IMG/VR virus record: IMGVR_UViG_3300010885_037119 | Coordinates: 1 to 28,224 of that record | Source: a virus | DNA: 28,224 bases | Reading direction: 5' to 3' (one strand) | Part shown: positions 1 to 28,224 of the stretch, in pieces | Numbering within the stretch: position 1 is the first letter of the stretch | Layout of the letters: each line of letters opens with the position of its first letter | Program-made: the position numbers and the translations under genes | Notes under the pieces: generated by a model | The model's database searches: none | The model's input: the letters and a program-made list of their open reading frames with translations, nothing else | What the model was told of the DNA's origin: nothing

Positions 1-3000
1 ACCGGTTAGTGTAATAGTTTTTGGGCTAGGACTGTTATCAACAAAAGTACTAGATTGGCAAGTCAATAACGAAACATTTGCCGCAGTACATCCCTGACTA
101 CTTGTTGTCAATGGGGAAGTTGATGGAGTAAATATTGTCGTTCCAACTGCTGTACTAGAAGTTTGATATCCAGTAGGCACAGATCCTTTTACTATACGAA
201 CATTGCTTAAAAATGCAGGACCAGCAGAGTATGGGAGATAAAGAACCCCAGCATTTGCCCAGTTAGTTGCATCTGTTCCAATTGCCTTAAGAACGCCATT
301 TACAAATATTCTTGTATCATTAGAAGCTGTGGACTGCCTTGTAACCAATACATGAGTCCATAGATTGGCTGTTATAGCTGAAGTCGCAGTTACAAGACTA
401 CTACCAGCTCTTGGGCTTAATACGATTGTTCCAGCTGTTGAAATATTAAAATCAAATTCACCGGTACTTCCTAATAAAAAGTCACCAGCATTTGTTAGAG
501 TTGTATTAACCCAAAATTCAACAGAATACGGACTGGTACTAAATGCAACTATTGCTTGTGTTCCGTTAAATTGCAGATAAGCACTTGTTGCTGGGAAATA
601 ATTACTCCAAGAATAGCTAGGTGCAAATGGACTCAATGGTACCGCATTGACTCCACCGTTATTGGTCAATGCATAATTGGCCACACTGTTGTCTACCAAA
701 GTGTTATTCTGGCAAGTCAACAATATAGTGCCAGAAATCGCTGTCAATGGAGCAGTACTTGGTGTAAAGTTGGTGGTATATAATGCGGCACCACTAACTA
801 CGCGTAAATTGGAGATGTAACCAGTAAACCCACCGTTGCTAGCAGTATCTCTACCAATGAATACACTTTGAGCGGTGGCCTGTGTTCCAGAGCTAGTTCC
901 TGTAGCTACACTTACACCGTTGACATATAAAGTAACTGTACTTCCGCTTCTTACTATTGCAAGATGAGCCCAAGTGTTTAATGGTATATTTGTGGTTGCA
1001 CTACTGTACGTAATTACTGCTACGTTACTACTATCATAAAAATTAATGACACCACTAGTATTATATGTAAGGAAAAATCCAGTAGACGCGACACCAACGT
1101 TCTGCGTTCCAATTAATACCAATGAATTCGGGTATGACCCAGAAGATGAATTGCTCTGTCTGTAATGCCACATCTCAATCGTATAAGTTGTGCCAATTGC
1201 AAAACCCGAACTACTAGCAACCGTTAAGTTAGAACTACCATTAAAGTAATTACTCCATCCTGAAGAAGAGAAAGGAACGTTAAATGGATTGGTTTGGTTA
1301 CTGACCTGAGCGTTGCCCACGGTGACCAAGTTGTTGTTACTGACTTGATCATAGATAGCCGCATCGGTACCAGATAACAACAACTGTGTGTTGGTTACTG
1401 GGGTCAATGGCGCTGAACTTGGTGTAAAGTTGGTGGTATAAACTGCTGTGCCGTTAACAAATCTAAAGTTAGAAATATGTCCAACAAATCCACGACTTGC
1501 CGTAATCTGTCCACCAATATATGCAGTAGCGGTTAGTGCGTTGGCAGCACCAGCGTTAGAACTTGGAGTTCCACTGGCAACACCATTAATATAGATCTGA
1601 GTAGAACTACCATTTTTTACAACAGCTATATGTGTCCATGCGTATGGGGGCACAGCAGAAGCAGCCGAACTAGTAGATACTGCTGTACTTCCAGTATACC
1701 AAGCTGCGGTTACTGCTCCAGTGGAGCCAATACTAATTTCTAGTTCCGTTGTTGCACTAGTTGTACTACTTGCACGATCATAGATAAAGTTATATGTTCC
1801 AAGTGCCTGTGTTGGATATACCCAGCATTCCATGGTCCAGCTATTACTTCCAATATTAAGAGCCGTGTTTGATGGGATAGTTAGATAATCGGTTTGACCA
1901 GCGGTCAAGAATGCCATACTATTACCCACAGCTTGATAAGTGTTTGAACTACCAGTTACAGCATTGGTAAATGGAGACACCAATGGGTTGATCTTAGGTG
2001 ATCCATTTTGAGTAATAGCAAATGCATTGGTGCTGTTATCCACAATACCAGATTGACAGGTCAGTAAAGATGTACCTGAAATAGCGGTCAACGGTGCTGT
2101 ACTTGGTGTAAAGGTGGTGGTGTATACAACCGATTGGGCAATTCTAAAATTACTAATATACCCAGGGAAATATGCACTTGTTTGGTTTAACGTATTTGCA
2201 ATAGTCAATGGGTTAAGAGTTGTAGCAGAATACGACCAACTTGATAACGCAGTTCCGGCTGTACTTAATGATTGAGATACACCATTTACATAAATTACGG
2301 CAACTTTTGTAGAAGAATTAAAAGTAATCGCAACGTGATTCCACTGATTGGTGGTAATAGCTGCTGCCGTTGTATAAACAACTGCATACTGACCAGAAGT
2401 TCCATTATAAAAGCCTAGTTGCAAGTCATTTGCATGGTATTGTCCAATACCTATTTGCATTCCACTTGCAGTACTAGCAGAATCAGTGGCACAAAGTACA
2501 ACGTTACCCACTGGCACACTTGCTGTTGGGTATAGCCATGCTTCTATAGTCCAGCTTGTAAGACCATTGTTTAAGAAGTTCCAGTTTGATGCAGTACCAA
2601 CACTCAAGTAATCCGTACTACCATTGAAATACACACTTCCAGTATAGGGGGTAAAGGTATATCCATAAAGACTGGTAAATGGTGACATTGTAGGCACAGG
2701 TTTAGCAGCGTTATTGGTGATAGCAAAATTGTTGGTACTGTTGTCTACAAAAGTTGGACTTTGGCAGGTCAGCAATGCTGTATTGGTAATAGCTGTCAAT
2801 GGTGCAGTACTTGGTACAAAGTTACTAGTATAGACTGCTGTACCAATAACCTGACGGAAGTTAGTGATATAACCAGTTAAATATTGACCTACTGTAGTTC
2901 CCGACTGATATCCTGCTCCAATTTGCGTAACCATACTAGTATTTGAGTTTACTGCTGCTGACCCCATGTTAACAGAAGTACCTGCTATGCCATTCAAATA

Positions 3001-4818
3001 AAGAGTAAGACTTGTGCCATTTCTAACAAGAGCAATGTGATACCATTGATTAATTGTTACGTTAAAAGGACTAAAAACTTGATTTACAGATGGAGTAAAT
3101 GCCACACCATAAATTTGTCCAGATGTTTGTATAATTATGTTTTGTGCTGTATTTGAACCCGCACCCGTTGAGTTACATTGAGTGATGGACTGCTGTGCTG
3201 CCAAACTTGTCACATAAAACCAACATTCAATTGTAAAGTTACTGGCGTTAAACATTAAATTGGAACTATATGGAACAGTTAGTACCGATGAACTACCATT
3301 AAAATACGCACTACTATACCCAGTAGTACCAGACAATTTTGCATTGGATGTACCCGTTGCAGTCACTGGATTAAATGGTGAAAATGGTTGAACTGATGTT
3401 GGACTAACAGGGGTGATTGCAACGTTATTGGTACTGTTGTCTTTAAAGCTAGGGGACTGGCAAGTCAATATCACTGTGTTGGTAATAGCTGTCAATGGCG
3501 AAGTGGGAACAGTAATAGTGCTATTATTAACACCATAAACATCAGTACCAACTACATAACGGAAATTACTTATGTAACCAGACGTATAGTATCCGTTAGT
3601 GGGATGGCTTCCAATTAAAAAACCACCTGTCTTGGTTCCAATAGAGGTTGTGGTACCAGTAAGAGTAAACACCTTAACTCCGTTTAACCACACAGCCCAA
3701 TTTCCACCAGAACGCCCAAACGCTATATGGTTCCATGCGTTTATCGTTGGAACACCAGTAGTTTGAACACTATTAATAATATTCCAAGCGCTAGTACCAT
3801 TTCCTACCAAAACCCCAATCGTGTTGGCCGCTGTAGAAGCGTAATCAAGAGAAATCCAGAGATCGGTAGTGCCACCAAAAAACCACTGGTGTACTGCGCC
3901 AACAGTTGGATACCAAAAAAACTCTATTGTAAATGGATTTGCACCAGGTTCTTGATTGGCATTATATGGCATTGTGATCTTAGATGTACTACCATTAAAA
4001 TAATTACTCCATCCAGTCTGACTGAATGGACTAAATGTACCCTGTGTGGGTGTACCACTCACAGTCACAGGAAAGTTGTTGATAGATGAATCAATAAATG
4101 TACTGGTGTTGCCAGATACTGTGTTGGTACCTGTACCAGCCACCAACAAACTCACCAAGTTTAAATAATCATCACTAGGTGTCACTGTGGCTGCTGTGGT
4201 AGTACCAGAACCGGAACCAGTTCCAGTAGCACTGATATTGACCAACCAGCTGGTGCTGGTGACTTTCAATGCAGTGGCTACACCATACTGTGCCAATGAT
4301 ATTGTACTAGTAGAAGTAGCAGTGGTACCACTTTGAACCATGGTGTCAGAAGCAATGGCAATAGTAGTTGCACCAGAAGCCATGTTGATAAAGTTAACAG
4401 TAGTACCAACAGCAAATGGCACAGTGGCATTGGCTGGAATTGTATATGTCACACCAGATCCACTGGCATTATAAATGTTCTTGCCAGCATCACCAGCCAC
4501 CAATGTATAACTAGTTGATTGAACGTTTTGTAACACATTCATATAACCGATACTGTTGGTACCATCTGCAGTAGAACCAGTCAACTTAACTGACATCTGT
4601 CCCGCAACGTTTAATGCACCACCCACTCCCAAGCCGCCAGCTACAATCGCTGCACCTGTGTTGGTAGAAGTAGCTGTTGTAACACCACCAACAGTAATTG
4701 AACTAGCAGTGAATACCGCTTGAAGACGAGTCCAAGTATTGGTACTGGTGCTGTATTGATAGGTAATGGAGTTAACAACTGAAATTTGTTTATCGACTGG
4801 TGAGCTAGGAAATGACAT
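1..4818 (-). CDS. Giant LamG-repeat tail fibre/adhesin (partial, C-terminus off window)
   Basis: The minus-strand frame is open from ATG at 4818 through base 1, giving 1606 codons with no stop seen, so the C-terminus lies outside the window. Residues ~1-215 form an N-terminal module (starting MSFPSSP) closely related to the 198-aa protein at 7929-8525. From about residue 245 there are six complete concanavalin/LamG-type jellyroll units of ~200 residues and the start of a seventh. Recurrent landmarks are FNGS, FTIE-x-W, the NG turn, YI(S/T)NFR-x-V-x-GT-x-Y and LTAITNT-x-LLTCQS. LamG folds commonly bind glycans, so a receptor-binding role on the virion is inferred. An SD-like AAGGA precedes the start and an ACTAAATA late-promoter-like octamer lies 77 nt upstream. 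Tail-fibre assignment is fairly sure; the ligand is unknown. Confidence 0.85.
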   Translation of the reverse strand, partial: MSFPSSPVDKQISVVNSITYQYSTSTNTWTRLQAVFTASSITVGGVTTATSTNTGAAIVAGGLGVGGALNVAGQMSVKLTGSTADGTNSIGYMNVLQNVQSTSYTLVAGDAGKNIYNASGSGVTYTIPANATVPFAVGTTVNFINMASGATTIAIASDTMVQSGTTATSTSTISLAQYGVATALKVTSTSWLVNISATGTGSGSGTTTAATVTPSDDYLNLVSLLVAGTGTNTVSGNTSTFIDSSINNFPVTVSGTPTQGTFSPFSQTGWSNYFNGSTSKITMPYNANQEPGANPFTIEFFWYPTVGAVHQWFFGGTTDLWISLDYASTAANTIGVLVGNGTSAWNIINSVQTTGVPTINAWNHIAFGRSGGNWAVWLNGVKVFTLTGTTTSIGTKTGGFLIGSHPTNGYYTSGYISNFRYVVGTDVYGVNNSTITVPTSPLTAITNTVILTCQSPSFKDNSTNNVAITPVSPTSVQPFSPFNPVTATGTSNAKLSGTTGYSSAYFNGSSSVLTVPYSSNLMFNASNFTIECWFYVTSLAAQQSITQCNSTGAGSNTAQNIIIQTSGQIYGVAFTPSVNQVFSPFNVTINQWYHIALVRNGTSLTLYLNGIAGTSVNMGSAAVNSNTSMVTQIGAGYQSGTTVGQYLTGYITNFRQVIGTAVYTSNFVPSTAPLTAITNTALLTCQSPTFVDNSTNNFAITNNAAKPVPTMSPFTSLYGYTFTPYTGSVYFNGSTDYLSVGTASNWNFLNNGLTSWTIEAWLYPTASVPVGNVVLCATDSASTASGMQIGIGQYHANDLQLGFYNGTSGQYAVVYTTAAAITTNQWNHVAITFNSSTKVAVIYVNGVSQSLSTAGTALSSWSYSATTLNPLTIANTLNQTSAYFPGYISNFRIAQSVVYTTTFTPSTAPLTAISGTSLLTCQSGIVDNSTNAFAITQNGSPKINPLVSPFTNAVTGSSNTYQAVGNSMAFLTAGQTDYLTIPSNTALNIGSNSWTMECWVYPTQALGTYNFIYDRASSTTSATTELEISIGSTGAVTAAWYTGSTAVSTSSAASAVPPYAWTHIAVVKNGSSTQIYINGVASGTPSSNAGAANALTATAYIGGQITASRGFVGHISNFRFVNGTAVYTTNFTPSSAPLTPVTNTQLLLSGTDAAIYDQVSNNNLVTVGNAQVSNQTNPFNVPFSSSGWSNYFNGSSNLTVASSSGFAIGTTYTIEMWHYRQSNSSSGSYPNSLVLIGTQNVGVASTGFFLTYNTSGVINFYDSSNVAVITYSSATTNIPLNTWAHLAIVRSGSTVTLYVNGVSVATGTSSGTQATAQSVFIGRDTASNGGFTGYISNLRVVSGAALYTTNFTPSTAPLTAISGTILLTCQNNTLVDNSVANYALTNNGGVNAVPLSPFAPSYSWSNYFPATSAYLQFNGTQAIVAFSTSPYSVEFWVNTTLTNAGDFLLGSTGEFDFNISTAGTIVLSPRAGSSLVTATSAITANLWTHVLVTRQSTASNDTRIFVNGVLKAIGTDATNWANAGVLYLPYSAGPAFLSNVRIVKGSVPTGYQTSSTAVGTTIFTPSTSPLTTSSQGCTAANVSLLTCQSSTFVDNSPSPKTITLTG
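50..4150 (-). repeat. LamG-unit repeats within the giant fibre
   Basis: The unit-end anchor (TCQS or equivalent followed by D-x-S-x-N-x-x-x-(I/V)T) recurs near forward positions 60, 710, 1370, 2055, 2760, 3460 and 4130, a period of about 650-700 bp. Short blocks such as ctggcaagtcaa and atagctgtcaatgg are nearly identical between units. The unit anchored near 1370 is diverged: LLLSGTD replaces LLTCQS and QVSNNN replaces the usual DNSTNN. Confidence 0.8.
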
Positions 4819-4894
4819 GGTTTCTTTGATCCTTTTTTATTATGTAAGTTCTGTTTTTGTTGCTGCGATTTCGCTGCTACTAATTTGTTATTAC

Positions 4895-4902
4895 TATTTA
4901 GT
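4895..4902 (-). promoter_or_regulatory. Late-promoter-like octamer ACTAAATA
   Basis: Matches the TAAATA core of the T4 gp55-type late promoter and lies 77 nt upstream of the LamG fibre start, in a gap between genes and downstream of the preceding terminator. There is no -35 element, as expected for this promoter class. Confidence 0.45.
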
Positions 4903-4960
4903 CTGGCTGAAAAAAACCCAGATTAAACATAGCAAAATCTGCGTGTGGTGGACGGGCTGA

Positions 4961-5013
4961 AAAACAACACGGGGGTCCTATAGCCAAAATTGACCAAGAG
5001 CCCCCGCGTGTGT
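4961..5013 (-). terminator. Intrinsic terminator after the 132-aa gene
   Basis: ACAC-GGGGG (4967-4975) pairs with CCCCC-GC-GTGT (5001-5011) with a two-base bulge. In minus-strand sense the hairpin is followed by GTTGTTTTTC, a U-rich tract. It lies just past the stop at 5034 and separates that gene from the LamG fibre transcript. Confidence 0.7.
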
Positions 5014-5033
5014 TACCGAATCTGTCTGAGTTG

Positions 5034-5432
5034 TTATTCCGCAGGAGTCGTATCTACCCAAGATTTGGTATCTTCATCCCATGAATACATTTTTCCATCG
5101 GTGGGCATAGCCACTGGTGCAGTCCATGTCCAACTAGGAGCAGAAATTGTCCAGCTTGGATAAGGCTGTGGGCCATAAAATACATCATTGGTGGCATCAT
5201 AGGTATATCCCAATCCAGCATAGTTGCCACGGAATGGTGTACCACCATTATTGTGCTCACCGGCCATGGTATTGTAACTGGTTTTTTTCCATGTACCGCC
5301 AAATAGGCGTTGACAAAAAGCCACTCCAATACTCTCCATTTCAACGCCATTGGCGTCACAGGTATCGCTGTCACCAACTACGATAACTTGAATTACTTTA
5401 TTGTTTTCATCTAATTGTGCATAATGTGCCAT
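5034..5432 (-). CDS. Conserved aquatic-phage protein, possible fibre-associated/assembly protein
   Basis: 132 aa starting MAHYAQLDENNKVIQVIVV, with a central FC-x-x-LFGGTWKKTSYN block, GYTYD and PQPYPSW motifs, and a C-terminus of the form P-DGK-x-Y-x-WDE-x-T-x-SWV. From memory, proteins of this pattern are very common beside tail-fibre genes of marine T4-like phages, but their biochemical role is not established. The W/Y-rich YSWDEDTKSWV end recalls tail-fibre assembly proteins, which is only a suggestion. The start is well supported: CAGGAG lies 7 nt before ATG, and a late-promoter-like AATAAATA sits 36 nt upstream. An intrinsic terminator follows, so it is probably a single-gene late transcript. 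Confidence 0.8.
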   Translation of the reverse strand: MAHYAQLDENNKVIQVIVVGDSDTCDANGVEMESIGVAFCQRLFGGTWKKTSYNTMAGEHNNGGTPFRGNYAGLGYTYDATNDVFYGPQPYPSWTISAPSWTWTAPVAMPTDGKMYSWDEDTKSWVDTTPAE

Positions 5433-5467
5433 GTCAAAAACTCCTGAATTAATTGTTTGATGCCTGT

Positions 5468-5475
5468 TATTTATT
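5468..5475 (-). promoter_or_regulatory. Late-promoter-like octamer AATAAATA
   Basis: Lies in the 65-nt gap before the 132-aa gene, 36 nt upstream of its ATG. This fits a T4-type late promoter with a short leader carrying the CAGGAG ribosome site. Confidence 0.55.
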
Positions 5476-5497
5476 ATAATTTTGATCTACTGTGGTA

Positions 5498-6097
5498 TTA
5501 AAGGTGTAATCCTGTTAATTCCTGATCATCCCCAATATCACCTTTTAACCAAGTGTTAAAAGAAATGCTTATCCTTGTTTCTGCTGCTTCCACCGGTTGT
5601 ACCATATGGGTCAATGACGATGGAAACAGGATTAATTGCCCTGTTGTTGCTGGTAACCACCAAGACTCTGAATTATACAAATTCCATTCCTTGGGTGGTA
5701 ACTTAATTTGTCTGTAATTATCCTGATAAAAATATATTCTATCTAGATCCGGGGTAGTTTTTACATAAAATACACCCGAAATAAAACTGTTGGGATGTGC
5801 ATGTTTATGATGATACTGCCCCTGCTCTGTATAGTTGGCCCAAGATTGTGTAATATACGGCGTTACTTGATTCTTTGGATTGTATATTTCATGGAAATAT
5901 TCCAACACAGATTGATTACAGAATTCGGCAATTCTGGCTAACTCTAGATGATCAAATAAATTATGATCAGTGCTAGTGGCATTGCCATCATTGCCTCTGG
6001 TTGGTTGACTTGTTATAAAATCTAACTCATCCTGTGTTAAATCTGAACCAAACTCAAAAAAACTCACTGCTGTGGGGAAAAGATTATGTGTGATCAT
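5498..6097 (-). CDS. 2OG-Fe(II) oxygenase (2OG-FeII_Oxy_5 type)
   Basis: 199 aa. The double-stranded beta-helix signature is visible: H99-x-H101 followed by PNSFISGVFYV supplies the proximal metal ligands in the style of the TIGR02466/2OG-FeII_Oxy_5 family. GQLILFPSSLTHMV supplies distal ligand H164, and R175 in TRISISFN is the likely 2-oxoglutarate-binding residue. These enzymes use Fe(II), O2 and 2-oxoglutarate, usually to hydroxylate; the substrate here is unknown. The start overlaps the stop of the 86-aa gene upstream (ATGA at 6094-6097), implying translational coupling. It is one of three such oxygenases in the window, all in the tail-fibre region. Family assignment is confident; a role in modifying fibre protein or host surface is inference. 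Confidence 0.88.
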   Translation of the reverse strand: MITHNLFPTAVSFFEFGSDLTQDELDFITSQPTRGNDGNATSTDHNLFDHLELARIAEFCNQSVLEYFHEIYNPKNQVTPYITQSWANYTEQGQYHHKHAHPNSFISGVFYVKTTPDLDRIYFYQDNYRQIKLPPKEWNLYNSESWWLPATTGQLILFPSSLTHMVQPVEAAETRISISFNTWLKGDIGDDQELTGLHL

Positions 6098-6354
6098 GCC
6101 GTAGCACTCTCAAAATCCTGTTCCCCCGTTTTCATGCTGGCCAGTTGCTCAGGTGTCCACATGGTGGGAATACTATCTTCAAAATCTTTGAGTTTTTTCA
6201 TAACATCATAGACTTCTTCCACACTGGGCACTGGCCTTGGATCATCCCATTTTGTAAATGCTGTGCCATTAAATTCCCACTTGGCACCCGGACGCAATAA
6301 TTCAATTGCTACATTAACACCTACTAATTTGTAAATTTTCCGATCATCTACCAC
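6094..6354 (-). CDS. Small phage protein, unknown function
   Basis: 86 aa from a GTG start at 6354. The start is supported by AGGTGA five bases upstream and by the absence of a better ATG. The protein has an ELLRPGAKWEF segment, a WDDPRP turn, a predicted helical middle (EEVYDVMKKLKDFED) and IPTMWTPEQLASM near the C-terminus. I recall this pattern from small genes next to collagen-like fibres in aquatic T4-like phages, where they are annotated hypothetical. It follows the glycine-rich adhesin by 21 nt and overlaps the 2OG oxygenase start by 4 nt, so the three are probably co-transcribed. A structural or fibre-chaperone role would fit the position but nothing in the sequence proves it. Confidence 0.75.
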   Translation of the reverse strand: MVDDRKIYKLVGVNVAIELLRPGAKWEFNGTAFTKWDDPRPVPSVEEVYDVMKKLKDFEDSIPTMWTPEQLASMKTGEQDFESATA

Positions 6355-6375
6355 TATATCACCTATATATCTATG

Positions 6376-7932
6376 TTACTGGTTAAATTTAATGATTACA
6401 ATACCTGAACCACCTGAACTGCCGGAAGCAGAACTACCTCCTCCTCCTCCGCCACCGGTATTAGCGATTCCGGAAGCACCACTCGCAGAGGTACCTCCCT
6501 GTCCACCACCACCTGAACCACCGCTTCCTCCACCAGTTGAAACTGAACCACCACCGCCACCAGCATAGGTAACTGAAGAACCAGTAATGCTAGTAGTCAA
6601 TCCATTACCACCATTTTGTGCAGAAGCCGCGGCACCACCGCCTCCTCCACCGCCATTATAACTTGACTGAACACCAGCAGCACCGTTATTACCCTGTGGT
6701 GGATAAACCGAAGGAGTATTACCTGTTCCGCCTGCATAGGCTGCACTTCCTGTTCCAGCACCGCCACCACCGGAACCTCCATTTCCACCTACTGCAATCG
6801 AACCACCGTAACCACCACCCGTTGCGGTTATAGTAGAAAAAACAGAACTAGATCCCTGTGAGCCACTAGTTGCGGGTGTTTGTGCTCCCCCAGATCCACC
6901 GGCTCCAACAGTAACAGTGTAAGTAGCGCCCGGTGTTAATGGTAGACTATTTCCAAATATTACGCCACCGGCTCCGGCACCTCCACCTCCACCTCCACCT
7001 CCGCCACCACCACCACCTACTACCAAGTATTGACATGAAGTCACGCCGGTGGGCACAGTGAAAGAATTTGAAGATGTGAAAACTAATAAGCTTTGGTTGC
7101 CAGCATTTAGAGTGTAAGACAAGATGACTATACCGGAGCCGCCTGTACCGCCTGTTCCACCGTTGACCGTACCACCTCCACCTCCACCAGTGTTTGTGGT
7201 TCCTGCCGTTCCCGAAGTACTTCCGGAACCAGCTCCTCCACCACCTGATCCACCTGATCCAGCAGTTCCACCACCATAAATACCGCCACCGCCGCCGCCT
7301 GCATAGGTCACACTAGCGCCAGATATGCTAGATGCTAATCCTGGTCCACCGGCGCCACTAACTGATGCGCCCGATGCGTTTAATCCCACTCCACCCGCAC
7401 CTCCTCCACCGCCTGATGGGTAAGGACTTGCAACAAATCCACCTTGTGTTCCGCCGTTATTTCCTTGTGAGGGAACAGTTGCTGGAACGTTTCCAAATCC
7501 ATTCGTAACAGTGCCGTTAGCTGAACCAGCACCACCGCCACTTCCGCCAGATCCTGCATTTGATGTAGTATCGTTACCACCATTACCGCCGCCCGCTGCA
7601 ACAATGGTACTAAATGAAGAACTACCACCTACTTTTGCTGGCGTAGCCACATTACTTGTACCCGCAGTACCTCCTGCGCCAACAATGATGGTATAGGTTT
7701 GTCCTGCAGTAACGGGAAAACTAGATCCTGTTAAAAAACCTCCAGCTCCCCCACCTCCTGATGCACCGCCTCCACCACCACCAACTACCAAGTAGTTAAC
7801 TGAAGTTACACCGGCTGGAGCAGTCCAATATACGCTAGAAGTAAATGTTTGAATAACTGTACCACCAGTGCTACCAGTGCTACCAGTTCCACTAGAAAAT
7901 GCTGACAACAGAATTTGAGAAATTCCACTCAT
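6376..7932 (-). CDS. Two-domain glycine-rich (polyglycine) tail adhesin
   Basis: 518 aa. An upstream in-frame start at 7959 is possible, but ATG at 7932 makes an ATGA overlap with the previous gene's stop, so it is preferred. Two homologous ~250-residue domains begin near residues 27 and 282. Each opens with a beta-rich segment of the form VFTSS-x-x-(W/F)T-(A/V)P-x-GVTS-x-x-YLVVGGGGGG, passes through P-x-TAGQTYT-type strands and Gly/Ser loops, and ends in S(V)TYAGGGGG and GGSGIVI. This is the glycine-rich domain found in phage tail proteins. In Salmonella phage S16 gp38, comparable runs form a polyglycine-II sandwich that presents receptor-binding loops. A receptor-binding role is inferred. 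The opposite strand reads proline-rich only because Gly codons mirror Pro codons. Confidence 0.85.
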   Translation of the reverse strand: MSGISQILLSAFSSGTGSTGSTGGTVIQTFTSSVYWTAPAGVTSVNYLVVGGGGGGASGGGGAGGFLTGSSFPVTAGQTYTIIVGAGGTAGTSNVATPAKVGGSSSFSTIVAAGGGNGGNDTTSNAGSGGSGGGAGSANGTVTNGFGNVPATVPSQGNNGGTQGGFVASPYPSGGGGGAGGVGLNASGASVSGAGGPGLASSISGASVTYAGGGGGGIYGGGTAGSGGSGGGGAGSGSTSGTAGTTNTGGGGGGTVNGGTGGTGGSGIVILSYTLNAGNQSLLVFTSSNSFTVPTGVTSCQYLVVGGGGGGGGGGGGGAGAGGVIFGNSLPLTPGATYTVTVGAGGSGGAQTPATSGSQGSSSVFSTITATGGGYGGSIAVGGNGGSGGGGAGTGSAAYAGGTGNTPSVYPPQGNNGAAGVQSSYNGGGGGGGAAASAQNGGNGLTTSITGSSVTYAGGGGGSVSTGGGSGGSGGGGQGGTSASGASGIANTGGGGGGGSSASGSSGGSGIVIIKFNQ

Positions 7933-8525
7933 GACAATCCCGTCCCTGTAATCATCCAAGTAGTAGTGCCTGTCTTGATAGCTGTGGCAATACCATTTTG
8001 AGCCAATGTTCTAGATCCAGCTGAACCGCCGGGTGCCCATGTCAATGTATCTGATGAAATTGCAATGGTCACTGCAGCAGAGGCCATGTTGACAAATGCC
8101 ACAACCGTGCCCACTGCAAAAGCCACACTGGCGTTGGCAGGAATGGTGTATGTGGCTGCGGATGATCCACTGGCGTGGAAAATATGTTTGCCAGCATCAC
8201 TGAGCACCAATGTATAACTACTTGGCTGTGCGTTTTGTGGTGTGTTTAAGAAACCAACACTGTTGGTCCCGTCAACTGTGGAACCTGACAAGTTACCACT
8301 GACCTGACCACCCACATATAGATTTCCACCTATTCCAACACCACCAGCAACAATCAATGCGCCAGTAAGAGTTGAGTTAGATACTGCGGTGCCAGAAATC
8401 GTAAGTGTTGTGGCAGTCAATGCACCCTGAACACGAGTCCAAGCATTGGTACTGGTGCTGTATGAATAAATCGTATTATTGACAATTGCTGTCTGATTGT
8501 TTGTTGGTGAGCTAGGAAATGACAT
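7929..8525 (-). CDS. Stand-alone fibre N-terminal module protein
   Basis: 198 aa with the same N-terminal architecture as the LamG fibre: MSFPSSP, an NT-x-YSYSTSTNAWTRVQ segment, a TGALIVAGGVGIGGNLYVGG motif near residues 55-75, then DGTNSVGFLN and a YTIPANASVAFAVGT jellyroll-like part. In the LamG protein this module continues into the repeats. Here it stops and a separate glycine-rich adhesin gene follows with a 4-nt ATGA overlap. It is probably a virion-anchoring or trimerising module partnering with that adhesin. An AAGGACC ribosome site and an AATAAATA late-promoter-like octamer lie upstream. The role is inferred from module sharing and operon position. Confidence 0.8.
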   Translation of the reverse strand: MSFPSSPTNNQTAIVNNTIYSYSTSTNAWTRVQGALTATTLTISGTAVSNSTLTGALIVAGGVGIGGNLYVGGQVSGNLSGSTVDGTNSVGFLNTPQNAQPSSYTLVLSDAGKHIFHASGSSAATYTIPANASVAFAVGTVVAFVNMASAAVTIAISSDTLTWAPGGSAGSRTLAQNGIATAIKTGTTTWMITGTGLS

Positions 8526-8571
8526 AGTCTTTCTGGTCCTTTAATTTGGTATTTCTAGTTTTTGTTGCTAC

Positions 8572-8579
8572 TATTTATT
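8572..8579 (-). promoter_or_regulatory. Late-promoter-like octamer AATAAATA
   Basis: Located 47 nt upstream of the 198-aa gene and downstream of the 8605-8650 hairpin, so it would start a transcript carrying the module protein, the glycine-rich adhesin, the 86-aa protein and the 2OG oxygenase. Confidence 0.5.
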
Positions 8580-8604
8580 TTTTCTTATCCCGTTTTTTTG
8601 CTAT

Positions 8605-8650
8605 TTCCCAATCACACAATTATTATAACATTTTTATGTGTGATTGGGAA
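8605..8650. terminator. Perfect 14-bp stem-loop between fibre genes
   Basis: TTCCCAATCACACA (8605-8618) and its exact reverse complement (8637-8650) enclose an 18-nt AT-rich loop. In the plus direction GTTTTTT follows directly. In the minus direction, the direction of the flanking genes, the hairpin is followed by an A-rich stretch, not a U-tract. It separates the collagen-like fibre from the next transcript and may stop or protect transcripts, but it is not a textbook terminator for the minus strand. Confidence 0.6.
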
Positions 8651-8666
8651 GTTTTTTACATCATAA

Positions 8667-11600
8667 TTAAGCCAATGTTAGTGTGGTACTACGTGTTACA
8701 CCGTCACTACCGCGTACACTAATCTTGAGTGATGTGTTACTGACTAACTGGAAGCTCATATCACTGTTGTTGTTAAGTGTCACAGTGGCTGTACTAATAT
8801 TTGCAACTACACTACCGCCCAAATATGCAGTACCACCGATACCCACACCACCAACCACAGTCAATGCACCTGTTACTGAACTTACAGCTGTTGTAGTTGA
8901 AGTAATACTCAAACTGTTTAGTGTATTACTCAAACTAGCACCAGTTGCAGGACCAGAAATATCAACCCAGAAAGAGTTGACACCATCAGTGCTGTAACGA
9001 TAAATTACGTCATTGGCTGTGTTATACCATGCGTCACCTAATGTTGGTCCACTTGGGGCTGTGGTCGAAGCAGTCTGTTTACCAGCACCGCCACTACCTG
9101 TGAATCCAGTACCGCCCTGTGGTCCCTGTGCACCAATTGATCCGGCGAATCCTTGTGGTCCTTGTGGTCCTTGTGCACCAATTGATCCGGTAAATCCCTG
9201 TGGTCCTTGTGCACCAGTTACACCAATCGATCCAGTAAATCCAACTGATCCAGAGAATCCCTGTGGTCCTTGTGCACCAATTGATCCGGTGAATCCCTGT
9301 GGCCCTTGTGCACCAGTGGCTCCAATTGATCCAGTGAAACCTGTAACACCAATTGATCCAGTAAATCCAACAGATCCAGAGAATCCTTGTGGTCCCTGTG
9401 CACCAATTGATCCAGTGAAACCTGTAACACCAATTGATCCAGTAAATCCAACAGATCCAGAGAATCCTTGTGGTCCCTGTGCACCAATTGATCCAGTAAA
9501 TCCAACTGAACCAGCAAATCCTTGTGGTCCAACACTACCAGTAAATCCTTGTGGTCCCTGATCACCAACACTACCACTGAAACCAACTGCACCTTGTGGT
9601 CCAGCGAATCCAAATCCTGGGCTAGTATAATCAACCCAATAACTGTTTACGCCATCATTGGTGTAACGATAAATTGTATCAGTTGCGGTGTTATACCACT
9701 GATCACCAGCATTTGGATTAGTAGGAGGTGTTGCGCCCACTGTTGGAACTGCACTGGCACCAGCTGGTCCAACACTACCAGAATATCCAAGTGATCCAGT
9801 GTAACCTTGTGGTCCCTGTGGTCCTTGTGGTCCAGTAATACTACCAATGTCAGCAAATCCATCAATACTACCTGGAGCAGATGAGTTTGAATACACCCAG
9901 AGATGTCCAGTGTCAGCTACCAGAATACCATCACCCATGGTTGGGGTTGGATCAAAGCTGGTAAAAGCTATTAACGAAGCAGTGCCGGTAGATCCAATAA
10001 TTCTAACTGATGTTCCAGCAGGTCCAACACTACCAGTAAATCCTTGTGGTCCCTGTGCACCAACTGATCCAGTAAATCCAACTGAACCAGCAAATCCTTG
10101 TGGTCCAACACTACCAGTAAATCCTTGTGGTCCTTGTGCACCAACAGATCCAGCAAAACCAATAATACCCTGTGGTCCTTGTGCACCAACAGATCCAGCA
10201 AAACCAACAATACCCTGTGGTCCCTGTGCACCTACACTGCCAGTGAAACCAATAATACCTTGTGGTCCTTGTGCACCAACCGATCCGGCAAATCCAGTGA
10301 TACCTTGTGGTCCCTGTGCGCCTACACTACCAGTGAAACCAATGTTACCCTGTGTGCCTTGTGGTCCAATTGCACCAGTTAGGTTGATGGTCCATGAACT
10401 ATAAGATCCACTGCCCAAACTACCTGTGATACTAATTGTCAATGCACCAGTTCCAGTCACATAATTGGTCACTGTACCAACAACATAATTACTGGCATCT
10501 TTTAGAACCATTACTGTCTGACCAACAGAATAACTCAAATTCAAATCATTGGTCATGAATACTGCTGTACCAGCATTGGTGATAGAGAATGTGGTATTAC
10601 TAGTAGTCTTATATGTACTTCCTTGGCTACCAGTGAATCCAATTATACCAACTGATCCAGTAAATCCAGCAACACCCTGTGGGCCCTGAGCACCTGTAAC
10701 ACCCTGTGGTCCTTGCGCACCAGTGACACCCTGTGGTCCCTGTGCACCTACACTACCAGAGAAACCAATAGCACCAATACTACCTGAATAACCTTGTGGT
10801 CCTTGTGCACCAACTGATCCTGAATAACCAAGTGATCCTGAAAATCCAATTGTACCTGTGGCACCAGTTGGTCCAGTAACGTTGCCTACATCTGTAAAGC
10901 CATCAACGCTGCCGGGAGCTGATGAGTTTGAATATACCCATAGATGACCAGTATCAGCGACAATAACACCATCTCCCATTGCTGGTGATGGATCAAAGTT
11001 ACTGAGTGCTAATAGAGAAGCTGTACTGGTGGTTCCGATAATTCTAACAGATGTTCCAGCGGCACCGACACTACCTGTAAATCCAATACCACCAATACTA
11101 CCAGTGTAACCTTGTGGCCCCTGTGCGCCAATACTACCTGCATATCCGATAACACCTTGTGGTCCTTGTGGTCCAACACTGCCTGTAAATCCACTATCTC
11201 CGGTAGATCCAGTAAAGCCGATAGCGCCCTGTGGTCCTTGTGGTCCAGTATCACCGTGAATACCTTGAACACCCTGTGGTCCCTGTGCTCCAACTGATCC
11301 AGAGAAACCAATCATACCTTGATCGCCCACCGATCCAGAGAAACCAATTACACCCTGTGGTCCCTGTGCACCAACGCTACCAGAGAAACCAATTACACCC
11401 TGTGGTCCTTGATCACCCACCGATCCAGCGAAACCAGTTACACCTTGTGGTCCCTGTGCACCAGTGGCGCCAATACCACCCGTTAATTGCATCTGCCAGT
11501 TGGTTGAAGAAGCACTAGTTGGAGTTCCACCAGCGCTGTTAACATCAACAAAAACTGTCCAGCCAGCTCCACCAGCAAATTGAATCTGGTTGATTCGGCC

Positions 11601-12866
11601 AATATAATAATAAGTTGATCCACTAGATGTATCAACTATCCTGATGAAATCACCTACTGCAAATGATTGAATATCTGCTACATTCCAATTGATTGATGTT
11701 CCTACTAATGAACCATTTGTTACAAAAGTTTTACTAAACGATTGTGCTGCAAATCCAGCACCTTGTGGTCCAATTGAACCAGTAAATCCAAGAATACCCT
11801 GTGGGCCCTGAGCACCAGCGGCTCCGATACTACCGGTAAATCCAATTCCACCCTGTGGTCCCTGTGGGCCCTGAGCACCAGCGGCACCCTGTGGACCAGC
11901 ACTACCAGTGTAACCCAATGATCCAACAGAACCGGAATAACCATAACCGACACTGATACCATTGATATGAATTGAACCGCCTACATACATGTCACCTTGA
12001 ATACCAGCACCGCCAGCAACCTGCAACGCACCGGTTAGAATAGAGGTGGAACTTGCTGTGGAATTGACTTTGACGCCGGCACTGGACACCCAGTTGTTGC
12101 CGCCATCATATAACCAGCTGATGTATGGACTAGAGGTTGAACCAATTTTCAAACCACTATTAGACGCACTAGCTGCATTTGAAGAAGATGTGCTCAGTGT
12201 GATAACATGATCACCTGTGGCAATATTGGTTGAATTAACAACAAACTGTGTGCCACCTACATATAAATCACCGGCAAAATGTCCACTGCCACCAACATAG
12301 AGATCACCAGAAACACCTGTACCACCGGCCACTGTCAACGCACCAGTTGTTGGGCTAACAGAAGGAGTAGAATTGTTAATGGATGAAGTACCTGTACTAA
12401 CCGAAGTAACGATTGGACTACCATTGACCAGCAATGCAGTTGGGGTTGCGCTAAGAGCCAATGTTCCAATATAGATTGTGCCGGTAGAAACATACAATGA
12501 ACGAATTGGTGCGGCTGAAGAACCAATGTCTACCGATGCATTAGCGGGAATAATTGATGCCGCGATGTTCATGCCACCGCCAACAGTAATGCTACCGCCC
12601 AATCCTATTCCACCGGTGACTACTAACGCGCCAGTGGTGGTGCTTGTGCTATTTGTTGAATTGGTGATATATAGTGCATGGGTAGAAGTATTGCCACGAC
12701 CAGCAACGCTGTCTAATGTACTGGTATCGTCGATAGAAACTGAATTGGACCCAAAAGCGGATACGGTGATATCATTTCCGCCAGTGATGTTAGAAACTCC
12801 GGCGGTGGTCTGGGTTGCCCCACTTGGGAAGATAATTCCTGCATTTCCTGATAATATTAAACTCAT
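8667..12866 (-). CDS. Collagen-like long tail fibre
   Basis: 1399 aa. Residues ~1-305 are a beta-rich head-proximal part containing three TGAL-x-V-x-GG-x-G motifs. About six collagen-like Gly-X-Y blocks, rich in GPQ, GAQ, GFT, GS(V/I) triplets, follow between residues ~307 and 1255. Non-collagenous inserts interrupt them at roughly 370-459, 603-665, 748-827, 948-1008, 1033-1085 and 1258-1302. The second and fourth inserts are near copies (TSVRIIG ... [14 protein letters not shown]), as are the fifth and sixth (GD-x-WYNTA-x-D-x-IYRY). A last TGALTVVGG motif lies near the C-terminus. Such fibres trimerise as collagen helices in other phages. ATG at 12866 has GGGGA upstream. A terminator and a CATAAATA octamer precede it. 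A structural fibre is near certain; its receptor is unknown. Confidence 0.92.
9105..11945 (-). repeat. Collagen Gly-X-Y coding repeats
   Basis: Dozens of near-identical DNA blocks (forward cttgtggtccctgtgcacca, gatccagtaaatcc and variants) encode GAQGPQG and GFTGSVG triplet runs. Segments carrying an insert plus its flanking collagen block are also duplicated, for example around 9490-9560 and 10065-10135. Such DNA is prone to unequal recombination. Confidence 0.85.
9322..9483 (-). repeat. 81-bp tandem duplication in the collagen fibre
   Basis: Two adjacent 81-bp copies start at 9322 and 9403, each beginning ccaattgatccagtgaaacc. A third partial copy starts at 9484 and diverges after 14 bases. 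The unit is 27 codons ([15 protein letters not shown] then [12 protein letters not shown]), so copy-number changes keep the frame and the triplet register. Confidence 0.85.
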
Positions 12867-12982
12867 TGTATTCCCCGGTTATATTATATTGTGGTGTTGC
12901 TCGTTTTAATATCCGCTCTTGCTAGATGGTCAGCAACAGCAGTTTTCATATGTTTGGTTTTTTGATTTTATTGCTACGTGGT

Positions 12983-12990
12983 TATTTATG
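12983..12990 (-). promoter_or_regulatory. Late-promoter-like octamer CATAAATA
   Basis: Sits 117 nt upstream of the collagen fibre start and 9 nt downstream of the terminator ending the hydrolase gene. Confidence 0.5.
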
Positions 12991-12998
12991 CTTGAAGT

Positions 12999-13021
12999 AA
13001 AAAACTGCATCAAAGATGTAG
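12999..13021 (-). terminator. Intrinsic terminator after the alpha/beta hydrolase gene
   Basis: In minus sense CTACATC-TTT-GATGCAG forms a 7-position stem with one mismatch and is followed by six T. It lies 5 nt past the hydrolase stop (13026), immediately before the next late-promoter-like motif. Confidence 0.7.
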
Positions 13022-13025
13022 AAAT

Positions 13026-13640
13026 TCAAATGACGGCTATTATCTTGTTGACCAATCTTTTGATTAAGTCAGTACTTTGTAGGATTTCATAGTGATTAAA
13101 TCCCATGTTAATTTGATCAATTGTATCTAAACTTTGTTGACTTCTAACTGTGACGATACCGTCATTGGCCTGTCCCAAAAATAATGGATTATCACCCTTG
13201 GTTGTGACTACAGTGGTCCATTTTTTTGGTATAGTAAACTGTTGAATTCTTTTGATTGGCCAAGAATGTGGAGAAATATCTGCTAATAATTGTTCACGTG
13301 GAAACACAATATGTAGTAATTTTGCTGACTCACAACCACCATATGGTGTGCTAATGGTAAATCCACCCACGGTTTGTGATTTAAATTCTTGTGCTAGATG
13401 TAGTGCATATACTCCACCTAGGCTATGTGCTATAAAGTATAATTTTTGTTTGGTTTCAGATTGATTGATAGTTTCAATCATGTCTTTGAGGTTATTATCA
13501 AACCCGTGGTCACTGTTATAATCCAGTGTGATTTCTTGTATATCTCGGTGCGCCATTTCAACATCATGCGCAAGTTGCTGTCTGACATAATTCCAACTAG
13601 CACTAGACGAATTAGCTCCGTGTATATAAACAAGAATCAT
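13026..13640 (-). CDS. Alpha/beta hydrolase (esterase/lipase-like)
   Basis: 204 aa, about the size of a minimal alpha/beta hydrolase. The oxyanion HG motif is at H7-G8 in LVYIHGANSSSASW. The nucleophile elbow is A71-H-S73-L-G75-G, with Ala in place of the first Gly of G-x-S-x-G. D160 (ANDGIVTV) and H183 (NHYEIL) complete a plausible Ser-Asp-His triad. No signal peptide or membrane segment is seen, so it would act in the cytoplasm or on the virion. Its place between fibre genes suggests de-esterification of host surface glycan, but a host-directed role is equally possible. AAGGAG lies 7 nt before ATG and GCTAAATA lies 35 nt upstream. A terminator follows, so it is a single-gene unit. Fold is confident, substrate unknown. 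Confidence 0.85.
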   Translation of the reverse strand: MILVYIHGANSSSASWNYVRQQLAHDVEMAHRDIQEITLDYNSDHGFDNNLKDMIETINQSETKQKLYFIAHSLGGVYALHLAQEFKSQTVGGFTISTPYGGCESAKLLHIVFPREQLLADISPHSWPIKRIQQFTIPKKWTTVVTTKGDNPLFLGQANDGIVTVRSQQSLDTIDQINMGFNHYEILQSTDLIKRLVNKIIAVI

Positions 13641-13674
13641 TTTTTACTCCTTGAGTTAAGGTAGGTCTGACTCT

Positions 13675-13682
13675 TATTTAGC
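13675..13682 (-). promoter_or_regulatory. Late-promoter-like octamer GCTAAATA
   Basis: Lies 35 nt upstream of the hydrolase start in a 111-nt divergent intergenic region, back to back with the plus-strand sigma70-like promoter of the glycosyltransferase-like gene. Confidence 0.5.
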
Positions 13683-13699
13683 TTTGTGCAGTGCAATAA

Positions 13700-13728
13700 T
13701 TGACTGGTAATTTAATTTTCGGTATAAT
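13700..13728 (+). promoter_or_regulatory. Near-consensus sigma70 promoter
   Basis: TTGACT (13700-13705), a 17-bp spacer and TATAAT (13723-13728) differ from the bacterial consensus at one position only. It points at the plus-strand gene starting at 13752, whose AGGAG site is at 13740-13744. It is the best host-type promoter seen in the window. Confidence 0.8.
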
Positions 13729-13751
13729 AGTTAAAAGTCAGGAGAACAGTT

Positions 13752-14477
13752 ATGTCGGAATCAAAAAACAAAAAACTTGGTCTAATTCAGTCTCGCGGAG
13801 TGGGAGATTGTATCATTTCATTGCCCATTGCCAACTACTATCGTCGACAAGGTTGGGACATCTACTGGCCTATCTGTGAAAACTTTATTCCAAATTTTCA
13901 AGATTCTGTGCCTTGGGTGCATTGGATTCCCATTCCAGTAGACACTGGTGCATTTTTCTACGATGTACCCATGAAACGTCTGAAAAATTTCAAATGTGAT
14001 GAGATTATTGTGCTATATCAAGCACTTACTGGTCATGACTTCCACGAAACTCCATACTTTCAACACACCAAATTTGATCAATGCAAATATATAGTGGCCA
14101 ATGTTCCATTCTTGGAAAAGTGGAAACTAGCTGAATGTATTATCAGGAATCCTGCCAGAGAGCAGGCATTGTATGATCGATTGGTCAAGAACCCAAATTA
14201 TGTGGTTATACATTTACAGGGCAGTGACCATCGTGCTACATTTGATGCTAGCACTATTCCCAGTGATTGGCAGATTATCGAAATCACAGAACAAACCAAT
14301 TGCATTTTTGACTGGCTCACCATCCTAGAAAAAGCACAAAGTCTTGTTATGGTGGATTCCGTATTTGCCAACTTGGTTGATCAATTGGGCATTGGTGATG
14401 ATCGTTATTTTATTCCACGATCACATATTGGATTGACTCCAGTGTTGGGTCAACATTGGACTTGGTTAGACAAGTGA
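13752..14477 (+). CDS. Glycosyltransferase-like protein (GT9/heptosyltransferase-like)
   Basis: 241 aa on the plus strand amid minus-strand tail genes. The N-terminus (KLGLIQSRGVGDCIISLPIA) resembles the first Rossmann strand and loop of GT9 LPS heptosyltransferases, where a G-x-GD segment binds substrate. A second Rossmann-like part carries VVIHLQGSD and, toward the C-terminus, a glycosyltransferase-like MVDSVFANLVDQLG segment. It is shorter than full heptosyltransferases (~320-350 aa), so it may be a minimal or remodelled form. Strong expression signals (sigma70-like promoter, AGGAG 7 nt before ATG) suggest early expression by host polymerase. It converges on the adhesin gene at 14484 with a 6-nt gap. 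A role in altering host or virion glycans is inferred; family call moderate. Confidence 0.7.
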   Translation: MSESKNKKLGLIQSRGVGDCIISLPIANYYRRQGWDIYWPICENFIPNFQDSVPWVHWIPIPVDTGAFFYDVPMKRLKNFKCDEIIVLYQALTGHDFHETPYFQHTKFDQCKYIVANVPFLEKWKLAECIIRNPAREQALYDRLVKNPNYVVIHLQGSDHRATFDASTIPSDWQIIEITEQTNCIFDWLTILEKAQSLVMVDSVFANLVDQLGIGDDRYFIPRSHIGLTPVLGQHWTWLDK

Positions 14478-14483
14478 AATAGG

Positions 14484-15377
14484 TCAGGGCAAGGTTATAC
14501 CAGTGCCCCACATTACATTAACACCTCCTGATCCCCCAGTGCCTTTAATATTTTTAGCCCATCCACTACCACCACCTTTTGCTCCACCCGTGCCGCCGAA
14601 TGAAGAATTTGGTCCAGGACCACCCGCTCCGCCGTTAGATCCTCCGCCATTAGGAAAAGTTCCAGTTTTTCCTTGCCCGGACACACCCACTCCGCCACCC
14701 CCGCTACCATTAACAAATCTAGTAGGCAAAATATGTCCTCCCGCACCACCGCCGCCAGAGGCATTATCGTTTCCACCATCCCCGCCATTTCCAGTGTATC
14801 CTCCCGCACCACCTCCACCTCCTTCGAATTCCCCTGATCCGCCGACTCCGCCACCACCGGTGTCACCCGCACTAACAGAATAGTTACCACCTGCAGAGAT
14901 TCCACTACTATTACCAGTTAGTCCTCCCCCGCCACCTTCTGCCCATATGATGCTGGGATCATCAAAATAACTGTCCCCGCCTTTGTTTCCGCCGGTTCCG
15001 CCTCTACCGACCACTACCTTAATTCTTTGACCGGGGGTAACGGGATAGTTAGTCATCCAAGCCAATCCACCACCACCACCAGCAGAGCCGCCAGTTCCAA
15101 TATTACCGCTACCGCCTGCGCCAACACATACCACATTGACAAAATTAACTCTCGCCGGAACAATAAAAAGGCCTGTTCCGGGATTAAATGAGCGACTGCC
15201 AGGAACCACATAAGTTTTACCGTGAAAATCATCAAAATTGATTGGTCCATTAAAATCATTACTCAACGCTCTTAAATTTATATTAGCAAATGACACCGTG
15301 GACGTGCCTGTGCTACTAATTCCTAGTTCGTTTAGCATGTCAAGTACTGAAATTGGTCCTGTAGCTCGTATTGTCAT
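14484..15377 (-). CDS. Glycine-rich tail adhesin, copy A
   Basis: 297 aa. Residues 1-55 are a short N-terminal module (ATGPISVLDMLNELG, then RALSNDFNGPINFDDFHGK-x-Y) shared with the next gene. Then comes a beta strand region (GTGLFIVPARVNFVNVVCVGAG) and a long Gly/Ser/Asn region with GGGGG runs, including YPVTPGQRIKVVVGRGG and GGYTGNGGDGGNDNASGGGGAGG. It ends in GGVNVMWGTGI. The organisation matches the glycine-rich domain of phage tail tips and is paralogous along its length to 15387-16274. No good SD is visible before ATG at 15377, and the 9-nt gap suggests coupling to the preceding gene. A receptor-binding role is inferred. Confidence 0.82.
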   Translation of the reverse strand: MTIRATGPISVLDMLNELGISSTGTSTVSFANINLRALSNDFNGPINFDDFHGKTYVVPGSRSFNPGTGLFIVPARVNFVNVVCVGAGGSGNIGTGGSAGGGGGLAWMTNYPVTPGQRIKVVVGRGGTGGNKGGDSYFDDPSIIWAEGGGGGLTGNSSGISAGGNYSVSAGDTGGGGVGGSGEFEGGGGGAGGYTGNGGDGGNDNASGGGGAGGHILPTRFVNGSGGGGVGVSGQGKTGTFPNGGGSNGGAGGPGPNSSFGGTGGAKGGGSGWAKNIKGTGGSGGVNVMWGTGITLP

Positions 15378-15386
15378 GATATTATA

Positions 15387-16274
15387 TTACGCCGCATTAT
15401 CGGGAAAACTTCTTCCAGTTCCCCATATTATTCGAACTGCCCCACTACTGCCACTTCCTGATGAAAGTGAATTTCTCATTCCACCGCCCCCATAAGCTCC
15501 ACCTATACGACCATTATTAGGCAATCCACCACCATGGTTATCGGGCGATCCGCCACCGCCGGGAAATATACCAGTAGAACCCTGTCCGTAAACACCCACT
15601 CCACCCGCACCACCCCCAGATCCACCGGCGCCACCACCACCTGAAGCATTGTCAGTGTCTCCATCTCCACCATTGCCAGTATATCCACCGGCACCACCGG
15701 GGCTGCCACCAGATTGACCAACTCCGCCATTACCGCCACCAGATGAACCAAATGATTTTGAAACTACAAATCTGCCACCACCACCCACGCCTTGGCTATT
15801 TCCCACTGTGCCACCACCACCACCTTCAGCATAACATGTGCTGGTGTTGACAAAAAAGCTAGAACCCCCTGCTGCGCCCGAACCTGGACCAGTGCCAGCA
15901 CCGCCAACGCCTAACGCATAACTTTGACCCGGAGTAACAGGATAATTGTTTAACCATGCCAATCCACCACCTCCACCACTGGTGTTGAATGCTCCAAGTT
16001 GTCGCCCTCCACCTCCACCGCCTACACATACCACGGATATGGCAGTGACTCCAGCAGGTGGCACAAATTGATGAGTTGTGGCCGTGGTAAATAATATTGA
16101 GCCGGGTGGAATAGCATGTTTTCCATAAAAATGACCAATACCAGTTACTCCGGTGAGATCACCACTCAATGCTTTGGTAGAAGTATCGCCCAAGGAAATA
16201 TACGTACCGGTGGTCAAACCCAGTTCTACTTGTATATCCAACATCGAGATTGTTCCGGTGGTTTGTAGCGTCAT
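15387..16274 (-). CDS. Glycine-rich tail adhesin, copy B
   Basis: 295 aa, a paralogue of the next gene downstream. The N-terminal module TTGTISMLDIQVELG...KALSGDLTG...HFYGKHA corresponds position by position to that of copy A. It is followed by FVPPAGVTAISVVCVGGGGGG, a YPVTPGQSYALGVGGAG strand pair, the shared GGYTGNGGDGDTDNASGGGG stretch, and a C-terminal GAVRIIWGTGRSFP. N-terminal modules are conserved and Gly-loop tips differ, as expected if tips vary with the receptor. AATAAATA lies 53 nt upstream. Together with copy A it looks like a recent tandem duplication. Confidence 0.82.
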   Translation of the reverse strand: MTLQTTGTISMLDIQVELGLTTGTYISLGDTSTKALSGDLTGVTGIGHFYGKHAIPPGSILFTTATTHQFVPPAGVTAISVVCVGGGGGGRQLGAFNTSGGGGGLAWLNNYPVTPGQSYALGVGGAGTGPGSGAAGGSSFFVNTSTCYAEGGGGGTVGNSQGVGGGGRFVVSKSFGSSGGGNGGVGQSGGSPGGAGGYTGNGGDGDTDNASGGGGAGGSGGGAGGVGVYGQGSTGIFPGGGGSPDNHGGGLPNNGRIGGAYGGGGMRNSLSSGSGSSGAVRIIWGTGRSFPDNAA

Positions 16275-16325
16275 ATGGAATTAATTTTATAAGATAACCT
16301 GCCATTGATATCACTGGCTATATTG

Positions 16326-16958
16326 TTATTTATTTCCGACCAGTGTCAAATTGATATTGAATGGTATACTATATCTTAATATTTCAGATTTGCATTCCGT
16401 AACACAGTGATCCATCCATCCGGGAAACATAATTATCCTGCCAATCTTGGGGGTATAGTGCACTGATGGTGCATAAAATGGAGATTCTGAAAACATGCTG
16501 GGAAAAGGATGAACCGTCTGGGCACCCTGAGGAAATACGATAAAATCACCAGAGTCTTGATCTATTGTATGGTAGTACACCCCAGAAATATGAGACATGC
16601 CATGATTATGCTTGCCCATATAGTCCCCTTGTGTCATTTCAACTAACCAAGAGTCTACAACATGGAAACTACAAGGCTTGGCACCAATTTTTTCAAGATA
16701 ATTAACAAGACATTTGAAAATATAAGATTTTAAATTGATTAAATTATGTTCTTCAATGATGTTGATAGGCAAATTCAAATTTAATTTGTTGCCATTCTTG
16801 CCTTTGTCCCATGGATAATTAGAAGAATCGGTCAAGTTTGGCGCTATTAATGGAATAATCTGTTGAAGTTCTGAGGTTATTTCCAGCAATTCCTCATCAG
16901 TCGCGTCATTTACAAAGATAGGACAACCAAATATAGCATCTACAGAATTTTCAATCAA
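16326..16958 (-). CDS. 2OG-Fe(II) oxygenase (2OG-FeII_Oxy_5 type)
   Basis: 210 aa starting at TTG (16958). TATAGG lies 8 nt upstream, a TAG in frame closes the frame just above, and no ATG is available. The fold signature is GKHNHGMSHISGVYY, with H117 and H119 as proximal metal ligands. GRIIMFPGWMDHCV then supplies distal H184, and R195 in LRYSIPFNIN is the predicted 2-oxoglutarate contact. It is homologous in layout to the enzyme at 5498-6097 but clearly diverged, so the pair is old or separately acquired. It follows the 174-aa unknown gene by 14 nt and precedes adhesin copy B. Enzyme class is confident; substrate unknown. Confidence 0.87.
   Translation of the reverse strand: MIENSVDAIFGCPIFVNDATDEELLEITSELQQIIPLIAPNLTDSSNYPWDKGKNGNKLNLNLPINIIEEHNLINLKSYIFKCLVNYLEKIGAKPCSFHVVDSWLVEMTQGDYMGKHNHGMSHISGVYYHTIDQDSGDFIVFPQGAQTVHPFPSMFSESPFYAPSVHYTPKIGRIIMFPGWMDHCVTECKSEILRYSIPFNINLTLVGNK
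16327..16334 (-). promoter_or_regulatory. Late-promoter-like octamer AATAAATA
   Basis: Overlaps the stop codon of the upstream 2OG oxygenase gene (16326-16328) and lies 53 nt before adhesin copy B. Confidence 0.45.
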
Positions 16959-16972
16959 AATATCAACCTATA

Positions 16973-17497
16973 TCAGAATTTGTAAAAAGAAGAATAGAGT
17001 TTTACAAGTTTGCAAGGCTGACTTGCAACAATATGTGCTGGATTATCTTCACAGGCAATGACCGCGACATTGTTTTTGGTAACTGAATTAACTGTAAATT
17101 CTGGTCCAAAAATAAAACCAAGTTGACAAACATCGAGGGTGGCCGTTTGTCCCTGTGACAACTCAATCGAAGTATTGATCAAAGTTTCATTAGTTGACGG
17201 TATAATGCAATAATAAATTGAATTGTCTTCGCGAGATGCCACCCGAAACGAGCTGGCTGCGTAATCTTTCCAAGGAAAAACATCACCAATCATAACGTTA
17301 TCTCCAAGTACTGAAGAATTTGGAAAACTCATTTCAAAACTGCCAGCGACAACAACATGGCGATATGGATAAGTGGCCGGCGTAAACGCTGATTCCACCA
17401 GTTGACCATCAATAATTGAACCAGCAAGATCATATATTGATGAATTAATCAACATTCTACAATTTTTTAAAATTACTTTTTTAGAAACATTAATCAT
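16973..17497 (-). CDS. Unknown phage protein in adhesin operon
   Basis: 174 aa, not recognised. It begins MINVSKKVILKNCRMLINSS and appears mostly beta-stranded (alternating hydrophobics such as YRHVVVAGSFEMSF and TATLDVCQLGFIFG). It has four cysteines, no membrane segment and no obvious catalytic motif. The start overlaps the previous gene's stop by one base (TAATG), so it is translationally coupled to the 107-aa gene. Position between a gp38-like adhesin and an oxygenase suggests a structural or accessory tail role, without direct evidence. Confidence 0.7.
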   Translation of the reverse strand: MINVSKKVILKNCRMLINSSIYDLAGSIIDGQLVESAFTPATYPYRHVVVAGSFEMSFPNSSVLGDNVMIGDVFPWKDYAASSFRVASREDNSIYYCIIPSTNETLINTSIELSQGQTATLDVCQLGFIFGPEFTVNSVTKNNVAVIACEDNPAHIVASQPCKLVKLYSSFYKF

Positions 17498-17820
17498 TAC
17501 ACAATCTCCAATGCATATGGGTATGGACTTACATCATCTCCGGCATCATGTGACCCTGTAATGAATACCGAATACCTAAAATCCAATAGACTCTGTTCTG
17601 CAGCTTGAATTTGATTGATCATTAAATTAATTTGTTCATATGTTTTTTGCATATCTTCAAGAGATGACTCCGATATGTTTTCTCCAGTGACTGGATTATA
17701 AATCAAATAAGATCCCTGAGTTGCCTGTTCATAATTTGTAGGAACCAAAGTGGTGACCTCGGTCATATTTCCATCGATTTCCTGCATACTTGTTTCTAGC
17801 TTGTTAATAATAATTTTCAT
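17497..17820 (-). CDS. Small helical phage protein, possibly adhesin accessory
   Basis: 107 aa, not recognised. The middle (residues ~55-83: LEDMQKTYEQINLMINQIQA) is predicted helical and coiled-coil-like, flanked by YLIYNPVTGENI before it and DFRYSVFITGSHD after it. It starts one base after the stop of the gp38-like adhesin gene and shares one base with the next start, so the three form a tightly coupled unit. A chaperone or connector for the adhesin is one possibility. Confidence 0.7.
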   Translation of the reverse strand: MKIIINKLETSMQEIDGNMTEVTTLVPTNYEQATQGSYLIYNPVTGENISESSLEDMQKTYEQINLMINQIQAAEQSLLDFRYSVFITGSHDAGDDVSPYPYALEIV

Positions 17821-17821
17821 G

Positions 17822-18568
17822 TTATCCTACCTGAGATCCAAGAATTGTGCCCACTGGGCTAAATGTAACTTTAGAAACACCTTGAATAGCAACGCCAGCA
17901 CCGGGTCCACTTCCAGGCGATCCGTTTGTAGTGCCCTTGCCAGAATTATAACCCCCAGAACCACCAGAAGTCAATGATCCAGTTCCCCCTGTGCCTGCTC
18001 CTGGGCCCGGAAAATAGCCAGCACCACCACCACCAAATCCACCTGATCCGCCGGATCCACCAACGCCGCCACTCTGCACTACGCCACTATTTTTTAAGAC
18101 TATGGGCGCATCAACAAACATAGCAGGACCCGCAGTGCCCGTTGCGTTACCGGGACCACCAGCCCCAGTAATATAACCACCGCTATTTACTGTCACAACA
18201 ATAGTAGCATTGGTGATTCCACCTGTACTAAATGCATATAAACTCGGAGATGTAGACCCCAATACCCCACCAATGGTGACGTTGATTTGAATTGGTGTTA
18301 CACTATCCCATCCTGCAGCAAGAGCATTGGTTTTTAAATTAAGATTTGTGGCGTTAGTTCCGGATGCCAATGAAAAATTATATACGAAAACATTGGTTGC
18401 TCCGTAAAACTTACTAAAAGAAATTGCACCAGAGGTTGGCACATTTGCGTCCTGTGGCACATTAGGCACATGACCAGTTCCTCTGTAATAGTTACCGAGA
18501 TTGTTTCCTAAATTAAAAGTATTTTTTAAATCTGTAAATCTGATAGGACCTGAAGATGGGATGGCCAT
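17822..18568 (-). CDS. gp38-like polyglycine receptor-binding adhesin
   Basis: 248 aa. The N-terminus (SSGPIRFTDLKNTFNLG, ending GAISFSKFYGAT near residue 57) resembles the GPI-x-x-x-D modules of the two glycine-rich adhesins. The middle is beta-rich (PIQINVTIGGVLGSTSPSLYA, ATIVVTVNSGG). The C-terminal half is Gly-rich with GGVGGSGGSGGFGGGGAG and GSPGSGPGAG loops framing PIVLKNSGVVQSGG. This layout, a beta part followed by short hydrophobic strands between polyglycine runs, is that of T-even gp38-type adhesins. GAGG is spaced 10 nt from ATG, and the only exact TATAAATA in the set lies 34 nt upstream. Host receptor binding is inferred. Confidence 0.8.
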   Translation of the reverse strand: MAIPSSGPIRFTDLKNTFNLGNNLGNYYRGTGHVPNVPQDANVPTSGAISFSKFYGATNVFVYNFSLASGTNATNLNLKTNALAAGWDSVTPIQINVTIGGVLGSTSPSLYAFSTGGITNATIVVTVNSGGYITGAGGPGNATGTAGPAMFVDAPIVLKNSGVVQSGGVGGSGGSGGFGGGGAGYFPGPGAGTGGTGSLTSGGSGGYNSGKGTTNGSPGSGPGAGVAIQGVSKVTFSPVGTILGSQVG

Positions 18569-18601
18569 TATAACGTTTCCTCAAAATTGACATTACCATC
18601 T

Positions 18602-18609
18602 TATTTATA
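18602..18609 (-). promoter_or_regulatory. T4-type late promoter TATAAATA
   Basis: Exact match to the T4 late-promoter octamer in the 48-nt gap before the gp38-like adhesin, 34 nt upstream of its ATG. Confidence 0.7.
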
Positions 18610-18616
18610 TGCCAAT

Positions 18617-19246
18617 TCAATTGAAAAAAACGGCCAAATTCATCCTTTCTTCATGGAAAAACGTATCATCATTAATAGCCATATTATGCAAGAACTTTTT
18701 ACCATCAAACATCACCAGTCTATTATATTTTGATTGTAAGGTTTTAATAACTCGATACTTGTCTCTACTTCTCCAAGGCTGGTGATGCTCTTTTATTTGA
18801 TTTGTAATAATCATTTCTTGGTCATCTGCGGTTTCTTCATATAGATTCGTGCCGTCGATGTCCATTTTTGTCAAATAAATCAAGCAATTCCACCCATCAT
18901 CCCTGTGTGGCCACCAATAATTATTCTTATAATCATTAAATTCTTTATCAATAAATCTGGCAATATTGCTATAGATCATATTTGAGCAAACATTGTTACT
19001 ACCACAGATATTAATCAATGTCTGCTGTAGGTCAAATATGCTATCATGCTGAATGTAGTGACGGCCTTCAAAAAACTCAACCGTATTATGTGACGGAAAT
19101 TCCCATTCTTTGTGTAGTCCGGGCTTATTGGTTTTTAAATATTCCACAATATCATCTGGATTCTTGAAAAAATCATCAATGATGTATATTTTACTATCTC
19201 GAAAGTCTTCAACAATTATATTTGTTATTTTATTAATTTCAAACAT
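18617..19246 (-). CDS. 2OG-Fe(II) oxygenase-like protein (DUF6445-like)
   Basis: 209 aa. IYIIDDFFKNPDDIVEYL near the N-terminus is typical of prolyl-hydroxylase-like phage and bacterial proteins. The iron site reads WWPHRDDGWNCLIYL (H114-x-D116), GTNLYEE follows, then LVMFDGKKFLHNMAI (H187) and R201 in EERMNLAVFFN. This is an H-x-D...H...R set as in 2OG dioxygenases, closer to DUF6445 than to the other two oxygenases of the window. It starts 3 nt after the preceding gene. Class confident; substrate unknown. Confidence 0.83.
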   Translation of the reverse strand: MFEINKITNIIVEDFRDSKIYIIDDFFKNPDDIVEYLKTNKPGLHKEWEFPSHNTVEFFEGRHYIQHDSIFDLQQTLINICGSNNVCSNMIYSNIARFIDKEFNDYKNNYWWPHRDDGWNCLIYLTKMDIDGTNLYEETADDQEMIITNQIKEHHQPWRSRDKYRVIKTLQSKYNRLVMFDGKKFLHNMAINDDTFFHEERMNLAVFFN

Positions 19247-19249
19247 AAT

Positions 19250-19984
19250 TCAAAACCCAAACGGACATTTTTTCTGGTTTATCATCCTCTTTCTCTTGCT
19301 ATAAACATTGGTATAAGAAAATCTATTACCACGCTCAGCCATGAGAAAGAATTTATCTGGGTCGTAATGATTATGTATTTTAACTTTCTTGTCGGTCAAT
19401 GGAATCAAGTTCACCATTGAAGTACCAGACTCTATTAAGAATTTGTTACTCTTCATTGTACCAATGTTAACAAACATATTGATATGCGTAAAGTTATTAT
19501 GCTTGAAATCCATCACAGCAGGAGGAACAAAAATTTGGCTTAACTCAGGCAAATTCCATGTATTTTGGACCCATGCCCACTTAATATATTTTTTAGTAGA
19601 AAATATCCAAGGGGAAATAATCTTTAAATGCACATAATCATTGGGGTCCAGATAGCCCTGCATTTGTGAAAAATCATGGGTTTCAACTTGAGTTCTGCTA
19701 TCAGAAAAATCATATTGATATGCGCCATTATCAAACTTTAAAAATGAAAAATCTGACCAAAGTGGGATTGTGATACCATGCTGGTGAAACAAATTAAAGC
19801 CAACACAACTGCGCATGGTAGGTTCTATATATGGAACATTTTTATTATCTATAACTGCTGGAAGATTTTTCCACCAAGAAGGTAAAAATTTTGCAGTATG
19901 ATTTACTGGAAAATACTCATAGACATCTGGACGGTTGGTAAAACAGTCTAAATGAATTACACTGGGTTTTATGAAAAATAGCAT
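19250..19984 (-). CDS. Phage family of unknown function
   Basis: 244 aa. Recognisable segments are VIHLDCFTNRPDVYEYFP, FLPSWWKNLP, TMRSCVGF, GITIPLWSDF and a C-terminal KRKRMINQKKCPFGF. I recall this arrangement from hypothetical proteins of marine T4-like cyanophages, often near 2OG oxygenases, but know of no assigned function. There are many aromatic residues, no membrane segment and no clear catalytic motif. It starts 40 nt after the GP88-like gene and is followed after 3 nt by the DUF6445-like oxygenase, so the two may act together. Confidence 0.75.
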   Translation of the reverse strand: MLFFIKPSVIHLDCFTNRPDVYEYFPVNHTAKFLPSWWKNLPAVIDNKNVPYIEPTMRSCVGFNLFHQHGITIPLWSDFSFLKFDNGAYQYDFSDSRTQVETHDFSQMQGYLDPNDYVHLKIISPWIFSTKKYIKWAWVQNTWNLPELSQIFVPPAVMDFKHNNFTHINMFVNIGTMKSNKFLIESGTSMVNLIPLTDKKVKIHNHYDPDKFFLMAERGNRFSYTNVYSKRKRMINQKKCPFGF

Positions 19985-19991
19985 AACCGCT

Positions 19992-20020
19992 ATTATATCA
20001 CGGCTTTAGCTCAGCATCAA
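19992..20020 (-). promoter_or_regulatory. Candidate sigma70-like promoter
   Basis: TTGATG (20015-20020), a 17-bp spacer and TATAAT (19992-19997) on the minus strand. Transcription would start almost at the ATG at 19984, implying a leaderless message, so the match may be fortuitous. Confidence 0.35.
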
Positions 20021-20024
20021 GCCC

Positions 20025-21281
20025 CTATCCATGCTTTAATAACAGTGTACTCAATACATCAGCACGTTTGGCCGAAATATCACCCTCTCCCGGAGCAATA
20101 ATAACATTCCACTTTTGAATATTACTCTTTTGTGGGATTGCCATCATTTCATCATAAGTCAATATAGACTGTGGCTTTAGATTATATTCTTTGGCCAATC
20201 GATCTTTTAGTGTATGTAGTGCTGCTGGACTATCTGGCTGCCATGCACCGCCCGCTGTCTTGACTAAGTTACCCTTGGCATCTCTTTTCAATAGATCTTG
20301 GAATAATTCATCTGGCACAATTCTAGAATTCTTGGTGCGCTCTAGTCCGGGATCTTGTGCTTTTACTTGTCTTTCTTGCTCAGGGCTAGCACCTTCAGAC
20401 CAATTGATCATAAAGTTATCTGGCTTTTTGGACATAACAGCACTGGCAATCTTGGTATAGGCATAGAAATCAACATCTGGGAATTTTTTAGCAAAATCAA
20501 AAGCCAATTGCATATATTCTGGACTAAAGAAATCACCAGCATCATGCCAGCGAATACTTACTTTGTAATTGCCTTTTTTTCCTGCTGCTTCTTCTTTGGT
20601 AATTTCCTCTGACAATTTGGCAAAGAATCCATCTGGATCATTTAATAAAAATGTCAACAATCTGGCTCTGCTTAACCAACCCGCCTCGTACTGAATATAT
20701 CCACCACCCATGGCATAACAGTCTACCTTACAACTACCAGCACCCGGACAGGTATTGACTATAATTAATTGATTGGTACTTTCATCAACTGCAACTCCCA
20801 CCAATGCTGCAAATCCAACATTAAAGAATTGTTCTAACTCACCATTGGAATGCGCCATCTTTTCATTTTGCTTTAAAATACTGGCAGGTCTCTGTGAAAC
20901 AGCACGCTTGATTGCATCTTCATCGTAGGTTTTGCCATCAGGTAGCAAATACTTGATTGCGCTTGATCGATGAATATAAGGCATTTTATACTTGTCAGAT
21001 GCTGTTTTGTCAGATTTAAACTTTTGTTTTCCAGTTTTCTTGTCAAACTGTCCGGGAAGATCAGTGCCTTTGGTTCTGGTCATGTAATCTTGAAATTCTT
21101 TCCCACCAAGTTCACGACTTGGCGCAGACAATTTGGTAGCCTCATCCACTTCAGCATCATCTTTTGGTTGACTCTGCTGAACAAATTGATCCACTGACAT
21201 GATCTTAATGCCACGAACTGCTCCGGGCAAATCATGACGTGCTTGTTTTTCAATGTTTTCTATTAATTCTCTGATTTTCAT
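20025..21281 (-). CDS. GP88-family cysteine-motif protein
   Basis: 418 aa. Residues ~150-280 carry the landmarks of the phage 'gene product 88' family: NTCPGAGSCKVDCYA (C178, C184, C188-Y189), the nearby GGGY, VSIRWHDAGDFFSPEY (residues 241-256) and DFYAYTK (271-277). The C-x5-C-x3-C-Y pattern suggests a metal or Fe-S site, and the HDAGDFFS block looks catalytic; the chemistry of the family is not known to me. The N-terminus MKIRELIENIEKQ resembles the capsid-targeting sequences of T4 internal proteins, and residues ~30-100 are polar and probably disordered. Other proteins nearby start the same way. Start ATG 21281 follows GAGAA weakly. A role as a packaged or injected enzyme is speculation. 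Confidence 0.75.
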   Translation of the reverse strand: MKIRELIENIEKQARHDLPGAVRGIKIMSVDQFVQQSQPKDDAEVDEATKLSAPSRELGGKEFQDYMTRTKGTDLPGQFDKKTGKQKFKSDKTASDKYKMPYIHRSSAIKYLLPDGKTYDEDAIKRAVSQRPASILKQNEKMAHSNGELEQFFNVGFAALVGVAVDESTNQLIIVNTCPGAGSCKVDCYAMGGGYIQYEAGWLSRARLLTFLLNDPDGFFAKLSEEITKEEAAGKKGNYKVSIRWHDAGDFFSPEYMQLAFDFAKKFPDVDFYAYTKIASAVMSKKPDNFMINWSEGASPEQERQVKAQDPGLERTKNSRIVPDELFQDLLKRDAKGNLVKTAGGAWQPDSPAALHTLKDRLAKEYNLKPQSILTYDEMMAIPQKSNIQKWNVIIAPGEGDISAKRADVLSTLLLKHG

Positions 21282-21294
21282 AGTTGTTTCTCAA

Positions 21295-21414
21295 TCAAGT
21301 AGGCGCATATGGCTTAAATGGATTGCCATCCTGTTCTGGCCGATTTAAATCCCGTTCGGGATAAACCGGATAAGGATGATATGGCGATTCAGACTCTTTA
21401 AATTGGCGTAACAT
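21295..21414 (-). CDS. Small Pro/Tyr-rich protein
   Basis: 39 aa from ATG 21414 to TGA 21295. It is acidic-polar and rich in Pro and Tyr (SPYHPYPVYPERDLN, NPFKPYAP). It fills the gap between the 60-aa gene, 8 nt upstream, and the GP88-like gene, 13 nt downstream, leaving normal phage spacing on both sides. No good SD is seen, and the function is unknown. It could be a chance ORF, but the fit and the non-random composition argue for a gene. Confidence 0.5.
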   Translation of the reverse strand: MLRQFKESESPYHPYPVYPERDLNRPEQDGNPFKPYAPT

Positions 21415-21419
21415 GAAAT

Positions 21420-21427
21420 TATTTATG
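21420..21427 (-). promoter_or_regulatory. Late-promoter-like octamer CATAAATA
   Basis: Overlaps the TAA stop of the 60-aa gene. It is only 6 nt before the small ORF at 21414 but 139 nt before the GP88-like gene, which it would more plausibly serve. Confidence 0.4.
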
Positions 21428-21605
21428 CTGTTCGCATGTGATAGAGTTCTATGTTCTTTTGGTCTCTGTATTTGATAGCCGCAGCTTCTGATTCAAATTT
21501 CATGTCAAAATTGACCATTCTGCCCAATTTTACATCATATTTACGAAATGATGCTATTACTGGCCCAACAAAACCTTCAAATAACAGAAGTTCTCGGATT
21601 TTCAC
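21423..21605 (-). CDS. Small protein with capsid-targeting-like N-terminus
   Basis: 60 aa from a GTG start that overlaps the preceding stop (GTGA, 21602-21605). It begins MKIRELLLFEGFVGPV, matching the MKIREL start of the GP88-like protein two genes away. L-F-E followed by G at residues 8-11 would suit a T4 prohead-protease-type (L/I)-x-E site. The remainder (FRKYDVKLGRMVNFDMKFES, AAIKYRDQKNIELYHMRTA) is basic and mixed alpha/beta. Function unknown; a small internal head protein is a testable idea. Confidence 0.72.
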   Translation of the reverse strand: MKIRELLLFEGFVGPVIASFRKYDVKLGRMVNFDMKFESEAAAIKYRDQKNIELYHMRTA

Positions 21606-22114
21606 AGAACTTTTTCCTTGATATCCCAGTGTGAAAACTTAAGCACAAATTCAGTCATAAACTTGGAGTATTCATTGGGGTCATCGAAAACAATTCTGGA
21701 TCTCAATAGACCACTGGTATAATCATGGTTACTTTCTGGAAATTCAGCAACTCGGTCTTCGCATTGGAAAACATATTCACTGCCTTGACTAGTTTGACGA
21801 ATATCAACTAGCTTGCCCGGTTGGTTGAACTTTGAAATTCCCACAAATCTTGGGCGCAATATCACATCCACAATCACCGGATAATACATTTGATCAATAT
21901 TTTCTTGTGTCAATTTCTTTTTAGAATAGGGTAATCCTGACAAGAATGTGCGCAACTCCCTGACATCCACGTCTTCATCGGTAACTTGAGTCACCGACTC
22001 ATCTAGTATAATCTCACCACTGACCCCGTACATATCCAAAATTTTATGGATTTTGTCCAAGATAGATTCCTTGATTGACAGACTAGACTTGGTGAATAAT
22101 TGATAGTAGCGCAT
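21602..22114 (-). CDS. Paralogue pair member B (MRYYQLF family)
   Basis: 170 aa when started at ATG 22114, giving MRYYQLFTKSS. A longer frame begins at 22156 but would overlap the upstream gene by 35 nt and lacks the shared start. From about residue 50 it aligns with the neighbouring 159-aa protein through FVGISKF-x-QP-x-x-LV-I, Y-FQ, R-x-(V/I)F, EYSKFMT and K-F-x-W-x-IKEKVL. It is mostly beta with a helical N-terminal third. Not recognised. It sits between its paralogue, 7 nt away, and the 60-aa gene (GTGA overlap). The shared N-terminus may be a targeting sequence. Confidence 0.8.
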   Translation of the reverse strand: MRYYQLFTKSSLSIKESILDKIHKILDMYGVSGEIILDESVTQVTDEDVDVRELRTFLSGLPYSKKKLTQENIDQMYYPVIVDVILRPRFVGISKFNQPGKLVDIRQTSQGSEYVFQCEDRVAEFPESNHDYTSGLLRSRIVFDDPNEYSKFMTEFVLKFSHWDIKEKVL

Positions 22115-22121
22115 GATCTTT

Positions 22122-22601
22122 TTACAATACCTTTTCCGTGATCTTCCATCCAGCAAATTTTAGAATCAACAGAGTCATGAATTTGGAATATTCATGGGTA
22201 TTTTCAAAGATCACTCTAAATTGCATGAGATTGTCACTGTCATTTTTGCTGGCAGAAAATGTCTCCACAGTTTCGCCTGATTGAAAAATATAATCACTGC
22301 CTTCAATACTGACTAATGTTGCTGGTTGATCAAATTTGGAAACTCCAATGAACTTTCCCACTGGTACCATGTGCATCATCACTGGGTACATTGTTGTGTT
22401 GATATCTTGACCAGAAAGAGTCTGTCTGGTACCAGGATAGGTGCTGATAAATTTGCGGAATTCGGCGGCATTAAAACTTTTGTCACCATTCTTGGCTTCG
22501 GATAGATTTGAATCTATATTGCCAATGTCCATTTTTGATAGTGAACTGGTTTGCTGGTCGTTGACCGAAGGTTTATTTTTGAATAATTGATAATATCTCA
22601 T
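22122..22601 (-). CDS. Paralogue pair member A (MRYYQLF family)
   Basis: 159 aa starting MRYYQLFKNKPS with AGGG 8 nt before the ATG. After a polar, Ser/Asp-rich stretch (residues ~10-40) it matches member B from AEFRKFISTYPG to the C-terminus: GKFIGVSKFDQPATLVSI, DYIFQSGE, FRVIFENTHEYSKFMTLLILKF and ITEKVL. Identity is partial, so the duplication is not recent. GGTAAATA lies 23 nt upstream and marks it as the first gene of a late unit running toward the GP88-like gene. No known fold was recognised. Confidence 0.8.
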   Translation of the reverse strand: MRYYQLFKNKPSVNDQQTSSLSKMDIGNIDSNLSEAKNGDKSFNAAEFRKFISTYPGTRQTLSGQDINTTMYPVMMHMVPVGKFIGVSKFDQPATLVSIEGSDYIFQSGETVETFSASKNDSDNLMQFRVIFENTHEYSKFMTLLILKFAGWKITEKVL

Positions 22602-22623
22602 ATTATGCCCTATATTATGATCT

Positions 22624-22631
22624 TATTTACC
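22624..22631 (-). promoter_or_regulatory. Late-promoter-like octamer GGTAAATA
   Basis: In the 74-nt gap upstream of the MRYYQLF paralogue pair, 23 nt before the ATG at 22601. The leader would still contain the AGGG ribosome site. Confidence 0.5.
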
Positions 22632-22675
22632 ATTTTTTCAATGATACTATCAGTTTCTGATTATTCCTTGAAATT

Positions 22676-22888
22676 TTAATATCGGTTGTTGCCCACGATA
22701 ATGGGTTTGCTGGCATAGCCTAGATCAAATAATTTGGTAATGGGGTGATCACCCAAATGATCAGATACGGTGCGCATGGCATCTTCTCTGTCAAATGCCT
22801 GTACTTCTATGACATAATTTACCAATTGACCGGTTTCGTCTGGTTTTGAAAAAGTGGCCACATAGACACGTTGCATGGCTATGCCCAT
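22676..22888 (-). CDS. Small beta-rich protein, unknown
   Basis: 70 aa from ATG 22888, which overlaps the previous gene by 10 nt. ATG 22876 (66 aa, MQRVYVATFSKPDETG), 2 nt after that gene's stop, is an equally good start. The sequence alternates a strand (VYVATF), a second strand (VNYVIEVQAF), a helix (DREDAMRTVSDHLG) and a further strand (SKPIIVGNN), resembling a small ferredoxin-like fold. Not recognised. It is the last gene of the operon containing rfbC and one LRW-tail protein. Confidence 0.7.
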   Translation of the reverse strand: MGIAMQRVYVATFSKPDETGQLVNYVIEVQAFDREDAMRTVSDHLGDHPITKLFDLGYASKPIIVGNNRY

Positions 22889-23106
22889 CTTAGCACAAAC
22901 AATGTGCGATCTTGTGGATTGTCAAATTCTAGGGAAATATTGAGATTGCGGATTTTTACCCGTGCGCCATGTGTTTCTAATAACCACTTGGCAAATGGTT
23001 TATGGTCATTCCATAATGGATCTGATAGGAATACCAATGACTTATTGCATTGAACGTTGTTGGCCCAATATATAAATGAGTTAGTGTAAAGTTCTTGGTC
23101 ATTCAT
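22879..23106 (-). CDS. LRW-tail small protein 1
   Basis: 75 aa from ATG 23106 (a TTG four codons upstream is possible). It has an aromatic N-terminal half (YTNSFIYWANN, FLSDPLWNDHKPFAKWL) and ends ISLEFDNPQDRTLFVLRWA-stop. The end motif F-x4-(D/E/Q)-x2-L-(F/W)-x-(L/M)-R-W-x-stop is shared with five other small proteins between 25.3 and 27.3 kb. I do not recognise the family. It lies between the 90-aa gene and the 70-aa gene in the rfbC operon, apart from the other members. Confidence 0.72.
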   Translation of the reverse strand: MNDQELYTNSFIYWANNVQCNKSLVFLSDPLWNDHKPFAKWLLETHGARVKIRNLNISLEFDNPQDRTLFVLRWA

Positions 23107-23125
23107 ACGCCATACCAATCAATCT

Positions 23126-23398
23126 TTAATCGAACCAGCGATGTTCCAAGTGATCCCAATGTCGTACATCGTAGATTTTGTAATGTATATTATATCCCAA
23201 CAATCCAATCTCAAAGTTAAAACCTGCATGGTTTTCTCCGACACTAAATGATAGGTCGAAATTAAACAATGTGGCGCATTGAATATAATGTTCTAATTCC
23301 CAAAATTTGTTCTTGGTCAGTTTACCAGTGACCCATCCCAAATTCTTGAAATAATTGCCCGGTCCGTTGATGCTAGTGTGTAATGATATAATGTTCAT
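23126..23398 (-). CDS. Unknown protein coupled to rfbC
   Basis: 90 aa whose start overlaps the rfbC stop (ATGA, 23395-23398), so it is translationally coupled to it. It is rich in aromatic residues and His: NYFKNLGWVTGKLTKNKFWELEHYIQ, FNFDLSFSVGENHAGFNFEIGLLGYNIHYKIYD split by a short turn, ending HWDHLEHRWFD. It appears beta-rich in the C-terminal half, possibly a small sandwich. No family recognised. The RW near its end is not the LRW motif of the neighbouring family. Confidence 0.68.
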   Translation of the reverse strand: MNIISLHTSINGPGNYFKNLGWVTGKLTKNKFWELEHYIQCATLFNFDLSFSVGENHAGFNFEIGLLGYNIHYKIYDVRHWDHLEHRWFD

Positions 23399-23937
23399 AG
23401 TTCGATGTTGGCAAAAAATTTCCCATTCTTGTCTTTGTCAGAAACAATGGGAGTGATAGTAAAATCCCAAGAAATATTCAAATCTGGGTCGTCATACCTG
23501 ATACAATGTTCACTTTTAGGATACCAATAATCGGTGGTTTTGTAGAGAAAGTTGGCACCTTGTTCTGACAACACTTGGAAACCATGTGCCAATCCTGGCG
23601 GAACCCATAATTGTCGATGATTTTCAGCAGAAAGTTCAACACACACCGACTTTCCAAAAGTAGGAGAATCTTTGCGAATATCAACAGCCACATCCAATAC
23701 CTTACCAGTGACAACACGTACCAGTTTACCTTGAGGATTGGGTGATTGGTAGTGCAAACCACGGATTACACCATACTGTGAGTATGAATGATTATCTTGT
23801 ACAAAATTGGTTTCAACTCCGGTTAAATCTTGAAAATTTTGTTGATTAAAACTTTCAAGAAAGTAACCACGGTGATCACCGAATGTTTTTGGTTCAAGAA
23901 TTAATACGCCTTGAATTTCAGTGTTGTGAACTATCAT
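23395..23937 (-). CDS. rfbC: dTDP-4-dehydrorhamnose 3,5-epimerase
   Basis: 180 aa, the usual length for RmlC/RfbC. The cupin carries the family landmarks: FGDHRGYFLE (R23), VQDNHSYSQYGVIRGLHYQ with catalytic H62, KLVRV, DVAVDIRKDSPTFG, an FVPPG-like WVPPGLAHGF segment with H118, and Y132 in FLYKTTDYW, the second catalytic residue. It converts dTDP-4-dehydro-6-deoxyglucose toward dTDP-4-dehydrorhamnose. No rfbA, rfbB or rfbD is in this window, so it would use host intermediates unless those genes lie elsewhere. It overlaps the 90-aa gene by ATGA. Together with the glycosyltransferase-like gene it hints at sugar modification of host envelope or virion. Function confident; role inferred. Confidence 0.92.
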   Translation of the reverse strand: MIVHNTEIQGVLILEPKTFGDHRGYFLESFNQQNFQDLTGVETNFVQDNHSYSQYGVIRGLHYQSPNPQGKLVRVVTGKVLDVAVDIRKDSPTFGKSVCVELSAENHRQLWVPPGLAHGFQVLSEQGANFLYKTTDYWYPKSEHCIRYDDPDLNISWDFTITPIVSDKDKNGKFFANIEL

Positions 23938-23950
23938 TTTATGTTATCCA

Positions 23951-24058
23951 CTATATAATTATCAGTGACAGTACACCACCATAGGAAGTCATCTTACTTC
24001 TACCGGTGTTATTTGCAAGTTCTTGAAAACGAATAATTTGATCGTATAATTCTTTCAT
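23951..24058 (-). CDS. Tiny protein coupled to the HD hydrolase
   Basis: 35 aa from ATG 24058 to TAG 23951. The start overlaps the hydrolase stop as ATGA, the same coupling used by confirmed genes here. It fills an otherwise empty 117-nt gap. The sequence begins MKELYDQIIRFQELANN (helical), has a short SKMTSYGG loop and ends in LSLIII. It has no recognised relatives and may be a chance ORF, but the coupling favours a gene. Confidence 0.5.
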   Translation of the reverse strand: MKELYDQIIRFQELANNTGRSKMTSYGGVLSLIII

Positions 24059-24555
24059 AATAATTTTCTAGCTTCTGCCATCAACCTAGCATCACCTTTA
24101 TCCAATACTTCCAACAATAATCTCTTTTCTTCCAAGTAGATCCTAGCAAAATTCTTATCATGTTTCAATATACTACGTGTATTTGAAATAAGATCGGCAA
24201 TTTTGATCGTCATAGCTTCTGCTGGTGATTGGGCAAGATGAGCACGATCAATCGCCTTGCGCACGGCTCTATTGCCGTCTTCAGGCTTGCTGACATCTGT
24301 CAACCATGCTACTAAATCTGCAACATCTGAACCAAATTCAGCCAAGATGGTTTCTATTGTAATACCAGTATCTTCAACTACGTCATGTAGGAAAGCTGCC
24401 GCAATCATTTCAGGAGTGCCACCCACTTCTTCCACCATCTTGGCAACCTCTATGGGATGGACGATATAAGGCTCATCAGTATATTTGCGGCGTTGACCCA
24501 CCGCAGCATGTGCCGCCGTGGCAAATATCCTGGCTTTTTCTACAAGTGGTAACAT
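24055..24555 (-). CDS. HD-domain (p)ppGpp/nucleotide hydrolase, SpoT/MESH1-like
   Basis: 166 aa, the size of a stand-alone small alarmone hydrolase. The HD site is complete: H33 (YIVHPIEVA), H57-D58 and E61-D62 (AFLHDVVEDT), and D121 with N125 (KIADLISNT). R23-K24 (QRRKYTDEPY) match the substrate-binding Arg-Lys of MESH1 and SpoT hydrolases. FG-x-x-VA-x-LV-x-x-LTDVSK is the usual family middle. These enzymes remove the 3'-diphosphate from (p)ppGpp; human MESH1 also acts on NADPH. No synthetase or TGS domain is present. It starts 3 nt after the zinc-ribbon gene and couples to a 35-aa ORF. Blunting the host stringent response is the natural inference; activity on another nucleotide is possible. 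Confidence 0.88.
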   Translation of the reverse strand: MLPLVEKARIFATAAHAAVGQRRKYTDEPYIVHPIEVAKMVEEVGGTPEMIAAAFLHDVVEDTGITIETILAEFGSDVADLVAWLTDVSKPEDGNRAVRKAIDRAHLAQSPAEAMTIKIADLISNTRSILKHDKNFARIYLEEKRLLLEVLDKGDARLMAEARKLL

Positions 24556-24558
24556 GAT

Positions 24559-24855
24559 TTAAGTCATTAATTCTGAAATAATTTTTCGGTAAGCTTCAAT
24601 ATTACCTTCAATAAAACGATAAGGCAAGGGATTTAAGTCAGAATTAAGTTGTTTTTGAGATGATTTTTCAAGATCACAAGCAAATGCCAGTAACGAGTCA
24701 CGTTCTGATTTGACAGTATTCCGCCAAACTTGGGAATGTTTTCCAGTGCCTTTGGTAACAAACTCCCAGCATGGACTACACAGTTCTCCCACGAATGATC
24801 CTTGATCCTGATGATTCAGACAATCCTTGACGATACATTTGATATGTTGTTTCAT
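24559..24855 (-). CDS. Small zinc-ribbon-like protein
   Basis: 98 aa. C7-x4-C12 and C26-x2-C29 (IKCIVKDCLNH, GELCSPCWEF), with H15 nearby, form a probable zinc-binding knuckle. They are followed by TKGTGKHSQVWRNT and a helical C-terminal half (ERDSLLAFACDLEKSS, IEAYRKIISEL). Similar CxxC small proteins are common hypotheticals in aquatic phages. A regulatory or nucleic-acid-binding role is possible but unproven. The start overlaps the upstream stop (ATGA, 24852-24855), and the HD hydrolase follows after 3 nt. Confidence 0.75.
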   Translation of the reverse strand: MKQHIKCIVKDCLNHQDQGSFVGELCSPCWEFVTKGTGKHSQVWRNTVKSERDSLLAFACDLEKSSQKQLNSDLNPLPYRFIEGNIEAYRKIISELMT

Positions 24856-25064
24856 TTTGATAATATCTCGATTAATTCCAAAAATAGTTTGTCTTTGATA
24901 ATTTTCGATTCTCTAATTAGAATTGGATCATTTGAATTTTCAAATTCTCGAATTGTAGTAATCAACTCGTTAAACAATGATGTGTTTACCAAATAACTGA
25001 TATATAAATTATGTAATTTTTTCACAGAATTTCTAATCTGATTGTCTATTTCAGCAATCTTCAT
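24852..25064 (-). CDS. Small helical protein, unknown
   Basis: 70 aa, almost entirely predicted alpha-helical (IDNQIRNSVKKLHNLYISYL, FNELITTIREFEN, KIIKDKLFLELIEILSK), highly charged and without cysteine. ATGA overlaps at both ends (24852-24855 and 25061-25064) place it firmly in the operon. Low-GC codon use (AAA, ATT, TTA) is stronger than in the fibre genes. Function unknown. Confidence 0.7.
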   Translation of the reverse strand: MKIAEIDNQIRNSVKKLHNLYISYLVNTSLFNELITTIREFENSNDPILIRESKIIKDKLFLELIEILSK

Positions 25065-25255
25065 ACAATACCATTATTTTGTTCGTATGTTTTTATCGCC
25101 TGCTGCAATTCTTCGGGAATTCCTATTTCCGTTAACTCAGAAAAAGATTCTTTAATACGAAGATACCATTCTCGTTGCTGTTCTTTATTCATAGTATCTA
25201 TAAAGTTTTTGTGATTTTTTAATTCATTCAGTTGTTGGTTCATTCTTCGACCCAT
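25061..25255 (-). CDS. Small helical protein, first gene of the hydrolase operon
   Basis: 64 aa from ATG 25255. ATG 25243 (MNQQLNELKNHKNF, 60 aa) is an alternative with GGTCGAAGA just upstream, whereas 25255 has no SD. The protein is helical and polar (NKEQQREWYLRIKESFSEL, PEELQQAIKTYEQNN). An extended -10 promoter lies directly upstream, so it heads the unit running through the zinc-ribbon and HD hydrolase genes. Function unknown. Confidence 0.68.
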   Translation of the reverse strand: MGRRMNQQLNELKNHKNFIDTMNKEQQREWYLRIKESFSELTEIGIPEELQQAIKTYEQNNGIV

Positions 25256-25271
25256 TAATATTATTGACTTT

Positions 25272-25302
25272 ATTATAACAGTAGTTCACATCGAGCTCAC
25301 AA
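25272..25302 (-). promoter_or_regulatory. Candidate extended -10 promoter
   Basis: TGTTATAAT (25272-25280) is a perfect extended -10 on the minus strand. The best -35-like match is TTGTGA (25297-25302) at a long 19-bp spacing, which an extended -10 can tolerate. It would drive the 64-aa, 70-aa, zinc-ribbon and HD hydrolase genes. Confidence 0.55.
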
Positions 25303-25306
25303 GTTA

Positions 25307-25546
25307 TTAACCCCATCTTAGCAAAAACAAGGTACGGTCTTGATCCCGTTCAAACTCAAATACGCCTTCACCCACATAACGCCATCCGGGCCCCCGTGCA
25401 GTGGCTCCTATGCCGCCACCAAATGTTGCCACACACCATTCCATGCAAGGTTTCCACCCTTGATAATAAACCTTCCATGTTGAATAATCTGGTCCACGTT
25501 GAGCTGCTGGTGCCATGATACTGGCCACAAACCAATTTTCTGTCAT
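25307..25546 (-). CDS. LRW-tail small protein 2
   Basis: 79 aa. It has an aromatic N-terminus (NWFVASIM, STWKVYYQGWKPCMEWCVATF), a Gly-rich middle (GGGIGATARGPGWRY) and the family ending EFERDQDRTLFLLRWG-stop. It starts 3 nt after the stop of LRW-tail protein 3, so the two are co-translated neighbours. Two cysteines lie in the WKPCMEWC segment. Not recognised outside this set. Confidence 0.75.
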   Translation of the reverse strand: MTENWFVASIMAPAAQRGPDYSTWKVYYQGWKPCMEWCVATFGGGIGATARGPGWRYVGEGVFEFERDQDRTLFLLRWG

Positions 25547-25549
25547 AGG

Positions 25550-25771
25550 TTATGACCACCGCATTGTCCATAATAGTAATTCACGTTGGTCAGCAAATTT
25601 GATGACCATGCCATTCATACTATCACAGCCTTTTGACAGATTCAATATCATCCACGATTCTATATCATATTGATTGGCCAAATACCATTCATAGTCACGA
25701 ACAAGCACCATATGCCTATCAAAGTATTCGTCGTGATAATATATCCAAGGTTGATCTAAATTGAGTGTCAT
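25550..25771 (-). CDS. LRW-tail small protein 3
   Basis: 73 aa. The N-terminal half is rich in aromatic and acidic residues (WIYYHDEYFDRHM, YEWYLANQYDIESWMIL). The C-terminus VIKFADQRELLLWTMRWS-stop is a variant of the family motif, with E for D, W for F and M for L. AGAAG lies about 9 nt before the ATG. It precedes LRW-tail protein 2 by 3 nt and lies 70 nt downstream of the endolysin gene. Confidence 0.75.
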   Translation of the reverse strand: MTLNLDQPWIYYHDEYFDRHMVLVRDYEWYLANQYDIESWMILNLSKGCDSMNGMVIKFADQRELLLWTMRWS

Positions 25772-25841
25772 GGGTCATTGCTTCTAATTACTGGTTAATA
25801 TTCTGTTATACTATCACAGAAAATGCTATTAGAGCAACTTT

Positions 25842-26678
25842 TTATGCCAACCAAGTCTCGTTGATGCCCAGAGCTTGTCTGAATTGTCTATATTTTATAG
25901 CACGATCATCCAATCCATGTAGGTTGGGGTTGATTTTATGGGTGACTTGTTCAATATCTCCATAGTCACTGACATTGGGCTGCACTCTGGTTTTCCAGAA
26001 CCATACTGCGATACGTGCAGCAATGTTGGGATCAGCAGCCAGATCTGGTTCTTTTTCTAGTGGGATTCCCAATGCTTGACCTGCAGCTTTATAATTATAT
26101 CGTCCAGTCAATTGAACAAAACCACGTCCACGATATTGATAACCATCACCAACATGGATATTGCCCAATTTTTTGGCCACTTTTGGATTATGTTTGATAT
26201 CGTATTTTAAAAACTTGGGATCTCCCACTGATTTTTCAATCATTCGGGTAAAGTTCCAAGTTTCATGCGCACTTTGTGCAAGAAATGCAGCCAATTCTTG
26301 TCCCGCAATACCAGCACCCTGAGCAGTTTTAATCAATTTTTGTGTATAAGGATTATTGAGTAAGGTTGGTGGAGGTGGTGGTGGAGGCGATGCTGTTGGT
26401 TGTTGCACTTGACTGTCTTTTTCCGGTGCAGCTTGTTTAGGTGCCTGTGGTGCCTGTTTTTTACCTGACGATGATGGAGTTTGATACTGGATCATGCTGC
26501 TAAATGGATCTTGAGATCGTGCACCAGTATTGGTATCAGCTGGGGGATCGGTTGCAATTAGGCCATAACCCAATGCACCCGCGGCCAAAGCACCGGCTGC
26601 ATATTTTCCCAGCCCTTCTTCAAGGTCATCGATTTCAATATCTGGTTGGTGGGGAGTAATAAATTCTCTGGCTCTCAT
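25842..26678 (-). CDS. GH19-type endolysin/chitinase-like muramidase with N-terminal anchor
   Basis: 278 aa from ATG 26678. A GTG at 26699 would overlap the upstream gene, and the ATG gives the MRAREFI start that resembles its neighbours. Residues 25-43 are a hydrophobic Ala/Gly segment (KYAAGALAAGALGYGLIA). Residues ~66-104 are a Gln/Pro-rich linker ending in seven prolines. The catalytic domain (110-278) has FLAQSAHETWNFTRMIE, with H138 and E139 as the GH19 HET motif (E139 the likely acid) and E148 nearby, then GDGYQYRGRGFVQLTGRYNY (G184-R-G). This lysozyme-like fold cleaves peptidoglycan. The N-terminal segment could be a membrane anchor, or, with L19-E-E21 before G22, part of a packaged-protein leader. 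Domain call confident; location uncertain. Confidence 0.87.
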   Translation of the reverse strand: MRAREFITPHQPDIEIDDLEEGLGKYAAGALAAGALGYGLIATDPPADTNTGARSQDPFSSMIQYQTPSSSGKKQAPQAPKQAAPEKDSQVQQPTASPPPPPPPTLLNNPYTQKLIKTAQGAGIAGQELAAFLAQSAHETWNFTRMIEKSVGDPKFLKYDIKHNPKVAKKLGNIHVGDGYQYRGRGFVQLTGRYNYKAAGQALGIPLEKEPDLAADPNIAARIAVWFWKTRVQPNVSDYGDIEQVTHKINPNLHGLDDRAIKYRQFRQALGINETWLA

Positions 26679-26686
26679 GATAGGAG

Positions 26687-26694
26687 TATTTATG
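26687..26694 (-). promoter_or_regulatory. Late-promoter-like octamer CATAAATA overlapping a stop
   Basis: The TAA stop of LRW-tail protein 4 is the first three bases of TAAATA. The motif is only 9 nt before the endolysin ATG, very short for a T4 late leader, so this one is doubtful. Confidence 0.3.
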
Positions 26695-26902
26695 TCCACC
26701 GCAACGTGAACAACAGGGCATCCCGTTCAGATTCAAACATAATGACATTGTTGGATTCTCTGCTAAGATCTAGTACGGCGCCATATTCTTGGTGTAACCA
26801 GTCCCGCATACCAGCATAGGTGTGATGTGATCCACTTTGAACTATGGTCTTGTAATGAGTAAACACAGTGAGAAAGTATGGCTGCAGTGGTAGTTCTGTC
26901 AT
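26690..26902 (-). CDS. LRW-tail small protein 4
   Basis: 70 aa from ATG 26902, which shares one base with the upstream stop (TAATG). A GTG at 26911 is less likely. It starts MTELPLQPYFLTVFTHY, clearly homologous to MITLPLQPYLPNIMEHY of the adjacent protein 5, and ends VIMFESERDALLFTLRWT-stop. It is the closest pair within the family, showing tandem duplication. The middle (TYAGMRDWLHQEYGAVLDL) suggests a helix followed by a strand. Confidence 0.78.
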   Translation of the reverse strand: MTELPLQPYFLTVFTHYKTIVQSGSHHTYAGMRDWLHQEYGAVLDLSRESNNVIMFESERDALLFTLRWT

Positions 26903-27108
26903 TATGCCCACCTTAACGCAAATAACAAGGCATCTTGTTGATTTTCAAATATGAAAAATTGACTATGATTGTCATTATCACACTCTGCACGCCAATTAAG
27001 TTTTAGCCAATACTTAAAATCAGGAAAAGTATAGGCCCAACTATCTGGGCACTGATCATAGTGTTCCATTATGTTGGGCAAGTATGGCTGTAGTGGTAGT
27101 GTGATCAT
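26902..27108 (-). CDS. LRW-tail small protein 5
   Basis: 68 aa from ATG 27108, chosen because it makes an ATGA overlap with the upstream stop; ATG 27114 and a longer frame exist. N-terminus MITLPLQPYLPNIMEHYDQ, middle FPDFKYWLKLNWRAECDND, end FFIFENQQDALLFALRWA-stop. Paralogous to protein 4 along its full length. Confidence 0.78.
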   Translation of the reverse strand: MITLPLQPYLPNIMEHYDQCPDSWAYTFPDFKYWLKLNWRAECDNDNHSQFFIFENQQDALLFALRWA

Positions 27109-27311
27109 GGCCATCTCAGGGCAAATAACAGTGCTTGTTGATCTGTGGGAAATGTCACACATGGTTGCCCAGTTTCAAGATAACGTATATTGGAAAATCC
27201 ATAATACTGTTTGACACTTAATAGTGGAGTATCAGGTTTGGCTGTCTCATCAAGATACTGAGATAGCAAGTTTTCCCAGATGGGCAGGGGAACCAAGATT
27301 TCGGTGGTCAC
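27105..27311 (-). CDS. LRW-tail small protein 6
   Basis: 68 aa from a GTG start at 27311, supported by GGGGGTGA a few bases upstream; the preceding stop is 3 nt away. The N-terminus MTTEILVPLPIWENLLSQYLDE shows the same (L)-PLP-x pattern as proteins 4 and 5. It ends CVTFPTDQQALLFALRWP-stop, with Q replacing D. The middle (LLSVKQYYGFSNIRYLETG) is beta-like. Confidence 0.76.
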   Translation of the reverse strand: MTTEILVPLPIWENLLSQYLDETAKPDTPLLSVKQYYGFSNIRYLETGQPCVTFPTDQQALLFALRWP

Positions 27312-27314
27312 AAA

Positions 27315-27560
27315 TCACCCCCACGTTGCCATAAAGTTTAAAAAATCAAATTCATTGTCAAATTCCAGTCCATGTAATACCCACAATGATTCGATCATAA
27401 TGATTTCTGCTTTGTACATCTTTTTAAACAAAGCTTTTTTAATGTTTATGTATTCTGCATCACTGGCTTGGGGATCAAGAAGTCCCAAGGATAATAAATT
27501 TCGACTGGCCTTGTTATATGCTTGAACAATTTGGTCATCGCTGGAAAATTCAACCAACAT
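27315..27560 (-). CDS. Diverged LRW-like small protein, first of the array
   Basis: 81 aa with AAGGAA 7 nt before the ATG. Mostly helical (DQIVQAYNKASRNLLSLGLL, INIKKALFKKMYKAEIIMIE). It ends LEFDNEFDFLNFMATWG-stop, which keeps the F-x4-D spacing, hydrophobic helix and W-x-stop but not the LR. It is either a diverged member or convergent. A sigma70-like promoter lies upstream, so it appears to head the array. Confidence 0.7.
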   Translation of the reverse strand: MLVEFSSDDQIVQAYNKASRNLLSLGLLDPQASDAEYINIKKALFKKMYKAEIIMIESLWVLHGLEFDNEFDFLNFMATWG

Positions 27561-27605
27561 AGTTTAATTCCTTATAGTGCAAGTAGCATAAAATATAATA
27601 CTCAC

Positions 27606-27635
27606 ATGATAGCACCACATTGCAAAGTCAGTCAA
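27606..27635 (-). promoter_or_regulatory. Candidate sigma70-like promoter for the small-protein array
   Basis: TTGACT (27630-27635), an 18-bp spacer and TATCAT (27606-27611) on the minus strand, with a leader of about 40 nt to the ATG at 27560. Both boxes differ from consensus at one position. Confidence 0.5.
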
Positions 27636-27670
27636 TCCACCCCCGTTAAAATTTTACAGCGCATTATCTA

Positions 27671-27686
27671 CTACTTTAAATAGTAG
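27671..27686 (+). promoter_or_regulatory. Hairpin with TTAAATA motif before the GIY-YIG gene
   Basis: CTACT (27671-27675) and AGTAG (27682-27686) can pair. Between and partly within the arms is a forward TAAATA (27677-27682). The ATG is 4 nt past the hairpin and no SD is visible. In T4, I-TevI expression is restrained by a late promoter plus an RNA hairpin over the ribosome site; this could be comparable, though the stem is short. Confidence 0.35.
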
Positions 27687-27689
27687 ACT

Positions 27690-28112
27690 ATGACGACAAT
27701 CTATTATACCTTATACCAAATAACTGACACAGTCAACAATATGATCTATGTAGGAGTTCACAGGACCCATAATTTACAAGATGGGTACATGGGTTCGGGC
27801 AGTGAATTGAAAAAGGCCAAAAGAAAGAATATTGAGCGGTATGGGGAGCATAAATTCTCCAAGCAGATCATGGAGTACTTTGACAGTGAGGAGGCCATGT
27901 ATCAGAGAGAGGCTGAGATTGTCACACCAGAGTTCTGTGCTGATCCAAATACCTATAATCTAGTACCGGGTGGTAGACGTGGTGGTTATAGTAATTACTA
28001 TGGTAGGAAATCAGCCAAACGGGCACTTAAGACAAGAAAAAATGTCTATACCAAGACCGTATCCAAACCAGTGGTAGACAGTAAACCCAAATCTCAGTGG
28101 GCATTTCCCTAA
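27690..28112 (+). CDS. GIY-YIG endonuclease (homing-endonuclease-like)
   Basis: 140 aa on the plus strand. The GIY-YIG module spans residues ~5-95: YYTLYQI and YVGVHRT form the two strand motifs, then GYMGSG, a helix to IERYGEHKF, a glutamate-containing REAEIV, and TYNLVPGGRRGG. The C-terminal ~45 residues (GRKSAKRALKTRKNVYTK) are basic and probably bind DNA. It resembles T4 Seg and free-standing GIY-YIG homing enzymes, which spread by cleaving intronless or geneless alleles. No intron or split gene is visible here. It is inserted between minus-strand genes, facing right into the next gene's 3' end with a 6-nt gap. Confidence 0.88.
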   Translation: MTTIYYTLYQITDTVNNMIYVGVHRTHNLQDGYMGSGSELKKAKRKNIERYGEHKFSKQIMEYFDSEEAMYQREAEIVTPEFCADPNTYNLVPGGRRGGYSNYYGRKSAKRALKTRKNVYTKTVSKPVVDSKPKSQWAFP

Positions 28113-28118
28113 AGATAA

Positions 28119-28224
28119 TTATTTTTTCTTGGTGTTGACGTTGATGGCTTTGCCACTGCGTGATGGATTGGGATCTTGGCGTCGTTTTCTAGCAGCTGCA
28201 CTGGCACGACCTTTTTTGCCTAAT
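28119..28224 (-). CDS. C-terminal fragment of a basic protein (partial)
   Basis: A minus-strand frame enters from the right edge and ends at TAA (28119-28121). The visible 34 residues are strongly basic (GKKGRASAAARKRRQDPNP, then SRSGKAINVNTKKK), the kind of tail found on nucleic-acid-binding proteins. Too little is present to name the gene. Confidence 0.6.
   Translation of the reverse strand, partial: LGKKGRASAAARKRRQDPNPSRSGKAINVNTKKK

What the first reader, a model, noticed from the sequence alone, without database searches (positions are those of the whole stretch)
24055..24555. Phage-encoded alarmone hydrolase with an intact SpoT/MESH1 active site
All expected residues are visible (R23-K24, H33, H57-D58, E61-D62, D121, N125) in a 166-aa stand-alone enzyme with no synthetase domain. 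It lies in an operon headed by an extended -10 promoter, consistent with early expression. Removing (p)ppGpp would keep ribosome and nucleotide synthesis running in a starved aquatic host, or counter alarmone-based defence.
Basis: partly seen in the sequence, partly recalled or inferred. Interest (0 to 1): 0.6.

Follow-up and report, generated by a model that had tools for sequence, protein, structure and literature searches.

The report
Phage small alarmone hydrolase, PaSpo-like
This environmental phage carries an intact small enzyme that strips pyrophosphate from bacterial alarm nucleotides, and probably from toxin-blocked tRNAs, a phage gene type that is already known and widespread, so it is real but mostly ordinary.

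Summary
Window 24055-24555 (-) encodes a 166-aa stand-alone HD hydrolase in which all six alarmone-hydrolase motifs are present. Pfam HD_4 E is 6.6e-18. The predicted structure (pLDDT 97.3) superposes on human MESH1 at Z 24.2 over 161 of 166 residues. There is no synthetase domain.

It is not rare or new in kind. Relatives occur in 326 phage and 363 plasmid records. In the tree it falls, with 99/95 support, in a phage/plasmid small-alarmone-hydrolase (SAH) clade that excludes metazoan MESH1 and the long Rel/SpoT enzymes. That clade holds PaSpo of Salmonella phage SSU5 (about 51% identical). PaSpo is reported to neutralise toxSAS toxins by removing the pyrophosphate they put on tRNA 3'-CCA ends. 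The early-expression argument is weak: the same -10 motif also precedes a tail gene.

One lead is of wider interest. In a clade of related environmental phages the SAH recurrently sits beside an RNA ligase, a polynucleotide-kinase-like kinase and a metallophosphoesterase. This suggests that some phage SAHs belong to RNA-repair islands. The window itself shows no such genes.

The parts
24055..24555 (-). Small alarmone hydrolase (SAH), 166 aa, PaSpo-like phage clade
24487..24489 (-). HD1 motif residue R23 (with K24 at 24484-24486); first of the HD1-HD6 catalytic motifs (H33; H57-D58; E61-D62; D121; N125 follow)
   Evidence: positions computed from the ORF frame
24559..24855 (-). 98-aa ORF directly upstream of the SAH (3 nt between its stop and the SAH ATG); Cys/His-rich N-terminus, no family match, no relative found in viral contigs
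24852..25064 (-). 70-aa ORF of the same operon (ATGA overlaps on both sides), no family match
25061..25255 (-). 64-aa first ORF of the operon, no family match
25272..25280 (-). Extended -10 promoter-like element TGTTATAAT upstream of the operon
   Evidence: 7 TGNTATAAT in the window, 2.4 expected by chance
23951..24058 (-). 35-aa ORF overlapping the SAH stop codon (ATGA)
   Evidence: read from the sequence
23395..23937 (-). rmlC, dTDP-4-dehydrorhamnose 3,5-epimerase, next gene downstream on the same strand
   Evidence: PF00908 9e-72; TIGR01221 6.3e-75 over cut-off
25842..26699 (-). Endolysin (Glyco_hydro_19), upstream of the SAH operon on the same strand

Best explanation
The gene encodes a catalytically intact, Mn2+-dependent small alarmone hydrolase of the phage PaSpo type. 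It removes the 3'-pyrophosphate from purine alarmones ((p)ppGpp, (p)ppApp) and most likely also from tRNA 3'-CCA ends that toxSAS defence toxins have pyrophosphorylated. During infection it would keep translation and nucleotide pools working by undoing host toxSAS/alarmone defences (counter-defence), with relief of the ordinary stringent response as a side effect. Shown here: the gene, its predicted fold, its complete active site, its phage-SAH clade membership, purifying selection in the family, and the absence of a synthetase partner on this contig. Inferred: the catalytic activity, its metal and substrates, its time of expression and the biological purpose.
For: All HD1-HD6 residues are present, and all but K24 are invariant across 41 aligned sequences. 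Pfam, PHROG and TIGR families match. AlphaFold model pLDDT 97.3, pTM 0.92; it superposes on human MESH1 at Z 24.2, rmsd 1.6 A, 161 aa, and Foldseek's top PDB hits are all alarmone hydrolases. About 51% identity over residues 5-154 to PaSpo of phage SSU5. One clade with PaSpo, split from MESH1 and the long RSHs at 99/95. [quoted passage not shown] The SSU5 and PVP-SE1 phage SAHs relieved FaRel lethality (reported in PMC7644958). dN/dS is about 0.05-0.2 in close family pairs. There is no PF04607 synthetase in the contig, so it is not seen as one half of a toxSAS-antitoxin pair here.
Against: No biochemical data exist for this protein. Substrate choice (G versus A versus tRNA versus NADPH) cannot be read from sequence (PMC7644958). 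The 28-kb contig holds no other recognised counter-defence or RNA-repair gene (PADLOC was run only on the SAH operon ORFs). The neighbouring genes (epimerase, endolysin, tail) say nothing about function. The host is unknown, so the presence of toxSAS in it is unknown.
Confidence: 0.6

Rival explanations
1. Stringent-response override: the enzyme chiefly hydrolyses host (p)ppGpp made by RelA/SpoT, keeping rRNA synthesis and GTP pools high in slow-growing hosts. No defence system is involved.
For: MESH1/SpoT-like active site and fold. SAHs such as XccSAH lower (pp)pGpp in starved cells (PMC9765508). Lytic environmental phages often infect slow-growing hosts (general knowledge).
Against: The phage SAHs with tests on record (PaSpo, in this clade; PVP-SE1 SAH, not placed in the tree) are known for neutralising toxSAS. 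In one clade the SAH is linked to RNA-repair genes rather than to nucleotide-synthesis genes. Early expression is not shown.
Confidence: 0.22
2. (p)ppApp or NADPH hydrolase: like Methylobacterium SAH or the Bacteroides enzyme it acts mainly on (p)ppApp, or like MESH1 it dephosphorylates NADPH to NADH.
For: SAH specificities vary: the M. [quoted passage not shown] 7smg, a (p)ppApp hydrolase, is among the structural matches.
Against: The closest solved fold is MESH1, which acts on both G and A alarmones (PMC7644958); 7smg scores lower (Z 18.0, 137 aa). NADPH turnover is about 1000-fold less efficient than alarmone turnover in XccSAH (PMC9765508).
Confidence: 0.1
3. Inactive or regulatory HD protein: it binds an alarmone or a toxin without catalysis.
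For: Nothing positive. Some RSH HD domains are dead (for example E. coli RelA; general knowledge).
Against: Every catalytic residue is conserved. Family dN/dS is low.
Confidence: 0.04

Closest known systems
PaSpo, SAH of Salmonella phage SSU5 (phage SAH)
   Same: Stand-alone HD alarmone hydrolase, about 51% identity over residues 5-154, same supported clade, all catalytic motifs, PEDGNR loop shared
   Different: PaSpo is 213 aa with a C-terminal extension and a TNIARPEDGNR loop; the window protein is 166 aa with TDVSKPEDGNR. Activity has been tested only for PaSpo.
Human/fly MESH1 (HDDC3)
   Same: Fold (Z 24.2, 161/166 aa) and active site
   Different: About 29% identity and outside the MESH1 branch of the tree. 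The loop after motif HD4 differs (TDVSKPEDGNR versus VTDDKTLPKLER).
Long RSH enzymes Rel/SpoT (RelSeq, B. subtilis Rel)
   Same: HD hydrolase domain motifs aligned residue by residue
   Different: No synthetase, TGS or ACT domains; separate branch
HD-alarmone PDEase of jumbo phages (Iyer et al. 2021, PMC7824862)
   Same: Same enzyme class in phages, already proposed as a counter to alarmone-based host immunity
   Different: Described in jumbo-phage groups 2 and 3; the window is a 28-kb fragment of a phage of unknown size.
SAH of Komagataeibacter phage phiKM1 (BCZ76000.1)
   Same: Closest annotated phage relative, 61% identity
   Different: The phage carries an integrase; there the SAH follows a HicA-HicB pair in one operon

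Membership tests
Small alarmone hydrolase (SAH) of the RSH superfamily | HD1-HD6 motifs complete (R/K, H, HD, ED, D, N) | tested here: met
Small alarmone hydrolase (SAH) of the RSH superfamily | Stand-alone hydrolase domain without a synthetase domain | tested here: met
   166 aa; the HD fold fills the protein; PF04607 absent from the contig
Small alarmone hydrolase (SAH) of the RSH superfamily | All-helical alarmone-hydrolase fold | tested here: met
   (predicted model)
Small alarmone hydrolase (SAH) of the RSH superfamily | Mn2+-dependent removal of 3'-pyrophosphate from (p)ppGpp or (p)ppApp | not testable with these tools
   needs an enzyme assay
Phage PaSpo-type SAH | Falls in one clade with SSU5 PaSpo, apart from MESH1 and the long RSHs | tested here: met
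   99/95 for the 48-row group; placement inside the group unresolved
Phage PaSpo-type SAH | Neutralises toxSAS by removing pyrophosphate from tRNA-CCA | not testable with these tools
   shown for PaSpo only (PMC11559606)
MESH1 | Groups with metazoan MESH1 in a phylogeny | tested here: not met
   MESH1 pair 100/96, on the other side of the 99/95 split
MESH1 | NADPH phosphatase activity with a nicotinamide-riboside motif | not tested
   motif residues not available in the text read; activity needs an assay
toxSAS-antitoxin module | SAH encoded beside a toxic small alarmone synthetase | tested here: not met
   no PF04607 match in the 28-kb contig

The most novel reading that the evidence does not exclude
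Phage SAHs of this clade, this one included, act chiefly as tRNA 3'-end healing enzymes. They would remove the pyrophosphate that toxSAS defence toxins put on CCA ends, working alongside the RNA ligase, polynucleotide kinase and phosphoesterase that mend cleaved tRNAs. Phage RNA-repair islands would then mend the acceptor end as well as the anticodon loop. The support is guilt by association in relatives plus PaSpo biochemistry. The window itself carries no such island.
Probability: 0.3. Interest if true: 0.55.

Novelty: new member of a known kind. Interest (0 to 1): 0.3.

Why it matters
For this gene alone the value is modest: one more intact phage SAH, in a clade with a tested member. More generally, the recurrent linkage of phage SAHs to an RNA ligase, kinase and metallophosphoesterase in related environmental phages suggests a testable reason why phages carry alarmone hydrolases. 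They may repair tRNA ends modified by toxSAS defences rather than only switch off the stringent response.

Tried and rejected
Shared gene neighbourhood with relatives: tblastn of 32 window proteins against the viral SAH loci found no shared adjacent gene. A profile search later showed that a small window protein family with a C-terminal LFxLRW motif also occurs directly downstream of the SAH in 15 related loci. Relatives of the window's 418-aa protein (80 loci) do not carry the SAH nearby. The neighbours orf98 and the endolysin gave no viral relatives with single-sequence patterns. A PADLOC search of the operon found nothing. RNA-repair genes in the window: none found with profiles built from the relatives. 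PF09511 over whole relatives' contigs was uninformative, since it missed ligases that Pfam does recognise. RNA-repair linkage as a general rule of phage SAHs: no such gene was seen near the SAH in Psa21, PDP46, pVa-21, JA33, SSU5 or phiKM1, and RHph_X66 has RtcB only 13 kb away. tRNA proximity: mixed, no statistical test made. T4-type late promoter TATAAATA: one hit, 2 expected. The three primary papers on SAH antitoxins and (p)ppApp hydrolases (PNAS 2020, Mol Cell 2021, PNAS 2023) were not held, so their content is cited only through other papers.

Full report
WHAT IS THERE. ORF 24055-24555 on the minus strand encodes 166 aa with an ATG start. They align with R44, K45, H53, H77, D78, E81, D82, D144 and N148 of RelSeq. 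Pfam HD_4 matches at 6.6e-18, PHROG 990 'metal-dependent phosphohydrolase' at 8.5e-42, and the hydrolase part of TIGR00691 at 2.3e-27. In an alignment of the window protein with 40 relatives, eight of the nine residues are invariant and K24 is nearly so. A synthetase domain was not found anywhere in the 28,224-base contig, which is a virus record and probably a fragment.

STRUCTURE. The AlphaFold2 model from that alignment has mean pLDDT 97.3 and pTM 0.92. Foldseek's best PDB matches are all alarmone hydrolases. The best by Z-score is human MESH1: Z 24.2, rmsd 1.6 A, 161 of 166 residues, 29-30% identity. C. glutamicum RelH, P. aeruginosa SAH, Leptospira SAH and the Rel/SpoT domains come next, and the Bacteroides (p)ppApp hydrolase 7smg is lower at Z 18.0 over 137 residues. 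Other HD hydrolases such as YpgQ fall to Z of about 12.

PHYLOGENY. A maximum-likelihood tree of 62 proteins splits into two parts with 99/95 support. One holds human and fly MESH1, Lmo0812, C. glutamicum RelH and the long Rel/SpoT hydrolase domains. The other holds the window protein, all the viral relatives, PaSpo of Salmonella phage SSU5 and two sequences from cellular assemblies, which may be prophages. Placement inside the phage part is poorly resolved, and several named-phage rows are long branches. The protein is therefore MESH1-like in fold and active site but belongs to a phage SAH clade. A loop after the fourth motif (TDVSKPEDGNR) is shared by nearly all the close viral relatives, and in related form by PaSpo (TNIARPEDGNR). 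Close family pairs show dN/dS of about 0.05-0.2, so the family is under purifying selection. Window-to-relative dS is saturated.

HOW COMMON. tblastn finds relatives in 326 of 50,697 phage records and 363 of 72,556 plasmid records, and a pattern scan of IMG/VR finds 214 loci. The closest named phage is Komagataeibacter phage phiKM1 at 61%. There the SAH is the third gene of a HicA-HicB operon.

WHAT IS KNOWN OF THE FUNCTION. PaSpo was co-expressed with CapRel SJ46 as an SAH shown to neutralise toxSAS toxins (PMC9712102). [quoted passage not shown] SSU5 and PVP-SE1 phage SAHs alleviate FaRel toxicity (reported in PMC7644958). Bacterial SAHs can act on (pp)pGpp, pppApp and, weakly, NADPH (PMC9765508). 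Base specificity is not predictable from sequence (PMC7644958). Iyer et al. 2021 already proposed that jumbo-phage HD-alarmone phosphodiesterases counter alarmone-based immunity, and surveyed phage RNA repair separately (PMC7824862). The biochemical reading for this gene is inference from these relatives.

CONTEXT IN THE WINDOW. The SAH is the fourth gene of a tight operon, orf64-orf70-orf98-SAH, followed by a 35-aa ORF and rmlC, with ATGA overlaps or short gaps. An extended -10 (TGTTATAAT) lies 17 nt upstream of orf64. TGNTATAAT occurs 7 times in the window against 2.4 expected, also upstream of the tail-type gene 7929-8525, so it does not mark early genes. The operon lies between an endolysin and rmlC, with tail-type genes beyond, on the same strand. 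Early expression is not established. The three upstream ORFs have no recognised family.

CONTEXT IN RELATIVES, THE MOST INTERESTING LEAD. Within 5 kb of the SAH in 80 viral loci the most recurrent neighbours are a dual-specificity-phosphatase-like protein, a metallophosphoesterase (phrog_547) and a P-loop kinase (AAA_33; weak match to polynucleotide kinase). An RNA ligase (PF09511 2.6e-11) and an RNA-binding DUF2828/DUF7788 protein (phrog_850), labelled TROVE in my tables, also recur. After collapsing SAHs at 95% identity to 48, the counts are metallophosphoesterase 25, phosphatase 24, kinase 22 and ligase 14, against at most 12 for any other family. The genes appear in 20 different orders. 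Most of this is one clade, so the counts are not independent events. Two cultured phages with divergent SAHs add support. Acidovorax phage ACP17 has a homologous ligase 2.7 kb upstream and a homologous metallophosphoesterase directly downstream. Stenotrophomonas phage DLP_6 has the phrog_850-type gene at 3.9 kb and a tRNA-Arg gene nearby. Pseudomonas phage Viktualia has a tRNA-His guanylyltransferase three genes upstream, and XacN1 has tRNA genes just downstream. Many others show no such link (Psa21, PDP46, pVa-21, JA33, SSU5, phiKM1), nor does the window. I treat this as suggestive. It fits PaSpo's action on tRNA ends, but no genome-wide chance test was made, and I chose the tested phages.

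VERDICT. The gene is most likely a functional PaSpo-type small alarmone hydrolase. Counter-defence against toxSAS/alarmone systems is my leading role (0.6 for the whole statement), with stringent-response override as the main rival (0.22). It is a new member of a known kind. The literature search covered only papers held under open licences, and three key papers were not held, so an earlier report of the RNA-repair linkage cannot be excluded.

Noticed in passing
window 22879-23118, 25307-25546, 25550-25771, 26690-26911, 26902-27162, 27105-27311 (all -): Six small ORFs (68-86 aa) on both sides of the SAH share a C-terminal F...LFxLRW-type motif, apparently a paralogous family with no significant PHROG match. 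A profile of them finds 15 loci, all directly downstream of the SAH in related phages, and none in 80 viral loci chosen for another window protein or in the cellular loci.
   Followed up: partly
window 8590-8660 (-): An extended -10 (TGTTATAAT at 8622-8630) sits between the arms of an inverted repeat, CCCAATCACACA...TGTGTGATTGGG, upstream of the tail-type gene 7929-8525; it looks like an operator or hairpin over a promoter.
   Followed up: no
L083 (Pseudomonadaceae MAG), match 6001-6489: An SAH domain at the start of a 438-aa open frame with an uncharacterised C-terminal part of about 260 aa, that is, a fused SAH.
   Followed up: no
L162 3340-4519 (Komagataeibacter phage phiKM1): The closest named-phage SAH overlaps the end of hicB in a hicA-hicB-SAH operon.
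   Followed up: no
window 5498-6097, 16326-16958 and 18617-19246 (-): The first two ORFs match the 2OG-Fe(II) oxygenase family phrog_81; the third matches phrog_1644 'minor coat protein' and weakly phrog_274, which the second also hits.
   Followed up: no
window 20025-21281 (-): A 418-aa protein with 467 relatives in a pattern scan of viral contigs (about 60% identity in the best) but only phrog_1392/phrog_1617 of unknown function as family matches.
   Followed up: no
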